Assembly (NCBI GenBank): GCA_028291945.1
Contig: JAQGNH010000389.1
Coordinates: 1 to 64,000 of the forward strand
Source: Betaproteobacteria bacterium
Lineage (GTDB): Bacteria > Pseudomonadota > Gammaproteobacteria > Burkholderiales > SG8-41
Direction of reading: 5' to 3'
Length of the DNA stretch: 64,000 nucleotides
The first letter of the stretch is position 1; each line of letters starts with the position of its first letter. Positions 1 through 64,000 of the stretch are shown here, piece after piece. The translations under genes and the position numbers were made by a program. Below the pieces are notes generated by a model that saw only the letters and a list, made by a program, of their open reading frames with translations, had not been told where the DNA came from and ran no database searches.

Positions 1-949
1 GCGGAGTCGGATGGTCCATGTCCCAGAACACGAACTGCGCCGGGTCGCACGCGCTGCCCAGAAGGTAGCAGGCATGTGTAGTGTCTGTGAAACCCAACGA
101 TGCGGCGTTGGCAAGGAGGTCGTTGAACGCTCCCAACGTGTCGAAGGGGAGAATATCGAGACCCGCGAATGAGCTTTCCAGATTCGGTATTGCGCTCGCC
201 AGGAGCGCATTGAATGCGAGCGTGAGCGCGGTAACACCGGCTGCGGACGGTCCACCGAGGAATCCAGGCGCTTTGCCGATGTCGGGCAGGTTCGGCACAA
301 GAATTATCCGCGCACCCAGCGCATAGAGATCGCCGATTGCCGCGACCACATTCGAGACGGACGCCACCGGGTCCTGCGGTTTCGACAGCGCGGCGTTCAG
401 GAATATGTCGTTGGGTCCGCCCATGACGACATACAACGCCCCGGGATCGGCGGGGGATCCGGCCAGCCTCGTCGCGAATTGCGCCACCTCGGTGCGAATT
501 CCAATGCCGGCGAGACCAGGATAAAAGGGGGTCCCGGGAAGCACGCCCGGGAAAGGCGATGGATTCGGCACCAACGCGCCATCGCCGACAAAGTTCAACG
601 TGCCGGTCGTGGCGCCTCCGGTAGCGAAGTTATTGCCCCCGAGCTGCGAAGGTCCGAGCGGCGGCAGGCCCAGGCGTTGAGCCAGTACTTCTACCGCACT
701 CTTTCCTCCCGGAGCCGTGTACTGGGTGGCGCCCGCCGGATACGGCGGCAGATTCAGGTCCGTCGGCACCAGATAGCCCAGGGCGGCGCCCAGTCCCGGT
801 GTTCCGAGGTTGTAGAGCAGAGCGTTCCCGTTATCGAGCAGGCTGTCGCCGAACACGATCAAAGAAGTGTAGCCCGCAGAGACGGAGTTGGAAGCGAAAG
901 CGAAGACGAGCGCGGCAAAGGCGCAGCGGATACGTTTGCGGACGTCCAT
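1..949 (-). CDS. Exported GDSL/SGNH-family esterase (partial, runs off the left end)
   Basis: The reading frame starts at an ATG preceded by AGGAG and has no stop before the window edge, which is why the ORF track omits it. The N-terminus is a signal peptide (a basic start, then a hydrophobic stretch ending near SVSAG). It is followed by block I of the SGNH hydrolases (VFGDSLLDNGN, nucleophile Ser) and block III (GGPNDIF, oxyanion Asn). Near the truncated end there is WDMDHPT, the usual Asp/His block V. Family members hydrolyse ester bonds of lipids or polysaccharides outside the cytoplasm. A C-terminal sorting signal, if any, lies outside the window. About 316 codons are visible. Confidence 0.85.
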   Translation of the reverse strand, partial: MDVRKRIRCAFAALVFAFASNSVSAGYTSLIVFGDSLLDNGNALLYNLGTPGLGAALGYLVPTDLNLPPYPAGATQYTAPGGKSAVEVLAQRLGLPPLGPSQLGGNNFATGGATTGTLNFVGDGALVPNPSPFPGVLPGTPFYPGLAGIGIRTEVAQFATRLAGSPADPGALYVVMGGPNDIFLNAALSKPQDPVASVSNVVAAIGDLYALGARIILVPNLPDIGKAPGFLGGPSAAGVTALTLAFNALLASAIPNLESSFAGLDILPFDTLGAFNDLLANAASLGFTDTTHACYLLGSACDPAQFVFWDMDHPTP

Positions 950-1061
950 GGTTGGCTCCTTTGGATGTGTCACTGACTCCCCGGGCGCTAATTCCGATAA
1001 CACCAAATCTGATGTCACGATTGGGCAGGCGTTCATACTTCGAACCGGGCGTTCCATGTGC

Positions 1062-1145
1062 TCCGTTCGTCCAGGGCGAAGCGGAGTCGAAGGATGTTCG
1101 CCCGGAGTTTATCCTGTGCCCGAGTCGAAGGGCTCAGCACGAACT
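1062..1145. repeat. Dispersed REP-like repeat with GTCGAA cores
   Basis: Within the 330-base gap between the esterase and the first Bug gene there are two short blocks carrying GGAGTCGAAGG and CGAGTCGAAGGGCTCAGC, flanked by CCGTTCG and GCACGAAC. The same core recurs near 2174, 37328 and 56722. This is a common dispersed palindromic repeat type in proteobacteria. I see no gene in this gap. Confidence 0.5.
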
Positions 1146-1281
1146 TTTTTTGAAATGCGCTTAATCGATGCGCACTCGGCTCAGGACCATTCTGCTAGAC
1201 CTGCCCAGCAGTCGCGTGATTACTTACGTAAACTCTTCGCTCAGCAAAACGCGTGCTCTCGGCAGCACAACCGCCACGCTA

Positions 1282-2292
1282 TTACTGCTTGGGAATCCCG
1301 GCGTCCCTGATCACCTGCGCCCAGCGCGCGATCTCCGCGCGCATGAACTGATCGAACTCCTCGCGACTGGTCGGCGAGGGTGGTATCACCAGCTCGGTTA
1401 ATTTCTGCTCGATTTCAGGTATGCGCAATACCGAGACGAAATCGGCGTGTAACTTATCGAGCAGCGGCACCGGTGTGCCGGCCACTCCGCATACGCCATA
1501 CCAGGAATTGACCTCGTAATCCGGCACGCCCGATTCCTGCACGGTGTGCACGTCCGGCAGCAGCGGCTGACGCTTTGCGCTCGTGACCGCGAGAGCGCGC
1601 AAGCGTCTCGCCTGAACCTGTCCTATCACGGCCGGAAAGTTCGTAATATTGATCGGAAGCTGGCCGGCAATGACATCGTTCGTCCCCTGCACCGCGTTCT
1701 TATATGGAATGTGCACGATGTCGAACTTCATCAGCAACTTGAGCCACTCCATCGACAGGTGCGGCGAAGTGCCGACCAGCCCCGAGGAGTAACTCATCTT
1801 GCTCGGGTTGGATTTTGCATAAGCCGCGAGGTCCTTGATCGATCTGAACGGCGTCGACGGGTGCACGGTAATGATGTTGGGCGTCATGCCGATGCGCGTG
1901 ATCGGCGCGAAGTCGCGATGCTCGTAGGGCAGCTTTGCGTACATCGACAGGGAAATTGCATTCGGGGCGATATTGCAATGGAGAATCGTGTAGCCGTCGG
2001 GCGGCGACTTCGCGACAAACGCCGCGCCGATCGTGCCGGAGGCACCCACCCGGTTGTCGACGATGACCTGCCGGCCCCATAGGCGCGTCAATTGATCCGT
2101 GAGCAAACGACCGACGATGTCGTTGCCGGTGCCCGCGGGGAACGGGATGACGTAACGCACAGGTTTGGTTGGGAAAACCTGTCCTGAACTTGTCGAAGGG
2201 TTTTGCCCCCACGAAGCGGCAGAGTACATCCAGACCGCAGCCGCAATTGCGTACGTCAATCGTCGAGATGCTCCGATCACAGCGCGCATCAT
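1282..2292 (-). CDS. Bug/TctC-family periplasmic solute-binding protein
   Basis: This is a 336-residue tripartite tricarboxylate transporter substrate-binding protein. It has a signal peptide, then FPTKPVRYVIPF, NRVGASGTIG and SPPDGYT, all standard for the family, and it ends WAQVIRDAGIPKQ. Family members bind a carboxylated or small organic solute in the periplasm. GGAGG precedes two adjacent ATGs; the second (2289) has the better spacing. Between the signal peptide and the mature domain the protein has nine extra residues (NPSTSSGQV) encoded by a dispersed repeat. No TctA/TctB partner is adjacent. The ligand cannot be read from the sequence. Confidence 0.9.
   Translation of the reverse strand: MMRAVIGASRRLTYAIAAAVWMYSAASWGQNPSTSSGQVFPTKPVRYVIPFPAGTGNDIVGRLLTDQLTRLWGRQVIVDNRVGASGTIGAAFVAKSPPDGYTILHCNIAPNAISLSMYAKLPYEHRDFAPITRIGMTPNIITVHPSTPFRSIKDLAAYAKSNPSKMSYSSGLVGTSPHLSMEWLKLLMKFDIVHIPYKNAVQGTNDVIAGQLPINITNFPAVIGQVQARRLRALAVTSAKRQPLLPDVHTVQESGVPDYEVNSWYGVCGVAGTPVPLLDKLHADFVSVLRIPEIEQKLTELVIPPSPTSREEFDQFMRAEIARWAQVIRDAGIPKQ
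2174..2202. repeat. In-frame REP-like insertion inside the Bug gene
   Basis: The segment CCTGTCCTGAACTTGTCGAA belongs to the widespread CTGAACTTGTCGAAGG palindromic repeat type. It lies in frame within the Bug coding region, exactly between the signal peptide and the conserved FPTKPVR start of the mature domain. It adds about nine residues (27 bases) absent from the other eleven Bug proteins here. Confidence 0.7.
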
Positions 2293-2549
2293 GCACCTCC
2301 GTTCGAAAGGTACCGCTACGATGCAGAGACTGCGTCAACGCTCAGGCGAAGTTGAGTATTCAACCCAAGCGCCGAAAAGGCTGGCACTCGCTTTAGAAAA
2401 TTATGGCACCGGAATCTTTCCGAGTCGACGTAAAAGAATTCGTTTCCCCGAACCTGGCTTTACCGCTGTCCTGCTGGGTGAAAGCACCTCTATTACCGCG
2501 GTTGTGTAGGTCACATCGGGTCGCGCATCCCGCCGATCCAGCCCAAGTG

Positions 2550-3419
2550 TCAGGCTCTGCGAGTTTCCTTGACCAGCTCGGGCTTGACGTCCTTGTAGAG
2601 AATGCCGCGTTTCATCTCCGTGTTGCGGCGCGCCCGGTCGAAGTCTTCCTCCAACAGCCGGCCCGCCGGCGGGGGCATAACGTCGAAGTGTCCGTACTCG
2701 TCCTTGCCGCTGACGTGCGAAACGAGCAGCTTATCGCCCGAAACCTGCTTCATCGATGGCGCTACGTAACGTATGGCAACACCCACACGGCGCAAACTCG
2801 TTCCGTTGGGGCCCGAGGCATGGAACATGTGCCCGTGATGGAACGAAGCCTGACCGGCACGCAGCACAACATTCACAGCGCTCGCTTCGTCCACCTCGAT
2901 CGCAATCTCCTGACCGCGCGTAAGCAGGTTGTCCTGAGCGAACGAGTCGACATGCGGCACGACTTTCTTTTCGTGACTGCCGGGCACAAAGCGCATGCAG
3001 CCGTTTTCGACCGTCGCGGGCGTGAGTGCGAGCCAGGCCGTGACCTCCTGTTCCCCATCGAGACCCCAATAGTTGAGATCCTGATGCCAGCTCACGTAGC
3101 TCTTCGCGCTCGGCTCCTTGATGAAGAATCCGCAGCTCCATACGAGTAGATCGGGACCGATGATCTGCGACACTGCCTCGATGAGGCGCGGCTGACGGAT
3201 GAGCCTGGCAAACGAGGGCAGCAGTTGGGCCGGATAACTCCGCAGCATCGAGAGTCTCGCGCGATCGGCTGCGACTTCGGCCTCCGCAGCTTCGAGGTCT
3301 GCAAGCAGCCCGGCCGCCTCGGTCTCACTAATCACGTCGTAAGGGAAGAAGTAGCCATCCTCCGCATACGCGGTGGCGATCGTTGTCGCGATAACGGGCG
3401 AGCAGAGCACGTCGTTCAT
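2550..3419 (-). CDS. Phytanoyl-CoA dioxygenase (PhyH) family Fe(II)/2-oxoglutarate oxygenase
   Basis: The predicted protein has about 289 residues from the ATG at 3419, chosen because GAGGAGG sits 7 bases upstream; the track's longer start lacks such a site. The metal-binding triad is visible as WHQDLNYWG (HxD) and, near the C-terminus, the distal His in MFHASGPNG. The downstream Arg of RVGVAIRY probably contacts 2-oxoglutarate. CMRFVPGSH is also typical of PhyH proteins. It probably hydroxylates a small organic substrate in the cytoplasm. It lies downstream of nothing on its strand and is followed by the Bug gene 257 bases on, so it may share a catabolic role. The substrate is unknown. Confidence 0.85.
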   Translation of the reverse strand: MNDVLCSPVIATTIATAYAEDGYFFPYDVISETEAAGLLADLEAAEAEVAADRARLSMLRSYPAQLLPSFARLIRQPRLIEAVSQIIGPDLLVWSCGFFIKEPSAKSYVSWHQDLNYWGLDGEQEVTAWLALTPATVENGCMRFVPGSHEKKVVPHVDSFAQDNLLTRGQEIAIEVDEASAVNVVLRAGQASFHHGHMFHASGPNGTSLRRVGVAIRYVAPSMKQVSGDKLLVSHVSGKDEYGHFDVMPPPAGRLLEEDFDRARRNTEMKRGILYKDVKPELVKETRRA

Positions 3420-3512
3420 GAATGGCCTCCTCGAGAGCGTCGCGGACGAGTATGGCACTGACGACGATCTGGATCAAAACTGGATTCCGGATCAGGCCCT
3501 TCCGGAATATGC

Positions 3513-3578
3513 GGTCAGGTCTGGTCAGGTCCGCCTTTCAGACAAGTCCGAAAATGTAGACCTGACCCCTCCATGCTC
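3513..3578. repeat. GGTCAGGTCC inverted repeat, copy 1
   Basis: The arms GGTCAGGTCC and GACCTGACCCC flank a short interior (CTTTCAGACAAGT...GAAAATGTA) and are followed by TCCATGCTC. A near-identical copy lies at 4460-4528 and a variant at 17178-17240. Repeats with these ends are often found with REP-associated (RAYT/IS200-like) transposases. No transposase gene is in this window. Confidence 0.65.
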
Positions 3579-3698
3579 TGCCTCCATGCTCTGGGCATAT
3601 GAAAATCGGCTGGAAGTGCCCCCTTTGACGTGGCACCCGTCAGCACGAGCAACGATACCTCGCTGACGCAGCGGTCGCCGGCATCGCGTCGGCGGCGG

Positions 3699-3989
3699 TC
3701 AACTTCTTCCCTGCCAATAACCCGGCGGACGTCTGTCGTGGGCGACTGCGAGCACGTCTATTGTGTCAGGCGTCCGGCTGTATATCAGCGAATACGGGAA
3801 GCGTTCCAGCACCGGCTTACGGAAGTCAGACTCGAGGGGCGCACCGATTTCCGGATACTGAAGTAGAACAGCCGTCGCAGCGTGCAGTTCGGCGTCGAAG
3901 CGCTCACCGAGACTTGGAACCTCGGCCTCGTAGCGCAAAACTGCCTCGAGAAATTCTTGTTCCGCCTCCGGGTGGAACTCAAGCCTCAT
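3699..3989 (-). CDS. ParE/RelE-superfamily toxin
   Basis: A 96-residue protein of typical ParE/RelE toxin size and sequence. It has an N-terminal helix with FHPEAEQEFLEAVLRYE, then ERFDAELHAA, and a C-terminal beta segment with RFPYSLIYSR and VLAVAHDRRPPGYW. Such toxins target gyrase or ribosome-bound mRNA. The ATG overlaps the stop of the upstream antitoxin frame (ATGA), as in a coupled toxin-antitoxin operon. The antitoxin has lost a normal start codon, so the toxin may be silent, may be weakened, or may rely on an antitoxin encoded elsewhere. Confidence 0.85.
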   Translation of the reverse strand: MRLEFHPEAEQEFLEAVLRYEAEVPSLGERFDAELHAATAVLLQYPEIGAPLESDFRKPVLERFPYSLIYSRTPDTIDVLAVAHDRRPPGYWQGRS

Positions 3990-4219
3990 CGCTTGAGTCG
4001 TGAGCGGATATTCTCAAAAACTCGATCAGCTGGAACAGGCTGGACTTTTCCCTCGAGAATCTCGCGGTGGCGTCTTTTCGCAATTTCCACCCACTCTCGC
4101 TCCACGTCGGCATCGGGTGGACCGTCGAGTTCAGCAATCAGGGAACGGAGTAGCTCCGTCTTCTCTTCGGGCTTGAGAGATCGGATCTTCTCCTCGATTT
4201 CTTCGATTCCAGTAGCCCT
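3986..4219 (-). pseudogene. Addiction-module antitoxin lacking a start codon
   Basis: This frame is absent from the ORF track because it has no ATG, GTG or TTG. Read from AGG it encodes 77 residues beginning RATGIEEIEEKIRSLKPEEK and ending FENIRSRLKR. It matches the small antitoxins that pair with ParE-like toxins and typically begin M-A-T. The first codon appears to have changed from ATG to AGG. An in-frame TGA lies seven codons upstream, so no longer start exists. Its stop overlaps the toxin ATG. Translation from a non-canonical codon (ATA or ATC) remains possible. Confidence 0.7.
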
Positions 4220-4459
4220 AAATATGAATGCAACTCACTCCGAGGATCCAAGTGTAGCGCGACTGCCTATTGACCGCTGACGATTAGTTGACCGTCACCG
4301 AGTAGAGACGCGGCTGTGGCGAAATCCGCTCGTCTCGTCGCTGTGCCAAAAACACGCTAGGAACTGCGGCGCGCAGCGGCTTGGGCGCTGCGTCGAACGC
4401 GACCCGCGCAGTGCGCGGACCCGCCCATTCAACTGGACGTTGTACGGCCACGCGTGAGA

Positions 4460-4528
4460 ATGTGGGGTCCGGTCAGGTCCGCTTTCAGACAAGTTCTCTG
4501 AAAATCTGGACCTGACCCCTCCATGCTC
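4460..4528. repeat. GGTCAGGTCC inverted repeat, copy 2
   Basis: Near-identical to the copy at 3513, including GTCCGCTTTCAGACAAGT, the GACCTGACCCC arm and TCCATGCTC. It lies exactly where homology of the ImmA-like pseudogene stops, so insertion or recombination at this repeat probably removed the 3' part of that gene. Confidence 0.65.
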
Positions 4529-4906
4529 CCGGCAGACTTGCGACATCGATCGCGGCAAGCGCCAGCGGGCGGTCGCGATGCATGACCTGCCCAGGATGCA
4601 GCAACCAATGTCCGAGCTCGTGCGCCCCCGCAAAGCGCAGACTCACGCGCGAAAAACACCGCGAGATCGCAATCTTGTTCGCTTGCCTGTCGATCAGCCC
4701 GGCCGTTTCATGTCGCACACCGCGGTATGGGAATGGACTCCAAGCTCCTCGTAGACCTCGTACTCGATACCAAGCAAGCGCGCCGCGGCGCTCGGATTCA
4801 GCATCTCGATCAACGACGGCGATCCCCCCGGCCGGAGTAAATGCTGCTCGCGCCAGATCCTGCACTGAAGGTCGTAGGCGACTTGTTCGATCTCTTCGTT
4901 AGTCAT
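4529..4906 (-). pseudogene. ImmA/IrrE-family zinc metallopeptidase, frameshifted and truncated
   Basis: The first frame starts at 4906 (MTNEEIEQVAYDLQ) and runs about 65 codons to the YEELG region. Similarity then continues in another frame with ETAGLIDRQANKIAISR and the zinc-site motif GAHELGHWLLHPG. So there is at least one frameshift near 4720. The gene ends at the repeat at 4460-4528, well short of a usual ImmA-like protein. Intact members cleave repressors of mobile elements or act with XRE regulators. Confidence 0.7.
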
Positions 4907-5386
4907 GGTGACAACTCGAACTTCGCCCTTTGTCTACCTGTGCTTCGTTGCGTCGGTGAGCACGTAGCGCTGGCGCGGCTTCGGCGCAAAGGCTCGCCTC
5001 GCATCACCGTTCGCTTTTTCCGTACGGCCGCCCTTCAGCTCCGCGATTTCGTATTGGCCGACCAGTGGGCCGTCTCTCCCAGCTTCTGCGGTTTCATGTC
5101 TCTAGTCCTTGTACACAGAGCGGCCTGACCGTCGTCACGGGTGGAAGTCCACCGCTGACTCCCCCGATTTGTTCTGGTTTTACGGCGCGGTGGCAGCCTG
5201 CTTCCAGGCTACAACCACTATATCTTGTGGTGTAACCCCTCTTTTAAACAAATCCTAGTAGCGTGTTTTTTCAAACGCAATAGGGGCGAAGGAGGCTCTG
5301 CAGCGGACGGCCTGAGGGCCGTGCCGTCGGCTATTGGGTGGAGTTTCGGTGGCGCGACCGGCTTCTCTTGATGCGTTAAAATATAT

Positions 5387-5406
5387 TATATCATGTAAAT
5401 GATATA
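5387..5406. promoter_or_regulatory. Palindromic operator-like site 1 upstream of hipB
   Basis: TATATCAT-GTAA-ATGATATA is an interrupted palindrome in the AT-rich stretch before the hipB start. HipB proteins are known to bind interrupted palindromes of the TATCC-N8-GGATA type, and the TATCA/TGATA arms resemble this. It probably mediates autorepression. Confidence 0.5.
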
Positions 5407-5442
5407 GTTTAATATATCATATACTCAATACTCTTTATATTT

Positions 5443-5462
5443 TGATACATATTAATGTATCA
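5443..5462. promoter_or_regulatory. Palindromic operator-like site 2 upstream of hipB
   Basis: TGATACAT-ATTA-ATGTATCA is a second 8+4+8 palindrome with the same spacing as the first, 56 bases downstream of it and about 31 bases before the hipB ATG. A third half-site (ATATATCAT) lies between them. The regular arm and spacer lengths argue for a dimeric repressor. Confidence 0.5.
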
Positions 5463-5493
5463 TACGTAAGGATTTATATATAAATACGTATCA

Positions 5494-6114
5494 ATGAAAA
5501 CCCACTACAAAATTGAAGAAATCACTAAAACTCTTCAAGCTGCGCGCGTAAGCAAAGGCCTGAGCCAGCGCGCGCTCAGTCAGCGAGCTGGAGTGCCGCA
5601 GGCACATATCTCGAAGATCGAGAGCGGGGCCGTGGATCTGAGGCTTTCCAGCCTGATTGCATTGGCTCGTGTGCTCGACCTGGAGGTAGCACTCGTTCCC
5701 CGCAAGGCTGTACCAGCCGTGCAGTCAATTGTCAGGAGCAGCGAACCCGCTGCCTCGCCGTCAACACCGGCTGTGGTGAAAGAGCTGCAACGTTTGCAGC
5801 ACACGCTCGGAGCTATTAGCGAACTGACAAATGGGCCGAAGGAACTCGCGCAACTCCAGCGTCAGATACGAGAACTGCAGCACTTTCGACTGGCCGACGA
5901 ACATCTTGCAGCCCTAAAAGACGCAAACAGCGTGCTGCAGGCAGTCAAGAACCACAAAAAGGGGACCGAGGACATACGTCGTGTGCTCACGAACGTTCAG
6001 ACGCTCCGCAATGCGATAGCGCACCAGACCAACTCCGTGAGCGCCAACACCGCGGCGCGGCCTGCGTACACGCTAGATGACGAGGCGAGCAATGGCTCAA
6101 GTCAACGTCCTTGA
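5494..6114 (+). CDS. hipB: HipB-like XRE-family antitoxin/repressor
   Basis: A 206-residue protein with an N-terminal XRE helix-turn-helix (about residues 12-68: ARVSKGLSQRALSQRAGVPQ, then HISKIESG). A long helical tail follows, with LQRLQHTLGAISEL and ELAQLQRQIRELQHF segments that could form a coiled coil. Typical HipB is under 100 residues, so the C-terminal extension is unusual. It should repress its own operon through the palindromes upstream and neutralise the HipA kinase. The gene overlaps the hipA start by 23 bases. Its leader is much more AT-rich than its surroundings, which suggests horizontal acquisition. Confidence 0.85.
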   Translation: MKTHYKIEEITKTLQAARVSKGLSQRALSQRAGVPQAHISKIESGAVDLRLSSLIALARVLDLEVALVPRKAVPAVQSIVRSSEPAASPSTPAVVKELQRLQHTLGAISELTNGPKELAQLQRQIRELQHFRLADEHLAALKDANSVLQAVKNHKKGTEDIRRVLTNVQTLRNAIAHQTNSVSANTAARPAYTLDDEASNGSSQRP

Positions 6115-7324
6115 TGTGCTTTTATATGGAGCGCCCATCGGCACACTGACGGGTGTCGGAGGCGACCGGTCTCTGTTCGCGTTCAACGACAGCTACATTG
6201 CCGACGAGCAGCACCCTGTGCTCAGTCTCAGTTTCAAAGATGCGCTTGGCGCCTTGATTACCGATTTCAAGCCAACGCAAACGCGCGTCATACCGTTCTT
6301 CTCGAACCTGCTTCCAGAGGGGCATATGCGCGCGTATCTGGCAGAGCGCGCGGGCGTTAACCCTGTGCGCGAGTTTTTTCTGCTCTGGGTGCTTGGCATG
6401 GACCTACCCGGCGCAGTGACGATCAGGCCCGCAGACGGCGAGGCATGGCCGCCCGAAACCGATGGCGCGTCCGATCTTCATGACGGAGATCGTCGTGAAC
6501 GCGCATTGCGCTTTTCGCTCGCAGGGGTGCAGCTCAAATTCTCAGCTGTCACCGAGGCAAGCGGCGGGCTGACTATACCGGCGAAAGGAGTTGGGGGCTC
6601 CTGGATCGTCAAACTGCCATCGCGCCAGTACGCAGCGGTGCCGGAGAACGAATATTCGATGATGACGCTCGCGCGGATGAGCGGCATGGACGTGCCCGCC
6701 CTGGAGCTTGTCGACCTGCGCGACATCAAAAATCTACCAGCAGAGATTGCGGACCTGAAGGGCAAGGCCCTTGTCATCGAACGCTTCGACCGGCTGCAAG
6801 ATGGCACTCCGGTTCATATCGAAGATTTCGCGCAGGTGTTTGGCGTTTACCCAGACGACAAATATCAGAAGGCTTCGATGCGCAACATTGCGGCTGTTAT
6901 CGCAGCAGAAGGAGAAGGAGAAGACGATGTGATCGAGTTTATCCGACGCCTTACATTCAACATGCTGATCGGCAACGCCGACATGCACCTGAAGAACTGG
7001 TCGCTGATTTATCCCGACAGGCGTCGCGCAGCGCTCGCGCCTGCTTATGATTTCGTATCCACCGTTGCATACATTAAAGACGGGAACTCGGCGCTGAATG
7101 TCAGCCGGACAAAGCGCTTTGACCAATTCACCGCGGACGAACTGTCCCATCTCGCGGCAAAGGCTCGGCTACCCGAGAAAATCGTCCTCGATACTGCACA
7201 CGAAACGGTCGCGCGGTTTCGCCAGCACTGGAACGCGGAGAAAAGAAATCTTCCCCTTAGCGCGGCCGTTACTGAGGCTCTAGACCGCCACCTACAGACT
7301 GTCCCGCTTGCGCAGGGCACCTAG
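6092..7324 (+). CDS. hipA: HipA-family serine/threonine kinase toxin
   Basis: The start at 6092 (MAQVNVLDVLLYG) is preferred over the track start because GAGGCGAGCA lies just upstream. It gives 410 residues, close to E. coli HipA. Family features in order: an N-terminal domain with LLPEGHMRAYLA; FSLAGVQLKFS, the glycine/nucleotide-loop region; SWIVKLPS with the ATP-contacting Lys; LVIERFDR; the catalytic loop GNADMHLKNWS near residue 293; and the metal-binding PAYDFVS near 317. These HipA proteins phosphorylate a tRNA synthetase or another target and halt growth. Catalytic residues look intact. Translation is probably coupled to hipB. Confidence 0.88.
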   Translation: MAQVNVLDVLLYGAPIGTLTGVGGDRSLFAFNDSYIADEQHPVLSLSFKDALGALITDFKPTQTRVIPFFSNLLPEGHMRAYLAERAGVNPVREFFLLWVLGMDLPGAVTIRPADGEAWPPETDGASDLHDGDRRERALRFSLAGVQLKFSAVTEASGGLTIPAKGVGGSWIVKLPSRQYAAVPENEYSMMTLARMSGMDVPALELVDLRDIKNLPAEIADLKGKALVIERFDRLQDGTPVHIEDFAQVFGVYPDDKYQKASMRNIAAVIAAEGEGEDDVIEFIRRLTFNMLIGNADMHLKNWSLIYPDRRRAALAPAYDFVSTVAYIKDGNSALNVSRTKRFDQFTADELSHLAAKARLPEKIVLDTAHETVARFRQHWNAEKRNLPLSAAVTEALDRHLQTVPLAQGT

Positions 7325-7717
7325 GGCCAGCTCGAAACCGCGAGTAGTCAGGGAACAGGCTGCCGCGTCTTGCATGCGGCCTAAGGTGCTTCAGATCAGT
7401 CCTCAGGCATCATGCTTTCGCATTCGCCCTTCACGATCTCCTGAACGGCCGCGCGGATTGTCACTTCATCCTGGCCCCGCGCGCGGCGCGATCAACGGCC
7501 TGCCCGCTCCACATCCGTGTGTGGCCGTTTGCCCGGGGCGAGCGCCGCTCATCGTCGCCGCTTTTGCGCGTCACCTTAGGAGGCCTCCTCGTAACGACGG
7601 CTTCCGCCGTCAATTGACTGCGCGCGCTTGATTCGGGACACTCGCCGCGTGTGCCCACCTTGCCAGCCGATGTGCGGATGCACGTTTCGACCTTTTACCC
7701 AACGCGAAAGAATTTTT
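7325..7717. other. Gap with a possible decayed 3' gene end
   Basis: On the minus strand at about 7399-7479 a short frame reads DEVTIRAAVQEIVKGECESM and stops at PED. This looks like the C-terminus of a lost gene, but I cannot name the family. The rest of the gap carries no supported gene; the track ORFs here have no family features. Confidence 0.3.
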
Positions 7718-8686
7718 ATGAATATGAAGTTGCAATTCGTCTGCGCAGTGCTCGTCGCAATCACCGCCACCGCAGTGCCGGCCGCGGAATGGGCGCCGAA
7801 AAGGCCGGTGCGGATGATCGTGCCGTTCCCGCCGGGCGGGGCGGTCGATTCGGTCGCACGCATCGTCGCCGTCGGGCTGCCAGAACGGCTCGGGCAACAG
7901 GTGGTCGTCGACAACCGCGGCGGCGCCAACGCCATCATCGGAACGGAGCTCACGGCCCGGGCGGTGCCCGATGGCCACACGATATTGATTGTGCCCGCCG
8001 GACACGCGATCACGCCTTCAGTGACGCGTAAGCTGCCCTATGACAGCGTCAAGGACTTCGCGTCCATCGGACTGATCGGAAACGGCGCATACGTGCTGGT
8101 GGTGGGGCCGTCGTTGCCGGTGAAGACCATTAACGACTTCGTCGCGCTCGCCAAGGCGCGCCCCGGGCAGTTGAACTACGCGTCCACCGGTCACGGCAAT
8201 GCCACGCACCTCGCGGGCGAGCTTTTCAAGGTGCTCGCGGGCATCGACATGGTGGGCGTGAATTACAAAGGCGGCGGGCCGGCGATGGTCGACGTGATGG
8301 GCGGCCACGTCTCGGCGTTTTTCTCGGGCGTATCGTCCGGGACTCCACATATCAAGGCCGGCAAGCTGCGTGCGCTCGGTGTGACGACCGCGCGCCGAAG
8401 TGCCGCGCTGCCCGATGTGCCGACCATCGCGGAAGCGGGGGTTCCCGGCTACGAAGTCGACGGTTGGTACGGTCTGCTCGCGCCCGCATTGACGCCACCC
8501 GCCGTAATCGCGCGGTTCAATCGCGAGCTCACGCAATTGCTCGCGACGACCGACATGAAAGAGCGCCTCCTCAACGTCGGCATCGATGCGCACGCGTCGA
8601 CCCCGGCCGAATTCCGCGACCGTATCGCGCGCGACATCACGCGCTGGGCGGAGGTGGTGAAGAAGGCGAAGATTCCGGTGGAATAG
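7718..8686 (+). CDS. Bug/TctC-family periplasmic solute-binding protein
   Basis: The start was moved to the ATG at 7718 because it gives a clean signal peptide (MNMKLQFVCAVLVAITATAV, cleaved near PAAEW), whereas the 30 upstream track residues are not signal-like. The mature domain has MIVPFPPGG, DNRGGANAIIG, VPDGHTIL, KLPYDSVKDF and NYKGGGPAMVDV, and ends WAEVVKKAKIPVE. It precedes a second Bug gene on the same strand by 109 bases, so the two may be co-transcribed. Confidence 0.9.
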   Translation: MNMKLQFVCAVLVAITATAVPAAEWAPKRPVRMIVPFPPGGAVDSVARIVAVGLPERLGQQVVVDNRGGANAIIGTELTARAVPDGHTILIVPAGHAITPSVTRKLPYDSVKDFASIGLIGNGAYVLVVGPSLPVKTINDFVALAKARPGQLNYASTGHGNATHLAGELFKVLAGIDMVGVNYKGGGPAMVDVMGGHVSAFFSGVSSGTPHIKAGKLRALGVTTARRSAALPDVPTIAEAGVPGYEVDGWYGLLAPALTPPAVIARFNRELTQLLATTDMKERLLNVGIDAHASTPAEFRDRIARDITRWAEVVKKAKIPVE

Positions 8687-8795
8687 GCGGCCTCATTTGA
8701 GACGTTTTTGAGATAGGTTCTAGCCTAGTGATAAAAACGATAAGACAGACGCGCGGCCAGCGATTGCATTAAGAATACGACGCTCGGAGGAATGC

Positions 8796-9761
8796 ATGTC
8801 GATTTGCAAACTCGTTGTCGCGGCGATGCTTCTCGCCTCCAGTGTGTCCGCATATGCACAGACGTACCCTACCCGTGCAGTGCGCGTGATCGTGCCGTTT
8901 CCTCCCGGCGGCAGCACCGATATTCTGGCGCGCGCAATCGGACAGAAGCTTTCCGAGACGTGGCAGCAGCAGGTCATCATCGATAACCGGCCGGGAGCGG
9001 GCGGCATCATCGGCACCGAGCTTGGCGCGCGTGCGCCGCGCGACGGCTACACGCTGCTGATGGGATCCGGTGCACCGCTGACCATCATCCCAAGTCTGTA
9101 CGAGAAGCTGCCGTACGACGCGCAGAAGGACTTCGCGCCGATCACCGTCGTTGCGACGGTCCCGAACGTGCTGGCGCTGCACCCTTCAGTGCCGGCGAAG
9201 ACGGTCAAAGAGCTCATCGCGCTCGCGAAGGCGAGGCGCGGCGCGCTGACCTTCTCCTCTAACGGCTCCGGGGCGCCTGGCCATCTCGCGGGCGAGCTGT
9301 TCAAGTCCATGACCGGAGTCGACATGCTTCACGTGCCGTACAAGGGCAGTGCACCGGCGACGACCGCGGTGGTGTCCGGCGAGGTTGCCATGACGTTCAC
9401 GACGACTCCGCCGGTGTTGCCGCACGCGAAGTCCGGAAGGATCCGGATCATCGCCGTCACGACGTCGCGGCGCATTGCGCAACTGCCTGACGTACCCACC
9501 ATCGCGGAATCCGGACTCCCGGGTTACGAGGCGATCTCCTGGTTCGGCCTGGTCGCTCCGGCCGGCGTGCCCGCAGCGATAATCGCCAAGATCAACGCCG
9601 ATGCAGTGGCCATTCTCAAGACCCGGGAAATGGAAGAACGCTTGACCGACCAGGGCGCGCAGCCGATGCCCATGACGCCGGATCAGCTCGCGGCCTGGAT
9701 CAGGAGCGAAACCGTGAAGTGGGCGAAGATCGTGAAGCTCTCCGGCGCAAAACCGGAGTGA
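8796..9761 (+). CDS. Bug/TctC-family periplasmic solute-binding protein
   Basis: GGAGG lies 6 bases before the ATG. The 321-residue protein has a signal peptide ending AYAQ, then YPTRAVRVIVPFPPGGSTDI, DNRPGAGGIIG, KLPYDAQKDFAP, HLAGELFKSMTG and PYKGSAPAT, all canonical. It follows the Bug gene at 7718 in the same direction but is clearly diverged from it, so this is not a recent tandem copy. It is convergent with the cytochrome c gene at 9870. Confidence 0.92.
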   Translation: MSICKLVVAAMLLASSVSAYAQTYPTRAVRVIVPFPPGGSTDILARAIGQKLSETWQQQVIIDNRPGAGGIIGTELGARAPRDGYTLLMGSGAPLTIIPSLYEKLPYDAQKDFAPITVVATVPNVLALHPSVPAKTVKELIALAKARRGALTFSSNGSGAPGHLAGELFKSMTGVDMLHVPYKGSAPATTAVVSGEVAMTFTTTPPVLPHAKSGRIRIIAVTTSRRIAQLPDVPTIAESGLPGYEAISWFGLVAPAGVPAAIIAKINADAVAILKTREMEERLTDQGAQPMPMTPDQLAAWIRSETVKWAKIVKLSGAKPE

Positions 9762-9869
9762 GCGTCGCGCTCGTCGCTTATTCTGGGAGCGCGTTCAACT
9801 TTGCCGATCACCGGCGAGCTAAAGGGAATACGAGGGAATACGGGGTCTGAGGTTTCCCGCTATAGCGAT

Positions 9870-10871
9870 TCACGGTGTCAGAGACGCCACATAGGACGCG
9901 AGCGAAATCATGTCGTCCTCGGAGAGCTTTTCCACGGCGGGTTTCATCAGTGCGCTGCTTGCTCCTGCTCGTGCGCCATGCTTGTAGTCATAGAGCTGGC
10001 GCACGATGTAGGTCGGCGATCGACCGGCTATGCCCGGTGTTGGGCCAACGCCTTTGAGGTCGGCACCATGGCACGTGGCGCACTGAACGGTCGTTCCACC
10101 GCCGCCGCTCTTGGCTAGAGCTTCACCCTTCGCGATGCTGCCGACCGGTACATAAGCCGTGAATTGCGATCGAGTGTCGCGAAGCTCGAATTGCTTTACA
10201 TCATCCGGTACTTCGATGATGCGCCGGCCGAGCGGTTCGGTGCCGCCTTCCGCCTGTTTGACGAAAAATAAGCGAGCGATGTAAGTCTTCGGGACAGTAT
10301 CGGTTTCGACGACTTTGATAATCCGTTTTGGCTTTAACGCCGAAAAGTATGCGGCGGCGGCTTGCACTTCAGCGTCAGTGATGGCCTTGGCGGACGCCGT
10401 CATGAGCTGAACCGAGGCTCTTTGCGGGCCCGAAGACTTCCTTGCGCCACTCTTGTAGTCGGCCATTTGCTGCACAAAATATTCGACGGACAAACCGGCC
10501 AGGCTTGAATTTTCGGGACCGCCGGTGCCTTCTGCGCGGTGACAAGAGCCGCAGGCCCGCACATCGGGCTTCCTGCCGCGCGCAACGACGTCGGGCATGG
10601 CCGGATGGTCTTCTTCATGCCAGCTTGGCGAAAAGAAAAGGTCGCGTACCTGCACCCAGCTAAACGCGGCCGTGCTGCCCGGCAGACGTTGAGGCACATT
10701 ATCGGCGGACGCGACCTGGAAATCCGGATCCCACGCATAGGCCCAGGTGGGATATGTTGCCGGCGCGAGCGGCACGGCTGCGCCGCTTCCAGTCTGCGCA
10801 ATCGCGACCGCTACGAATGCAAAGATGACCGAAAGGCCCAGTCCGAAAACAGGAATCCAAGAATCACGCAT
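9870..10871 (-). CDS. Exported diheme c-type cytochrome
   Basis: From the ATG at 10871 (AAAGGAAAA upstream; the track's earlier start is less likely) the protein has about 333 residues. It has a signal peptide (WIPVFGLGLSVIFAFVAVAIAQ) and two CxxCH heme sites, CGSCHRAEG and CATCHGADL. Each is followed by a similar segment (SVEYFVQQMADYKSGAR and TYIVRQLYDYKHGAR). This duplicated layout resembles cytochrome c4-like or c553-like electron carriers. A stretch of about 90 residues between the domains (KQFELRDTRSQFTAYVPVGS) resembles the linker of related diheme proteins. It presumably shuttles electrons from a periplasmic dehydrogenase; none is adjacent. Confidence 0.85.
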   Translation of the reverse strand: MRDSWIPVFGLGLSVIFAFVAVAIAQTGSGAAVPLAPATYPTWAYAWDPDFQVASADNVPQRLPGSTAAFSWVQVRDLFFSPSWHEEDHPAMPDVVARGRKPDVRACGSCHRAEGTGGPENSSLAGLSVEYFVQQMADYKSGARKSSGPQRASVQLMTASAKAITDAEVQAAAAYFSALKPKRIIKVVETDTVPKTYIARLFFVKQAEGGTEPLGRRIIEVPDDVKQFELRDTRSQFTAYVPVGSIAKGEALAKSGGGGTTVQCATCHGADLKGVGPTPGIAGRSPTYIVRQLYDYKHGARAGASSALMKPAVEKLSEDDMISLASYVASLTP

Positions 10872-11181
10872 GTGTTTTCCTTTCGGTTCGATTCGACAGC
10901 TCAGTCCCATGTTCGGGACGCGCCCACTGCGAGAACTCTAGACGTGTCCAACGCCGCTCGGAAGAACATCAACCCACGATCCCCGAGTGCCAGCGAGCCC
11001 GTGTAGATCGTATCGCGAACGGCCCAAGCGGGATAGCGAGCATACAGAAGCCTTTGAGCGCGATGGCCCGCACGACTGGAGCGGCGTGTGGCAACATCGC
11101 ACCCGCACTGCGCTGTTGCACTGGGATGTCGCAGCGTCTTGTTGTCGATGCTCAGAAAAAGAATAGGACACGCGAGCTCGT
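10872..11181. other. Intergenic region between divergent cytochrome and MFS genes
   Basis: About 310 bases between two divergent genes, so both promoters should be here. A minus-strand ORF in the track (10901-11272) overlaps the MFS start and has no recognisable family features. I see no supported gene. Confidence 0.4.
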
Positions 11182-12417
11182 ATGACTGGAGGATTCCTCG
11201 TCCGGCTAAGCCGGATGCATCAGTTTGCCGCCCTTCGCCATCGTGGGTTCCGTCTACTTTGGATAGCCACACTTCTTTCCGCCACGGCGCGTTGGGCCGA
11301 TATGGTGGTGATCGGTTGGCTCACTCTGGAGCTGACGGATTCCCCTCTGATGGTCGGCATTGTGGCCGCTAGCAAGATGGCCGGCTATCTGGCAGCGCCG
11401 TTCATGGGTGTAGTCGCGGACCGCATGGACAAGCGCCTGCTGCTGATCATCGCAGCAGTGGTGAACGTAGCGGTGTCGGCCCTCATGCTGCTTCTTTTTG
11501 GTTTGGGCTCACTCGCCCTCTGGCATGTCATCGCGCTGGCCCTGGTGAGCAGCCTGACCTGGGCTTTGGACAACCCTACCCGTCAGGCCTTCGTGCCAGA
11601 CCTTGTGGACAGGGAGCAACTGACGAATGCGATCGCCCTGAATGCGCTGGCCATAGAGGTCACGGTGGTCGTTGGTCCGGCATTGGGCGGGATACTGATT
11701 CCGGCATTCGGCATGAGCGGCGCCTATGGGCTGATCGCGGTCATTTACCTCCTCGACCTCGTGGTGCTGTGTCTGCTGAAAGACGTGAAGCACGTTGTCT
11801 CCAGCGTTCAAGAGTCGCCGTTGAGGAGCCTGATTGGCGGTCTGCGGTATGTCTGGCACAACCAAACGGTGCTCGTGCTGCTGGTGATCGCCTGCCTCTT
11901 GAACCTGCTCGCCGCTCCATACCGGTATGCTTTCCTCCCTGTGTTTTCCCGCTACATCCTGGATGCGGGTCCGACGGGCTACGGAATGCTCACGGCCATG
12001 GCGGGGCTTGGGGCGCTCGTGGCCGGGCTGTGGGTCATCTCCCTCGGCAACTTCAAGCGCAAGGGAAGGCTGCTGGTGTGGACCAGTCTCGCCTGGCCGG
12101 CCTCGCTGCTGCTGTTTGCCGTCTCGACATCGTATTCCCTTTCGCTGGCACTCGTGTTCGTGGCCGGGCTGACGCAGGCCATCGCCTGGACCGTGATCGC
12201 CACGTTGATATTGAGCAGTACGGATCAGCACATGCGCGGCCGTGTGATGGGACTTCGCGCGGGCGTGGTGACCAGCTTACCCATTGGAAATTTGCTGGCA
12301 GGGGCAGCAGCGGAGCGCTTTGGTCCTGCATTGGCGCAGGGTGCTTACGGTGCTATTGCCATACTCGTGATGCTGGGCATCGTCGTGCTGGTTCCGAGCC
12401 TGCACAGATCAGACTGA
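11182..12417 (+). CDS. MFS transporter of the EntS/MFS_3 exporter type
   Basis: A 411-residue integral membrane protein with about twelve hydrophobic segments. The N-terminal half has FRLLWIATLLSATARWADMV and the MFS motif-A loop GVVADRMDKRLLLI. TWALDNPTRQAFVPDLV, characteristic of EntS-like drug or siderophore exporters, follows, then NAIALNALAIEVTVVVGPALGG. The second half has a weaker motif-A copy. It probably exports a small hydrophobic molecule by proton antiport. No siderophore genes are adjacent, so the substrate is open. Confidence 0.85.
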   Translation: MTGGFLVRLSRMHQFAALRHRGFRLLWIATLLSATARWADMVVIGWLTLELTDSPLMVGIVAASKMAGYLAAPFMGVVADRMDKRLLLIIAAVVNVAVSALMLLLFGLGSLALWHVIALALVSSLTWALDNPTRQAFVPDLVDREQLTNAIALNALAIEVTVVVGPALGGILIPAFGMSGAYGLIAVIYLLDLVVLCLLKDVKHVVSSVQESPLRSLIGGLRYVWHNQTVLVLLVIACLLNLLAAPYRYAFLPVFSRYILDAGPTGYGMLTAMAGLGALVAGLWVISLGNFKRKGRLLVWTSLAWPASLLLFAVSTSYSLSLALVFVAGLTQAIAWTVIATLILSSTDQHMRGRVMGLRAGVVTSLPIGNLLAGAAAERFGPALAQGAYGAIAILVMLGIVVLVPSLHRSD

Positions 12418-12634
12418 GATCGCGCTGATCGCGCGCGCTGTTGCCGAGGAGGCGTGATAAACATTTGGGGTTAGCCGGAATTCTGCTGTTGCCGGAACGC
12501 ACGCGACGCATGGTCATTGTGCGCTCCGCGTCAACCGTCGCGGCTTCTCCTTTCAGCATTCGGTCGCTATAGTTCGCAAGCGCACTGCGGTACGCGCAAA
12601 GTCAACGTCGGGCTCACCTCGGAGAAAAACAGGC

Positions 12635-13600
12635 GTGAATCTCAGATCCGCGTGCTCGTTCCTGATCGTGGTGGCGTGTGCTGCTTCCTTCGCATGCGCA
12701 CAATCGTTCCCGAGTAAACCGATGCGTCTCGTGATCGGCTCGTTTGCGGGCGGCGGGAGCGATCTCGCGGGACGCGTCATCGCTCAGAAAATGTCCGAGA
12801 ATCTGCGGCAGCAAGTCATCGTGGATAACCGCGGAGGTGCCAACGGAATCATCGGGATGGACCTCGTCGCCAAGTCAGCGCCTGACGGTTACACCTTGTA
12901 CATGGGCACCGCGGGCCACATCAGTGTCAATCCCGTGCTTCAGTCGAAGCTTCCGTTCAACGTGGAGCGCGACTTCACGCCTCTCACTCAGGTCGTATCG
13001 CTGCCGTTTCTTCTCTATCTTTATCCCTCGCTCCCGATCAAGACGGTTTCCGATCTCATCAATTACGCGAAGGCGAATCCCGGCACACTCACGTGGTCAT
13101 CCAGTGGCGATGGCGGTCTGCCGCATCTCGCAGGCGAGCTGGTAAGACTCGCGAGCGGCATCGACACACGTCGCATTCCGTACAAGGGCAGCGCACCTGC
13201 TTTCAACGATTTGTTGGGCGGTCGGGTGCAATACTGTATCGAGGCCGTGTCGATCGGCCTGCAGCACGTCAAGTCCGGCCGATTGGTTGCGTTGGCTACG
13301 ACGGGTCCTGAACGACTGACGATACTGCCGAGCGTTCCGACGTTGAGCGAAACGCTTCCCGGCGTGGAAGTCGTCAACTGGTACGGCGCACTGTTGCCGC
13401 GGGGGACTCCTGGCGAGATCGTAAAGCGCCTCCACGCTGAGATCCTGAAGGCCCTCAACAGCCCGGATGTTCGGGAGAAGCTCGCAGCGAATGGCTTCGA
13501 TCCCGGCGGTAGCACTCCCGAACAGTTCGGCGCATTCAGGAAGGCCGAAGAGCGGCGATGGGCGCAGGTCATCAAGCAAGCCGGCATCGCCCCGCAATGA
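12635..13600 (+). CDS. Bug/TctC-family periplasmic solute-binding protein
   Basis: It starts at GTG with a GGAG-containing leader. The signal peptide (NLRSACSFLIVVACAASFAC) ends at AQ before SFPSKPMRLVIGSFAGGGSD. Other family motifs are DNRGGANGIIG, SAPDGYTLYMG, KLPFNVERDFTP, LPHLAGELVRLASG and PYKGSAPAF. The FAGGGSD loop differs from the usual PFPPGG, so ligand contacts may differ. The next gene downstream on the same strand is the VOC protein at 13676. Confidence 0.9.
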   Translation: MNLRSACSFLIVVACAASFACAQSFPSKPMRLVIGSFAGGGSDLAGRVIAQKMSENLRQQVIVDNRGGANGIIGMDLVAKSAPDGYTLYMGTAGHISVNPVLQSKLPFNVERDFTPLTQVVSLPFLLYLYPSLPIKTVSDLINYAKANPGTLTWSSSGDGGLPHLAGELVRLASGIDTRRIPYKGSAPAFNDLLGGRVQYCIEAVSIGLQHVKSGRLVALATTGPERLTILPSVPTLSETLPGVEVVNWYGALLPRGTPGEIVKRLHAEILKALNSPDVREKLAANGFDPGGSTPEQFGAFRKAEERRWAQVIKQAGIAPQ

Positions 13601-13675
13601 TTCGCAGGTTGCACGGCGCTCGCTTATCTCCTATTTTCCATGATGATGTAGTGCTCACCACAAAGGAGTATGACC

Positions 13676-14092
13676 ATGGCACGTATTCAGCACCTCGCGA
13701 TCGCCAGTAGCGATCCCTTCAAGCAGGCGGAGTTCTACAAACGCGTTTTCGGTTTCGAGGAAGTAAGACGGCTCGACAATCCTCGAGCGAAGGGCGTGGT
13801 GCTGACCGACGGTCACCTGAATATCTCGGTGCTGCAATTCCAGCAGGACCAGCTCGATCACGGTCTCGACTTCACCGGCCTGCATCACTTCGGCGTCTAT
13901 GTCGAAGATCTTGAAGGCACCGCGAAGAAATGCGTGCAGAACGGGTGCGTCCACTACTCGGAGCTGCCGGAAGCTCCTGACGAAAAGGCCAAGAACTACC
14001 GGTCGAAGCGGTCAGACAAATTCAAAGGCCCGGAAAACGCGCTATTCGACATCGCCGACGAACCGTGGGTCGGTACGGCGCCGGTGAAGTAG
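13676..14092 (+). CDS. VOC-superfamily (glyoxalase/dioxygenase fold) protein
   Basis: The ATG at 13676 has AAAGGAGT 7 bases upstream, better than the track ATG at 13670. The 138-residue protein has the betaalphabetabetabeta motif twice. IQHLAIASSDPFKQAEFYKR contains the first metal-ligand His, and LHHFGVYVEDLEGTAKKC contains the second-half His. Family members are metal-dependent lyases, dioxygenases or isomerases of small molecules. It lies 75 bases after a Bug gene, so it may act on the imported compound. The reaction cannot be deduced. Confidence 0.8.
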   Translation: MARIQHLAIASSDPFKQAEFYKRVFGFEEVRRLDNPRAKGVVLTDGHLNISVLQFQQDQLDHGLDFTGLHHFGVYVEDLEGTAKKCVQNGCVHYSELPEAPDEKAKNYRSKRSDKFKGPENALFDIADEPWVGTAPVK

Positions 14093-14309
14093 AGCTCACA
14101 CCATTTCAGCGATGCGCGTCAGAGCGATCAGATCGTGCCGTCGAGCAGCTCATGTGATCCGAATTACGTCCTCTGACTGGTTGTCATGTTACCGGAAGGT
14201 AGCGAGGCGGCGGCGTAAAGGAAAATGGCTAGAATGAGCTACCTTTATATATAGCGTGCGGCGGCAGACCCGTTCGTCTTTTGACTATGTCACGACGGAT
14301 ACTCACAAC

Positions 14310-15020
14310 ATGACTCACCACTTTGGCGTTCTCATCCCGTCGACCAACACCACGGTCGAGGCTGAGCTCGCGCGTTTGCCGCAGGAATATCAGGCGCATT
14401 TCGCAAGGCTGCTGACGAGCACCCCGGGACATCCGTTCGCACCGAGCCGGGTCGAGGACATCGACTATCAGTCGAAGCTGCTTGGCACCGCCAAGGTCGA
14501 GATGGTGGTGTTGATCCAGACTTCGGCGAGCCTGTTCACTGATGATTACGACGAAGTCACCACGCCGCGTATGAGCGCCGCCGCCGGAGGCGTGCCGGTG
14601 ATTACGTCCGCCCACGCGATGGTACGCGCGCTGCGCGCGCTCGGTGCAAAGCGCATTGGGCTCGTCTCGCCGTACTCGGAGGAGGTCAACGCGTTGGCGC
14701 GCCGCTATTTCTCCGGCCAGCACGGACTCGAGATCGCGGTGCTCGAGGGCTTTGCAGCCCGTGATTCGTATGCAATCGGCAAGCTCGGACCCGAAAATGC
14801 GCGCGATGCTTTCGCCCGAATCGATCGGCCGGAGATCGACGCGTTCGCGGTCCCTGGCGCCAATTTCCCGACGATGGCCTCGATTGCCGCGTGGGAGCGC
14901 GAGTTCAAGAAGCCCGTGGTGAGCTCCACGCAAGCGGCGATGTGGGCGGTGGCGCGCCAGCTCGGAGGCGAGCGCATTGCGGGCTTCGGCCGCTTGCTCG
15001 AGCAGATGCCGGCCGGCTGA
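14310..15020 (+). CDS. Asp/Glu racemase-superfamily protein (maleate isomerase/AMDase-like) lacking the usual cysteines
   Basis: The start at 14310 (MTHHFGVLIPSTNTTVE) is the natural N-terminus of this family; the track start adds 18 unrelated residues. The 236-residue protein resembles maleate cis-trans isomerase and arylmalonate decarboxylase, including SAHAMVRALRALGAKRIGLV and KPVVSSTQAAMWA. At the two catalytic positions it reads LIQTSASLF (Cys or Gly expected before TS) and VPGANFPTM (Cys expected in the SCT/SCG position). Both cysteines of the proton-transfer pair therefore seem absent, so it may be a non-classical enzyme. The cupin gene follows 14 bases later. Confidence 0.75.
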   Translation: MTHHFGVLIPSTNTTVEAELARLPQEYQAHFARLLTSTPGHPFAPSRVEDIDYQSKLLGTAKVEMVVLIQTSASLFTDDYDEVTTPRMSAAAGGVPVITSAHAMVRALRALGAKRIGLVSPYSEEVNALARRYFSGQHGLEIAVLEGFAARDSYAIGKLGPENARDAFARIDRPEIDAFAVPGANFPTMASIAAWEREFKKPVVSSTQAAMWAVARQLGGERIAGFGRLLEQMPAG

Positions 15021-15034
15021 CAGCGTTCCGACCT

Positions 15035-15598
15035 ATGACGATAAAAGTGCACGACTTAGTAGCGCTCTGTGCGAAGGCGGCGGAGTCCGCGAACCCGATG
15101 TCCGCGGTGCGTGCGGTCGTGGAAAGCCTTCGCGGCGACATCGAGGCAATCGAGCGTGCGCTGGATTATGTATCGGGCACCGGCGGCAATGCGGGACAGG
15201 TGTTCTACCGCTCACCTGCGGTGTCGATGTTCAAGGTGTGCTTTCCGAACGGCCGGCGCACGCCGCCGCACGATCATGGGACGTGGGCGACGATCCTGCT
15301 GCTATCCGGAGGCGAGAAGAACACGCTTTACCGCAGCGAGAACGGTAAGCTGCGCAAGTCGAGCGAGGTGACGCTCGAGCCCGGCTCGATCCTGCCGATG
15401 CGCGCGGAGACGGTGCACGTGGCGGAATGCCTCGGCGACAGGCCGGCGATCGGCTTGCACGTGTACGGCGGAGACATCTTCACGCTGCCGCGCCGGATGT
15501 GGAATCCGGAGACGCTGGAGGAGCACAAGCTCGATTGGACGCTGTATGAGCGGTTTGCTCAGGTCGCTTCCAGGGCCGCGAGCGCTCCGACAATCTAA
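15035..15598 (+). CDS. Cysteine-dioxygenase-like cupin
   Basis: The start at 15035 (MTIKVHDLVALC) sits 14 bases after the racemase-fold gene; the longer track ORF overlaps that gene without support. The 187-residue protein has the cupin metal motif PPHDHGTWATILLLSGGEKN, with two His, and IGLHVYGGDIF with the third His. This is the arrangement of type I cysteine dioxygenases and related 3-His thiol dioxygenases. It probably uses Fe(II) and O2 on a small substrate. A second member lies at 36701, next to a TauD-type oxygenase. Confidence 0.75.
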   Translation: MTIKVHDLVALCAKAAESANPMSAVRAVVESLRGDIEAIERALDYVSGTGGNAGQVFYRSPAVSMFKVCFPNGRRTPPHDHGTWATILLLSGGEKNTLYRSENGKLRKSSEVTLEPGSILPMRAETVHVAECLGDRPAIGLHVYGGDIFTLPRRMWNPETLEEHKLDWTLYERFAQVASRAASAPTI

Positions 15599-15645
15599 GA
15601 GCGCGTCAATCTGGCGAACGCCCGAGTCGCATCGCGAGTCCGCCG

Positions 15646-15742
15646 AGGTACCTCCGGCGTCAATACGCCAGCACTTATCAATCCCCGGACACGCGCCGCC
15701 GCTTTCATCACGAACTTCGTGGCGAGGCGCGCGACCATTTCG
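15646..15742 (-). pseudogene. 3' remnant of a Bug/TctC gene
   Basis: The minus strand reads LATKFVMKAAARVRGLISAG then VLTPE. This matches the C-terminus of the Bug protein at 19440 (ATKFVMDQAARVRALIRDG then VLRPE), and the DNA is also alike over about 70 bases. The family stop after PE is lost and no upstream Bug sequence remains. It is a decayed fragment with no product expected. Confidence 0.7.
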
Positions 15743-15764
15743 CGTGCCAGCACTACAAGTTGAA

Positions 15765-15797
15765 GCAATAAAAAAGGCGGGCATGAGCCCGCCTTAC
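15765..15797 (-). terminator. Rho-independent terminator
   Basis: On the minus strand AAGGCGGGC-TCAT-GCCCGCCTT forms a 9-bp stem followed by TTTTTATT. It lies 18 bases beyond the stop of the small Lys-rich gene at 15815 and should terminate its transcript. Confidence 0.85.
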
Positions 15798-15814
15798 GAA
15801 TCCGGACCGGGGTA

Positions 15815-16093
15815 TTACTTCGACTTCGCTGCCTCGGGCTGGCTCTCGTTCGGCGAAGCCGGGTCCGTTGTCTTCCTGTCAGCGATCTTTTGTTTGACCT
15901 TTTTTGCGGCCCTCTTGGTCTTCACCTTGGTGTTGTGGGCCTTCTTCTTGACGTACTCCTTCGCCTGCTCAGTCTTGGTCTCGGCTTTCGGCTGGTCCGT
16001 CTTCATCTCATCTTTGGCTGGGTCGGCGGCCAGCGCGGACATGGAAGAGAATGCCAGACTTCCCGCAATCAGTGCGACAATCAGGGGCTTCAT
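15815..16093 (-). CDS. Small exported lysine-rich protein
   Basis: A 92-residue protein with a clear signal peptide (MKPLIVALIAGSLAFSSMSA, cleaved after ALA). The mature part is very rich in Lys, Ala, Glu and Asp (EYVKKKAHNTKVKTKRAAKK) with no Cys. Similar small periplasmic proteins occur in betaproteobacteria, sometimes annotated as acid-shock or histone-like. No enzyme motif is visible. A strong terminator follows, so it is a monocistronic unit. The function is unknown. Confidence 0.75.
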   Translation of the reverse strand: MKPLIVALIAGSLAFSSMSALAADPAKDEMKTDQPKAETKTEQAKEYVKKKAHNTKVKTKRAAKKVKQKIADRKTTDPASPNESQPEAAKSK

Positions 16094-16186
16094 TTGATAT
16101 CTCCGTAAAAGGTAGTTTTGTTACAAAGCTCGATCCGGACGGACCTTTACTTAAATCGTAGAGCGTTTTCTAGTCGAACAAAGAGT

Positions 16187-17167
16187 ATGCGATTAATTTG
16201 CGCAATCAAGTTTCCGCGATTCTACACGTCCGAAGCCCCGCGCCTGATCAAGGCATGCAATTCATCAAATGCTCAACGCTTGCCCGCCCTGCGCTGGATG
16301 GCATTGTGCGTCGCAGTGATGTACGCCAGCGCCGCGGCACAGCCAGCCGTGGAAATGGCTGCGCTTGAAGCGGCGGCGCAGCGCGGCGACGTGCCCGCGT
16401 TGATGACGCTCGCCGGAATATACGAGCGCGGCGAGAACGTCGAGCAGGATTTCGCCAGGTCCAACGCGCTTTATTGCAAGGCGGCCGCGCGCGGCAACGT
16501 TGACGCGATACTGAAGCTCGGGTTGATCTATGCCTCTGGACGCGAAATGATGCCCAATGAAGGCGTGGGCGCGCTGCTGATCAACAAAGCGGCCGAGCTC
16601 GGCAGCGAGCGCGCCAAGGAGCTTCTTGCCTACATCAGCCGCGGAGTTGGCAGTGTAGTCCCTGAATGCATGAACGAACCGATTGCAAATGTGGTTGTAT
16701 CTCGGTCCGCGCCGAAAGTGAGAAAGGACATCGCGCTGCTGGTGCAATACTGGGCGCCGCAGTATTCGGTCGACCCCGAGCTCGTGATGGCGTTGATCGC
16801 TGTCGAATCCAGATTCGATGCAACCGCCGTGTCGCCGAAAAACGCGCAGGGCCTGATGCAGCTGATCCCAGCGACCGCTGCACGCTTTGGCGTGAAGAAC
16901 GCCTTCAACCCGCTCGATAACCTGAAAGGTGGGCTTGCGTACCTGCGCTGGCTGATGGCGTACTTCAAAGGCGATGTTGCGTTGGTGCTTGCTGCCTACA
17001 ACGCCGGCGAGGAGACCGTCGAGCGGTACCGCGGCGTTCCCCCGTACCGCGAAACTCGCGACTACGTAAAACAGATTACGAGCGTCTACAGAAAGCCCAG
17101 CCACCCATACCTCGCGGAGCTCGTGACGCCATCAAGCATCATGAACCGAATAAAACGAACCGAGTAA
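16187..17167 (+). CDS. Lytic transglycosylase with Sel1-like repeats
   Basis: The start at 16187 is preceded by AAAGAG; others are possible because the true signal peptide seems to be LRWMALCVAVMYASAAAQ further in. After it come Sel1-type helical repeats (DVPALMTLAGIYERGENVEQ, then NVDAILKLGLIYASGREM). A C-terminal SLT domain follows with the catalytic Glu in IAVESRFDA, then NAQGLMQLIPATAARFGV and LAAYNAGEETVERY. Such proteins cleave the MurNAc-GlcNAc bond of peptidoglycan in the periplasm, in remodelling or insertion of envelope machines. No secretion system is adjacent. Confidence 0.85.
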   Translation: MRLICAIKFPRFYTSEAPRLIKACNSSNAQRLPALRWMALCVAVMYASAAAQPAVEMAALEAAAQRGDVPALMTLAGIYERGENVEQDFARSNALYCKAAARGNVDAILKLGLIYASGREMMPNEGVGALLINKAAELGSERAKELLAYISRGVGSVVPECMNEPIANVVVSRSAPKVRKDIALLVQYWAPQYSVDPELVMALIAVESRFDATAVSPKNAQGLMQLIPATAARFGVKNAFNPLDNLKGGLAYLRWLMAYFKGDVALVLAAYNAGEETVERYRGVPPYRETRDYVKQITSVYRKPSHPYLAELVTPSSIMNRIKRTE

Positions 17168-17177
17168 GGCTCCGAAT

Positions 17178-17240
17178 TGGGGTCAGGTCCAGATTTGCTG
17201 ATATGTGGACCTGACCCCATTTACTCTGACCCCATTTACT
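17178..17240. repeat. GGGGTCAGGTCC inverted repeat, copy 3
   Basis: GGGGTCAGGTCCAGATT and ATGTGGACCTGACCCC form the arms, followed by a second TGACCCCATTTACTC. It is a divergent member of the family at 3513 and 4460. It sits between two convergent genes and overlaps the last bases of the amidohydrolase. Confidence 0.65.
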
Positions 17241-18264
17241 CCTGCGCGATCCGATAGATTCTCGCGGCCGTGTCATGGAACATCGCGGCACGTTCCGCAG
17301 CCGAATAGCTTTTGGAAAAACGTTTGAACGCGTTGTACATGACGTTGTAGGAAAACGATACCTTGTCCACCGGGAAGTTGCTCTCGAACATACTGCGCGC
17401 GGGCGTGAATTTTTCGATGCAGTAGGTCAGAAACGGAGCCATCGAGGCTGCCAGCTCTTCCGAGCCGATGGGCTTCTCGCGCGTATGCCAGTCGAAACCG
17501 CAGCGGACCATTCCCAGGCCGCCGAGTTTGACTACGACGTTGGGACAGGCCGCCACGGCAGCGATGCCCTTGCGCCAGGTGTCCATGATCTCGTCGTTTC
17601 GATTGGCATAGGGTCCCTCCCGCAGCAGCCCGCCAACGTGGTTCAGCACGATGGTCAGTTCGGGGACCGCCTTGGCAAAAGCAGCCATCTCGTGGAGTTG
17701 CGGGTGGTAACACCATCCCTCAAGCGTGAATCCCATGCGTGCCAGCACCCGCGCGCCGGCCCGAAACTGATCGCTGGCAAGCTGGCCCTGTATCTTATGC
17801 AAGGCGCTGTTTTCGACCTCGGGATGCGGGTCCCAGGTCACTGAATGCCGAATGCCGCGAAACCGATTGGGACTCGCCGCCTGCAAGGCTTCCAGCACCG
17901 GTGCGACCCGCTCGCCGAGGTTCAGGTTGGCATGCCCGATAATTGCCGCGGCGGCGCGGCCCGGGCCGTACAAGCCGCTGGCACTTGCGGCGGCCTGACC
18001 CTGGACAAATTCAACTTCGCCGACCGGACGCATTTCTTGCGGTCCGTCCTTGCGGTACATCGAGCGGCACTCGATGAAAACCGTGGAGCGCACGTTGTGA
18101 CCGCTTTGCATATCCGCCGCCAATTCGTCGAGCAGATAACGCTGATAGGGAATGCGCGCCGAGCGACGATCCCAAAAGTGATGATGGGGATCGCAAATGG
18201 GCAGCTCCGGTTCCAGAGCGGGTTCCGAAGTCAGAGCGTGCCAGTCATTGCTTCCGAACGGCAT
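17236..18264 (-). CDS. Amidohydrolase-2 family (TIM-barrel) metal hydrolase
   Basis: A 342-residue protein starting MPFGSNDWHAL. DPHHHFWDRR near residue 25 is the N-terminal metal motif of the amidohydrolase-2/lactonase group. FRGIRHSVTWDPHPE, IVLNHVGG with a conserved His, and MFESNFPVDK with the C-terminal Asp complete the set. Relatives hydrolyse lactones of sugar acids or decarboxylate aromatic acids. It is followed on the same strand, after 177 bases, by nothing but lies downstream of two tandem Bug genes reading the same way (19440 and 18442), so it may process their ligand. Confidence 0.85.
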   Translation of the reverse strand: MPFGSNDWHALTSEPALEPELPICDPHHHFWDRRSARIPYQRYLLDELAADMQSGHNVRSTVFIECRSMYRKDGPQEMRPVGEVEFVQGQAAASASGLYGPGRAAAAIIGHANLNLGERVAPVLEALQAASPNRFRGIRHSVTWDPHPEVENSALHKIQGQLASDQFRAGARVLARMGFTLEGWCYHPQLHEMAAFAKAVPELTIVLNHVGGLLREGPYANRNDEIMDTWRKGIAAVAACPNVVVKLGGLGMVRCGFDWHTREKPIGSEELAASMAPFLTYCIEKFTPARSMFESNFPVDKVSFSYNVMYNAFKRFSKSYSAAERAAMFHDTAARIYRIAQE

Positions 18265-18441
18265 AAGAGTTCCTCCGTGACAGGATGTGGCGACTCAGTC
18301 AGCGTACGTCGCCGGGTTTTAACTTCGATAGCGTATCCGGGTCAAGCCAATCGCATTCGCCACGGAGGCGCTTCTGATGCCCTTCAGGTTATTCACGTCT
18401 CGCTGTGTGGTCAACGGAGCCGATAGGCCGCCGGGACACCA

Positions 18442-19416
18442 TCACTCCAGCTTGATGTTCGCGTACTTGATGATCTTCGCGTACTTGGCGATCTCCGATT
18501 TGAGCATCGCAGCGGTCTGCTCCGCGTCGTTGTAGTACGGCTCGAACCCTTGGGCGTTCAACTTCTCCTTCGTGTCCGGCATGGCCACGATTTTTCTAAT
18601 CTCGGCGGATATCCTGTCGATGATCGGTTTCGGGATACCGGCCGGTCCGCCGACGCCTTGCCAATTCGTCAGCGTCATGGCCGGCAACCCTTCCTCGGCG
18701 AACGTAGGAACGTCCGGAAACGCTGCGACGCGAGACTCGCCGGTGACCGCGAGTGCACGCAGGCGGCCGCCCTTTATTTGCGAAGCGACGTTGGCGGGAT
18801 TCGACATGAAGAAATCGATGTGGCCGCCCATCAGATCCGACACCGCGGGGCCGCCGCCTTTGTACGGAATCTGCCGCGTCTTGATGCCCGCCTCGATATT
18901 GAGAAGCTCGGCCAACAGGTGGGTCGCTCCGCCGGTGGCGGACGTGCCGTACGTAAGCTGCGCCGGCTTCGCTTTCGCAAGCGCGATCAGCTCCTTCACT
19001 GTATTCACCGGCAGCGAGGGCGCCACCACCAACACGTTCTCGTAACTCAACATGGTGGCAATAGGCGCGATGTCCTTCAGTGCGTCGTACGGAGTTTTCA
19101 CCAGCGTGTGGTTAGTCGCCAGCGCGTTGCCCAGGGAGACGAGTGTGTAGCCATCCGGGCGTGATTTGACGGCGGCCGAGGTCCCGATCACGGTGTTGGC
19201 CCCGGGCCGATTGTCCACGATGACCGGCTGTCCCCACGCTTCGCTGAGTCGCTGTCCGAACAAACGTGCGGTGAAGCTTGTGCTGCCTCCCGGCGCATAC
19301 GGTGTGATGTAGCGTATCGGCTTATTGGGGTAGTCCTGCTGCGCGGCCGCGCCTGCGCCGAATGCGCTCATGACGAACCACCCAAGCAGCCGCGCACACT
19401 TCCTGCAAGCGCTCAT
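18442..19416 (-). CDS. Bug/TctC-family periplasmic solute-binding protein
   Basis: A 324-residue protein with signal peptide ending FGAGAAAQ, then YPNKPIRYITPYAPGGSTSF, DNRPGANTVIG, SRPDGYT and PYKGGGPAVSDLMGGH, ending YAKIIKYANIKLE. The PYAPGG loop and STSF sequence distinguish it from most others here. It begins 23 bases after the stop of the Bug gene at 19440, so the two are almost certainly co-transcribed. The amidohydrolase gene lies downstream on the same strand. Confidence 0.92.
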   Translation of the reverse strand: MSACRKCARLLGWFVMSAFGAGAAAQQDYPNKPIRYITPYAPGGSTSFTARLFGQRLSEAWGQPVIVDNRPGANTVIGTSAAVKSRPDGYTLVSLGNALATNHTLVKTPYDALKDIAPIATMLSYENVLVVAPSLPVNTVKELIALAKAKPAQLTYGTSATGGATHLLAELLNIEAGIKTRQIPYKGGGPAVSDLMGGHIDFFMSNPANVASQIKGGRLRALAVTGESRVAAFPDVPTFAEEGLPAMTLTNWQGVGGPAGIPKPIIDRISAEIRKIVAMPDTKEKLNAQGFEPYYNDAEQTAAMLKSEIAKYAKIIKYANIKLE

Positions 19417-19439
19417 CCCGTGCCTCCGCCATGTTGGTG

Positions 19440-20414
19440 CTACTCCGGCCTCAATACGCCGTCACGTATCAACGCCCGCACACGCGCCGCCTGATCCATC
19501 ACGAACTTCGTCGCGTCCTCCGGCGAGCCGCCGACAATATCCATGCCGAGATCACCGAGGCGGCGGCGCGTCTCCGGCTGCGCGAGCGCGTCGTTCACGC
19601 CGGCGTTCAACTTCTGCACGATCGCGCGCGGCGTGCGCGCCGGCGCCGCCATGCCGTAGAAATTGGGTGCTTCTGCGTTGCTGATGCCGGCCTCTGCCAG
19701 CGTCGGCACGTCGGGGATCGAAGCCAAGCGCTGCGGCCCCGCCACCGCGATCACGCGCACACGGTTGGACCGGATCTGCGCCTCTGCGGACGCGACCGAG
19801 GTGTGCATGCCGGCGACCTGGCCGCTCACGATATCGACCAATGCCAGCGCTGCGCCCTTATATGGCACGTGCGTCAGCTTCACGCCGGCGGCAGAGGTGA
19901 AGATCGCCATGCTCACGTGAGGCGTGCTGTTGACGCCGGCCGAGGCCCAGTTCACCTTGCCGGGATTCGCCTTGATGTAATCGACGAATTCGCGCGGTGT
20001 GTTCGCCGGAAACGAAGGCGTGACGATGAGGACCATGGGCGTGGCGGCCGCAATGGCTACGTACGCGAAATCTTCGACGCGGTAGGGCGGCTTCTTCGAA
20101 AGCAGCGGATTGCCGATGTTGGGTCCGCCGGTGGCGAGCAGCACCGTGTAACCATCCGGCGCAGCGCGCGCGACCATTTCCCCGGCGATCATGCCGCCCG
20201 CGCCCGGGCGGTTGTCGATGACGATCTGCCGTCCCCAGATTTCCGTGAGGCGCTGGGCAACAATGCGTGCGATGACGTCGTTCGAGGCGCCGGGCGCGAA
20301 TCCAACGAGCCACCGGATTGGCTTCGAAGGAAATCCGGGCGCCGGACCCGATTTCTCGGCCGCGATGCCTGTGGTTGCGAAGTAAAACGACAGTACGAGC
20401 CATGCGAGCTTCAT
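19440..20414 (-). CDS. Bug/TctC-family periplasmic solute-binding protein
   Basis: A 324-residue protein; CGGAGGCGCCT precedes the ATG. The signal peptide is MKLAWLVLSFYFATTGIAA, followed by FPSKPIRWLVGFAPGASND, DNRPGAGGMIAG and PYKGAALALVDIVSGQ. Its C-terminus (ATKFVMDQAARVRALIRDG) is the closest match to the relic at 15646. It is the first gene of a two-Bug operon, and its partner (18442) is only moderately similar, so the pair probably provides two ligand specificities. Confidence 0.92.
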   Translation of the reverse strand: MKLAWLVLSFYFATTGIAAEKSGPAPGFPSKPIRWLVGFAPGASNDVIARIVAQRLTEIWGRQIVIDNRPGAGGMIAGEMVARAAPDGYTVLLATGGPNIGNPLLSKKPPYRVEDFAYVAIAAATPMVLIVTPSFPANTPREFVDYIKANPGKVNWASAGVNSTPHVSMAIFTSAAGVKLTHVPYKGAALALVDIVSGQVAGMHTSVASAEAQIRSNRVRVIAVAGPQRLASIPDVPTLAEAGISNAEAPNFYGMAAPARTPRAIVQKLNAGVNDALAQPETRRRLGDLGMDIVGGSPEDATKFVMDQAARVRALIRDGVLRPE

Positions 20415-20913
20415 AGGCGCCTCCGCTCGAATCGCTGCGTTTCAACTACTGAGGGGCAGGCTCCATTGTGTGCTTTTCGGCGGGCGGCGCAACTGACAAC
20501 CGTTCACGGCCGCTTTTCCCCATGGGGGTCGCATGTGAATGTCGGAATGTTCAACAGCATGTCGAAGCGTGGCGAGAAGGCGTGAAGCGTCGGGACAGGG
20601 TGGGCGCAAGTTGCTGTACGAGGAAGTGGGGCGCACGTCCCCGAGACACCTCGTTCAGGCTCGGCAAATTGAATCGCCGCAACCTATACATTTGCGAGAC
20701 GTCGCGGCGATTACGCCATCGATATGCCATCCGCATCCCGATCCGCACGAAGTGCCGAGCATCCTATCTGGACCATCGAATGATTCGTGTGGGCATGGAA
20801 TTGCGCCTCGCGGGCATTCAATGCCATGACTCGGTGAGACGAAAATGCACGGAAGGAGAAACCCTTGCGAGCGGCTGTTCGTTTCAACCTTTTCAATTGC
20901 GTCAGGAGTGGCC
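20415..20913. other. Gap with a repeat copy and no clear gene
   Basis: At 20467-20520 the plus-strand text GCGGGCGGCGCAACTGACAA matches the region at 27297 with one change. Read on the minus strand it gives GKSGRERLSVAPPAEK, like the C-terminus of the binding protein at 27286 (EKSGVKGLSVAPPAKK). The remaining 390 bases contain only shadow ORFs and presumably the promoters of the Bug operon and of the TPR gene. Confidence 0.45.
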
Positions 20914-21732
20914 ATGTCAGTAAAGCCAGTCATCTTCAGCGTCCTTCTCGCTGCTGCCATACTCGTCAACGGACCCGTCATTGCGGCGGATCCGACGATC
21001 GATCAGGTCTACCAGGCGGCCGAGGCCGGCAAGCTCAGCGAGGCACAGCGCATGATGGACCAGGTGCTTCGCGATCATCCTTCCAGTGGCAGGGCGCACT
21101 ATGTGGAGTCGGAGTTACTGGCCAGGCAAGGCCGATTGACAGAGGCGGCAGCGGAGCTCAGAACCGCCGAACGCCTGGAGCCCGGCCTGCCGTTCACAAA
21201 CGCGCAGGCGGTCCAGGAGCTCGAACGACGCATCGGCGCGTTGTCCAATACCCCCGCCGCGTCTGGCGGCATCTCCTCGCGCACGATACTGATCGGTGCC
21301 GCGCTCGTGATCCTCATACTTGTCGTCATGCGCGCAATGCGTCGGCGTAACACAGAGCTCGGCACCCGAGCAGCTGCCCTCCCTTACGGCTACCCGGGTG
21401 CACCAGGCCCTGCCAGCCCGCCGCTGCCACCCTACGGCGGTGGACCTGCGCCGGGTGCGCCGGCAGCGCCCGCGGCCGGCGGGATGGGGGCCGGCATTCT
21501 GGGTGGCCTGGCGACCGGGGCGGCCGTGGGAGCGGGGGTCGTCGCCGGTGAAGCGTTGGCCCATCGTCTCGGCGGCGGGACTTCAGGGCTCGAGCCGGTC
21601 CCGCCCGGGAGTGGCCCGGGGCAATCGGTGCCCGATGACATGGGCGGGAACGACTTCGGGATCTCCGACGGGTCGTCATGGGACGATGCGGGCGGGGGCG
21701 GTGACCCGGGCGGCGGAAGCGATTGGACCTAA
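20914..21732 (+). CDS. Exported TPR protein with transmembrane segment and Gly-rich tail
   Basis: The start at 20914 has AGGAG 5 bases upstream and begins a signal peptide (SVKPVIFSVLLAAAILVNG). A TPR-like helical region follows (about residues 28-105: TIDQVYQAAEAGKLSEAQRM, ELLARQGRLTEAAAELRTAE). There is then one transmembrane helix (TILIGAALVILILVVMRAM) and a Pro/Gly-rich tail ending GNDFGISDGSSWDD and a Gly-Asp run. The tail with a final acidic aromatic cluster recurs in uncharacterised proteobacterial membrane proteins. It probably scaffolds protein contacts at the membrane. I do not recognise a specific family name. Confidence 0.7.
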   Translation: MSVKPVIFSVLLAAAILVNGPVIAADPTIDQVYQAAEAGKLSEAQRMMDQVLRDHPSSGRAHYVESELLARQGRLTEAAAELRTAERLEPGLPFTNAQAVQELERRIGALSNTPAASGGISSRTILIGAALVILILVVMRAMRRRNTELGTRAAALPYGYPGAPGPASPPLPPYGGGPAPGAPAAPAAGGMGAGILGGLATGAAVGAGVVAGEALAHRLGGGTSGLEPVPPGSGPGQSVPDDMGGNDFGISDGSSWDDAGGGGDPGGGSDWT

Positions 21733-21893
21733 GCGCGCTGCTCGCTTTGACGAAACGTACGGTGACCACCAGGCGCGGCTGCGGGTACTCGCAACGACAC
21801 TTACTGACCTCGATAGCGCGAACGGGGTCTCATGAATAGATTCCTTACCGCCGGCCAGCGCCAGGCGTCAAAGCCCACGAAAGGAAATGACAG

Positions 21894-22868
21894 ATGGAAG
21901 CGCGCCTTCTTGGCAACACTGGAATCCAGATCGCGCCGCTGGTGCTCGGCGGCAACGTGTTCGGCTGGACGATAGACGCCAAGACGAGTCTCGACGTCCT
22001 GGACGCCTTCGTCGATCTCGGTTTCAATGCAATCGACACAGCGGACTCTTACTCGGCCTGGGTTCCGGGACATAAAGGCGGGGAGTCCGAGGCGATCATC
22101 GGCAAGTGGCTCAAATCTCACCCGGCCAAACGCGACAAGGTCGTCATCTTCACCAAGGTGGGATCTAACCTGGGAGAGCCGGGCAAGAAAGGCGGCCTTT
22201 CAGCGGCTTGGATTTTCCAGGCCGTCGAAGCCTCGCTGAAGAGGCTGGGCGTCGAGCGCATCGACGTTTATTTTTCCCACTTTCCCGACGCGGAAACTCC
22301 CATCGACGTTACTCTGCGCGCCTACGAGCAACTGCTTGTTTCCGGCAAAGTTCACTCTATCGGCGCGTCCAATCATGACGCCGGACAGCTCAGTCACGCG
22401 CTAAGGGTCGCGCGTGAAAAAGGGTTGCCGCGCTACGAGGTGCTGCAGCCGGAATACAACCTCTACGACCGCGCCTCGTTTGACGGCGAGCTTCGCGATC
22501 TCTGCATGCGAGAGAAGTTGGGTGTCGTTACCTATTTCAGCCTCGCTTCGGGGTTTCTGTCGGGAAAGTACCGCTCCAACGCCGACCTTCAGAAGAGTGC
22601 GCGCGGCGAGATGGTCAGCAAGTATTTCGACGTACGCGGCGCGCGCATTCTTAAGGCTCTCGACGAAATCTCGTCTCGTAACGCGGCAACGCCGGCGGAA
22701 GTCGCCCTCGCGTGGTTGATCGCCCGCGATGGTGTGACCGCTCCGATCGCCAGCGCGACTAATCGCGACCAGGTGAAGAGCTTCCACCGGGCCGCGTCTT
22801 TGACGCTCCCGACCGGGGACATCGCCGCGCTGGATGCGGCAAGCGACATCGCGGTGACAGCGGCTTGA
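21894..22868 (+). CDS. Aldo/keto reductase
   Basis: A 324-residue protein with AAAGGAAATGACAG before the ATG. The AKR catalytic tetrad is visible: Asp and Tyr in NAIDTADSYSAW, Lys in VVIFTKVGSN, and His in VYFSHFPDAETP. GASNHDAGQL and the C-terminal IASATNRDQVKSF, which binds the NADP phosphate, fit AKR families of the YajO/Tas type. It reduces aldehydes or ketones with NAD(P)H in the cytoplasm. It is convergent with the Bug gene at 22937. The substrate is unknown. Confidence 0.88.
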   Translation: MEARLLGNTGIQIAPLVLGGNVFGWTIDAKTSLDVLDAFVDLGFNAIDTADSYSAWVPGHKGGESEAIIGKWLKSHPAKRDKVVIFTKVGSNLGEPGKKGGLSAAWIFQAVEASLKRLGVERIDVYFSHFPDAETPIDVTLRAYEQLLVSGKVHSIGASNHDAGQLSHALRVAREKGLPRYEVLQPEYNLYDRASFDGELRDLCMREKLGVVTYFSLASGFLSGKYRSNADLQKSARGEMVSKYFDVRGARILKALDEISSRNAATPAEVALAWLIARDGVTAPIASATNRDQVKSFHRAASLTLPTGDIAALDAASDIAVTAA

Positions 22869-22936
22869 ACGAGCTCCCGCCGCGCACCCACATATGGAGC
22901 TCGCAGTCGTTCCGAGATTTCGGTACAGCCCGGATC

Positions 22937-23896
22937 TTACTCGCGGATGCCCGCATCCTTGATCAGCGTGCCCCATTTCGCCATGTCCCTTCTTACAGCC
23001 GCGCGAAATTCATCGGGCGAGCTGCCTACGGCTTCCACTCCAAGTCCGGCGTACTTCGCTTTCAGGTCGCTCGCGTTCAGTGCCTTGACGATCTCAGTGT
23101 TGAGCCGGCTGATCACCGCGGACGGCGTGCGTGCAGGTGCGAAAACTCCGATGATCGACAGGGACTCGAATCGGGGCACGCCTTCGGCGGCGACGGTCGG
23201 TAAACCCGGTACGAGCGGAGAGGGTTGTGCGCTCGTGACTGCCAGCGCTTTCATTCGTCCGGATTTGAGCTGCGGTATGACCGAGCCTGCATTCGCGAAC
23301 ATCAGCTGAACTTCACCGGCATACAGCGCGTTGAGTGCTGGCCCATTCCCTCGGTAAGGGACACGCACGATCTTCACCCCTGCCATCGCGTTGAACAATT
23401 CGCCGGTAAGATGCGTCAGCGCGCCTGAAGAGCCCGAAGCGTAATTCAGCGCGCCAGGCTTCGCCTTTGCGAGCGCAACGAGCTCCTTCACCGAATGCGC
23501 GGGAACGGACGGATGAACGATAAGCACGTTCGGTGCGATCGCGATCGACGTAACGGGCAGGAAATCTTTCATCGGATCCCACGGCACGTTGTCTCGCAGA
23601 AACGGGTTCAGCCATAGGGGGCTGCCGTAAGCAATGAGCGTGTAGCCGTCGGGCGGCGCTTTAGCTGCGATTTCCGGCGCGATGCTTCCGCGATTATCTA
23701 CGACGACCTGTTGGCCCAGACCCGCAGACACCGACTGAGCGACGAGCCGCGCGGCGATATCGCTGGCCCCGCCGATTTCGGGCGCCAACATTCTGATCGG
23801 CCTGTTTGGATAGATCTCGGCCACGGCGTTCCCGTGGAGATATTGCAGGCAAAGAACGGCAGCAACGATGCATTTCCGACGCAAACGAAGAACCAT
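22937..23896 (-). CDS. Bug/TctC-family periplasmic solute-binding protein
   Basis: A 319-residue protein. The signal peptide (CIVAAVLCLQYLHGNAVA) is followed by YPNRPIRMLAPEIGGASDI, an unusual first ligand loop lacking the PFPPGG sequence. DNRGSIAPEI, PPDGYTLIAYGSPLWLN and PYRGNGPALNALYAGE follow. It starts only 4 bases after the stop of the DHDPS-family aldolase gene on the same strand, so the two form an operon. The solute is probably a substrate or product of that aldolase (2-keto acid or pyruvate-linked), by inference. Confidence 0.9.
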   Translation of the reverse strand: MVLRLRRKCIVAAVLCLQYLHGNAVAEIYPNRPIRMLAPEIGGASDIAARLVAQSVSAGLGQQVVVDNRGSIAPEIAAKAPPDGYTLIAYGSPLWLNPFLRDNVPWDPMKDFLPVTSIAIAPNVLIVHPSVPAHSVKELVALAKAKPGALNYASGSSGALTHLTGELFNAMAGVKIVRVPYRGNGPALNALYAGEVQLMFANAGSVIPQLKSGRMKALAVTSAQPSPLVPGLPTVAAEGVPRFESLSIIGVFAPARTPSAVISRLNTEIVKALNASDLKAKYAGLGVEAVGSSPDEFRAAVRRDMAKWGTLIKDAGIRE

Positions 23897-23899
23897 GTC

Positions 23900-24847
23900 C
23901 TACGCCGCCGATGCAAGGATGCTTGTGGACTCGAGCAGCCCGGCGGACCGCATCGCCTGCTCGAGCTTGCGGCGCTCGGCATCGTCAAGAGGCAGCAGTG
24001 GTTCGCGCACCATCTCGGACGCGATGATGCCGAGCCTCTTCAGCGCCGCTTTCGTGCGGACGTGGCGCAGCGAGCGCGGCGGGACGCCATAGAGATAATG
24101 CGACATCGGCGCGAGCTCATCGGCGAATTTGCGAGCAGCTTCGTAATCACCGTCACGCGCGGCATTGAAGAGACCGATGACGAGATCGGGCAGAAAACCG
24201 GCGATGCCGAGCAGGACGCCGTCCGCGCCGATGGCGAGCGTCGGTAGCAACGCTGCGTCGTTCGCCGACAGGATCGAGACGTCAGGGCGCGCGCGGCGTA
24301 TCGCGCGGAACTGATCCTGATACAACCCGATGTCCGTGACGGCCTGCTTGACGGCAACGATGGTGGGCACATCCAGGATCCGAATCAGGGTGTCGGTGTC
24401 GAACTGCGCCGACACCGAGTTGAACACGATCAGAGGCAGCGACGTCGCGCTTCCGAGACGGTTGTATAAGGTCTCTGCCTGTCCCGGTCCACGGCTGTTC
24501 TGCCACTCGCGTACCGGAATCACGATAACGGCATCCGCGCCTGAGGCTTCGGCCATTTGTGTTTGCTTGATCATGTCGCGCGTGGAGTTACCGCACACGC
24601 CGGCCACGAGCTTGACGTTGCGGGGCACCACGCGTCGTGCGTCCGCTATGACACGGTTGCGATCCTCGTTCTCGAGAAACGTCCCTTCGCCGGCGTTGAC
24701 GTTGACCACGAGGCCGCGGATATCGCTCCGCGACAGAATCCACCGAAGGTAGCGTTCGAGGCCCGGCTCGTCGATCGATTGGTCGTCGTTCATCGGGCAC
24801 ACCGGTGCGGCGAAGACGCCGGCATAGGTTTTCACGTTCTGTTGCAT
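23900..24847 (-). CDS. DHDPS/NAL-family class I aldolase or dehydratase
   Basis: The start at 24847 (MQQNVKTYAGVFAAPVCPMN) has GGAGCAGAG just upstream; the track's 80 extra residues are unsupported. The 315-residue TIM barrel shows the substrate loop VNVNAGEGTFLENEDRN (in place of the usual GTTGE) and the Schiff-base Lys in TIVAVKQAVTD. VFNSVSAQ occupies the position of the catalytic Tyr (YN in most members), so that Tyr seems to be Phe here. Family reactions include 4-hydroxy-2-oxoacid aldol cleavage and 5-keto-4-deoxyglucarate dehydration. It is coupled to the Bug gene downstream. Confidence 0.82.
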   Translation of the reverse strand: MQQNVKTYAGVFAAPVCPMNDDQSIDEPGLERYLRWILSRSDIRGLVVNVNAGEGTFLENEDRNRVIADARRVVPRNVKLVAGVCGNSTRDMIKQTQMAEASGADAVIVIPVREWQNSRGPGQAETLYNRLGSATSLPLIVFNSVSAQFDTDTLIRILDVPTIVAVKQAVTDIGLYQDQFRAIRRARPDVSILSANDAALLPTLAIGADGVLLGIAGFLPDLVIGLFNAARDGDYEAARKFADELAPMSHYLYGVPPRSLRHVRTKAALKRLGIIASEMVREPLLPLDDAERRKLEQAMRSAGLLESTSILASAA

Positions 24848-25102
24848 CTCTGCTCCCGTACAAGACATGGAATGATTGCGCGTCTGCATGGCCACATGCA
24901 GAAGGAAGCTTGTCGATTCCAGAAATGGGGGCGATTGTACCCCGCCGGTGATTCCAACTCGTCCGAACAATCTTCCAGCTCTGCGCGAAGCCCAAGCACG
25001 CTGCAGCGGCTGGACACTTGCAAACGAGAGCGGCAGCAAGAACGCGATAACGCGGCGCGCGATTCCGGAAGAAGCCCGCCGCCGCACGCGTCAAAATCGC
25101 CT

Positions 25103-25585
25103 CATGACGCTGCAGGCAATCAATCCCGCCACCGGTCAGGTGGTCGGGGCTTACGACGACACTTCGATCGAGCGCGTCACGGTATTGTCGAGCACGCTCA
25201 CGACGCGTTCCTCGACTGGCGCCGCACGAAATCGCCGACCGCTCGGCGCCCATTCGCAGGGGCGGCGGAGAACCTCCGTGCGCGCGAGCGCGAGACGCGA
25301 CCCTGATGCAAGATCGTCCCGGTCGCCAACGAGGACGAAGCGATCGAGATGGCCAACAACTCGATCTACGGCCTGGGCAGTTGCGTGGTCACGCGGGACA
25401 GGCCGAAGGGCGAGCGCATCGCAGCGGAGCTCATGGAAAGCGGCCTCGCCTACGTGAACAGCGACATCGAAGAAGACCCCGCGCTTGCCCTTCGGTGGAA
25501 TCAAGGCGTCCCGTTACGGCCGCGAGATGTCGTCGTACGGCGTCAGGGAGTTCGTCAATATCAAAACGGTGTACGTCGCTTGAGC
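25103..25585 (+). pseudogene. Aldehyde dehydrogenase pseudogene with internal deletion
   Basis: The start reads MTLQAINPATGQVVGAYDD, the usual N-terminus of succinate-semialdehyde-type dehydrogenases. It continues in other frames with VEHAHDAFLDWRRTK and AAENLRARERE. It then jumps to the C-terminal region PVANEDEAIEMANNSIYGLG and, in another frame, [20 protein letters not shown]. The NAD-binding and catalytic Cys regions, over 300 residues, are missing, and there are at least three frameshifts. No functional product is expected. Confidence 0.8.
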
Positions 25586-25706
25586 CTTGAACGGCGGTCA
25601 GATCAACGCTTCAGCAGCTACCCACAACTCTTCAGCAAGATCAGGAAAGAGCGCGCGCGGCGCCAAGATTAAGCTAAGAGAGTCCACTCTCGATGGAGAA
25701 CCTGAC

Positions 25707-26627
25707 ATGACGCTTACTCATATCATCGCGAGCAGCGCGTCGGCGCTGTGCATCGCACTTGCAGGGTGCGCGAACTACTCCGGACAGCAGAGCCCGGGAC
25801 CGTCCGCGAGCGCGGGACCGCCCGCGGACTCGGGACCGCGCATCGACCCCAGAGCGGGCCTGCGGGCCCAGAGCGGCCAGACACGGAAACAGGTATTCGA
25901 CCAGCTCGACGCGAACCGCGACGGCAACATCTCTCGCGCGGAAGCCGATGCAAGCCCCGAGCTTGTCGCTATTTTCGTGACGACGGACGCAAATAGTGAC
26001 GACATGTTGAGCCTGGTCGAGTTCGCGGCGGTTCCGATCAGCTTCGGGGACGCTGCAGCGCAAACCGGCAGCCTTCAGGTGCAGGGCGGCACGACCCGGC
26101 AACAGGTATTCGACGCGCTTGACGCGAATCACGACGGCATGATCTCTCGCGCGGAAGCCGATGCCAGCCCGGATCTGGTTGCGGTTTTCGTCTCGACGGA
26201 CGCGAACAGCGACAGCATGCTCAGCCCGGCCGAGTTCGCGCTGGTTCCAATCAGCTTCGGAGGCGCGGCTCCGCAAACGGGCGCGGTGCACGCAATGCGC
26301 GGCATGACACGGCAGCAGGCGTTCAATTGGCTCGATACGAACCACGACGGCACGATCTCTCGTGCTGAGGCGCAGGCCAGTCCCCAGCTCGCTGCGATCT
26401 TCGTGGCGACGGACGCAAACAGTGACGGCATGTTGACCGCAGTGGAGTTCGCGGCGGTACCCATCACGTTCGATGGCGGCACGGCCGTGGGGGGCACCGG
26501 CAGCATGGGAAGCGGAACGGGCAGCGGAATGGGCGGCGGCTCGGCTGGATGGTGGCCGGTGCAGACGCCGTCCCAACCGAACGAAACACAGCCCGGTATG
26601 CTGAACGCCATCTCGGGTAGCAGTTGA
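25707..26627 (+). CDS. Outer-membrane-type lipoprotein with six EF-hand loops in three tandem repeats
   Basis: The start at 25707 follows GGAGAACCTGAC and gives a lipoprotein signal peptide (IASSASALCIALAGC, lipobox LAGC). The 306-residue protein then has three repeats of 71 residues. Each has two calcium-binding EF-hand loops: DANRDGNISRAE/DANSDDMLSLVE, DANHDGMISRAE/DANSDSMLSPAE and DTNHDGTISRAE/DANSDGMLTAVE. Each repeat ends AVPISFG or similar. A Gly-rich low-complexity region and a short tail follow. It should bind several Ca2+ ions on the periplasmic or cell surface. Its partner and role are unknown. Confidence 0.82.
   Translation: MTLTHIIASSASALCIALAGCANYSGQQSPGPSASAGPPADSGPRIDPRAGLRAQSGQTRKQVFDQLDANRDGNISRAEADASPELVAIFVTTDANSDDMLSLVEFAAVPISFGDAAAQTGSLQVQGGTTRQQVFDALDANHDGMISRAEADASPDLVAVFVSTDANSDSMLSPAEFALVPISFGGAAPQTGAVHAMRGMTRQQAFNWLDTNHDGTISRAEAQASPQLAAIFVATDANSDGMLTAVEFAAVPITFDGGTAVGGTGSMGSGTGSGMGGGSAGWWPVQTPSQPNETQPGMLNAISGSS
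25884..26505 (+). repeat. Three 213-bp tandem coding repeats
   Basis: The starts CGGAAACAGGTATTCGAC (25884), CGGCAACAGGTATTCGAC (26097) and CGGCAGCAGGCGTTCAAT (26310) are exactly 213 bases apart, so the unit is 71 codons. The repeats are similar but not identical, which implies an old duplication rather than a recent one. Confidence 0.8.
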
Positions 26628-26762
26628 GCGCAGGGTCACGCGAAGGCACGAACGTCACGCCGTGCCGCCGACAGATGTGGGGTGTACCACTTTGCCGGCG
26701 GTTACCGCGGAGGGAGCGACGACCGGTGAATTTCGGTTTCTGAAAAAGTCCCCTGAAAGAGA

Positions 26763-27143
26763 TCAGCGCACCGAATCGATCTCTACCGTTTCGAATTCCG
26801 AGGGCAGGGTGATCTCGATGAGCTCAAGGTCCTCCGAGTGCGCGATTTCGTCGTGTTTGATTCCGGGAGGCTGATGGACGCAGCTTCCAGCCTCGGCGCG
26901 CACGCGCCCGACGCCTTCGTAGTCGAATTCGATCCAGCCGCGGATCACGTAGAACATCTGAAAATCGAGTCGATGGAAGTGAGCGCCCGTCACCCCTGCC
27001 GCACCGGGTTTCGCACGGATCACATGGGCAAGCACTTTACCGCCTGTCGCCTCCTTGATCCCGAGATCGCGGTACTCGAAAAACGACCGCAATCCGCGCG
27101 GAGCAAAGCACGCGTCGCGCAAGTGGCTGACCGAAAACTTCAT
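26763..27143 (-). CDS. Small cupin protein
   Basis: The start at 27143 (MKFSVSHLRDACF) has AAGGGGGCAGC upstream. The 126-residue single-domain cupin has AHFHRLDFQMFYVIRGW, with two His ligands (motif 1), and CVHQPPGIKHDEI, with His in motif 2. Such proteins bind a divalent metal and act as isomerases, dioxygenases or small-ligand sensors. It is the last gene of a minus-strand run (monooxygenase, aldolase, hydroxyacid dehydrogenase, binding protein). A 43-bp tandem repeat separates it from the preceding gene. Confidence 0.75.
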   Translation of the reverse strand: MKFSVSHLRDACFAPRGLRSFFEYRDLGIKEATGGKVLAHVIRAKPGAAGVTGAHFHRLDFQMFYVIRGWIEFDYEGVGRVRAEAGSCVHQPPGIKHDEIAHSEDLELIEITLPSEFETVEIDSVR

Positions 27144-27193
27144 GCTGCCCCCTTCCCAACCCTCCCCCACGCACTGCGTGCGCAAGGGAGGGA

Positions 27194-27292
27194 GTGCTTT
27201 ACTGTTCCCCCGCCGCCTTGCGTGCGCGAGCAAGGGGGTGCTTTACTGTTCCCCGCCGCCTTGCGTGCGCGAGCACGCGAGTGCTTTACTTT
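27194..27292. repeat. Tandem repeat of 43-44 bp at the end of the binding-protein gene
   Basis: GTGCTTTACTGTTCCCC begins units at 27194 and 27238, and a diverged third begins at 27281 (GTGCTTTACTTTTTCGC). The third overlaps the 3' end of the binding-protein gene at 27286, so its stop codon and last residues lie in the repeat. The intervening text is GCCGCCTTGCGTGCGCGAGC. Confidence 0.75.
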
Positions 27293-28041
27293 TTCGCGGG
27301 CGGCGCAACCGACAACCCTTTCACGCCGCTTTTCTCGATCCACTTCGCAACCAGTCCGGACGCCTTCACGTCTTCGACCAGATCGCACAGATAAGCGGCC
27401 GCCGCATCACGGCCTCTGGGCATGCCTACGGTATGGCGAACGACGGTGAAATTGCCATCGAGGATGCGTGAGCCTGGTAGCGCGGGCGCAGCTTCCAGCA
27501 AACCCGGCTTCAGCCCTGCGAGCGCGTCGAGCTTTTCTTTGACGAAGTGTTCCTGAGCCGCCTTCGTGCCGGCGATCTGCACCAGCTGCGCGTTCTTGAT
27601 CGTCCGGCTGAGATACAAATCGAACGCGCTTTTCGCGGGCGAGACAATGCGTATGCCGGCGCGATCGACTTCACTGATGCTGCGGATCGGGGAGCCGGCC
27701 GGCACGAGGTAGGTCGCTTCGATCTCGGTCAACGGTGCTGCAAACGCGATCACCTTCGCGCGCTCCGGCTCGTCACCCAGTACAGAAATGTCCCACACCC
27801 CGGTGCTCACCGAATCTGCCAGTGCGCCAGCCGATTTGAACGGGATGATGTCCAGCGGCACCGCCAGCCTGCGCGCGAGCTCGCGCGCAAACTCGACAGC
27901 CACACCGCCCTGCTCGCCGTTCGGGCCGAGGGTCGTGAGCAATACATTCTGAAAATTGATTCCTGCGCGCAGCTTGCCGGTGGACGTGAGCTCCGCTTTC
28001 GCAGCAGGAGGAATCTGTGGTGTCGCTGTGGAGGCAGTCAT
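27286..28041 (-). CDS. SBP_bac_3-type solute-binding protein without a signal peptide
   Basis: The ATG at 28041 overlaps the stop of the preceding dehydrogenase gene (ATGA), so translation is coupled; the track's longer N-terminus lies inside that gene. The 251-residue protein resembles amino-acid-type ABC binding proteins: GKLRAGINFQNVLLTT, GVAVEFARELARRL, WDISVLGDEPERAKVIAFAA, EIEATYLVPAGS. The first 30 residues (MTASTATPQIPPAAKAEL) have no hydrophobic segment, so export is not evident. It may be a cytoplasmic ligand-binding protein. The C-terminal SVAPPAKK comes from a repeat region. Confidence 0.78.
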   Translation of the reverse strand: MTASTATPQIPPAAKAELTSTGKLRAGINFQNVLLTTLGPNGEQGGVAVEFARELARRLAVPLDIIPFKSAGALADSVSTGVWDISVLGDEPERAKVIAFAAPLTEIEATYLVPAGSPIRSISEVDRAGIRIVSPAKSAFDLYLSRTIKNAQLVQIAGTKAAQEHFVKEKLDALAGLKPGLLEAAPALPGSRILDGNFTVVRHTVGMPRGRDAAAAYLCDLVEDVKASGLVAKWIEKSGVKGLSVAPPAKK

Positions 28042-29300
28042 CGCGCGTCGTCCTGGATAGCGACTGTTGTTAGCAGGTTGCGTGAGCCGCGCGCGGGCGA
28101 TGTCGGCTGTGCCACTTGTTGTTTCATGAGCCATTCAGGTGGAAAGGCGACATGCTGCGGTCCGATGTCGGACACCCTGTTGCAGGAAATCTGAGCCATG
28201 GCGCGGCTGATCTCGCCGCGATAGATATCCAGAGCCCGGGTCGCACCCGCCTCGCCCCCGGCGGCAGTGCCATACAGCGTGCTGCGTCCGATCAGCACCA
28301 TCTTCGCTCCGAGTGCCAGCGCCTTCACCACGTCGCTGCCGCGGCGCACGCCGCTATCGAAGAGCACGGTGGTGCGATCGCCCACCGCTTTGACGATCTC
28401 CGGCAGCACTTCGATCGGCGCGGGTGCAGCGTCGCAGTTGCGCCCGCCATGGTTGGACACGATGATGCCGTCGGCGCCGTACTCAAGGGACTTCGACGCA
28501 TCATCGGGATGCAGCAGCCCCTTCACCAGCAGCTTGCCGGGCCAGATGTCGCGCAGTGCCTTGAGGTCGTCCCAGTTGAGCGAATCGCTGCGGGTCTCCT
28601 TGTTGCCCCCGTAGGCCGTGGTGATCTTGCCCTTCAACTCGTCGGGAAAATTCGCACGCGTCGGCATACCGCCGTTGGCGATATAACGCCCCAGCACACC
28701 CAACATCCAGCGCGGATGCATGAGCACATCGGTCGTGTTCCTGCTGTTGTACTTGAAAGGCACGGAGAAGCCGTTGCGCTTGTTGTACTCGCGGTTTCCG
28801 GCGACCACGCCGTCCACGGTCACCAGCAGCGCTTCGAAACCCGCGGCCGAAGCGCGGCGCACCACTTGATGCGAAAGTTTGCGGTCGGCCCACATGTAGA
28901 GCTGCATCCAGAGCGTGCCGCCGACTTCGCCGGCGACTTGCTCCATGCTCGTGATGGAGCCGGTGGCAAGCGAGAACGGAATGCCGGCGGCCTTGGCGGC
29001 GCGCGCGAGCTCCAGCTCGCCCTGATACCACATCATGCCGGCTGAGCCGGTGGGCGCGATGCCGATCGGCATCTTGTGTTCCTTGCCGTAAACAGTCGTG
29101 TCGAGCTTGCGGCCGGAGACGTCCACCAGCATGCGCGGCCGCAGCTTGATGCGTTCAAACGCCTCGCGGTTGTTGCGCAGCGCCACTTCTTCTTCGGTGC
29201 CGCGGTCGACAAACTCGAACAGCCACTTCGGCAGGCGTCGCTTGGCCATCTCGCGCAAATCAAAAATGTTATGCGCGTCCTCTAATTTTGGAAAAATCAT
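28038..29300 (-). CDS. FMN-dependent alpha-hydroxyacid dehydrogenase (LldD/glycolate oxidase family)
   Basis: A 420-residue protein. Features in order: FDLREMAKRRLPKWLFEFVD, the FMN-binding PIGIAPTGSAGM, TLWMQLYMWADR, LLVTVDGVVAGNREYNKRNG, the catalytic Lys of KLLVKGLL, the active-site His in VSNHGGRNCDAAPAPIEVLP, and the phosphate-binding GVRRGSDVVKALALGA. It oxidises a 2-hydroxyacid to the 2-oxoacid. The last 30 residues (after FPPEWLMKQQ) have no counterpart in the paralogue at 58640. A dispersed repeat lies upstream and the aldolase gene precedes it. Confidence 0.9.
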   Translation of the reverse strand: MIFPKLEDAHNIFDLREMAKRRLPKWLFEFVDRGTEEEVALRNNREAFERIKLRPRMLVDVSGRKLDTTVYGKEHKMPIGIAPTGSAGMMWYQGELELARAAKAAGIPFSLATGSITSMEQVAGEVGGTLWMQLYMWADRKLSHQVVRRASAAGFEALLVTVDGVVAGNREYNKRNGFSVPFKYNSRNTTDVLMHPRWMLGVLGRYIANGGMPTRANFPDELKGKITTAYGGNKETRSDSLNWDDLKALRDIWPGKLLVKGLLHPDDASKSLEYGADGIIVSNHGGRNCDAAPAPIEVLPEIVKAVGDRTTVLFDSGVRRGSDVVKALALGAKMVLIGRSTLYGTAAGGEAGATRALDIYRGEISRAMAQISCNRVSDIGPQHVAFPPEWLMKQQVAQPTSPARGSRNLLTTVAIQDDAR

Positions 29301-29322
29301 GATGTCACCCTCCTTGCATTTA

Positions 29323-29421
29323 TGCGTCGTCAGTCCGGACCCGCGGCAGCGGAAGTGATGCGGAATCCATTTTCAAAGCTTCAGCGTCAACATGGATCCT
29401 GGCGTGCGCCAGGAGGACGAC
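29323..29421. repeat. GTCCGGACCC...GGAATCCA dispersed repeat, copy 1
   Basis: The text has AGTCCGGACCCGCGGCAGCG, then GCGGAATCCA, a variable middle, and ATGGATCCTGGC...GCCAGGAGGACGA. Related copies lie near 49440-49607 and 53810-53909. The layout (about 100 bp, outer CGTC.../...GACG ends, two internal hairpins) is a non-coding palindromic element type found across proteobacterial genomes. Confidence 0.65.
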
Positions 29422-29500
29422 CGAAGCTGAGCCTATCACCTCGTCAATCGCAATAGTGGTCTGTCGCGGTCTGTTCCCGGTTTTCTGGAAGCTCGTTAAT

Positions 29501-30310
29501 TCAGCGCGTCGGAACGCCAATCGATTTAAGTCGCGCGTGCGCGCGATCGGCACGAGCCTTGAGTCCGTCGCGGTAGGTGCTGGTATCGGTGCCGGGCAGA
29601 TTCAATACCTTGCAACCGAGTTTCCAATATTCCTCGATTTGCGCTTCCGTCTCGGCGGAACCTCTCGCGAGTTTGCCATGCTTCTTGCAGGTATCCGCTA
29701 TGGTGCGCACGACTTTCTTGAACTTCGGGTGATCGAGCTGCAAATGGATGCCGAGCTGCGCGCTCAGATCGGAGTGACCGTACGCAATCATGTCGATGCC
29801 CTCGACTGCAGCGATCGCGTCGACGTTCTCCAATCCTTGGAGGGATTCGATCGATGGGCAAATGATGATGTTGTCGTTTGCCCATGGACTGTATTCGGTG
29901 TGGAAGCGGTCTCCATAACCCTTGTAATCCGTGTGGGGGCCCATCTGAGATATTCCGCGATTTCCGATCGGCGGATACTTGGCTTCGTGCACGATAGCGC
30001 GCGCTTCTTCCGCATTGTCCACGCCTGAGATCTGTATTCCCATGATGCCTTGATCGAGTATGCCCGGAATCAGATGTCTGAACGCTTTATGGATGCGCAC
30101 GATCGGCGACACTTCCGTGGCCGCGAACCACGCGGCGAGATCGGCTATCGTTTCCAGATCGAACGCACCGTGCTCCATGTCGATCATGCAGTAATCGAAA
30201 CCGGAGGATTCGATGATCCGCGGAACGCCGCGCGTTGCGAACTCCTTGAGCCCGGTTCCGAGCGCGGCCCGTCCCTCGCGCACGGCTCTGCGGATGCTGT
30301 TCTCTTTCAC
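29501..30310 (-). CDS. HpcH/HpaI-family class II aldolase
   Basis: A 269-residue TIM-barrel protein. Family features are GTGLKEFATRGVPRIIESSG, MIDMEHGAFDLETIADL with the conserved Glu-His, PIVRIHKAFRHLI, IMGIQISGVDNAEEA and the metal-ligand region ICPSIESLQGLENVDAI. Members cleave or condense 2-keto-3-deoxy acids or 4-hydroxy-2-oxoacids with Mg2+/Mn2+. The gene follows the monooxygenase gene by 45 bases and precedes the hydroxyacid dehydrogenase, so a short catabolic operon is likely. The substrate is not predictable. Confidence 0.88.
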   Translation of the reverse strand: MKENSIRRAVREGRAALGTGLKEFATRGVPRIIESSGFDYCMIDMEHGAFDLETIADLAAWFAATEVSPIVRIHKAFRHLIPGILDQGIMGIQISGVDNAEEARAIVHEAKYPPIGNRGISQMGPHTDYKGYGDRFHTEYSPWANDNIIICPSIESLQGLENVDAIAAVEGIDMIAYGHSDLSAQLGIHLQLDHPKFKKVVRTIADTCKKHGKLARGSAETEAQIEEYWKLGCKVLNLPGTDTSTYRDGLKARADRAHARLKSIGVPTR

Positions 30311-30355
30311 GCGGCACCTCCAGTCGAGTTGATCGTGCGTTTAGTTGCGACGCGG

Positions 30356-32134
30356 CTAGTGCTTCGACAAAATCCCTTCCTCGATCGCCTTGATCTGCAC
30401 GGCCACATAACGCGAGTAGGTCCGGCAGTTCGCGAAGCTCCCTCCCACGAACCAGAGGCCTTCCTGCGCAGTACGCTTCCACATGTTGTTCATCTCGCCG
30501 TCCGGACCGAAGCCCCAGACGGGCCCCACCTTCTTCGCGACTTCATTGCCCAAGAGCTTTGCGACCACCACTTCCTGCGAGACGAAGCCCGTCGCGAGGA
30601 CGATGAGGTCAGCCGGCATGACCGATCCGTCTTTGAGCAACGCGCCACCTTCGACGAACCGCTCGATCTCGTCGTATTGCAGCAGGCCGACCTCGCCGTC
30701 GATGATCAGCTGGGAGCAACCGGCATCGAGGTAATAGCCGCCATAGCGCGTGCGAACCTTCCACTGGTGGCCGGCGCCGTCCTCACCGGCGTCGAACTTG
30801 AATCCGCGGGCGATCAGGCCGTCGATCGTCTTCCTGTCGAACTCCAACATGCGCGCGGTAAGCGCCTGCAGATTCTTTTTCACTATCGGCTTGGTGTTCG
30901 TGCTCGCCAGCAGATCGCCATCCTGGAGCGCGATGCCGTTGTAGATGCCATAGACGAGCTTCGCCGAGGGATCGATGCTTATCACCATCGTCGACCCGCG
31001 CTGGACGATGGTGGTCTCGCACCCGTTCGCGTGCAAGTCCTGCGCGACGTCGTGGCCGCTCGTTCCGGTGCCTATGACCAGGGCCTTCTTGCCCCGCCAG
31101 TTGGCGCCGTCGGTGAACTCGGTGGTGTGCAGCACGTCGCCCTTGAAATCCTTCAGCCCGGGCAACTCCGGAACATGCGGGGAACCCACCAGCCCGTTGG
31201 CGAAGACGAGATGCCGGGGATGCAGCGTGCGCTCGGTGCCATCGCCGTGGCGGACCACGGCGTTCCACCTGCCGGCAGATTCATCGTAATTTCCGCTCAC
31301 GAGCTCCATGCTGGTCCAGAAATTGATCTCCATCGCCCACGCGTAGGCCTCGAACCAGTCGGCCACCATGTCCTTGGGCAGGTAGGTCGGCCACGAGACC
31401 GGAAAGGGCATGTAAGGCAGGTGGTTGTAGCTGGTGTCGTTGTGCAGCGCGAGCGAGTGGTAGCGCTTGCGCCAGCAGTCGCCGACGCGCTCGAACCGGT
31501 CGACGACGAGCGTGTCCACGCCGAGCCGGCCGAGTGTGGCCGCGAGAGACAGTCCGGCCTGGCCGCCGCCGGCGATCAGCACCACGGGTTCGCGGTCGGC
31601 GTACGCCTGGCTGGCGATGCGCTGTTCCTTCCAGTTGGTTCCGCCGAAGTTGCGCGAGAAGGCTTCTCCGGTCGGCCGGCGCTTGCCGATCTTTTCCTCG
31701 AAGCCTTTCAGCTCGTGCAGGCCGGTCATGAGCTGATAGGCCCTGGAGGGATCCGCGGCCAACAGCCTCACCACACCGAAGCCGCGTCCGACCTCGGTCT
31801 CGAACTGGATAATGCCCTCGATGACATCGATGCCGGCTCTCTGAATGCGACGGGGCGGCGTGCGTCCTTCTGCGACGGCAAACGCGCGCACCCTGGCAGT
31901 TCCCTGCTTCGAAACCATCAACGCTGCAATGTCTTCGGCACCCTGCTTCGGTGTGATCGACCAGGTAAAGGCGAGCAGGTCGCGCCAGTGGCCGTCGTGC
32001 GCAAACAGAGACGCGAGAGACGCCCGGCTTTGGCTCTGAAGCGCTACATCGAGCCGCCCGAGCCATCGTTCGACAAGCTCCTTCTCGGAATGAACGATAC
32101 TTTTCTCAGACACCAGGTGGTTTGCGATGTCCAT
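30356..32134 (-). CDS. Flavin-containing monooxygenase with N-terminal SnoaL/NTF2-like domain
   Basis: The ATG at 32134 has GAGGACC 7 bases upstream and is preferred over the GTG at 32179. The 592-residue protein has an N-terminal region (about 15-150) resembling an NTF2/SnoaL-like domain (ASLFAHDGHWRDLLAFTWSI). An FAD site follows (VVLIAGGGQAGLSL, residues 185-197), then VGDCWRKRYHSLALHNDTSY, the FMO-type FKGDVLHTTEF, and a second nucleotide motif (ALVIGTGTSGHDVAQDL). It presumably inserts oxygen into a small organic compound with NAD(P)H. It is first in a five-gene minus-strand run. Confidence 0.85.
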   Translation of the reverse strand: MDIANHLVSEKSIVHSEKELVERWLGRLDVALQSQSRASLASLFAHDGHWRDLLAFTWSITPKQGAEDIAALMVSKQGTARVRAFAVAEGRTPPRRIQRAGIDVIEGIIQFETEVGRGFGVVRLLAADPSRAYQLMTGLHELKGFEEKIGKRRPTGEAFSRNFGGTNWKEQRIASQAYADREPVVLIAGGGQAGLSLAATLGRLGVDTLVVDRFERVGDCWRKRYHSLALHNDTSYNHLPYMPFPVSWPTYLPKDMVADWFEAYAWAMEINFWTSMELVSGNYDESAGRWNAVVRHGDGTERTLHPRHLVFANGLVGSPHVPELPGLKDFKGDVLHTTEFTDGANWRGKKALVIGTGTSGHDVAQDLHANGCETTIVQRGSTMVISIDPSAKLVYGIYNGIALQDGDLLASTNTKPIVKKNLQALTARMLEFDRKTIDGLIARGFKFDAGEDGAGHQWKVRTRYGGYYLDAGCSQLIIDGEVGLLQYDEIERFVEGGALLKDGSVMPADLIVLATGFVSQEVVVAKLLGNEVAKKVGPVWGFGPDGEMNNMWKRTAQEGLWFVGGSFANCRTYSRYVAVQIKAIEEGILSKH

Positions 32135-32309
32135 CAGTTGGTCCTCATCGATTGATAGCTCGAGAGCACAGTGTGCCACGTCGGCGTGGAGAGTGACGAC
32201 GCGCTGGAAATTGCCGAGCAGACCGAACTGTGGACGAAGATGGGCTCGGTTCGCGACCGTTGCTGGGGTCGCTTACCGGCCCGAGGCGGAAGTCAACTCT
32301 AGTCGCGGG

Positions 32310-32456
32310 TTATAGCGCCTCACGGCCGATGCGCGCGATGCGCTCGCGTTCGGCTTTCATGAAGGCGGTGAACTCGGCAGAAGACTCTAACTGTGCCGCG
32401 GCGCCCTGCCTGGCGAGCTGCCCCCTCGCTTCGGGCGATTGCATCGCTTCACAATT
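32310..32456 (-). pseudogene. 3' remnant of a Bug/TctC gene
   Basis: The minus-strand frame reads NCEAMQSPEARGQLARQGAA, then FTAFMKAERERIARIGREAL and a stop. It has the form of the C-terminus of Bug proteins (aligned with NSPDVREKLAANGFDPGG...FGAFRKAEERRWAQVI at 12635). Upstream Bug sequence is absent, so only the last 48 or so codons remain. Confidence 0.7.
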
Positions 32457-32621
32457 TCCGTGTGCAGTTAAGTTTTTTCACGAGCGGTAACCGCGAGCCC
32501 GCCCGCGCCGATGCCACACAGCACTGCGGTGACTTGGAGCCACAGGAGCAAGCGTGCAAAACGTTGCGACGCGATTGCTGGATGAACTGTCGCCTGTAGA
32601 ATCGAAATAGGGGGTGCTTCC

Positions 32622-33275
32622 ATGGAGTATTTACTAGCGGTCCGGCAGCGGGTGCTGCGGGAACTGACCGGCATCAAGGCGATCCAGACAGTGCTCGCCG
32701 GCAAACCCGACCTGGCGCTCTATGGACGCTATCTCACCAACGTTTTTCATTACGCCTGTCACAGCGCCGAGGTGATCGCGCTTGCCGGCGCACGGTGCAC
32801 ACGTTCGCATCCGGAAGCCAGCCGATACCTGATGCATCATGCCGAAGAGGAGATGGGCCACGAGCTGTGGGCGCTCGACGATCTTGCGGCGCTCGGCATA
32901 GATCAAGCGACAGTGCGAGCCGCGCGACCGGTGCCGGCCTGCGCCGCCATGATCGCCTTCGAATACTACACCGCGGGCCGCGTCAATCCGGTTGGCCTGT
33001 TCGGCTGGCTTTACGTGCTGGAGGCCATGGGCGACGACCTCGGTAAGCGCGTCGCCGCGGGCCTGCAGGGCGCGTTGGGCGGCAGCAAGCGCGGGATCAA
33101 GTTCGTCGCAGGCCATGGCGTCGCCGATCACGAACATACGGCGGACCTCACTCAGGTGATTTCTCAGCACATCACCGCACCGCAGGATATAGCCGACGTG
33201 AACCACGTGGCGGATGTTAGCGCCGACCTTTACGTACGCATCTTCCACCAGATCAGCGCTAACGGCGAGGCGTGA
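32622..33275 (+). CDS. Heme-oxygenase-fold iron-containing redox enzyme (HDO/TenA-like)
   Basis: A 217-residue all-helical protein with GGGGGTG 5 bases before the ATG. Possible metal ligands are His43/His47/Glu50 (VFHYACHSAEV), Glu75-77 and His80 (MHHAEEEMGHELWALDD), Glu134 and the HGVADHEHTADL segment (His165, Asp169, His170, His172, Asp175). This resembles the heme-oxygenase-like diiron oxidases (UndA, SznF-type) and TenA relatives. They use O2 on fatty acids, amino acids or other small molecules. Its stop overlaps the GTG of the next gene, so the two are translationally coupled and probably share a pathway. Confidence 0.72.
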   Translation: MEYLLAVRQRVLRELTGIKAIQTVLAGKPDLALYGRYLTNVFHYACHSAEVIALAGARCTRSHPEASRYLMHHAEEEMGHELWALDDLAALGIDQATVRAARPVPACAAMIAFEYYTAGRVNPVGLFGWLYVLEAMGDDLGKRVAAGLQGALGGSKRGIKFVAGHGVADHEHTADLTQVISQHITAPQDIADVNHVADVSADLYVRIFHQISANGEA

Positions 33276-34405
33276 GCATCACAGTCGCGCTGGCGCAGAC
33301 TGCCAAGGAGCGCGCCGAGGTCTACGCTTTCCGCTATCGCATCTATGTCGAGGAGATGGGGCTTCAGCCGCCTGGCGCCGACCATCAACGCCGCCAATTG
33401 GCGGACGAGTACGATCCACAGGGTCTTTCGTATGCGCTCGTTGAAGACGGCGCGATCGTCGGATCGCTGCGGTGCGTATTCATGGACCAGCTGCCCGACC
33501 CGAGCGCCCTGATCGCGAAGTTCCACATGGAGCCGGCGCTTGCAGCGTTCGGACTTTCTGCGATCGTCACCACGAGCCGCTTCATGCTCGACCCGCGTTT
33601 ACGTCACGGCACAGCGATCCTGCGGCTGATCGAAGCAGCCTACGACGATGCCCGCCACCGCGGCATACGGCTGAATTACGGCGACTGCAGCCCTCACATG
33701 CTCGAGTTCTACGAACACATGGGTTACCGCCGCTTTACCCGCGCTTACAACGACACCTATTTCGGCTTCAAGCTGCCGATCCTGATGCTGATCGGCGACC
33801 AGGAGTTGTTCGATAGAGTTCACTCGCCGCTCGGCCGGCTCGCCGCCGCGTATTCCGACGACATAGAGGTGCGCGACTGGTTCGCGCAAACCTACCCGGA
33901 GTATCTCGGCCTGGAGACAGCGTCGTTGTTGTCCGAGGGCAGCTTCTTCGATCTGCTCACCGAGCGAGTATCGAGCGATCCGCTGCACGCGGTCGCCTTG
34001 CTGCATAACCTGAACCGCGAGGAGGCCGATCGCTTCCTGGCGCACGCCACGCTCATCAAGGCGCAGCCGGGCGATTTCATCGTTCGTCAGGGCGATCGCG
34101 ACGATACCATCTACATCCTGCTTTCCGGGCTTGCCGAAGTCATCCTCGACGGCAATGAAGAGCGGCCGCTTCGCGCACTCGCTGGTGGCGACATCTTCGG
34201 CGAGATCGGCTTTCTGACGACCACGCGTCGCACTGCTTCCGTGGCTGCACGTGCGCCTTCGGAGATCCTCGTGCTGTCGGCTCCGTTCCTGAAGCGCTTC
34301 CTCAAGCAGGAGCCATTGATTGCCGCGAAGCTGCTTTATAACCTGTCGACCATACTGGCCAGTCGTCTCGCGACCGCAACGCTCAAGGAGAGCGCAGGAA
34401 AGTAG
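33272..34405 (+). CDS. FeeM/LuxI-like GNAT acyltransferase fused to a cyclic-nucleotide-binding domain
   Basis: It begins at a GTG overlapping the preceding stop (GTGA). Residues 1-165 resemble the N-acyl amino acid/acyl-homoserine-lactone synthase type of GNAT: AEVYAFRYRIYVEEMGLQPP, TSRFMLDPRLRHGTAIL, NYGDCSPHMLEFYEHMGYRR. A helical linker follows. Residues 250-370 form a cNMP-binding domain with GDFIVRQGDRDDTIYILLSG and the phosphate cassette FGEIGFLTTTRRTAS. The enzyme may thus be gated by cAMP or cGMP. Mycobacterial Pat has the same two domains in the opposite order. Coupling to the diiron-type protein suggests a joint acyl-metabolite pathway. Confidence 0.75.
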   Translation: MSITVALAQTAKERAEVYAFRYRIYVEEMGLQPPGADHQRRQLADEYDPQGLSYALVEDGAIVGSLRCVFMDQLPDPSALIAKFHMEPALAAFGLSAIVTTSRFMLDPRLRHGTAILRLIEAAYDDARHRGIRLNYGDCSPHMLEFYEHMGYRRFTRAYNDTYFGFKLPILMLIGDQELFDRVHSPLGRLAAAYSDDIEVRDWFAQTYPEYLGLETASLLSEGSFFDLLTERVSSDPLHAVALLHNLNREEADRFLAHATLIKAQPGDFIVRQGDRDDTIYILLSGLAEVILDGNEERPLRALAGGDIFGEIGFLTTTRRTASVAARAPSEILVLSAPFLKRFLKQEPLIAAKLLYNLSTILASRLATATLKESAGK

Positions 34406-34516
34406 GCGAGGCGGAGGTAAGCTTGTCAGCTTTCGATTTCAAACGAAGCCGGTCCCTGATCTGCGAGTGCGCGATTGGTATTCCCCAACACACGGTTTCG
34501 AGCATAGCATTCAGCC

Positions 34517-35467
34517 ATGTCCCTCCGATCTTCCTCGTTGCTGTTCGCGCTTGCGCTCGCGCTTCTGACCGGCGGTGCTTGCGCACAAGCGTATCCGAAC
34601 AAGCCGATACGCCTCATCACATCCGCGCCCGGCGGCACCAGCGATTTCACGTCGCGCGTCATCGGGCGAGGGCTGACCGAGAACCTCGGGCAACAAGTGA
34701 TCGTCGACAATCGCGGCGACTTCGGCGGAGGCATTCTGGCGAAAGCACCCGCCGACGGTTATACGCTGCTGCTCGACGGCGCGAGCCTGTGGCTCGCTCA
34801 GCTTCTACAGAAGACGCCGTACGATCCGCTGCGCGACTTTGCGCCCGTCATGGTCGCCGTGCGGGCGCCGAATGTCGTCGTCATCAATACGGCTATCCCC
34901 GTCGCTTCGGTCAAGGAGCTGATCGCAATGGCTCGCGCGAAGCCGGGGGCGCTCAATTACGCCTCCGGCGGAATCGGCGGCCAGTCACATCTGGCGGCGG
35001 AGCTCTTCAGGTCGATGACAGGCGTGAATATCGTCAACATCAATTACAAGGGCACCGGCCCCGCGATCAATGCGCTCGTCGCGGGCGAGGTGCAGATCAT
35101 GTTCTGCAATGCGACGATTGCAGCGCCGCACATCAAGGCCGGTAAAGTCAAAGCGCTTGCCGTTGGCAGTCCGGAACGCTCTCCCCTGCTGCCCGATTTA
35201 CCGACGCTGGCCGCGTCGGGTCTGCCCGGTTTCGAATCAGTCGTTGCGCAAGGCATCGTGCTCCCGGCCCGCACGCCGCCCGCGCTCGTCAGCCGCATCA
35301 ATCAGGAGATCGCGCGCGTGCTGAACAAGCCCGAAGTGAAGGAGCGCCATTTCACCATCGGTGTCGAGACCATGGCGAGCTCACCGGAGGAGTTCGCCGC
35401 GACCATGCGAAGGGACATCGAGAGGTGGGGCAAGGTGATCAAAGACGCAGGCATACGGGTTATGTAA
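34517..35467 (+). CDS. Bug/TctC-family periplasmic solute-binding protein
   Basis: A 316-residue protein with signal peptide (SLLFALALALLTGGACAQ) then YPNKPIRLITSAPGGTSDF, DNRGDFGGGILAKAPADGYT and NYKGTGPAINALVAGE. It ends WGKVIKDAGIRVM. The TSAPGG loop differs from PFPPGG. It is upstream of a TauD-type dioxygenase on the same strand, with a gene fragment between. The tail of that fragment begins directly at the Bug stop. Confidence 0.9.
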   Translation: MSLRSSSLLFALALALLTGGACAQAYPNKPIRLITSAPGGTSDFTSRVIGRGLTENLGQQVIVDNRGDFGGGILAKAPADGYTLLLDGASLWLAQLLQKTPYDPLRDFAPVMVAVRAPNVVVINTAIPVASVKELIAMARAKPGALNYASGGIGGQSHLAAELFRSMTGVNIVNINYKGTGPAINALVAGEVQIMFCNATIAAPHIKAGKVKALAVGSPERSPLLPDLPTLAASGLPGFESVVAQGIVLPARTPPALVSRINQEIARVLNKPEVKERHFTIGVETMASSPEEFAATMRRDIERWGKVIKDAGIRVM

Positions 35468-35468
35468 A

Positions 35469-35624
35469 TTCGTCGCGTGGGGCGAGTTCATCAAGTGGAT
35501 CGCAGCCAACGGGCATACGCCAGCGCCAGATGTTTGGGAATGCTATATCGCGGGCCCGGAGTCGAATTCCGACCCGGCCAAGTGGCGCACGGAGCTCAAT
35601 CGCCCACTGATTGGTCAAGCCTGA
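35469..35624 (+). pseudogene. C-terminal fragment of a GyrI-like effector-binding domain protein
   Basis: The frame overlapping the Bug stop reads FVAWGEFIKWIAANGHTPAP, then WECYIAGPESNSDPAKWRTE and ends LNRPLIGQA. This matches the end of GyrI/AraC-type effector-binding domain proteins, where WECYxxGPES and TEL..PL are typical. No start codon or upstream part is present. It is a relic joined to the end of the Bug gene by recombination. Confidence 0.65.
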
Positions 35625-35745
35625 ACCGGTATCCGGACGCCGCAGCGTCGCCAGCGGAACGTGTGACGTAGCGGGTAGAATCTTGTGTTGACCGGCGGGC
35701 GCGGATCAGAGCTCTGTAGATCGTCTTTCGTGAGGAGATGAAACC

Positions 35746-36615
35746 ATGGAAATGTTAGCGAAAGCAGAGACGATGAAGGTCACCAAGCTCAAGGAACATA
35801 TCGGAGCAGAGGTGACCGGCATCGACTTGCGGGAGCCGATCGACGCTGCGACCCGTCAGCGTCTCAACGACGTTGTGGCCGAGCACGTGGTCATGGTGAT
35901 CCGGGGTCAGAAATTTACGGCGGCACAGTACCAGGCTGCCGCAGAGCTCTTCGGCGAGCTCATGGAGGACCAGAATCGCCGCTACCTCGTCGATGGCTTG
36001 CCGCTCGTGAGCGTGCTGTCGAACCGCCACAAGGACAGCCAGGGCAATCCGGCGAAAGTGGGAAAAAACGCCACCTGGCATACGGACCATACCAATCAGG
36101 AGCGCCCGCCGAAGTTCACGATGCTCTACCCGGTGGCACTGCCGGATAAAGGTGGCGGCACGTCGATCTGCAATATGCGGGCGGCGTACGACGCGCTACC
36201 CGAGGAATGGAAGCAACGCATCACTGACATGAAGACGGCTTGCAGCCTCATCAGCAGTGCGCGCTTCAAGATCGCCAATCCCGACATCCTGCGCGCACAG
36301 CAGGAGTCGCAAGTTCCCCCGACAATCCAACCGCTCGTGCGGACTCACCCGGAGCGCGGCACGAAAGCGATCTGGTTCCACAAGAGCAAGACTGAGAGGA
36401 TCCTTGGCATGGAGCCGCAGGAAACGCAGGCTTTCCTCGACGAGCTACTGGAGACTGCCATCCGGCCGCAGTTCGTCTACGTGCACGAATACAAGCTCGG
36501 CGACATGCTTATCGTCGACAACCGCTCGGCCATGCACAAGGCGGGCTTCGACTACGACCATAGCCAGCACCGCATGCTTTACCGCATCCTCGTCAGAGGC
36601 GACCGACCATTCTGA
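35746..36615 (+). CDS. TauD/TfdA-family Fe(II)/2-oxoglutarate dioxygenase
   Basis: A 289-residue protein with TGAGGAGATGAAACC before the ATG. The HxD motif is in TWHTDHTNQERPPKFT, the distal His in NRSAMHKAGFDYDH, and the 2-oxoglutarate-binding Arg in HRMLYRILVRGD. VTGIDLREPIDAATRQ is the typical N-terminal sheet. Members hydroxylate taurine, 2,4-D or other acids. It is followed by a cysteine-dioxygenase-like cupin 85 bases on. A second TauD protein (50630) shares its motifs. The substrate is unknown. Confidence 0.9.
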   Translation: MEMLAKAETMKVTKLKEHIGAEVTGIDLREPIDAATRQRLNDVVAEHVVMVIRGQKFTAAQYQAAAELFGELMEDQNRRYLVDGLPLVSVLSNRHKDSQGNPAKVGKNATWHTDHTNQERPPKFTMLYPVALPDKGGGTSICNMRAAYDALPEEWKQRITDMKTACSLISSARFKIANPDILRAQQESQVPPTIQPLVRTHPERGTKAIWFHKSKTERILGMEPQETQAFLDELLETAIRPQFVYVHEYKLGDMLIVDNRSAMHKAGFDYDHSQHRMLYRILVRGDRPF

Positions 36616-36700
36616 AGCTGGGAACGCCGATGCCGAATGCCGGCAAGCGCGCAGGAGCGGGTTTTGTTTGCTACGACCATCTGCCCGAAGGAGGCCGCCC

Positions 36701-37243
36701 ATGTTCGATAAGGAATGCTTCATCGAAGAATGCCGTGCCGCGCTCAGGGAGCAGGACGCGCAAGAGGCGATGCGGGAGCTGGTCGCACGAGTAATGAGCG
36801 AGCCCGCCCAAATCGTACAGGCGCTCGGTGAACCCAACCGCGCAGGTGTTAACACGCTATACAAGCAGGACGATCTCACCATCCTGAACTTGTGCTGGGG
36901 GCCGGGAATGGAAGTCAAGCCTCACGATCATCGTATGTGGGCCGTGATCGGGATCTATGCCGGGCGCGAGGAGAACTTCTTCTATCGCCGATCCGAGCAC
37001 GGTCTCACCCGGCATGGAATGAAAGAGCTTAACGCGAAGGATGCAGTTCGGCTGGGCACCGCAGTCATCCATTCGGTCACCAATCCGCTCGAGCAGATGA
37101 CTGCGGCAATTCACGTCTATGGCGGCGATTTCTTCAATACCCCCCGCAGCGAATGGGACCCGAAGACTTTCAAAGAAGGCCCGTATGACGTGGCGGACAC
37201 GCTGCGAATCTTCGAAGAATCGAACTTACGGCTGCGTGCGTGA
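36701..37243 (+). CDS. Cysteine-dioxygenase-like cupin
   Basis: The start at 36701 (MFDKECFIEECRAAL) has GAAGGAGGCCGCCC upstream; the long track ORF starts inside the dioxygenase gene in another frame. The 180-residue protein has the 3-His thiol-dioxygenase-like motifs KPHDHRMWAVIGIYAGREEN and AAIHVYGGDFF. It resembles the cupin at 15035 (PPHDHGTWATILLLSGGEKN, IGLHVYGGDIF), though the two are clearly diverged. It probably forms an operon with the TauD-type gene before it. Confidence 0.78.
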   Translation: MFDKECFIEECRAALREQDAQEAMRELVARVMSEPAQIVQALGEPNRAGVNTLYKQDDLTILNLCWGPGMEVKPHDHRMWAVIGIYAGREENFFYRRSEHGLTRHGMKELNAKDAVRLGTAVIHSVTNPLEQMTAAIHVYGGDFFNTPRSEWDPKTFKEGPYDVADTLRIFEESNLRLRA

Positions 37244-37327
37244 AGGACACAACGCTTGCCTGCGTGGTTCGTTCCACGTTGTTAGAGGCGCCAGCGGCTA
37301 GAAACTGAAGAGTCCGTAACAGAATAA

Positions 37328-37430
37328 CCGTTCACCCTTCGACTCGCCGTGTGCTGAGCGTCAGCCGTTCACCCTTCGACGAGCTCCGGGCGAACGGGGG
37401 ACGCAGTCGAAGCATCAGGGCGAACGGTGA
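37328..37430. repeat. REP-like repeat cluster with TTCGAC/GTCGAA cores
   Basis: CCGTTCACCCTTCGACTCGC, CCGTTCACCCTTCGACGAGC and an inverted GCAGTCGAAGC...GGGCGAACGG lie in tandem in the gap between the cupin and hydrolase genes. The inverted arms could form a large hairpin and may act as a transcription terminator or mRNA stabiliser. Same family as 1062 and 2174. Confidence 0.6.
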
Positions 37431-37469
37431 TTAACAGAGGACCGCTCCCCTCGGTTCTCTATTCTCCAA

Positions 37470-38420
37470 TTGACTGGAGTGGCAATTCTTAGACGTTCGA
37501 GTTTATTCTTCATTGTTTGGCTGACGCTCGTCAGCGGCTGTACACGCGTGCCGCCTCTCTACGAAGCGTCGCTCAAGACGAGGACCGTACCTGAGCTGCA
37601 GGAACTGTTGCTCAATAACGAAACCGATCTTGATCTGTTCCGATTGCACGGTCCATTTGCCGTGGCCGTACAAAAAGACCGTGAAGTGCACCTATCGAGT
37701 ACTGAGCGCATCAAGGCCGATTTGTTTCTGTCGGCGCCGGCTGAAAAAGCGCCTCTGGTTATTTTCCTGCATGGGCATGACAGCTCGAAAGGAGCGCATG
37801 CCAATCAGGCGATGCATTTGGCATCGTGGGGAATGCATTGTCTAAGCCTCCAGCTTCCCAACAAGGGTCCATGGATCAGCAATGGCAAAACGTTGGCAAG
37901 AATCGTCAGTTTGATTTACCGCTCGCCAGAAGTGATCGATAGCCGAATTGACGTAAACAAAATTATCCTCGTCGGGCATTCGTTTGGGGGGGCCGCAGTG
38001 GCTGTTGCGCTGGCTGAAGGCGCCCCCGCCGCGGGCGGCATCTTGCTCGATCCCGCGGCCGCAGCCAAGGACGTGCCGAATTATTTGCGGCGAATCAATA
38101 AACCTGTGATGGTGCTGGGTGCTGACGACGAAGTCGCCTCCGCACGCAACCGCGACTGGTTCTATCGATTTATCCGCAGCGGCATTGCTGAAGTCTCGAT
38201 CAGAGACGCTGCCCATGAAGACGCGCAGTTTCCTTCGGAGTTCGCGTTGCAAAACTCCGGACACGATCCAAATACGACGGAAGACTTGCAGGTCACCTTT
38301 GTCAGCGCATTGACCTCAGCTGCCGTTAGTCTTTCAGCTACCGGCACGTTCGATTATGCCTGGACAAGTTTTCGTCCTGTTTTTGAAAATGGGAAGTTCT
38401 TTAACCCGAAGAAAAAATAA
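37470..38420 (+). CDS. Alpha/beta hydrolase lipoprotein
   Basis: It starts at TTG (37470) or the GTG at 37479, giving about 313-316 residues. A lipoprotein signal (LFFIVWLTLVSGC, lipobox VSGC) anchors it to the membrane. The hydrolase core shows APLVIFLHGHD, nucleophile ILVGHSFGGAAV, an Asp in LGADDEVAS and a His in IRDAAHEDAQF. Such enzymes are esterases or dienelactone-hydrolase-like. The exported methyltransferase-fold gene begins 10 bases after its stop, so the two are in one operon and both act outside the cytoplasm. Confidence 0.82.
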   Translation: MTGVAILRRSSLFFIVWLTLVSGCTRVPPLYEASLKTRTVPELQELLLNNETDLDLFRLHGPFAVAVQKDREVHLSSTERIKADLFLSAPAEKAPLVIFLHGHDSSKGAHANQAMHLASWGMHCLSLQLPNKGPWISNGKTLARIVSLIYRSPEVIDSRIDVNKIILVGHSFGGAAVAVALAEGAPAAGGILLDPAAAAKDVPNYLRRINKPVMVLGADDEVASARNRDWFYRFIRSGIAEVSIRDAAHEDAQFPSEFALQNSGHDPNTTEDLQVTFVSALTSAAVSLSATGTFDYAWTSFRPVFENGKFFNPKKK

Positions 38421-38430
38421 TGAGGAGCCT

Positions 38431-39306
38431 ATGATTCAAATACGAGCAGTCGTCCTACTCTTACTGCCCATCCTGTGGCTGGCGGCATCCCATGCCGAGG
38501 ATCTCGGCAGCCCCAACTTCAATGATGAATTTTCAAAGCAGGAAAGTATCTATCGCAGCGAAGGACAACAAGTCATCGAGGGTTATACCGTCGATCGCGC
38601 GCTTTTAACCTACGCACACGGCCTATCCTCCGGGTTCGATCGCGCGTTGGCATCTCTTGGCCCGGCAGATCGGTGGCTCGATATCGGGGCCGGCCAGGGC
38701 CAAGCTATATTGGATTATTACGCCCCGAGCTACGACCGGATGCACTTCGCAGGACGAGACCGACGCGGCGCGAAAGCCCAGGCAGTCGCAATATCCATAG
38801 AAGACCGAAGGACGCCGCTCTGGCAACAAACCGCCGCAACCCTTGGAGTGAATCAAATCCAATATTTATCTGGCAGACGTTTGCGAGAGTATTCGTTAAA
38901 AGAACTGGGACGATTTCAGGTTATTACGGACGTCATGGGTGGGTTTTCATACACGGATAATCTTTCCCGGTTTATGGAGACGGCACTCGGCTTGTTGGAA
39001 TTGAACGGCAGTTTATTTACGGTTCTGCAAGACGTGCATCGGGAAGATGGAACGAATAGCCCCTTCTATCCCGGCTCGCCATTCCTGACTGAAATCGTAA
39101 ATGCCGACGGTTCAGAACTGAAAGTTTGTTCCTGGCTCAAGCGTATTACGTGTGCGGAAGTGACGTGCGAAGGAAAATCGTGGGAACCGCCCACTGAGGC
39201 CTTTCGTATTCGCAAAGTTTGCAATGACGTTACAGTCCCGCCTTTGGGACTGGTTCATTACCAGGCAGGAACGCCTCCCGAACGCCGCTTTGAACTAAAA
39301 CACTAA
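38431..39306 (+). CDS. Exported methyltransferase-fold protein, paralogue A
   Basis: The start at 38431 has GAGGAGCCT upstream. The 291-residue protein has a signal peptide (RAVVLLLLPILWLAASHA) yet a class I SAM-methyltransferase motif I (RWLDIGAGQGQAILDYY, about residue 78), and VITDVMGGFSYTDNLSRFME and GLLELNGSLFTVLQDVH where motifs IV-V would be. Near the C-terminus four Cys (VCSWLKRITCAEVTC, RKVC) suit disulfides in an oxidising compartment. It could be a former methyltransferase with a new role outside the cytoplasm. The paralogue at 42213 shares all of this. Confidence 0.72.
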   Translation: MIQIRAVVLLLLPILWLAASHAEDLGSPNFNDEFSKQESIYRSEGQQVIEGYTVDRALLTYAHGLSSGFDRALASLGPADRWLDIGAGQGQAILDYYAPSYDRMHFAGRDRRGAKAQAVAISIEDRRTPLWQQTAATLGVNQIQYLSGRRLREYSLKELGRFQVITDVMGGFSYTDNLSRFMETALGLLELNGSLFTVLQDVHREDGTNSPFYPGSPFLTEIVNADGSELKVCSWLKRITCAEVTCEGKSWEPPTEAFRIRKVCNDVTVPPLGLVHYQAGTPPERRFELKH

Positions 39307-40197
39307 TCAAGCCGCGCCCGACAGCGGCGCGCCGCATACTCTGCAATACGCGGCATCGGACTCGTGGCCGGCGCTGCCACATGCGCTGCAACGCGCCCGT
39401 GCTGATTGCGTTGTGAATCTCTGCGCAGTCATCTCGGCGGTGACGATACCGGTAGGCACTGCGAGTATGCCCCAGCCGATCAGCATGACGATCGACGCTA
39501 GCGTGCGTCCAAGCTCGGTGCGCGGGACAATGTCGCCGTAGCCCACGGTCGTGATGGTCGACAACGCCCAGTAGACTGCTTTGGGAATGCTGGTGAAGCC
39601 ATGTTGCGGGCCTTCGATCACATACATGAGCGTTCCGACGATCAGCACAACGATCACGACTACCGAGAGGAACACCAGTATCTTGCGCATGCTGTTCGCC
39701 ATCGCGCTGCCGAGCAGGCGCATTTCGCTGAGGTACGCCGTCAGCTTGAAAATCCTGAAGCAGCGGAGAAGCCGCAGAATACGGACATCGATCAGCACCT
39801 GCGCTTCGGGAAATGCGACCGCGAGATACGTCGGCAGCACAGCGACCAGATCGACGATGCCGAAAAAGCTCGTGGCGTAACGCAGGGGCCGCTCGACGGA
39901 TAAGAGACGTGCGATGTATTCGATCGTGAACAGAATGGTGAACATCCACTCGGCGATGTTCAGCAGCCTGCCGTGCTGCCTCGCCACGCTCTCGACGCTG
40001 TCTACCATCACCGCCGCGACGCTCAGCAGAATCGCAGCGATCACGATGATGTCGAAAATTTTGCCGGCTGGCGTATCCGACTCGAAGACCACCTTGTAAA
40101 GCTGGAGGCGCCATCCACCCGCAGGCTTCCCGAATTGAATCTCCGGGCCCAAGTCGGGTTTTGGTACGGCTGTCGCAGTTCGCTCTAGTGTTGTCAT
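39307..40197 (-). CDS. Voltage-gated-type K+ channel with a C-terminal zinc ribbon
   Basis: The start at 40197 has AACGAGGACAG upstream; the track start is too early. The 296-residue protein has six membrane segments including an S4-like helix (VRILRLLRCFRIFKL) and the pore with selectivity filter TITTVGYGDIVP near residue 217. After the last helix it ends in a rubredoxin/zinc-ribbon-like pair (CSACG...CRVCG) of about 25 residues. The zinc ribbon could regulate gating or assembly. It is convergent with the methyltransferase-fold gene and divergent from the Bug gene. Confidence 0.88.
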   Translation of the reverse strand: MTTLERTATAVPKPDLGPEIQFGKPAGGWRLQLYKVVFESDTPAGKIFDIIVIAAILLSVAAVMVDSVESVARQHGRLLNIAEWMFTILFTIEYIARLLSVERPLRYATSFFGIVDLVAVLPTYLAVAFPEAQVLIDVRILRLLRCFRIFKLTAYLSEMRLLGSAMANSMRKILVFLSVVVIVVLIVGTLMYVIEGPQHGFTSIPKAVYWALSTITTVGYGDIVPRTELGRTLASIVMLIGWGILAVPTGIVTAEMTAQRFTTQSARARCSACGSAGHESDAAYCRVCGAPLSGAA

Positions 40198-40333
40198 CTG
40201 GCTGTCCTCGTTATCTGCCCGCTTGCGCTCCTGTGCCGAGTTCTCCGTTATTCTTCGTGCACCGCCGCAGACCTGCTGTGCCCGATTATGCCAGTCAGCT
40301 GAGGCGATGCTTGAGGAGACCCGATTGAGTCCG

Positions 40334-41308
40334 ATGCCGCCGCGCATGATCGCCACGCTGTGCTGTGCCGTGCTGCTCGCCGGTGCAACGGTCGGCGCCG
40401 CACAGAATTATCCGAAGCGGCCCATTCGCATGCTGGTCGGATTTGCGCCAGGCGGGGGCACGGACGTTGTCGCGCGCATACTCGCGCCGCGGCTTGCGTC
40501 TGCGTGGGGCGAGCAGATCGTGATCGACAACCGTCCCGGGGCGACCGGCACGATCGCCGCGGCGCTCGTTGTGCGCGCGGCGCCCGACGGCTACACGCTG
40601 CTGATGGGACATGCGAGCACCAACACCATTGCGCCGGCGCTCTATCCCAAGCTGCCGTACGATTCCGCCAAGGATTTTGCGCCCGTCACGCTAGCCGGTT
40701 CTGTGCCGCATCTGATTTCCGTGCATCCATCGGTGCCGGTGCGCACCGTGAAAGAGCTGATCGCGCTCGCCAAGGCCAAGCCCCGCGAGCTCACCACTCC
40801 TTCGTCGGGTCACGGCAGCATGTCTCATATCGCCGGCGCGCTCTTCATGCACGCCACCGGCACCGAGCTCGTTCACGTGCCTTACAAGGGCGCGGGGCTA
40901 TCGGTGCAGGACCTCATCGCCGGGCACGTCAAGGTGAGCTTCGATACGACCGCCGCCGTGATGCCGTACGTGAAAGCGGGGCGACTGCGCGCGCTCGCCG
41001 CCGCGGCGCCCAAACGCCTTGCTTCGTTGCCTGACGTTCCGACCGTGTCGGAAGCGGGTGTGCGTGGCTTCGAGATGTCGAGCTGGTACGGCGTATTCGC
41101 GCCTGCCGGTACGCCCACTCTGCTCTTGCGCAAGATACACGCCGAAGTCAATCGCGCGCAGGACCTGCCGGAGGTGAAAGCGCAGATGGATCAGCTCGGC
41201 ACGGATCGCGCCCGCAGCGCGAGCCCGGAAGCGTTTGCGGCCATGGTCAAAGCAGACCTAGTGCGCTTCTCGAATGTGGTGAGGGCGGCCGGAATCAAGA
41301 TCGAATAG
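40334..41308 (+). CDS. Bug/TctC-family periplasmic solute-binding protein
   Basis: Several starts are possible; the ATG at 40334 follows TGAGGAGACCCGATTGAGTC and gives 324 residues with a signal peptide (MIATLCCAVLLAGATVGAAQ). Mature motifs are YPKRPIRMLVGFAPGGGTDV, DNRPGATGTIAA, APDGYTLLMG, KLPYDSAKDFAP and PYKGAGLSVQDLIAGH, with the end VVRAAGIKIE. It stands alone on its strand, divergent from the K+ channel. Confidence 0.9.
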   Translation: MPPRMIATLCCAVLLAGATVGAAQNYPKRPIRMLVGFAPGGGTDVVARILAPRLASAWGEQIVIDNRPGATGTIAAALVVRAAPDGYTLLMGHASTNTIAPALYPKLPYDSAKDFAPVTLAGSVPHLISVHPSVPVRTVKELIALAKAKPRELTTPSSGHGSMSHIAGALFMHATGTELVHVPYKGAGLSVQDLIAGHVKVSFDTTAAVMPYVKAGRLRALAAAAPKRLASLPDVPTVSEAGVRGFEMSSWYGVFAPAGTPTLLLRKIHAEVNRAQDLPEVKAQMDQLGTDRARSASPEAFAAMVKADLVRFSNVVRAAGIKIE

Positions 41309-41485
41309 CCTGCTGGCGCTGCGAGATGCAGGCGATCTGCTCGGTACCAATTGCAAGCGGTGAGAGCGCATCCGCCATCGCGACTCCTCTCTCACAAATA
41401 ATCTGCAGCGATGCGGCATCAGGAAGCACGGCGCCTATGTAGCACTAATGTGCTACGATCCGCTTGTTAACAGGAGTATTTGGGT

Positions 41486-41770
41486 ATGTCTACGACCACT
41501 ATTCGCCTTCCGCAGGAGCTCAAAAAGCGCATCGCTCGCGCGGCAGAACGCGCCGGAACCACCGCGCACGGTTTCATATTGGAAGCAATAGCCGAGAAGG
41601 CACAACAGGAGGAGCTGCGGGCGGAATTTCAGGATACGGCCGAGAGGCGGTACGCCGGGATTGTCGCCTCAGGCAAGACGGTGCCATGGAGTGAGATGCG
41701 TCGCTATCTCGAGCGTCGAGTCGCCGGCAAGAAAACCGTTCGACCGAAGCTCCGAGTTCTCGCGCGCTGA
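41486..41770 (+). CDS. Ribbon-helix-helix antitoxin
   Basis: The start at 41486 follows AGGAGTATTTGGGT. The 94-residue protein begins STTTIRLPQELKKRIARAAE, the ribbon-helix-helix signature of CopG/ParD-like antitoxins. A long helix and basic tail follow for toxin contact. Its stop is 2 bases before the toxin GTG, as in a coupled TA operon. It should dimerise on its promoter and repress it. Confidence 0.85.
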   Translation: MSTTTIRLPQELKKRIARAAERAGTTAHGFILEAIAEKAQQEELRAEFQDTAERRYAGIVASGKTVPWSEMRRYLERRVAGKKTVRPKLRVLAR

Positions 41771-41772
41771 TC

Positions 41773-42069
41773 GTGTCGAGAGTCGAGCTCGCACCAGAGG
41801 TAGCAGATGATTTCGATCGCATCCTGGAACATGTTCTTCAGCATCAGATCCCCGACGCGCCGTCTCGCATCGAAGGGATCATCAGGGCCATCGACGTGCT
41901 CGAAAGCAATCCGCTCATCGGACGGCCGATACGAGCAGACTTGAGGGAACTTGTTATAGGACGTGGCGCCGAGGGCTATGTCGCGCTATATCGCTATGTG
42001 CCGGAGCTTGATACAGTGTTTGTGCTTGCCATCCGCGGTCAGAAAGAAAGCGGTTACTCGAGAATGTAA
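41773..42069 (+). CDS. RelE/ParE-superfamily toxin
   Basis: It starts at GTG and has 98 residues. Features are VELAPEVADDFDRILEHVLQ, the helix region IRAIDVLESNPLIGRPIRAD, and the beta core YVALYRYVPELDTVFVLAIR typical of ParE/RelE. It follows the RHH antitoxin by two bases. Unlike the pair at 3699-4219, both genes here look intact. Confidence 0.85.
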   Translation: MSRVELAPEVADDFDRILEHVLQHQIPDAPSRIEGIIRAIDVLESNPLIGRPIRADLRELVIGRGAEGYVALYRYVPELDTVFVLAIRGQKESGYSRM

Positions 42070-42212
42070 GCTGAAAACCTTCGCGCGTTGCGAACGCGAG
42101 CCACCGTGGCTGTAAAGTCGTGCAGGCCAGAGTAGGACGGCACCCGAACTCGACGATAGACTTTCCGCAGAGGCATGTTGCTATTTTCCTCAGCATGATG
42201 TGACCACAATCG

Positions 42213-43133
42213 ATGATAAGCCCGAAATCTACGGTGGCAGTCATGTTTGTTTTACAAACCCTTTGGGTGACGGCATCTCATTCCGAACCTCCCGCCGGCT
42301 CCGCATTCAACGAGGAAGTTTCGAAGCAAGCGGGGATCTATCAAAGCAGAGGGGAAGATCGACCTGAGGGTTATGTCATCGATAGATCTCTTCTGTCCTA
42401 CACAGTGTTTCTATCGTCCGCATTCAATCGCTCATTGGCAAATCTTGGCCCAAACGATCGATGGCTGGATATTGGAGCCGGTGAAGGCCGAGCAGTATTG
42501 GATTATTGCACTTCAAAATACGACGCAATGCTGCAAGGATCAGAGCGACACGGCAAGAAAGCAAAGGCGATCGCAATATCGATCGAAGACCGAAGGACAA
42601 GTCACTGGCACCAAACAGCCTCAAAGCTTGAATCCCAGCAACTTCAGTATTTCGTCGGCAAGCGCTTGCGCGAGTATTCGTTAGAAGAACTGGGACAATT
42701 CCAGGTGATTACCGATGTGCTGGGTGGCTTCTCATACACACAATACCTTTCTCTGTTCATGGAAAAGGCTCTGGGCTTTTTGGAGTTGAACGGAAGTTTT
42801 TATACAGTTCTACAAGATGTCCATTCCGAAAATGGGGCAAATCGACCGTTCTACCCAGATGCGTCGTTCTTGACGGAGATAGCAAATGCTGACGGTTCCG
42901 AGGTCACAATCTGTTCATGGCTCAAGAGTATCAGCTGTGTGGAAGTGACCTGCGAACTGAAAGGGGAATCGTCACCGCCCATCGAGATGTACCGCATTCG
43001 CAAGGTCTGCAATAACGTTACAGTTCCTGGTCTGGTACCCCTCCGTTTCGAGGCTGGAACGCCTCCTCAGCGGCGATTTCAAGTGACCCCTCGGACACCG
43101 GCATCGCTGAGCCGCACCGGCACAGCGCGTTGA
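42213..43133 (+). CDS. Exported methyltransferase-fold protein, paralogue B
   Basis: A 306-residue paralogue of the protein at 38431. It has a signal peptide (STVAVMFVLQTLWVTASHS), RWLDIGAGEGRAVLDYC, ISIEDRRTSHWHQTA (ISIEDRRTPLWQQTA in paralogue A), VITDVLGGFSYTQYLSLFME, FLELNGSFYTVLQDVH, and the same Cys positions (ICSWLKSISCVEVTC, RKVC). Overall the two are alike along the whole length, so this is duplication rather than chance. It lies alone, after the TA pair. Its start has no strong ribosome site; 42213 fits the signal peptide. Confidence 0.72.
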   Translation: MISPKSTVAVMFVLQTLWVTASHSEPPAGSAFNEEVSKQAGIYQSRGEDRPEGYVIDRSLLSYTVFLSSAFNRSLANLGPNDRWLDIGAGEGRAVLDYCTSKYDAMLQGSERHGKKAKAIAISIEDRRTSHWHQTASKLESQQLQYFVGKRLREYSLEELGQFQVITDVLGGFSYTQYLSLFMEKALGFLELNGSFYTVLQDVHSENGANRPFYPDASFLTEIANADGSEVTICSWLKSISCVEVTCELKGESSPPIEMYRIRKVCNNVTVPGLVPLRFEAGTPPQRRFQVTPRTPASLSRTGTAR

Positions 43134-43229
43134 GCGGAAGCAAGACCGCAAGATAACATCAGCGCAAAGGCGAAGACACGCGCGACGAGCAAACGCAGCC
43201 GATCGAGTCTCCCGAAGGCCGCGGGCGCG

Positions 43230-43725
43230 TCAGCGTTGAGATGGAGCGTACGCGACAGGAACGATGCTGAATGGGGTGCTCGGCTGCCCGTCCCCATTGA
43301 AATCCGGGTGTTCGGATAATTGAGAACTTACCACCAGCAGCTTGCGTTGAATGGTTACGAAATCTGTCGGCACGATTGCCTGCGCGACTGTCTGAACCCG
43401 GGCCACTTCAGCAGGATGCAGTGCAGGAAGCGCGATGCGCTTTACGCCGTCGCGAAATCCACCGGCGACATACAGCACCCCTTCTGAGAATCCGCGGAGA
43501 TCTCGGCTGCCCTCGGCCCAAGTCAACGCACACGCACCTGCTTCCAACAAACAGAATGCTTGCACTCGGATCGTACGCAGCGCTGGTCGGATAACTGACC
43601 TCTACGCGCAAAAGTCCAGTGGCAGCAACCGCGGGACGCCCGCCGTCCCGGTCACTACACGCAACGGTCGCAAGGCAGATAGCAAGCGGAGCCCATAGGG
43701 CGAGCGTGCGTGTCTGAGCGCCCAT
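43230..43725 (-). pseudogene. Lipoprotein with a probable frameshift
   Basis: The ATG at 43725 overlaps the stop of the preceding gene (TGATG). The frame encodes a lipoprotein signal (LALWAPLAICLATVAC) and then LLRVEVSYPTSAAYDP and ASILFVGSR. Protein-like sequence then continues in another frame: ALTWAEGSRDLRGFSEGVLY, DGVKRIALPALHPAEVARVQ and PTDFVTIQRKLLVVSSQL. This suggests one frameshift near 43540, giving an about 165-residue lipoprotein, possibly beta-propeller-like. The frameshift could be real decay or a sequencing error. The family is not recognised. Confidence 0.4.
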
Positions 43726-43964
43726 CAGCCGCACTGCTCAGCAGCAATCGGCTCACGTGGGTACGGCGCACACGCTTCTGCGTCCGCTTGAACAGAATGA
43801 CGAGAAGGCTGCGCGCGAATCGGGAGCCAGTCATGTCCCGTGATCGGATCGTAGCTTGAACGCATCTCGTCTATACAGTCGTGATGGGCGACAGTCAGGA
43901 TCAATCCGTACAAGAGCGCAATGACAGACAGAAATTGTCCCAGAGCAAACAGTAAATCAAGCAT
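43725..43964 (-). CDS. Small membrane protein
   Basis: A 79-residue ORF with one N-terminal membrane helix (MLDLLFALGQFLSVIALLYG then LILTVAHHD). A polar tail follows. It is linked by overlapping stop and start to the lipoprotein frame downstream and lies in a minus-strand series of small membrane proteins. I do not recognise a family. Confidence 0.5.
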   Translation of the reverse strand: MLDLLFALGQFLSVIALLYGLILTVAHHDCIDEMRSSYDPITGHDWLPIRAQPSRHSVQADAEACAPYPREPIAAEQCG

Positions 43965-44132
43965 GGCGTACTCAGTGAGAAGCGATGGTCAGAAAAATGC
44001 CACGTGCAGGCCTATTGATGCCATAGCACTTAACGGGTACTCCTAATGGCATAGCGCCTTTACCGCCTGATTTCGGCGAGTCCCCTGACGAGCCTCGTTT
44101 CACGCGAGCGGTCATGGCTCGTTGCACTTTGT

Positions 44133-44480
44133 TCACCGGGAAACCGATGGGCACCCGCCAGGGCATCCCCTGTCGAACGCGACCGGTTGTGTGCCCAGCG
44201 TGGTCGCCGGGTCAGCCGCACTCTCGAGCGCCGGTTCGGGTCGACTGGACGACACTCGTGCTTCCTGCAAATAGTGCGGGGTCGTGCCCATGACCGGAGA
44301 ATCACCCGAACGCTGCGCCTGCGCGAGCGGCGCGTCTGTCGGCTCGCCTGCGGTGCCCACGACCACCAGGCCGACCAGGACGAGGAGACACGCTCCGCAT
44401 TTAAGTAGTGTTCCGGCAGCGTAGAGCGGCTCGTCTTTGTAAGCCTCGATCAACTTGTTTCTTTGTTTTTGACTGACCAT
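44133..44480 (-). CDS. Small single-pass membrane protein
   Basis: The start at 44480 (MVSQKQRNKLIEAYKDEPLY) has GGGAGCAATC upstream. The 115-residue protein has a basic cytoplasmic start, one membrane helix (GACLLVLVGLVVVGTAG) and a hydrophilic Ala/Pro-rich outer part with two Cys near the end (GCPGGC). It belongs to the cluster opposite the ECF sigma gene. The family is unknown. Confidence 0.55.
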   Translation of the reverse strand: MVSQKQRNKLIEAYKDEPLYAAGTLLKCGACLLVLVGLVVVGTAGEPTDAPLAQAQRSGDSPVMGTTPHYLQEARVSSSRPEPALESAADPATTLGTQPVAFDRGCPGGCPSVSR

Positions 44481-44535
44481 ATGATTGCTCCCATTCGACT
44501 GAATCGATAGTTGATCGTGATGTGTTGCGGATACG

Positions 44536-44820
44536 TCAGAACGCCTGAATGTGATCTTCCGGCGCGCCGTTCTTGGCAGGGCTGTCAAACTGGGCCGGAA
44601 AATAATCGATCACGAATGTAGCTTCGGTGGTGCCATCGCTTTGCGGTGCTGTCAAACGTGCGGCATTCGAATCACGCTGCGGCCATTGCGTCGCCACGAA
44701 CAGAATCAGGGCGAGCACCAAAATGGCGCCCGCGAATTTCAGCCGCTGATTTTTTTCGGCGACGTGCGCAGTCGAGTCAGGGTTGGAACGTTCGAGTCCA
44801 TTTCGGGGAGCATTCTTCAT
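44536..44820 (-). CDS. Small single-pass membrane protein divergent from the ECF sigma gene
   Basis: The start at 44820 (MKNAPRNGLERSNPD) has AAAGGTGCCCC upstream. The 94-residue protein has one membrane helix (LKFAGAILVLALILFVATQW) and a polar outer region ending PAKNGAPEDHIQAF. It is the first gene leftwards of the divergent promoter region, so it is a candidate member of the sigma factor's regulon. The family is unknown. Confidence 0.58.
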   Translation of the reverse strand: MKNAPRNGLERSNPDSTAHVAEKNQRLKFAGAILVLALILFVATQWPQRDSNAARLTAPQSDGTTEATFVIDYFPAQFDSPAKNGAPEDHIQAF

Positions 44821-44960
44821 GGGGCACCTTTCGTAAAAGCGCTGGGTTGAAACTGCGCAGGCCGTGTTACGCGTGATATAACTGCGCAGTGGGGGGAAAA
44901 ATTCCCGAAATAAGTCATAATCGCGTCGGGAATAAAAAGCCGTGGAAAGTGGTCTTCTAT
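44821..44960. promoter_or_regulatory. Divergent promoter region of the ECF sigma operon
   Basis: AACTGCGCAG occurs at 44851 and again at 44880, 29 bases apart; CTGCGCAG is itself palindromic. Rightwards, GGGAATAAAAAGCC...GTGGTCTTC resembles an ECF promoter (GGAAT -35 element and GTCT near -10). Leftwards, GGGAATTTTTCCCC has a similar GGAAT. Both directions may therefore be read by the adjacent sigma factor. This is inference from motif form only. Confidence 0.35.
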
Positions 44961-45533
44961 ATGGCGCCCAAGAACCCGAGCGCAGGCAGTCCAATTAATG
45001 GAACTCGGTTCGAGACCACTGTGATGGTTCATATGGACGCGGCCTACAACCTGGCCCGGTGGCTGACGCGCGACGAGCGCGATGCCGAAGACGTGGTTCA
45101 GGAAGCGTCTTTGCGCGCTCTGAAGTTCCTAGAGACATTTCGCGGTGGGAACAGTCGTGCGTGGTTTCTTGCAATCGTGCGCAACACGTATTACAGCGGC
45201 CTGAAGAAGAACCGTTCCGACACCCTGAATGTGCCGTTCGATGAGGATGGCCTGCAGGAGCACGACAGCGCTCATGCGTTCTGGGCGGAAGGGGCTGGCG
45301 AAGATCCGATCCGCGACCTGGAACGCGAAGAGGCCAAGCGACTCCTCCGCGCGGCCCTCCAGGAGTTACCTGAGGAGTTCCGCGAAGTCATCGTGTTGAG
45401 GGAACTGGAAGACTTGTCGTATCAGGACATTGCCCGAATCGCGAAAATTCCGCTCGGCACGGTCATGTCGCGCCTGTCGCGCGCCCGCAAGTTGCTTTAC
45501 CGAGCTTTACACCCGGGCCAGCAGGAGTCGTGA
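44961..45533 (+). CDS. ECF-family RNA polymerase sigma factor
   Basis: The start at 44961 (MAPKNPSAGSPING) is chosen over the earlier GTG; a later ATG is also possible. The roughly 190-residue protein has sigma-2 (AAYNLARWLTRDERDAEDVV, then ALKFLETFRGGNSRAWFLAI) and a sigma-4 region (LPEEFREVIVLRELEDLSYQ, DIARIAKIPLGTVMSRLSRA). ECF sigmas direct transcription under envelope or oxidative stress. Its stop overlaps the GTG of the anti-sigma gene (GTGA), a standard pair. Confidence 0.9.
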   Translation: MAPKNPSAGSPINGTRFETTVMVHMDAAYNLARWLTRDERDAEDVVQEASLRALKFLETFRGGNSRAWFLAIVRNTYYSGLKKNRSDTLNVPFDEDGLQEHDSAHAFWAEGAGEDPIRDLEREEAKRLLRAALQELPEEFREVIVLRELEDLSYQDIARIAKIPLGTVMSRLSRARKLLYRALHPGQQES

Positions 45534-46297
45534 CATTGGATTGCGCGCAGGCACAAACCGTTATTGAGTGCTACGCCGACGGCGAGCTCGACGCGGTGAC
45601 GACCACCCGCTTCGAAAAGCACCTCGAGCACTGCGGAGGATGCCAACGCGCCCTCGACCGCCTGAGCTCGCTCAGCTCACTGATCAAAGAAGCAGTACCC
45701 TATAGTGCAGCTCCCGAGCGGCTGTCGCGGCAGATTCGCGCTCGTGTAGACCAACGCAATGTTGCACCCGGCCGAGCACACGGTGCGTGGTGGCACTGGT
45801 TGCGGCCAGCGGCGCTCGTTGCTGTAACGGCTGTAGTGACGTGGATCATAGCCGCTCAGCTGAACGACCCGCCGGCGAAAGAGCTGGTCGCAGAAGAGGT
45901 CATCAGCAGCCATGCCCGTGCGACACTGACCGGCCATTTGGCCGATGTGGCATCTTCCGAGCGCCATACCGTCAAACCGTGGCTGAGCTCGAAGCTCGAT
46001 TTTTCGCCTCCGGTCCCCGATCTCGCAAGCGCGGGGTTTCCGCTCGTCGGCGGGCGCCTTGACTACCTCGATCACCGCCCCGTTGCCGTCCTGGTCTACG
46101 GCCGGCGTCAGCATATGATCGATCTGTTCGTCTGGCCTGACAACGGGGCGCGGCCTGTCGCCGCCTCCGAGCCGCTGTCCAAACAAGGCTATCACGTCCT
46201 TCATTGGACCAGTGCCGGTATGACGCTCTGGGCGATTTCGGATCTCAACGCGCCCGAGCTGAAGACGTTTGCCGAGAAATTCTCGGGCGTGAAGTAG
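45530..46297 (+). CDS. Membrane-bound zinc-finger anti-sigma factor
   Basis: A 255-residue protein beginning at GTG within the sigma stop. The N-terminal zinc anti-sigma motif is HLEHCGGCQRALD (HxxxCxxC), preceded by CYADGELDAVTTTRFEKHL. One membrane helix follows (RPAALVAVTAVVTWIIAAQL). A periplasmic domain of about 140 residues ends YHVLHWTSAGMTLWAISDLN, where YxVLHWTxxGxxxWA is common in anti-sigma factors of this group. It should hold the sigma factor at the membrane until a signal arrives. Confidence 0.88.
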   Translation: MTLDCAQAQTVIECYADGELDAVTTTRFEKHLEHCGGCQRALDRLSSLSSLIKEAVPYSAAPERLSRQIRARVDQRNVAPGRAHGAWWHWLRPAALVAVTAVVTWIIAAQLNDPPAKELVAEEVISSHARATLTGHLADVASSERHTVKPWLSSKLDFSPPVPDLASAGFPLVGGRLDYLDHRPVAVLVYGRRQHMIDLFVWPDNGARPVAASEPLSKQGYHVLHWTSAGMTLWAISDLNAPELKTFAEKFSGVK

Positions 46298-46474
46298 CGT
46301 CTTCTTCTCCGCCCGCGGCCTCGCGTCTTTTCAGCGGCGCACGTTTTACGCAATCATCATGATCTTCCGGCACACGCCGGAATATATTCCTCAGCCCACT
46401 GCGACGCAGTTTCGCGACAAGTTCGCGATGCGCCAAGCCGCTAACAGCGGCGCTCGATCGCTGTATGATGACGG

Positions 46475-46792
46475 TTGCGATCACCGATTTCACAAATAAT
46501 GATCGCCAGGAGCGCTGGCAGCAGAAGACGGCTGATGCTGGCGTTCGGCGCGATCGGTTACCTCGCCCAGAAAATGGACTACCCGCTTGCGCCTCTCGTG
46601 CTGGCCTTGGTGCTGGGCGGAATGATGGAGGTCTCTCTGCGGCAGTCCCTGAAAATGTCGCACGACGACGTGACGATCTTCTTCACCCGGCCCATCGCGG
46701 CCACGATCATGGCCATCGTGATCGTCATCGTTCTGTGGCCGCTGCTGAGCCGGCTTCGTATGAAGCCGACATTGAAAGAGGCGAAAACCTGA
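46475..46792 (+). pseudogene. C-terminal fragment of a TctA-type permease
   Basis: The frame encodes FGAIGYLAQKMDYPLAPLVL, ALVLGGMMEVSLRQSLKMSH and FFTRPIAATIMAIVIVIV. These match the end of TctA, the large membrane subunit of tripartite tricarboxylate transporters, where PLAPLVLGLVLG..xExSLRQSL and FFTRP are hallmarks. TctA has about 500 residues, but only about 95 remain. It is the only membrane component of that system in the window. Confidence 0.8.
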
Positions 46793-46864
46793 GAGGACAT
46801 CGGCGGGAGGCGTGCGGTTCGAGATCGATCGCTCCCTTTGACCCCGCATCCTACGCGCTGTAGC

Positions 46865-47413
46865 ATGCCTCGCGTGATGCGCCTAATTCTCGCCCTCGTC
46901 CTCACTCTAGCGAGCTCCATCAGCGCGGCCGCGTGCCCGCCTCTGCTCGACCTGAAGCTGCCTTCGCTGACCGAAGATGCCGCATCGCTTTGCCAGTACC
47001 AAGGCAAGGTGCTGCTGGTGGTGAACACCGCGAGCGAGTGCAGTTACACGCCGCAGTACGAGGGACTCGAAGAGCTCCATCGCCACTACAAGGACAAAGG
47101 ACTGGTGGTGATAGGGTTCCCGTCGAACGATTTCGGCGCGCAGGAGCCGGGCTCGAACAAGGAGATCGCCAAGTTCTGCGAGGTCAACTACGGCGTCTCG
47201 TTTCCTATGTTCGCCAAGTCGGCGGTCGCGAAGGGACCGATCAATCCGTTCTACGAGCGGCTCGCGCAGGCATCGAACAGCCGCCCGCGCTGGAATTTCC
47301 ACAAGTACCTCGTCGACCGCAAGGGCGAGCGGGTGCTGGCGTACGAAAGCGCAGTTACGCCGACCGATCCCAAATTCGTCAAGGCGATCGAGCGTCTGCT
47401 GGCGCAACCCTGA
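46865..47413 (+). CDS. Exported glutathione-peroxidase-family protein
   Basis: Starts at 46865 or 46877 give a signal peptide (MRLILALVLTLASSISAAA). The peroxidatic Cys is in NTASECSYTPQYEGLE, the Gln in GFPSNDFGAQEPG and the Trp in RPRWNFHKYLVDRKG, so the catalytic set is complete. These thiol peroxidases reduce peroxides with thioredoxin-like reductants. The signal peptide places it in the periplasm. The TctA fragment upstream is unrelated in function. Confidence 0.85.
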   Translation: MPRVMRLILALVLTLASSISAAACPPLLDLKLPSLTEDAASLCQYQGKVLLVVNTASECSYTPQYEGLEELHRHYKDKGLVVIGFPSNDFGAQEPGSNKEIAKFCEVNYGVSFPMFAKSAVAKGPINPFYERLAQASNSRPRWNFHKYLVDRKGERVLAYESAVTPTDPKFVKAIERLLAQP

Positions 47414-47543
47414 GAAGTCATTCAAAACCCGTACGTGCTGAGCCAGGCACCAATGTGCCGCGGTCGAAGCATGAACGACGGAGTGTTTTGAGATTGCTTA
47501 CGGGGAGACCGCTAGTTTGGCGCTTGCGTGCTCGCGCCCGCCT

Positions 47544-48380
47544 TCAATCGAAGAAGGCGAAAGTCCTCGTCTCGATGCTTTCGCGCGGCGGAGCTCCCGC
47601 CGGCGTTGCGGGATCGTCGAACGCGCTGTGCGCCGTGAAGCGCGAGAGCTTGCTGACGTCGGAATCGAATACCTTGAAGACCAGCGCCTCGTCACGCTCC
47701 ATCAGCGGGAAGTAGAACCACGCGTGCATCGGATCGTAGGCGATGTGATACACCTCACCCGTCCGATACTTGTAACGCCGCTCCACGCGGATGAAACCTT
47801 TCTGTGGAATGCTGCGGCCATCGCAGATGCCGAGCGGATCGATCACTACCGGACCGCGGATCGGCCGCCACATCTGCACGATCGCCCAGCGCTTTTTCAT
47901 GCGGCGCTCGGCTTCGGCATCACCCACGATTTCGCGCAGGCGTGTCGGTGCTGACTTCTCGGTGTAGTCGTTGTGCACGCCTTTGACCGTCGGCCGCGCA
48001 CCCGAAATGCGCTGCGATTCATCGTCGGTGATGCGGATGGTGTGGTCGAACACGATCACCTCCGACGCACCGGAATGCTTTTTGATCAGCGCCTGCACTT
48101 CGGGATCGTAGACGCGCTTGCGCTCCGCTTCATCGGCGAAGTCCTTCTCCTTCGTAGGGTGATCGACGAAGACGAATCCGTGAATGTCGAATTTGAACGT
48201 GTCGCGCAGCGGCCTGCCGTTGCGCACCACCATTTCGTGCAGCTCGTATTCCGGTGGGACGGCGTTCTGCTCCATCTCCGGCCAGTCGATATAGCGTATG
48301 GCCGGCTTGCCGGTCGGGACGACGTAATTGAAGCTCGCGCGTATGGTGTCGGTGGACGGTTTCTCGACGGTGATCTGCAT
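47544..48380 (-). CDS. CmcJ/NvfI-family oxidoreductase
   Basis: The start at 48380 (MQITVEKPSTDTIRASFNYV) has GCGGAGCG upstream. The 278-residue protein has VFDHTIRITDD, KGVHNDYTEKSAPTRL with an HxD-like pair, QMWRPIRGPVVIDPLGICDG, HIAYDPMHAWFYFPLMERDE and a late RFTAHSAFDDP. This set is typical of the CmcJ/NvfI group of Fe(II)-linked oxygenases and cephamycin-related enzymes. The substrate is unknown. The Bug gene at 48455 lies upstream on the same strand, 74 bases away. Confidence 0.78.
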   Translation of the reverse strand: MQITVEKPSTDTIRASFNYVVPTGKPAIRYIDWPEMEQNAVPPEYELHEMVVRNGRPLRDTFKFDIHGFVFVDHPTKEKDFADEAERKRVYDPEVQALIKKHSGASEVIVFDHTIRITDDESQRISGARPTVKGVHNDYTEKSAPTRLREIVGDAEAERRMKKRWAIVQMWRPIRGPVVIDPLGICDGRSIPQKGFIRVERRYKYRTGEVYHIAYDPMHAWFYFPLMERDEALVFKVFDSDVSKLSRFTAHSAFDDPATPAGAPPRESIETRTFAFFD

Positions 48381-48454
48381 AGCACGCTCCGCAGTGAGGG
48401 CTCGGCGCCGATGATAGCGCAGCTCTAGACCGGCTGTTCGCCGCGCAAATTTAG

Positions 48455-49411
48455 TCAGCTCTCGAGAGGTATCTTCGCGCGCGCGACCACGTCTTTCCAC
48501 TTCGCGAGCTCGGCGAGGTACTGCCTGGTGAATTCTTCGACACTTTTCTGACTCGGCTCGATGCCGAGCGCAACCAGACGTTTAGAAATTTCGGGCGAAG
48601 CGACGATCTTGTTGATTTCGATGTTGAGCCTGCGAACGATGTCGGGCGGCGTCCTGCCGGTGGTGAACACGCCAAACAAAGACTCGGCCGTGTAATCGAG
48701 CAATCCGGCTTCCTTCGCTGTCGGCAACTCCGGTAACGCCGGACTTCGCCTGGCGCCTGCGATGGCGAGCATCCGTACGCGCCCCGAATGGAGATGGGCT
48801 CCAAAGGCCAGGGGATCCATGATCGCCATGTCCGCCTCGCCCCTAACCACCGCAAGGGCAGCGTCACCGGCGCCTTTATACGTTATGTTGACGACGCGCG
48901 TGCCCGATCTGAGCTGAAATAGAACGAGCGACATGAACGTCGTGTTGCCGCCCGAGGAACCGTTGAGTTTGCCGGGATTCTTTTTCGCGAGGTCGATCAG
49001 TTCCGTCACGTTTCTTGCCGGGACTTGAGGATGCACCGCGATCACATAGGGCGACGTGCCTAATTCGGCGACCGGCTGAATGTCGCGGATCGGATCGTAC
49101 GGGACCGTTCGCCGCAGCGCAGGGATGAGCGCCACGGCGTCTCCGCTGAACAGCATCGTGTAGCCGTCCGGCGCGGCCTTTGCGAGTGCCTCGATGCCGA
49201 TGCGGCCGTCCGCACCGGGCCGATTTTCGACGATGACATTCTGGCCGAGCGCTTTTGCGAGCATAGGCGAGATCACGCGCGCCAGGGTGTCGTTCGGCCC
49301 GCCTGTCGTGAATGGCACGATCGCGCGCAGCGGCCGCTCGGGATAATCGGCGAAAGCCGCGCCGCACGAGAGCGCCGCGACGAGCATCGCGGTAATCGCT
49401 GTCGGTCTCAT
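48455..49411 (-). CDS. Bug/TctC-family periplasmic solute-binding protein
   Basis: A 318-residue protein with a short signal peptide (AITAMLVAALSCGAAFA), then YPERPLRAIVPFTTGGPNDT, ENRPGADGRIGIEALAKAAP, TVPYDPIRDIQPVAELGTSP and TYKGAGDAALAVVRGE. IRDIQPVAE and VPARNV are shared only with the Bug at 49614, so these two are paralogues of each other. The oxidoreductase gene follows it on the same strand. Confidence 0.92.
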   Translation of the reverse strand: MRPTAITAMLVAALSCGAAFADYPERPLRAIVPFTTGGPNDTLARVISPMLAKALGQNVIVENRPGADGRIGIEALAKAAPDGYTMLFSGDAVALIPALRRTVPYDPIRDIQPVAELGTSPYVIAVHPQVPARNVTELIDLAKKNPGKLNGSSGGNTTFMSLVLFQLRSGTRVVNITYKGAGDAALAVVRGEADMAIMDPLAFGAHLHSGRVRMLAIAGARRSPALPELPTAKEAGLLDYTAESLFGVFTTGRTPPDIVRRLNIEINKIVASPEISKRLVALGIEPSQKSVEEFTRQYLAELAKWKDVVARAKIPLES

Positions 49412-49439
49412 TGCTTTAATTTTTAAGTCCGTTCAATCA

Positions 49440-49607
49440 ATGTCGTCAGGACGTCGTGAGAAAAATGGATTCCGGCGGCAGCGCTAGAATGACAAAATAC
49501 GTCATTCCGGACCCGCGCGGCGCAAGTGATCCGGAATCCATTCAGACACTCAAAGTCAAGATGGAGTCTGGATCGTGCCCTTGCTGGCCCGTCCAGAATG
49601 ACGCTCC
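49440..49607. repeat. GTCATTCCGGA...GGAATCCA dispersed repeat, copy 2
   Basis: It includes CGTCATTCCGGACCCGCGCG, GTGATCCGGAATCCATTC and GTCCAGAATGACG, and to the left TGGATTCCGGCGGCAGCGCT...AATGAC. These are two overlapping units of the family also seen near 29323 and 53810. It occupies the 202-base gap between two tandem Bug genes. Confidence 0.65.
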
Positions 49608-49613
49608 ACGTCG

Positions 49614-50594
49614 TCAGTCTACCGTTGGAATGTTCGCCTGCTTGACGATGGCTTTCCATTTCTCGATCTCTTTCCGGTACAGCGCGGAGAACTCTTCGAC
49701 GCTCTTGGGATTTGCTTCTGCGCCGAGCGCCCTCAGGCGCTCCGCCATCGACGGCACACTGATGATCTTGTTGATCGTGGTGTTGAGCTTCTGCACGGTG
49801 TCGGCCGACGTTCCCGCGGCGACATAGACGCCGAATATCGTTCCCGATTTGTAGCCGGGAAACCCGGCTTCCGTCGTCGTCGGCACGTTCGGCAACGACT
49901 TCACGCGTTTTTCTCCCGCGACTGCGAGCGCTCTGATTTTGCCCGCGGCGATCTGTCCGAGCACAGGAGACGCGTCGATGATCGCGAAATCGGCTTCGCC
50001 CGTCATCACGGCGAGCGCAGCCAATCCGGCGCCGTTATACGGAATGATCTCGAGTGTCAGCTTGTTCTGGATCTGGAACAATTCGGACGCAAGCCGGGTG
50101 CCGATGCCGCCGGAGGACGCGTTGAGCTTGCCGGGATTTTTGCGAGCGACGTCGACCAGGTCCTGAACGTTTCTCGCGGGCACGCGGGGATTGACGAGGA
50201 ACACGTACGGCGCCTGCCCCACCTCGGCAACAGGCTGGATGTCGCGCAGCGGGTCGTACGGCAGCTTGCGAAAGAGCGCCGGATTCTGCGTCGAAGCCGT
50301 CGCGCTGTAGAGGATCGTGTAGCCGTTGGGCGGCGATTTGGCGACCGCATCGATGCCGATGTTGCCGGCTGCACCCGGGCGGTTTTCGACAATGACCTGC
50401 TGCCCGAGCGCCCTGGCAATCTCGGGCGAAATCAGTCGCGCCATGCCATCGTTCGATCCGCCAGGTGCGAACGGCACGATGGCGCGGATCGCGCGCTCGG
50501 GATACTGCGCCCACGCCTTGCAAAGAGGCAACGCGAACGCGAGCAAGATTACAGGGAGCGCTGAAACGGTTTTGACGACGTTCGCAAAGCACAC
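49614..50594 (-). CDS. Bug/TctC-family periplasmic solute-binding protein
   Basis: A 326-residue protein with signal peptide (ALPVILLAFALPLCKAWA), then YPERAIRAIVPFAPGGSNDG, ENRPGAAGNIGIDAVAKSPP, KLPYDPLRDIQPVAEVGQAP and PYNGAGLAALAVMTGE. It starts 35 bases after the stop of the TauD-type gene at 50630, so oxygenase and binding protein are probably co-transcribed. It is the paralogue of the Bug at 48455. Confidence 0.92.
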   Translation of the reverse strand: MCFANVVKTVSALPVILLAFALPLCKAWAQYPERAIRAIVPFAPGGSNDGMARLISPEIARALGQQVIVENRPGAAGNIGIDAVAKSPPNGYTILYSATASTQNPALFRKLPYDPLRDIQPVAEVGQAPYVFLVNPRVPARNVQDLVDVARKNPGKLNASSGGIGTRLASELFQIQNKLTLEIIPYNGAGLAALAVMTGEADFAIIDASPVLGQIAAGKIRALAVAGEKRVKSLPNVPTTTEAGFPGYKSGTIFGVYVAAGTSADTVQKLNTTINKIISVPSMAERLRALGAEANPKSVEEFSALYRKEIEKWKAIVKQANIPTVD

Positions 50595-50629
50595 GTTGCA
50601 AACCTCTACGGCTTAGCGATCGCCACTCT

Positions 50630-51463
50630 CTAGATCGGCAGCTCGCCGCGCACGAGCACACGGTAAAGCAGACGATACTGGTCAGGATCGTAATCGAAAT
50701 GAGCGCGGTGCATCGCCGCCCTGTTATCCCAGATCAGCATATCGCCCTTGCGCCATTTGTGACGGTAGACGAACTCGGGCCGGACAGACCGTTCAAGCAG
50801 ATCGGCGAGCAGCGCCTGCGATTCCGCGGCGCCCATGCCCACAATGTTCTCAGCCTTCACCGGATGGAAGTAAAGCGCCTTGGTCCCATTTTCGGGATTC
50901 GTCCGTACCAAAGGCTGCAGCACCGGCTCCGGCTTTTGCTCGGCCTGTGCGTCGGCCGACTGCCCGGAATAGCGCGCCGACGCGCTGCCCTGGAACACGT
51001 TGACCGTCTTCATGCCCTGGATCTTCTGTCTCATCGCATCGGGCAGCGCTTCGTAGCCGGCACGCATGTTGACCACCGCCGTGTCACCGCCCGACGAGGG
51101 CAGCGCGACCGCATAAAGGCTTGTGTACTTCGGCGGCCGCACATGATTGGTGTGGTCGGTATGCCAATCCGCGCCGTGCTTCACCCGTTTGCCGGACTTA
51201 TCCGTGTGGCGGTTCGACACCTGATGCACCAGCGGACAATCGGGCAGCGCGTATTGCGTGAAATGCTGTTCCATCGGCTCACCGAACAGCGCGACCGCGG
51301 CGAGATACTGCTCGGGCGTGAAGGCCTGGTCGCGGATGACGAGCGCGACATTCTCGACGACCGCTGCGTTGAGGCGCCGCCGAGCCTCCGCGTCGATCGG
51401 CTCGCGGAGATCAATGTCCATTACCTCCGCACCGATATGCGGAGAAAGCTTTGTCACCTTCAT
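50630..51463 (-). CDS. TauD/TfdA-family Fe(II)/2-oxoglutarate dioxygenase
   Basis: A 277-residue protein starting MKVTKLSPHIGAEVMDIDLR. HxD is in DWHTDHTNHVRPPKYT, the distal His in NRAAMHRAHFDYD, and the Arg in YRLLYRVLVRGELP. It is a clear paralogue of the protein at 35746, which has the same N-terminus (MKVTKLKEHIGAEVTGIDLR) and motif order. Both lie beside a Bug gene, which suggests the pairing was duplicated or selected. It is the first gene of a Bug operon. Confidence 0.9.
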   Translation of the reverse strand: MKVTKLSPHIGAEVMDIDLREPIDAEARRRLNAAVVENVALVIRDQAFTPEQYLAAVALFGEPMEQHFTQYALPDCPLVHQVSNRHTDKSGKRVKHGADWHTDHTNHVRPPKYTSLYAVALPSSGGDTAVVNMRAGYEALPDAMRQKIQGMKTVNVFQGSASARYSGQSADAQAEQKPEPVLQPLVRTNPENGTKALYFHPVKAENIVGMGAAESQALLADLLERSVRPEFVYRHKWRKGDMLIWDNRAAMHRAHFDYDPDQYRLLYRVLVRGELPI

Positions 51464-51679
51464 GGTCGCCGCTCCTTCGAAGCGCGTTGGAAAAGCCGGT
51501 CCACCGAATCGTGCATGCTAGCGACGCTACCAGCATACTTTATTGCGACCGCTCGTGCGCCGCTGTGATTATGGGCTGATTAGCGATGCTTCACTTTCCT
51601 TGATTTACGCATTAGTATAAATGCGCACCGCAAAGGTCCGCGCGTGCGCCAGGCTCGATACGAATTTAAAGGGGGAGTC

Positions 51680-53356
51680 ATGAAGGGGTTAGTCGCAGCA
51701 TTACTGTGCTCGTCGTGCGGACTCGTCTCGGCTCAGACGGCCGAAGAGCTGCTGAGCGACGGAAAGAATACGGAAAACGTGCTCACGTTCGGAATGGGGT
51801 ACGGCATTCCGATGTACAGCCCGCTGCGGCAGATCAACAAGTCGAACGTCAAGCGGCTCGTCCCGATCTGGAGCACGAACCTCATGAACGAGATGGGTGA
51901 GCTGTCGCAGCCGACGATCTACAACGGTGTCATGTACGTCGTGAACGGCAACTGGACGTTCGCGCTCGACGTCGCAACCGGACAGCAGATCTGGCGCACG
52001 CCGGTCCAGTACGATCGCGCAGTGATGCGCATCGCGAATGCCGGCGCCATCATGCGCGGCCCGGCGACGCTCTATAACGGCAAGCTCTACCGCACGACCC
52101 TCGATGCGCACCTGCTGGCGCTCGACATGAAGACCGGCAAGCAGATCTGGAAGCAGAAGTTTGCCGACTTCAAGGAAGGCTACAAGGGCGTCGCGGCGCC
52201 GTTGTTCGCGAGCGGCGTGCTGATCACGGGAACGACCGGTGGCGAGAATGCGACCCGCGGATTCCTGGTCGGCTGGGACCCGGAAACAGGCAAGGAGTTG
52301 TGGCGCACCTACACGATTCCGGCGCCGGGCGAGCCCGGTCACGAGACGTGGCCGAAGACCGCCGATTCCACGCCTGACGCGTGGAAGACCGGCGGCGGAT
52401 CGACGTGGCAGAACGGATCGTACGATCCACAGCTCGATCTCGTTTACTGGGGCGTCGGCAACGCCGCGCCTTACGATCCCAAGTATCGCGGCAACGCTGA
52501 CGCGCTGTACACCAACAGCGTGCTGGCGATCCGCCCGAAGACGGGTCAGATCGTCTGGCATTATCAGTTCACGCCGAACGATATGTACGACGCGGACGGC
52601 AGCAATGAGAACGTGATCGCGGACCTGCCCGTCGGCGGCCAGACGCGCAAGGTCATCATCAACGCCAACAAGAACGGTTTCCTGTACGTGATCGACCGCA
52701 CCAACGGCAAGCTCATTGCCGCGAATCCGTTGACGCGGGTCAACTGGGCGTCGCGTGTCGACCTCGCGACGGGCCGGCCAGTACTCACCGATGTCGCCGC
52801 ACGCTTGATGGCGGGCGAAGAGGTCGAGGTCTATCCGCAGCGCGGGACGAACGCGACGCTCTTCGCGTTCAATCCAAAGAGCCGGCTCGTTTATGTCAAC
52901 ACGTGGGATCTGCCGCGCATCCAGAAATTTATTCCGTACAAATTCGAGACACTCGGCGAGCCGTCGACCGCGGTCGAAGGTAAAAGTCCGGACATCAAGC
53001 CGGAAGACGTCGTCGGCTATCACATGGCGATGAATCCGTTGACCGGCCAGACGAAATGGAAGGTCCCGATCAGGGGCATCCCGAATGCCGCGAGTGTCCT
53101 CGCGACCGATGGCAGTTTGTTGTTCACCGGGCGTCCGACGGGCGAGTTCATCGCGCTCGACGAGGACACCGGTCAGACCCTGTGGCAGTTCAAGACCGGT
53201 TCGAGCATCAATGCGCCGCCGATCACCTACACCTACAAGGGACAGCAATACGTTACCGTGCTGTCCGGCCTCGGCGGTAGCGTCATCAAACGCCTGATCG
53301 GCGACAAAATTCCAACCGGCGGTGCCGTTTGGACGTTTGCGCTGATGCCGCAGTAA
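51680..53356 (+). CDS. PQQ-dependent alcohol/methanol-dehydrogenase-type quinoprotein
   Basis: The start at 51680 has AAGGGGGAGTC upstream. The 558-residue protein has a signal peptide (KGLVAALLCSSCGLVSAQ) and an eight-bladed propeller with W-motifs (FALDVATGQQIWRTPV, LALDMKTGKQIWKQKF, VGWDPETGKELWR). GGGSTWQNGSYDPQLDLVYW is typical. The catalytic Asp lies in PNDMYDADGSNE near residue 302. The second Asp (D-x-D) is the lanthanide-associated one in XoxF/PedH-type enzymes. The mature part has no Cys, so the usual vicinal disulfide is missing. The cytochrome c gene follows 17 bases later. Confidence 0.85.
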   Translation: MKGLVAALLCSSCGLVSAQTAEELLSDGKNTENVLTFGMGYGIPMYSPLRQINKSNVKRLVPIWSTNLMNEMGELSQPTIYNGVMYVVNGNWTFALDVATGQQIWRTPVQYDRAVMRIANAGAIMRGPATLYNGKLYRTTLDAHLLALDMKTGKQIWKQKFADFKEGYKGVAAPLFASGVLITGTTGGENATRGFLVGWDPETGKELWRTYTIPAPGEPGHETWPKTADSTPDAWKTGGGSTWQNGSYDPQLDLVYWGVGNAAPYDPKYRGNADALYTNSVLAIRPKTGQIVWHYQFTPNDMYDADGSNENVIADLPVGGQTRKVIINANKNGFLYVIDRTNGKLIAANPLTRVNWASRVDLATGRPVLTDVAARLMAGEEVEVYPQRGTNATLFAFNPKSRLVYVNTWDLPRIQKFIPYKFETLGEPSTAVEGKSPDIKPEDVVGYHMAMNPLTGQTKWKVPIRGIPNAASVLATDGSLLFTGRPTGEFIALDEDTGQTLWQFKTGSSINAPPITYTYKGQQYVTVLSGLGGSVIKRLIGDKIPTGGAVWTFALMPQ

Positions 53357-53373
53357 GTGTGCGGCACGCAGCG

Positions 53374-53709
53374 ATGACACAAAGGCTCATTACGGCGCTC
53401 GGCTTTTTTCTGATGATCGTGGGCGCAAACGCCATCGCGCAGGACGGCGGCGCGAAGTCGTTCGCGCCCGAACAGATCAAGCGCGGCGCCGCGCTCTACG
53501 CCAAGAACTGCTCAACGTGTCACGGGGTGCGCATGAACGGCCCGGAGTGGGCAATCGATCTCCATACGTTCCCCCGCGACGAACGCGCGCGCTTTGTCGA
53601 CTCGGTGACTAACGGTAAGAACACGATGCCCGCGTGGGGGGACGTTCTGTCGGCCGACGACATCGCAGCGCTATGGACGTACGTCGTTGCCGGAGAGCCG
53701 AAAAAGTAG
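53374..53709 (+). CDS. Monoheme c-type cytochrome for the quinoprotein
   Basis: The start at 53374 (MTQRLITALGFFLMIVGANA) gives a signal peptide ending AIAQ. The 111-residue protein has the heme site NCSTCHGVRMNG and a likely axial Met in KNTMPAWGD, then DDIAALWTYVVAGEP. Such small cytochromes accept electrons from PQQ dehydrogenases. It follows the quinoprotein by 17 bases and is its probable electron acceptor. Confidence 0.88.
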   Translation: MTQRLITALGFFLMIVGANAIAQDGGAKSFAPEQIKRGAALYAKNCSTCHGVRMNGPEWAIDLHTFPRDERARFVDSVTNGKNTMPAWGDVLSADDIAALWTYVVAGEPKK

Positions 53710-53809
53710 CGCAGACAAGAGGTCGACCTGTTGATCGCAGGCCCGCCGCGATTACCGTGCGGCGCGACGTTACGCGAGGGACCTTTCCCGCAAATTCGAT
53801 GCAAAAACG

Positions 53810-53909
53810 CCGTCATTCCGGACGCGTCCGCAATGGACACGATCCGGAATCTACTTTGATGTTGAACGCGTTTTAAGATGGATCCTGGCTTGGTGCCAGG
53901 ATGACGTTG
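53810..53909. repeat. GTCATTCCGGA...GGATGACG dispersed repeat, copy 3
   Basis: CGTCATTCCGGACGCGTCCG and GATGGATCCTGGCTTGGTGC with GGATGACG at the end form a roughly 100-bp element like those near 29323 and 49440. It lies between the convergent cytochrome and Bug genes. Confidence 0.65.
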
Positions 53910-53931
53910 TGAGTGAGACTTGTGGGACACA

Positions 53932-54915
53932 TTAGTTCGGTTGCAGTCCGACGGCTTTCACTACCTTTGCCCATGTTGCAATCTCCCGCGCATACATCCT
54001 GGCAAATTCTTCCTGCGAGCTTCCGACCGCATCCAGTCCCTGCGCGAGCAGCAGCTTTTTGGTATCCGGTTCGAGCAATATGCGAGAGACGGTTTCCTGG
54101 ATTCTGACGGCGAGGCCTTTGTCCGTGCCGCCGGGCGCGAACAAGGCGTACCAGTTGTCGAATCCGAAGCCCGGCACGCCGGACTCGGCTATGGTCGGAT
54201 ACTCGGGCAACGCGGGCGTGCGCTTGGGACCGACGACAGCCAGCGCACGCAGCTTGCCGCTGGTGAACATCGGCCGGGTCGAAATGACGCTCGCTACCGT
54301 AACCGCAATGCGTCCGCCCACGACGTCCGTGATGCTGGGTGCAGTGCCCTTGTAAGGCACATGCGTCATCTGGATTCCGGTCATCTGGCAGAAAAGCGCC
54401 ATCGTCAAATGCTGCCCCGACCCCTGCCCTGAGCTCGAATAGAAGAGCTCGCCGGGCCGCGCTTTGGCGAAGGCAATCAGTTCCTTGACGTTTTTCACGG
54501 GTATCGACGGATGCACCACCATGACGCCAGGAGATATCGCGGCGAGCGTCACAGGAAGCAAATCCTTCATGGGATCGTACGGCAGTTTCATGATGCTCGG
54601 AATGACGGTGACCCCTGACGAGGTCGTCATGAGGGTGTATCCGTCGGGGGGCGCTCGTGCCACGATTTCGGCGGCGATTGCCCCTCCCGCACCGGGACGG
54701 TTGTCGGCTACTACAGGTTGGCCCCACGTCTGGCTCAACCTCTGAGCGATGAAGCGGCCCGTCGTATCGACGCCTCCACCTGGAGCAAGCGCGATGACCA
54801 TGCGTATCGATTTGGTGGGATACACGGGGACTTGCGCGTGCGCAATGCGTGCTGCGCAAACGCTCATCGACAGAATCACCAATGCGCTGCAGCCTCTCGC
54901 AGCAAACCTATCCAT
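53932..54915 (-). CDS. Bug/TctC-family periplasmic solute-binding protein
   Basis: GAGGAGAAATGATGG offers two ATGs; the second (54915) has better spacing and gives 327 residues. The signal peptide is SALVILSMSVCAARIAHAQ, then YPTKSIRMVIALAPGGGVDT, DNRPGAGGAIAAEIVARAPP, KLPYDPMKDLLPV and PYKGTAPSITDVVGG. IALAPGG replaces the usual VPFPPGG. It is divergent from the enolase-superfamily gene at 55054, with 138 bases between, a layout often seen for a binding protein and its catabolic enzyme. Confidence 0.92.
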   Translation of the reverse strand: MDRFAARGCSALVILSMSVCAARIAHAQVPVYPTKSIRMVIALAPGGGVDTTGRFIAQRLSQTWGQPVVADNRPGAGGAIAAEIVARAPPDGYTLMTTSSGVTVIPSIMKLPYDPMKDLLPVTLAAISPGVMVVHPSIPVKNVKELIAFAKARPGELFYSSSGQGSGQHLTMALFCQMTGIQMTHVPYKGTAPSITDVVGGRIAVTVASVISTRPMFTSGKLRALAVVGPKRTPALPEYPTIAESGVPGFGFDNWYALFAPGGTDKGLAVRIQETVSRILLEPDTKKLLLAQGLDAVGSSQEEFARMYAREIATWAKVVKAVGLQPN

Positions 54916-55053
54916 CATTTCTCCTCGATATGGGGTTGTCGCGCGTTGCATGCGTGCCGCGCTCGTCGCAAGTATAGTGCAGCCTTGCGTGTAGCCTCAG
55001 GTGGCGCCGCCGGCGATGCCGCTGCGCAGTGAGATGACAAGGAGTGTATTGCG

Positions 55054-56163
55054 ATGAAACAGAAAATAGAGCGGCTCGAGGTATTCGGCGTGGACATGCC
55101 CCTGGTGGGCACATTTACGAGCGGCGGTATCTCCAAGCAAACGACCAAATGCGTGGTCGTGCGCCTCACGGCATCGGACGGAACGGTGGGTATCAGCAGC
55201 GCCGAACCGTCGGCAGGAACCAAGTCGCCCGGCACCGCAGCCGAGCTGATCGTTACATTGCGGGAGCGCATCGCGCCTGCGTTTGTGGGACAGGATCCGA
55301 GCAACATCAACCGGCTGATCGACATGCTGGATAAGCTCGCTCCTACGCAACCGGGCGCAGGAGCCGCCGTGGAAATGGCGTGCGTCGACCTCGTGTCTCG
55401 CATTCACGGTGTGCCGATCTATACCTATCTCGGGGGCGCAGTGCAGGACAGCGTGCAATTCAATGGCTGGATTGGAATGCTTCCACCGGAGGAAGCAGCG
55501 GCTGAGGCGATGCGATGGCTCAAAATGGGTTTCCGCTCCGCGAAGATCAAAGTCGGCAGTGGTGTCGAAGCCGATCGCGATCGCATCGCTGCAGTTCGCG
55601 CAGCGGTCGGAAGCGCGATGAAGCTTCGCATCGACGCGAACACGCAATATGACGCTGACACGTCATTGAAGCTCTGCCGCGTGGTCAAACAATTCGACTT
55701 GCAGCTTTTCGAACAGCCGGCACCTAAGGACGATATTGCCGGATTGGCGCGGGTTCGTCGGGAAGGCGGCATTCCCGTGATGGCAGACGAAACGATCAGC
55801 GATCATCAGAGCCTTATCGCGGTGATCAAGGCGGAAGCCGCAGACTTCGTCAAATTCGGCATCAAGCAAGCCGGAGGCATTCTGCGCGCATCGCGCATGC
55901 TGGCCACGGCGGAGGCCGCGCGCCTTCCAGTTGTGATGGGGCATGGCTTCGGACTCGATCCCAGCACGATCGCCGAGATCATGCTCGCGGCGTCGTCGCG
56001 TAACGTGCTGCCCGGACTCGAATGCGTGGGTCCGCTCAAGGTGAAAGATACTGTTGCAACGACGCGCCTCGATATTTCGTCAGGCAGTCTGCCATTGCCG
56101 CCCGGACCGGGTCTTGGAATCAGCCTCGATGAAAAAAAACTCGAACAGTATCGGCTGCATTAG
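55054..56163 (+). CDS. Enolase-superfamily (mandelate racemase/muconate lactonizing-like) enzyme
   Basis: A 369-residue protein with ACAAGGAGTGTATTGCG before the ATG. The capping domain is followed by the barrel. The acid/base Lys motif is RSAKIKVGSG. Metal ligands are Asp in LRIDANTQYD, Glu in LFEQPAPKDD and Glu in VMADETISDH, and the second-side Lys is in VKFGIKQAGG. KxK plus a late Lys fits the MLE or dipeptide-epimerase/OSBS group rather than mandelate racemase. It catalyses proton abstraction from a carboxylate. Its substrate may be the ligand of the divergent Bug protein. Confidence 0.88.
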   Translation: MKQKIERLEVFGVDMPLVGTFTSGGISKQTTKCVVVRLTASDGTVGISSAEPSAGTKSPGTAAELIVTLRERIAPAFVGQDPSNINRLIDMLDKLAPTQPGAGAAVEMACVDLVSRIHGVPIYTYLGGAVQDSVQFNGWIGMLPPEEAAAEAMRWLKMGFRSAKIKVGSGVEADRDRIAAVRAAVGSAMKLRIDANTQYDADTSLKLCRVVKQFDLQLFEQPAPKDDIAGLARVRREGGIPVMADETISDHQSLIAVIKAEAADFVKFGIKQAGGILRASRMLATAEAARLPVVMGHGFGLDPSTIAEIMLAASSRNVLPGLECVGPLKVKDTVATTRLDISSGSLPLPPGPGLGISLDEKKLEQYRLH

Positions 56164-56239
56164 AAGTCATCTCAAAGATCCGTTCGGCCTGAGCGTAACC
56201 CGTTCATGTATGTGAGGGGGCTGCGCGTATGATGCCTCG

Positions 56240-56506
56240 ATGCCGCCGCTTCTACGCAAATTCCTTCGTTTCATTCTGTACGTTGTACCTGTGGGATTGT
56301 TTGAGCACGCACTGTTCGGATGGGGCAACGCGCACCTAGGCATCACAGACCCTCTCGTCGATCATATTGTGCGCTTGGCTTTGGAATATGGCCTTCCAGC
56401 CATCACGGTGGGTGTTGGTTTTGCCATATACGAAGTTTTTGAACGTGTAGCGTGGCCGCACCACATAGGAAGTGGACTGTTCGATGCGGAGGAGCGCGCG
56501 GGTTAG
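56240..56506 (+). CDS. Small membrane protein, family unknown
   Basis: An 88-residue ORF with two hydrophobic segments (LRFILYVVPVGLFEHALFG and YGLPAITVGVGFAIYEVFER). Codon use is normal for the window and no gene overlaps it on the other strand. The track frame starts MPPLLRKF. Support is limited to its composition. Confidence 0.45.
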   Translation: MPPLLRKFLRFILYVVPVGLFEHALFGWGNAHLGITDPLVDHIVRLALEYGLPAITVGVGFAIYEVFERVAWPHHIGSGLFDAEERAG

Positions 56507-56704
56507 TACTAAAACAACGAGACTTCGCGCCTGCTGAAATCCGCGATTGAAAACAACACGAGTCTGGAGATAGAACTCCTCACTAAAACGCGGGACTCGG
56601 GCAGTTCCGCGAAGAGCATGCTGATAATCTGAAGCAGAGCCTAAGCCGGTTGCATGTAAGCGGACCTTTGAATTCTTCGGTTAATGATGCCTCCCGGATA
56701 CAGC

Positions 56705-56755
56705 GTAGGCGCTCTGCGCCGGAGTCGAAGGGTGAACGCAAGCGTTTTTGAGATG
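56705..56755. repeat. REP-like GTCGAA motif near the AP-like gene
   Basis: GGAGTCGAAGGGTGAACGCA and TTTTTGAGATGGCTTCTAG lie 3' of the phosphodiesterase-like gene. TTTTTGAGATAGGTTCTAG occurs at 8703, and TTTGAGATTGC at 47487. These are short recurring palindromic-type segments in gaps. I see no gene in 56507-56774. Confidence 0.4.
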
Positions 56756-56774
56756 GCTTCTAGACTTTGGCTCT

Positions 56775-58421
56775 TCAGCGAAACTCCACATTCCAAGCCC
56801 TTCCATCCGCCGGCTTGTTCTGCTTGATACCCATCGCCTTCAATACCGTGGGCAATATATCCACCGTGCGAAACGCGTAGTCCGGCTTCGCGGGCTTGAT
56901 GTTCGAAGACCACACCACCATCGGAATGCGCTGGTCGGACTCTTTCGCGCCACCGTGATCCCCGTACACGCCGTAACCGACGTCATCAGCGAGTAGCGCA
57001 ATCACGTCGGCGCCATTATCAGCAGCCATCGTGTCGACCAGCGCTTGTCCATTCTTCTTCCACCATGCGTGCTCGGCAGCGCCGAAGCTGGCGGCGGTGT
57101 CGCGGCCAGGACTGGCATCGAGCTGGAACCTGTCGCCTTCGCGCCAGTAGGTGGCCGCAACACCGGGCAAAGTTCGCATGACTTTCGCCGCGACGCGTTT
57201 CTGTTGTTCGGAGTTCTCCTTGAGCCACACCTCGATCATGGTCGACTGATAACTGAACTGAACAATGCCGGTGTCGATTAGGGGTTTGAGCGCGGGTGAG
57301 GGTTTGTTGTAATCCTCGGTGTTGATTGCCTTGCCGTAATACCAATTGGTTTCGGACGCGCCGGCGCTATCCACGCCGTAGAATTGCCGGGCGAATGTCG
57401 CGCCGTGATCGGCTGTGATCACGATGAGCGTCTCGTTGAACTGGCCCAGGTCGCGCAACTTCTGCAGCATGCGACCGAACTGTTCATCGGCGAGCTTCAC
57501 CGCGTAAGGCACACGCGTCTGCTCGTCAGGGCTGCCTGCGGCGGTGCCTTCATCGGTATGCGCCCCCCACATGTGGCCGGCCTTGTCGATGCTGCCGAGC
57601 GTCACGAGCATCCCGCTCCAGTGTTCTTTTTCCATCATCGCCATCGCTGCATCGGCGACCCATACGTCACCGCCCAGATGCTGCGGATTCCTGCCCGGCA
57701 CGAAACGGTCGCCGTCCAGTGGATACATCCATGAAGGCGACTTCGCTTTCGTCGCGTAATCATTCCCGCTATCGGAATTAATGTAGAAGCGGCCACACTT
57801 CGGTTCGGTGAGGTAGGCGGGCACGTTCACGCCGGCAGGATAACGCCATTGACCGTCCAGATTGTCGCAGCCCTTATCCTTGCTGACGTCTCTCTGTCTG
57901 CCCGAAAAGCGCACCGCGATATCGCCGGACGGAGCCGCGACCGAGTCGACAGCGTACCCTTTCTGCCCGACCACGATGAACTTCGCGCCGGGTTTCGCCT
58001 GATGCAGGTAATCGGCGAGCTTGGGATAGCCGGCCTTGCTGATCACGGCCCCGAATTCCTGAACGCCCCAGCCTGCTGTCTCCCACATCACATTCACGCC
58101 TTTGCCGAGCAGATTATGGGTGTCGCGATATGCTTCGTCGACCCAACCCATATTCTTGGGAAACAGGCCACTCACCATCACGTTGTGGCTCACGACGGTT
58201 TCAGAGGCGAGGTGACCCAGATACCCATTCGTGAAATTCACGCCGGACTTCTGCAGATCGAGTACATTCTTCATGCCGAAACGCTCGGCATATTCGGGGC
58301 GCATCTGATCGAATACAACGATCATCACCCGTTGCGGATTCTTCGCGACCGGCGCCGGAGAGCTCGCGCAACCGATAAGCGCTGCAACGAAGGCCGCAAG
58401 CAGGATCAGTTTTTTCTGCAT
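56775..58421 (-). CDS. Alkaline-phosphatase-superfamily lipoprotein (nucleotide pyrophosphatase/phosphodiesterase-like)
   Basis: A 548-residue protein with GAAGGAACCGAACC before the ATG and a lipobox (LLAAFVAALIGC). The metal motif MIVVFDQMRPEY, the nucleophile region ASETVVSHNVMVSG (Thr), GSIDKAGHMWGAHTDEG, VITADHGATF and the late GVYGDHGGAKESDQRIPMVV match the NPP/phosphodiesterase branch. It probably cleaves phosphate esters outside the cytoplasm. The C-terminus ends ALGMKQ-like LKAMGIKQNKPADG. It is divergent from the FMN hydroxyacid dehydrogenase at 58640. Confidence 0.85.
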   Translation of the reverse strand: MQKKLILLAAFVAALIGCASSPAPVAKNPQRVMIVVFDQMRPEYAERFGMKNVLDLQKSGVNFTNGYLGHLASETVVSHNVMVSGLFPKNMGWVDEAYRDTHNLLGKGVNVMWETAGWGVQEFGAVISKAGYPKLADYLHQAKPGAKFIVVGQKGYAVDSVAAPSGDIAVRFSGRQRDVSKDKGCDNLDGQWRYPAGVNVPAYLTEPKCGRFYINSDSGNDYATKAKSPSWMYPLDGDRFVPGRNPQHLGGDVWVADAAMAMMEKEHWSGMLVTLGSIDKAGHMWGAHTDEGTAAGSPDEQTRVPYAVKLADEQFGRMLQKLRDLGQFNETLIVITADHGATFARQFYGVDSAGASETNWYYGKAINTEDYNKPSPALKPLIDTGIVQFSYQSTMIEVWLKENSEQQKRVAAKVMRTLPGVAATYWREGDRFQLDASPGRDTAASFGAAEHAWWKKNGQALVDTMAADNGADVIALLADDVGYGVYGDHGGAKESDQRIPMVVWSSNIKPAKPDYAFRTVDILPTVLKAMGIKQNKPADGRAWNVEFR

Positions 58422-58639
58422 GGTTCGGTTCCTTCAGAGGTGGGCTAACCTTTTACGATTTTCGCGCGCCGTTATTACATCAGCCTGGCGGTCTTCGCCA
58501 CCGAGATAACGTCCGTGCCAAGCGTGTCCAATCATACCGATGCCGGAGATTTTCGTGCCGCAAATTGCATTCTGGTAGAGTGGCGCGAGCGCAATGGCCG
58601 CTGTGGCTGTTACAACAACGCGCATTGAGGGGGAAAGCA

Positions 58640-59830
58640 ATGTCCAATAGCTCCGTGGAGGAAGCACTCAACGTATTCGATCTGCGTCAAATGGCGAAAG
58701 CGCGATTGCCCAAGTGGCTGTTCGAGTTTGTCGATCGAGGCACGGAGGACGAGGTTGCTTTGCGCAACAATCGCGCCGCCTTCGAACGCATCAAGTTGAA
58801 GACTCAGGTTCTGGTGGATGTGTCGACGCGCAATCAGGACACCACGCTCTTTGGCAAACAGCACAAGATGCCCATCGGGATCGCACCGACCGGCCCTGCG
58901 GGAATGCTGTGGTACAAGGGCGAGCTCGAACTGGCGCGTGCGGCCAAGGCAGCCGGGATTCCCTTTACGCTCGCCACGGGATCCCAGACGAGCATGGAAG
59001 AAGTTGCCAAGGTCGTCGGCGGCACGCTCTGGTTTCAGCTCTACATGTGGTCGGATGTGCGCATGTCCCACATGCTCGTCGAACGCGCAAAGAATGCCGG
59101 CTTCGAAGCGCTGGTTGTGACAGTCGACGGACCTGTCGGTACCAATCGCGAATACAACATCCGCAACGGCTACACCGTTCCATTTTCCTACAACCGCAAG
59201 AACACCACCGCGGTGATGGTCAAGCCGGGCTGGTTCTTCAGCGTGCTCATGCGCTACTGGCTGACCACCGGCATGCCGCGCCGCGAAAATTATCCTACCG
59301 AGATGAAGGAAAGATTCACCCATGTCTCGTCGGCGGAGCGCAAGACGAAAAACGATTCCCTTGGCTGGACTGATCTGAAAGTGCTGCGCGACATGTGGCC
59401 GGGAAAGCTTCTTGTGAAAGGCATTTTGACGCCGAAGGACGCCGCGCTCGCGATCGCGCATGGCGCGGACGGCATCATCGTATCCAATCATGGCGGCCGG
59501 AACTTCGACAGTTCGATGGCGCCCATCGAAGCCCTCGCGCCCATCGTGGATGCGGTCGGCGATCGCACCACGGTCATCATCGACAGTGGTTTCCGCCGCG
59601 GCAGCGATGTCGTGAAGGCGCTCGCGATTGGCGCGAAGCTGGTGATGGTCGGCCGCGCGACGCTTTGGGGCACGACTGTCGGGGGAGAAGCAGGCGCGGC
59701 GCGGGCGCTCGATTTTTACCGGCAGGAAATCAGTCGGACACTGGCTTATCTGGGTTGCCGCAGCGTGGCGGAGCTCAATCGGGATTGTCTCGAATTCGTC
59801 GGCACGCCGCACGTCGCAGCAGCGATGTAA
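58640..59830 (+). CDS. FMN-dependent alpha-hydroxyacid dehydrogenase (LldD/glycolate oxidase family)
   Basis: The start at 58640 has TGAGGGGGAAAGC upstream. The 396-residue protein is a paralogue of the one at 28038, and alike throughout: FDLRQMAKARLPKWLFEFVD, PIGIAPTGPAGMLWYKGELE, KLLVKGILTPKDA, VSNHGGRNFDSSMAPIEALA and the active-site His. It oxidises a 2-hydroxyacid to the 2-oxoacid. It ends cleanly without the extra tail of the other copy. The MmgE/PrpD gene follows on the same strand 76 bases later, and the two are probably in one operon. Confidence 0.9.
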   Translation: MSNSSVEEALNVFDLRQMAKARLPKWLFEFVDRGTEDEVALRNNRAAFERIKLKTQVLVDVSTRNQDTTLFGKQHKMPIGIAPTGPAGMLWYKGELELARAAKAAGIPFTLATGSQTSMEEVAKVVGGTLWFQLYMWSDVRMSHMLVERAKNAGFEALVVTVDGPVGTNREYNIRNGYTVPFSYNRKNTTAVMVKPGWFFSVLMRYWLTTGMPRRENYPTEMKERFTHVSSAERKTKNDSLGWTDLKVLRDMWPGKLLVKGILTPKDAALAIAHGADGIIVSNHGGRNFDSSMAPIEALAPIVDAVGDRTTVIIDSGFRRGSDVVKALAIGAKLVMVGRATLWGTTVGGEAGAARALDFYRQEISRTLAYLGCRSVAELNRDCLEFVGTPHVAAAM

Positions 59831-59906
59831 CGTGTTTTTTCGAACGCTCGGGATTGCCGCGTCGCAGAAAGACGCCGTGGCGCATGATTACAAACGGAGG
59901 TATGTG

Positions 59907-61256
59907 ATGACTGTTGCGCGCGAACTGGCGAACTTCGTAACCGGGCACAGTTACGCGGACCTGCCGCCCAAGACTATCGAGTACGCGGAGATGCTCATCT
60001 CGAGCACCATCGCCAGCGCATCACTGGGCTCGACAATCGAATCATCCCGCATCATTCGCGCCCTGGAAACCGAGCGCGGCGGCAAACCCGAGGCGACGGT
60101 GTGGTTCGGAGCAGCGGAGAAGCTGCCGGTCGCGGGGGCAGCGCGAGTCAATGCCGTGATGAGCGACGCAGCGGCTTCGGACGATAGCGACCTGCGCAAC
60201 ATCGTGCATACCGGGACGCCCGTGTGCGCCGCTTCGCTTGCCGTTGCGGAGAAGACCGGCGCTAGCGGTCAGGACGTGCTGAGTGCCATAGTGCTGGGCC
60301 ACGAAGTCGCCGGACGCATCAACAGCGCCATGATCGGCGGTCTTCAGACGAAAGGGTTTCACGGCTGCATCGTCGCGATCTTCGCAGGCGCCGTTGCGGC
60401 GGCACGTCTGATGAAGCTCAGCGAAGCGCAAACGGCACAGGCGATTGCTCTATCCGCTACGTCGATGGGTGGACTGCACGCCGCGGCGAAAACGAGCGTA
60501 GCTCGCGAGTATCACGCAGGACTGGCCGCCATGCTGGGCGTGAATGCAGCGCAAGCGGCCGGGATGGGTTTCCTGGCCGAAGAGAACATCCTCGAGACTA
60601 AGCTGGGTTTCTTTGAAGTCTATGGCAACAAGCCGGACGTCTCACAGATCACGCGCGCGTTCGGCGAGCGCTGGAGCATCCTGACCGACATGGGCATCAA
60701 GCTCGTACCCGGCGGTCATCCGCACCATGCAATCGCCGAAGCGGCAGCGAATGCGGCCCGCAGCGGTAATGTCTCACCGGACGAGGTCGAGTCGATTACC
60801 ATCTCGCGTCCCGGGTTCCAGGGATTTACCGGCCCGCAATATCCGACCGACCTGATCGGAGTTGCGCACAGCCCGGCATATTTCGCCGCTGCCGGCGTTG
60901 CGGAAAGGGACTTCTCGTGGGTGCATGCCTTCCCAGACAAGATCAACAGCCCGGCGATCCGCGGCCTGCTCGGCAAAGTGCGAGTCGCCGAGCCGCCCAC
61001 GGAAAACCTCGAGCGTTATAAGTCAGGCGCGATCGTCACGATCAAGACGCGGGACGGCCGGAGTCATTCGAATACGGTCTATGCGCCGAGAGGCGCCGCG
61101 ATTGTTGGAATCGCATGGGCCGACGTCGAAGCCAAATACCGCGCCCTGGCGCCGTTTGCGAAGTTTTCCGGGGAGAACCTCGAAGCAAGCATCAAGGTGA
61201 TCCGCAACTTCCGCGCGGTGAAAAAAGTTTCAGAACTGGTCGGCTTGCTGCGCTAG
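59907..61256 (+). CDS. MmgE/PrpD-family protein
   Basis: The start at 59907 has CGGAGGTATGTG upstream. The 449-residue protein has VARELANFVTGHSYADLPPK at the start, NAVMSDAAASDDSDLRNIVH, LGHEVAGRINSAMIGG, FHGCIVAIFAGAVAAARLMK and KLVPGGHPHHAIAEAAANAA. These match the MmgE/PrpD family (2-methylcitrate dehydratase, cis-aconitate decarboxylase). The catalytic His/Lys pattern appears retained in GGHPHH. It may dehydrate or isomerise a tricarboxylate linked to the hydroxyacid dehydrogenase before it. Confidence 0.85.
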   Translation: MTVARELANFVTGHSYADLPPKTIEYAEMLISSTIASASLGSTIESSRIIRALETERGGKPEATVWFGAAEKLPVAGAARVNAVMSDAAASDDSDLRNIVHTGTPVCAASLAVAEKTGASGQDVLSAIVLGHEVAGRINSAMIGGLQTKGFHGCIVAIFAGAVAAARLMKLSEAQTAQAIALSATSMGGLHAAAKTSVAREYHAGLAAMLGVNAAQAAGMGFLAEENILETKLGFFEVYGNKPDVSQITRAFGERWSILTDMGIKLVPGGHPHHAIAEAAANAARSGNVSPDEVESITISRPGFQGFTGPQYPTDLIGVAHSPAYFAAAGVAERDFSWVHAFPDKINSPAIRGLLGKVRVAEPPTENLERYKSGAIVTIKTRDGRSHSNTVYAPRGAAIVGIAWADVEAKYRALAPFAKFSGENLEASIKVIRNFRAVKKVSELVGLLR

Positions 61257-61268
61257 GCGTGCGCCCCG

Positions 61269-61580
61269 TCAGGCTGCAGGCGAGAGCACATGGATCACGC
61301 GGCTCGCGATCATCTCCTTGACCTTCGCGCCATAAGCAGCCATGTGCGGCGCGGCCGCGTGCGCTTTGAGCGCCTGGGGATCGCGCCACTTTTCTATGAC
61401 AACGAATGTGTCGGATCCGAACTTCGTCTGGAAGCTGCCGATGCCTTCGGCGTCAACGGCGGGTCCGTACTCGATGCAGCCATCCTCGGCGCGAACGGCG
61501 GGAATGTTGGATCGAAACGCTTCGAGTATTTTTTCGCGCTGGCCCGGTTTGGCGGTGATGATGGCGACGACGTGGATCAT
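61269..61580 (-). CDS. ABM-family (antibiotic biosynthesis monooxygenase) small protein
   Basis: A 103-residue protein beginning MIHVVAIITAKPGQREKILE, then CIEYGPAVDAE, FVVIEKWRDPQALKAHAAAP and MAAYGAKVKEMI. The ABM ferredoxin-like fold covers quinol monooxygenases and heme-degrading proteins. It is convergent with the MmgE/PrpD gene. It probably acts as a dimer on a small organic substrate. Confidence 0.85.
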   Translation of the reverse strand: MIHVVAIITAKPGQREKILEAFRSNIPAVRAEDGCIEYGPAVDAEGIGSFQTKFGSDTFVVIEKWRDPQALKAHAAAPHMAAYGAKVKEMIASRVIHVLSPAA

Positions 61581-61768
61581 GAGTCTCTCCTTGATTGTTC
61601 TCTGCAGTGTCTAAGTCGATTACTTCACGTGTGCCCTGACATGCACGCCTGCGTGAGGGCGCATCCAAACCGAACTCTACCCGTACGCCGACAAAGCCGC
61701 GTCACCATCATTGTCGCCGCTCCTTGATGAAATAGTGCAGCAGATCGCAAAGCATAAGGGATTGCCAA

Positions 61769-62512
61769 ATGGAGCTCAAAGGTTGTGCAGCAATCGTTAC
61801 AGGCGGCAGCGGCGGATTGGGGCAGCGCATCTGTCGCGCGCTGGCGCTGAACGGCGTCAATGTAGTGGTCAACTACGCGGAATCGGAAACCAAGGCTAAA
61901 AGCGTAGTAGACGACATCGTGAAGCTGGGCGTCCATGCAGTGGCATTGCGCGCTGATGTGACCGACCCGGCCGCTGTGAGCCGGATGGTCGAGCAAGCCA
62001 AGGCCGAGTTCGGACGCGTCGACATCCTCGTGAACGATGCCGCCTTCAATAAGGAAGTTGCATTTCCCGATCTGGATAGCCTCACGCACGAGCTCTGGAA
62101 TCATATCCTCGCCACCAATCTGACGGGCACGTTCAACTGCATCAAGGCCATCGCGCCGTTGATGAAGGCCCAGAGTCAGGGCCGGATTATCAACATATCC
62201 TCCGGGGCGGGCATCGTCCCGCGCGGCAGCAGCATCGCCTACGCGGTCTCCAAGGCGGGCATGATCCATCTCACCAAGTGCATGGCCGTGGCGCTCGCTC
62301 CGGCCGTGACGGTGAACTCCATTGCGCCTGGCTTCATGGAAGGAACGCGCATGAGCGCGAATTGGTCGGCCGAATACGCAGCCACAGCGGCCGACAGGAC
62401 GCTCCTGCGCCGAACAGTGGACAAGGATGATGTGGCCGAGCAGCTGATAACGTTCTGCCGCAGCGACAGCGTCACGGGCCAAACGGTCTTGATGGACTGC
62501 GGCCGTCTATAG
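61769..62512 (+). CDS. Short-chain dehydrogenase/reductase
   Basis: A 247-residue protein. The cofactor motif is AIVTGGSGGLGQRIC, then DVTDPAAVSRMVE and VDILVNDAAFNKE, where NNAG is NDAA. The catalytic Ser lies in INISSGAGIVPRGSS and the YxxxK in IAYAVSKAGMIHLTK. The C-terminus has MDCGRL, and VNSIAPGFMEGTRM carries the usual loop. It oxidises or reduces an alcohol/ketone with NAD(P). The neighbours do not define the substrate. Confidence 0.88.
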   Translation: MELKGCAAIVTGGSGGLGQRICRALALNGVNVVVNYAESETKAKSVVDDIVKLGVHAVALRADVTDPAAVSRMVEQAKAEFGRVDILVNDAAFNKEVAFPDLDSLTHELWNHILATNLTGTFNCIKAIAPLMKAQSQGRIINISSGAGIVPRGSSIAYAVSKAGMIHLTKCMAVALAPAVTVNSIAPGFMEGTRMSANWSAEYAATAADRTLLRRTVDKDDVAEQLITFCRSDSVTGQTVLMDCGRL

Positions 62513-62584
62513 GCACGCTGACGCCGTACATGCGCGGCTGATGTGTTCGACTTTCGCGCCAACGACCTCTGACTCGATCAAGTT

Positions 62585-63889
62585 CTACTTCAACGGGGCC
62601 TTACCCTGTGATACGTCCATGATCATGCGCGTCGTGAGATAGAGGCGCGGCTCGATAGAGCTTATGAAGATGTATTCGGCGTTGGTGGTATGCGCACCGA
62701 ATCCGCGGAGCCCGAACCCTTCGACGACCGGCGCGTTCGTTTTCAGCGATGCGTTGGCGGCGTCGGTAAAGCCGCCGGCGGAATCGTCCACCACCTTGAG
62801 CGTTAAACCAAGCTCGCGATAGACGCTCTGCGCGTGCGCGCTGAGCGCCCGTGACGAGGGCTTGGGCTCGAGCGGTGGGAACCGACGCTCGAAAACGAGC
62901 TCCACCTGCGCCTCGGGCAGCAGCTTCTTCTTGACGCGCTCGCGCAGCTTCTGCTCGATGCCGTCGTAATCGGCAATCCGGGCGACGCGCACGTCGGCGC
63001 TCGCCTGCGCCGCGGGCGGGATCATGTTGCTGACGATTCCCGCCTGCGCCAGCGTCCAGTTCACCTTTACGCCGGTCGCGGGATCCGACAGGTCGCGCAT
63101 TTGCCCGATCTGGAACGCGAGCTCGTCGAGCGCGTTGACGCCACGTTCCGGCGCGCTGCCCGCGTGCGAGCCGCGGCCGCGCACGGTCAACAGCGCGAGC
63201 GCATGACCGCTGGTTGCGAGCCGTACGCGATCGTCCTGGGGATTGCCGCCGCCTTCGAACGACATTACCGCGTCGTGTTCCGCGCCGAGCCGGGTGTGGT
63301 GGTTGCGAGAGCCGGGAGATCCGATCTCCTCATCCGCGTTGATGAACACCGTGATCGTGCCGTAGTCGCGATAGTTCATTGCTCTGAGGATCGCCAGCGA
63401 GTGCAGAATCACCGCGATGCCCTGGCGATCGTCCGCGATCGCCAGGCCGTACACGCGGTCGCCGTCGATCCGGAATGGTTGCTGGGCCAGCATGCCGCGC
63501 GGATACACCGTATCCATATGGGCGAGAAGCAGGATTTTCTTCGTGCCGCTGCCAGTGAAAGTTGCGCGCACCATTTTTCCCAACTTCTGCGGTGTGTCGG
63601 ACAAACGGTGCGTGTTGGCTTCCACCGGCTCGATCAGTTCAACTTTGCCGCCGAGCGCCCGCAGCTTCGCAGCGAGCACGTTGGCGATCTTGTCGAGCTC
63701 CTCGGGCTCCCGGCTGCCGGATTCGATTGCTGTGAGCTCCTTCAGGGTCTCCAGCAGCGCGGGTCTTTCCTTCTGCGCCAGAGACAGCACCGGCTGCGGA
63801 GCTTGACCTATGGCACGGCCTGCCATGACTGCGCTGAGCATGAATAGACCAAGCTTGAGCACACCGCCGAATGTTCCGTCGTAAATCAT
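62585..63889 (-). CDS. M20-family metallopeptidase (carboxypeptidase G2-like)
   Basis: A 434-residue protein with signal peptide-like KLGLFMLSAVMAGRAIGQA. The first metal His is in ILLLAHMDTVYPRG, the bridging Asp in LAIADDRQG, the catalytic Glu pair in TVFINADEEIGSPGS, a dimerisation-domain His in GRGSHAGSAPERG and the last His in RGFGAHTTNAEYI. It should hydrolyse a peptide or glutamate conjugate in the periplasm using two zinc ions. It is the last gene in the window and convergent with the SDR gene. Confidence 0.85.
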   Translation of the reverse strand: MIYDGTFGGVLKLGLFMLSAVMAGRAIGQAPQPVLSLAQKERPALLETLKELTAIESGSREPEELDKIANVLAAKLRALGGKVELIEPVEANTHRLSDTPQKLGKMVRATFTGSGTKKILLLAHMDTVYPRGMLAQQPFRIDGDRVYGLAIADDRQGIAVILHSLAILRAMNYRDYGTITVFINADEEIGSPGSRNHHTRLGAEHDAVMSFEGGGNPQDDRVRLATSGHALALLTVRGRGSHAGSAPERGVNALDELAFQIGQMRDLSDPATGVKVNWTLAQAGIVSNMIPPAAQASADVRVARIADYDGIEQKLRERVKKKLLPEAQVELVFERRFPPLEPKPSSRALSAHAQSVYRELGLTLKVVDDSAGGFTDAANASLKTNAPVVEGFGLRGFGAHTTNAEYIFISSIEPRLYLTTRMIMDVSQGKAPLK

Positions 63890-64000
63890 GATCCTCGCTC
63901 CAACATCAGAATAGCAGCATTGCGGTGCTCGTATGTCCTACCGCGACCCGAATCGGAGCATCCTCGGCTTCGGCGCACCGCAGCTGTGCGTTGGTTGATC

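Follow-up and report, generated by a model that had tools for sequence, protein, structure and literature searches.

A large, unnamed SBP_bac_3 family that may have left ABC transport, seen from a leaderless member whose start overlaps the stop of an FMN-dependent dehydrogenase gene

Why would a protein with the fold of a transporter's substrate-binding protein (SBP) be made without an export leader, with its start codon overlapping the stop codon of a dehydrogenase gene? The question is raised by a 64,000-nucleotide stretch of DNA from a Betaproteobacteria bacterium (contig JAQGNH010000389.1), here called the window. An earlier note, made from the sequence alone, had described such an SBP_bac_3-type protein starting inside the dehydrogenase stop (ATGA), with an aldolase and a monooxygenase preceding on the same strand. 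The overlap can be read directly in the window sequence, and Pfam recovered both upstream genes (HpcH_HpaI and FMO-type, 30356–32179). The span under which the observation had been filed, 28038–30310, covers the dehydrogenase and the aldolase; the SBP itself lies where the note's text had put it, at 27286–28041. The genes of the locus are as follows.

26763–27233, minus strand: small cupin encoded downstream of the SBP (Pfam PF07883, E=1.4e-08 to 8.9e-09)
27286–28041, minus strand: leaderless SBP_bac_3-fold protein, 251 aa, N-terminus MTASTATPQIPPAAKAELTSTGKLR... (Pfam PF00497, AlphaFold2, Foldseek)
28038–28041, minus strand: ATGA overlap of dehydrogenase stop and SBP start, a putative translational coupling junction (sequence; same in L033 and L034)
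28051–28054, minus strand: possible Shine-Dalgarno AGGA, nine bases 5′ of the SBP ATG and within the dehydrogenase gene (read from sequence)
28038–29300, minus strand: FMN-dependent 2-hydroxyacid dehydrogenase/oxidase, 420 aa (Pfam PF01070, E=5.4e-133)
29501–30310, minus strand: HpcH/HpaI-type aldolase (HpcH_HpaI), 269 aa (Pfam PF03328, E=7.4e-27)
30356–32179, minus strand: flavin-dependent monooxygenase (FMO-like), 607 aa, upstream on the same strand (Pfam PF00743, E=2e-17)

At the junction, the SBP ATG occupies 28041–28039 and the dehydrogenase TGA 28040–28038. The dehydrogenase matches the FMN_dh profile PF01070 over its full length (positions 1–348 of 350), and its top NCBIfam matches are L-lactate dehydrogenase models, with scores under their cut-offs. 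When the loci were compared by tblastn, the aldolase was found upstream of the dehydrogenase in one of the two same-genus loci (L034, 83%) with no match in the other (L033), while neither the FMO-like monooxygenase nor the cupin, which is not conserved, had a match at the relatives' loci. The interval between cupin and SBP carries three 53-base direct repeats in register (27163–27302, spacing 44 and 43 bases), the last of which overlaps the SBP stop codon. Two plus-strand frames lie further downstream of the SBP: one (24876–25457) has an apparent aldehyde dehydrogenase N-terminus (MTLQAINPATGQVVGAYDD) with no matching long frame and is possibly a broken gene, and the other (25587–26627) contains three repeated EF-hand-like stretches (DANRDGNISRAEAD, DANHDGMISRAEAD, DTNHDGTISRAEAQ).

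The first matter to settle is whether the leader is truly missing. The sole in-frame upstream start (28134) adds 31 polar residues, MAHETTSGTADIARARLTQPANNSRYPGRRA, which have no hydrophobic core, and from no upstream start does the frame contain a hydrophobic segment that could act as an export signal. A hidden cleavable signal from an alternative upstream start, which the earlier note had named as the finding that would overturn it, was thus sought without success, and the claim that the N-terminus is not a signal peptide holds. Two same-genus genomes, whose SBPs are 87% and 80% identical to that of the window, show this ATGA overlap between dehydrogenase and SBP, again with no leader; the leaderless start is therefore not an assembly artefact, and the state is common to same-genus relatives. 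The N-terminal sequence of the window SBP, MTASTATPQIPPAAKAEL, is similar to the lipobox stretch MTSCASTPQIPPAARAEL in the lipoprotein L035, and this likeness suggests a trimmed leader.

A leader that looks cut off, along with internal stops in a few relatives, could also be expected of a degenerating gene, or of an error in the metagenome assembly (a wrong start or a frameshift). The window SBP is, however, under purifying selection (dN/dS ~0.14 against the two genus relatives, similar to the 0.17 of the dehydrogenase), which rules out a pseudogene, and the leaderless state is common not only to the genus relatives but also to a 44-row clade and to annotated isolate plasmids. Decay or misassembly is thereby largely refuted and now seems very improbable. 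Sequence, gene context and phylogeny support the window copy as a probable cytoplasmic form.

The wider family is mixed in this respect. Among 157 distinct relatives, a simple hydrophobicity rule (rather than SignalP) called 110 leaderless, 33 with a lipoprotein leader and 14 with a Sec-type leader; a related form of the rule recognises 133 of 151 Bug receptors and assigns leaders too often in enzymes, so that the rule is biased in favour of a leader. The distance from the start to the TGKLR motif is 8–22 residues in leaderless members, with few exceptions, and 30–41 in lipoproteins. To the question of whether homologues have leaders the answer is thus divided: 110 of the 157 are leaderless, and since about 30% do carry a leader, the family cannot be called strictly cytoplasmic throughout. 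Rokubacterial members have mostly kept a Sec-type leader. The leader-bearing members (for example L035, L037, L039, L122, Rokubacteria L188 and L200) have the same domain and a similar mature N-terminus, with L035 and L037 being 74% identical to the window SBP, and like it they have no consistently linked permease; unlike it, they bear a lipobox or Sec leader and presumably act outside the cytoplasm.

The genome of the window encodes four SBP_bac_3 proteins, of which three belong to the family and one is canonical, with leader and permease. The second family member (contig C84) is leaderless and 55% identical to the window copy, and the third (contig C364, 34%) has a Sec-type leader and lies beside a Bug/TctC receptor. 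Family members occur in 61 of 100 relatives' genomes and in 22 of 299 genomes from a spread sample of the phylum, own genome included, and 80 loci turned up in a scan of named genomes, under labels that include Beta-, Alpha- and Gammaproteobacteria and Rokubacteria. Leaderless members also appear in annotated plasmid records of Octadecabacter, Burkholderia, Variovorax and Paraburkholderia, where they are labelled substrate-binding proteins. Some members (L194/L057 and L265) contain internal stop codons and are possibly pseudogenes or assembly errors, and several metagenome bins have public names that look doubtful (L175, L177, L178, L180, L182, L231 and L238, titled 'Bordetella parapertussis', and L226, titled 'Asaia bogorensis'). 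No description of this SBP_bac_3 family was found in the open-access papers searched.

Export state appears to have changed repeatedly in the family, at least six times as judged from sequence trees. In a 105-row tree, for which some borderline leader assignments were settled by visual inspection, 8 changes of the leaderless label are required, and well-supported branches force at least 6; larger quick trees, with weaker support, give 17–18 changes between leaderless and exported. The window SBP falls in a mixed clade with lipoproteins 66–74% identical to it, and the separate 44-row clade is leaderless throughout. When the tree was rooted on a canonical GltI-like SBP (L163), the root fell on a long branch, and because such rooting is unreliable the direction of each leader switch can only be surmised. 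In four genomes, a leaderless copy is followed in tandem by a lipoprotein copy in one operon, with gaps of 14–45 bases and 57–73% identity between the two:

L037, 6641–8184: tandem leaderless and lipoprotein SBPs
L039, 4126–5682: tandem leaderless and lipoprotein SBPs
L041, 7031–8605: tandem leaderless and lipoprotein SBPs
L178, 5126–6691: tandem leaderless and lipoprotein SBPs

In L037, L039 and L041 the pair is followed at a short distance by a lactonase gene.

Another way to ask what these proteins do is to look for a transporter that they might serve. An ABC permease gene is present in only 28 of 152 stretches (up to ~8 kb either side), with no consistent pattern whether the family protein is exported or leaderless. 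BPD_transp_1 is not among the most frequent families of immediate neighbours, and no PF00528 is found among the matches listed for the window contig, so that the linked permease and ATPase expected beside an amino-acid ABC binding protein are lacking. As the earlier note had held, then, no transporter gene accompanies the window SBP nor, as a rule, its relatives. The protein could still be a transport component if it were exported by a non-classical route or served a transporter encoded elsewhere, and the Sec or lipoprotein leaders in ~30% of the family, the Bug-type receptors common in family neighbourhoods and the permease genes beside one relative (L242) would fit such a role. Yet the start of leaderless members roughly coincides with that of the exported mature forms and no hydrophobic segment is present, permease linkage is inconsistent, and the genome's own canonical SBP_bac_3 protein has both leader and permease, all of which makes continued service in transport quite improbable.

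The neighbours of family members are mostly metabolic enzymes. Immediately upstream on the same strand, the families beside 59 leaderless members include DUF1330 (11, the top family), MmgE/PrpD (6) and FMN_dh (5); downstream, beside 57, they include lactonase (5), glyoxalase (5) and MFS (4). In one genus a small protein of ~97 residues precedes leaderless SBPs (L037, L038, L039, L040, L041 and others), and the DUF1330 entries are probably these proteins. Beside one leaderless clade a gene of the DNA polymerase IV type is conserved in position on the opposite strand:

L072, L073, L075, L081, L083, L087, L090, opposite strand: impB/mucB/samB gene beside or near the SBP

Pairing with an FMN dehydrogenase is one of several arrangements, and it recurs. 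The dehydrogenase is ATGA-coupled upstream of the SBP in the window, L033 and L034, lies upstream on the same strand at a distance of ~50 bases in L080 and 8 bases in L062, and stands further off in the same orientation in L225 and L057; the order PrpD, FMN_dh, SBP is found in both L080 and L225. The linked dehydrogenases belong to three FMN_dh subfamilies, interleaved with unlinked paralogues, and strict co-inheritance, in which they would form one clade, was not found. The neighbour tallies likewise rule out the dehydrogenase as a universal partner. Given the variable contexts and the repeated upstream placement, the pairing recurs while most relatives have other partners. What had been asked of the neighbourhood, namely whether it is conserved, is therefore true of the dehydrogenase coupling in three genomes of the genus and untrue of most relatives, and of the suggestion that the SBP is an oxidase partner rather than a transporter part, the second half is supported; a dedicated allosteric partner of a single oxidase is too specific, because most relatives have other neighbours.

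Whether the link to the dehydrogenase arose by chance, in genomes rich in catabolic genes, is a side question compatible with any other reading. Most relatives do not adjoin an FMN dehydrogenase, and eight FMN dehydrogenase genes, apparently full-length, are present in the window's own genome; both points would fit a chance link. On our own rough estimate, however, with some eight such genes among several thousand, immediate pairing would be expected in ~0.1% of loci, and it is seen immediately upstream on the same strand in three lineages (the window genus, L080 and L062) and nearby in L225 and L057, with L096 the only locus of the FMN dehydrogenase set to break the upstream same-strand pattern. 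Coincidence is thus unlikely. The plus strand of the window encodes, at 58694–59791, another FMN-dependent dehydrogenase that shares 66% identity with the SBP-linked enzyme.

The fold and the cleft give some indication of the ligand. The window SBP matches PF00497 at 41.6 bits (cut-off 26.4, E=1.3e-10), and its AlphaFold2 model has a pLDDT of 94.6 and a pTM of 0.88. The protein shares with the polar amino-acid ABC SBPs (SBP_bac_3; LAO/ArgBP type) the type II SBP fold and R94, which we take to be their carboxylate-binding Arg; it differs from them in having no leader, no linked permease, Leu177 at what is presumably the position of their amine-binding Asp, a Ser-rich binding loop two residues shorter, and an N29/N32 pair in the first loop. 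By alignment, only the Arg of the Arg and Asp cleft pair of amino-acid SBPs is kept, as R94, and L177 replaces the Asp. Among leaderless members R94 is kept in 94%, and N29, N32 and Y111 in 97% each. The ligand is most likely a small carboxylate without an alpha-amino group, to judge from these residues.

The nearest solved structures found by Foldseek are ancestral and extant cyclohexadienyl dehydratases together with plain amino-acid-binding proteins, the latter with similar scores (TM 0.5–0.73 overall), and AncCDT-3 is among the nearest solved sequences by profile (E=2e-21). Cyclohexadienyl dehydratase (PheC) and its ancestors, nearest by profile and first by fold, represent an SBP turned enzyme; PheC is exported, whereas the window SBP has neither a leader nor the nine PheC active-site residues. 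These residues in PaCDT are Tyr22, Trp60, Lys100, Asn128, Thr132, Asn133, Asn152, Thr169 and Glu173 (PMC10520331). None of the nine is present in the window SBP, with positions assigned through the AncCDT-3 profile alignment, and the proton donor Glu173 is replaced by Gly180 and mostly by Arg in relatives. The protein is therefore not a cyclohexadienyl dehydratase.

The reading that we tentatively prefer is of a transporter-free cytosolic protein handling a non-amino carboxylate, an enzyme derived from an SBP, with both catalysis and ligand being predictions. Cyclohexadienyl dehydratases provide the precedent, as enzymes derived from SBPs (PMC7683729). An orphan SBP_bac_3-fold family would function without an ABC transporter and would have shifted repeatedly between the cell exterior and the cytoplasm. 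In the window SBP, the cleft would close on a small carboxylate that carries no alpha-amino group, for instance a 2-hydroxy or 2-keto acid from the pathway to which the putatively co-translated dehydrogenase and aldolase belong. The outcome would be chemistry, with the soluble enzyme acting on the carboxylate either before the dehydrogenase oxidises it or afterwards. Closely related copies could function with no transporter both inside and outside the membrane because, as proposed here, an enzyme needs only its substrate, and it is this occurrence on both sides that slightly favours catalysis over a role dependent on a partner. Three points tell against the enzyme: catalytic machinery could not be identified, since none of the nine dehydratase residues is kept, Glu173 included; the neighbourhood varies more than an enzyme of a single pathway would lead one to expect; and the nearest structures include amino-acid-binding proteins with similar scores.

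Almost as probable is a cytosolic accessory that does no catalysis but binds the substrate or product of its neighbours, whether to buffer it, to take part in channelling or to serve as an allosteric effector. It would account for the full hinge-type SBP fold, the conserved binding-site residues, the ATGA coupling kept in the genus and the repeated position behind FMN dehydrogenases from three subfamilies. The partners differ between lineages, however, and a specific protein-protein interface would for that reason have had to change often; moreover, most of the known cytosolic proteins that consist of a type II SBP fold by itself are enzymes. MqnA, MqnD and Thi5, of menaquinone and thiamine synthesis, are cytosolic enzymes of this kind that stand alone without a transporter; their Pfam families differ from that of the window SBP, and no sequence or structure match to them appears among the matches listed for it.

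SBPs are annotated as transporter parts, and in the plasmid records examined relatives of the window protein carry the label 'ABC transporter substrate-binding protein'. The rule that equates SBP with transporter is broken by a family most of whose members have no export signal, which has no transporter and which switches export state with little change in its domain. SBP-derived enzymes are already known (PMC7683729), and the family would be a new kind only if catalysis or a new regulatory role were shown. The pairing with FMN dehydrogenases and the carboxylate-type cleft do provide a concrete and testable class of ligand, and the exported and cytosolic copies, which are closely related and in some cases share an operon, form a natural series for asking how a binding protein turns into an enzyme or regulator. 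It is possible, on this evidence, that a large and unnamed SBP_bac_3 family, whose export state has changed six times or more and whose cytosolic and lipoprotein copies can stand in tandem within one operon, has left ABC transport to become compartment-switching soluble enzymes or effectors in carboxylic-acid catabolism.
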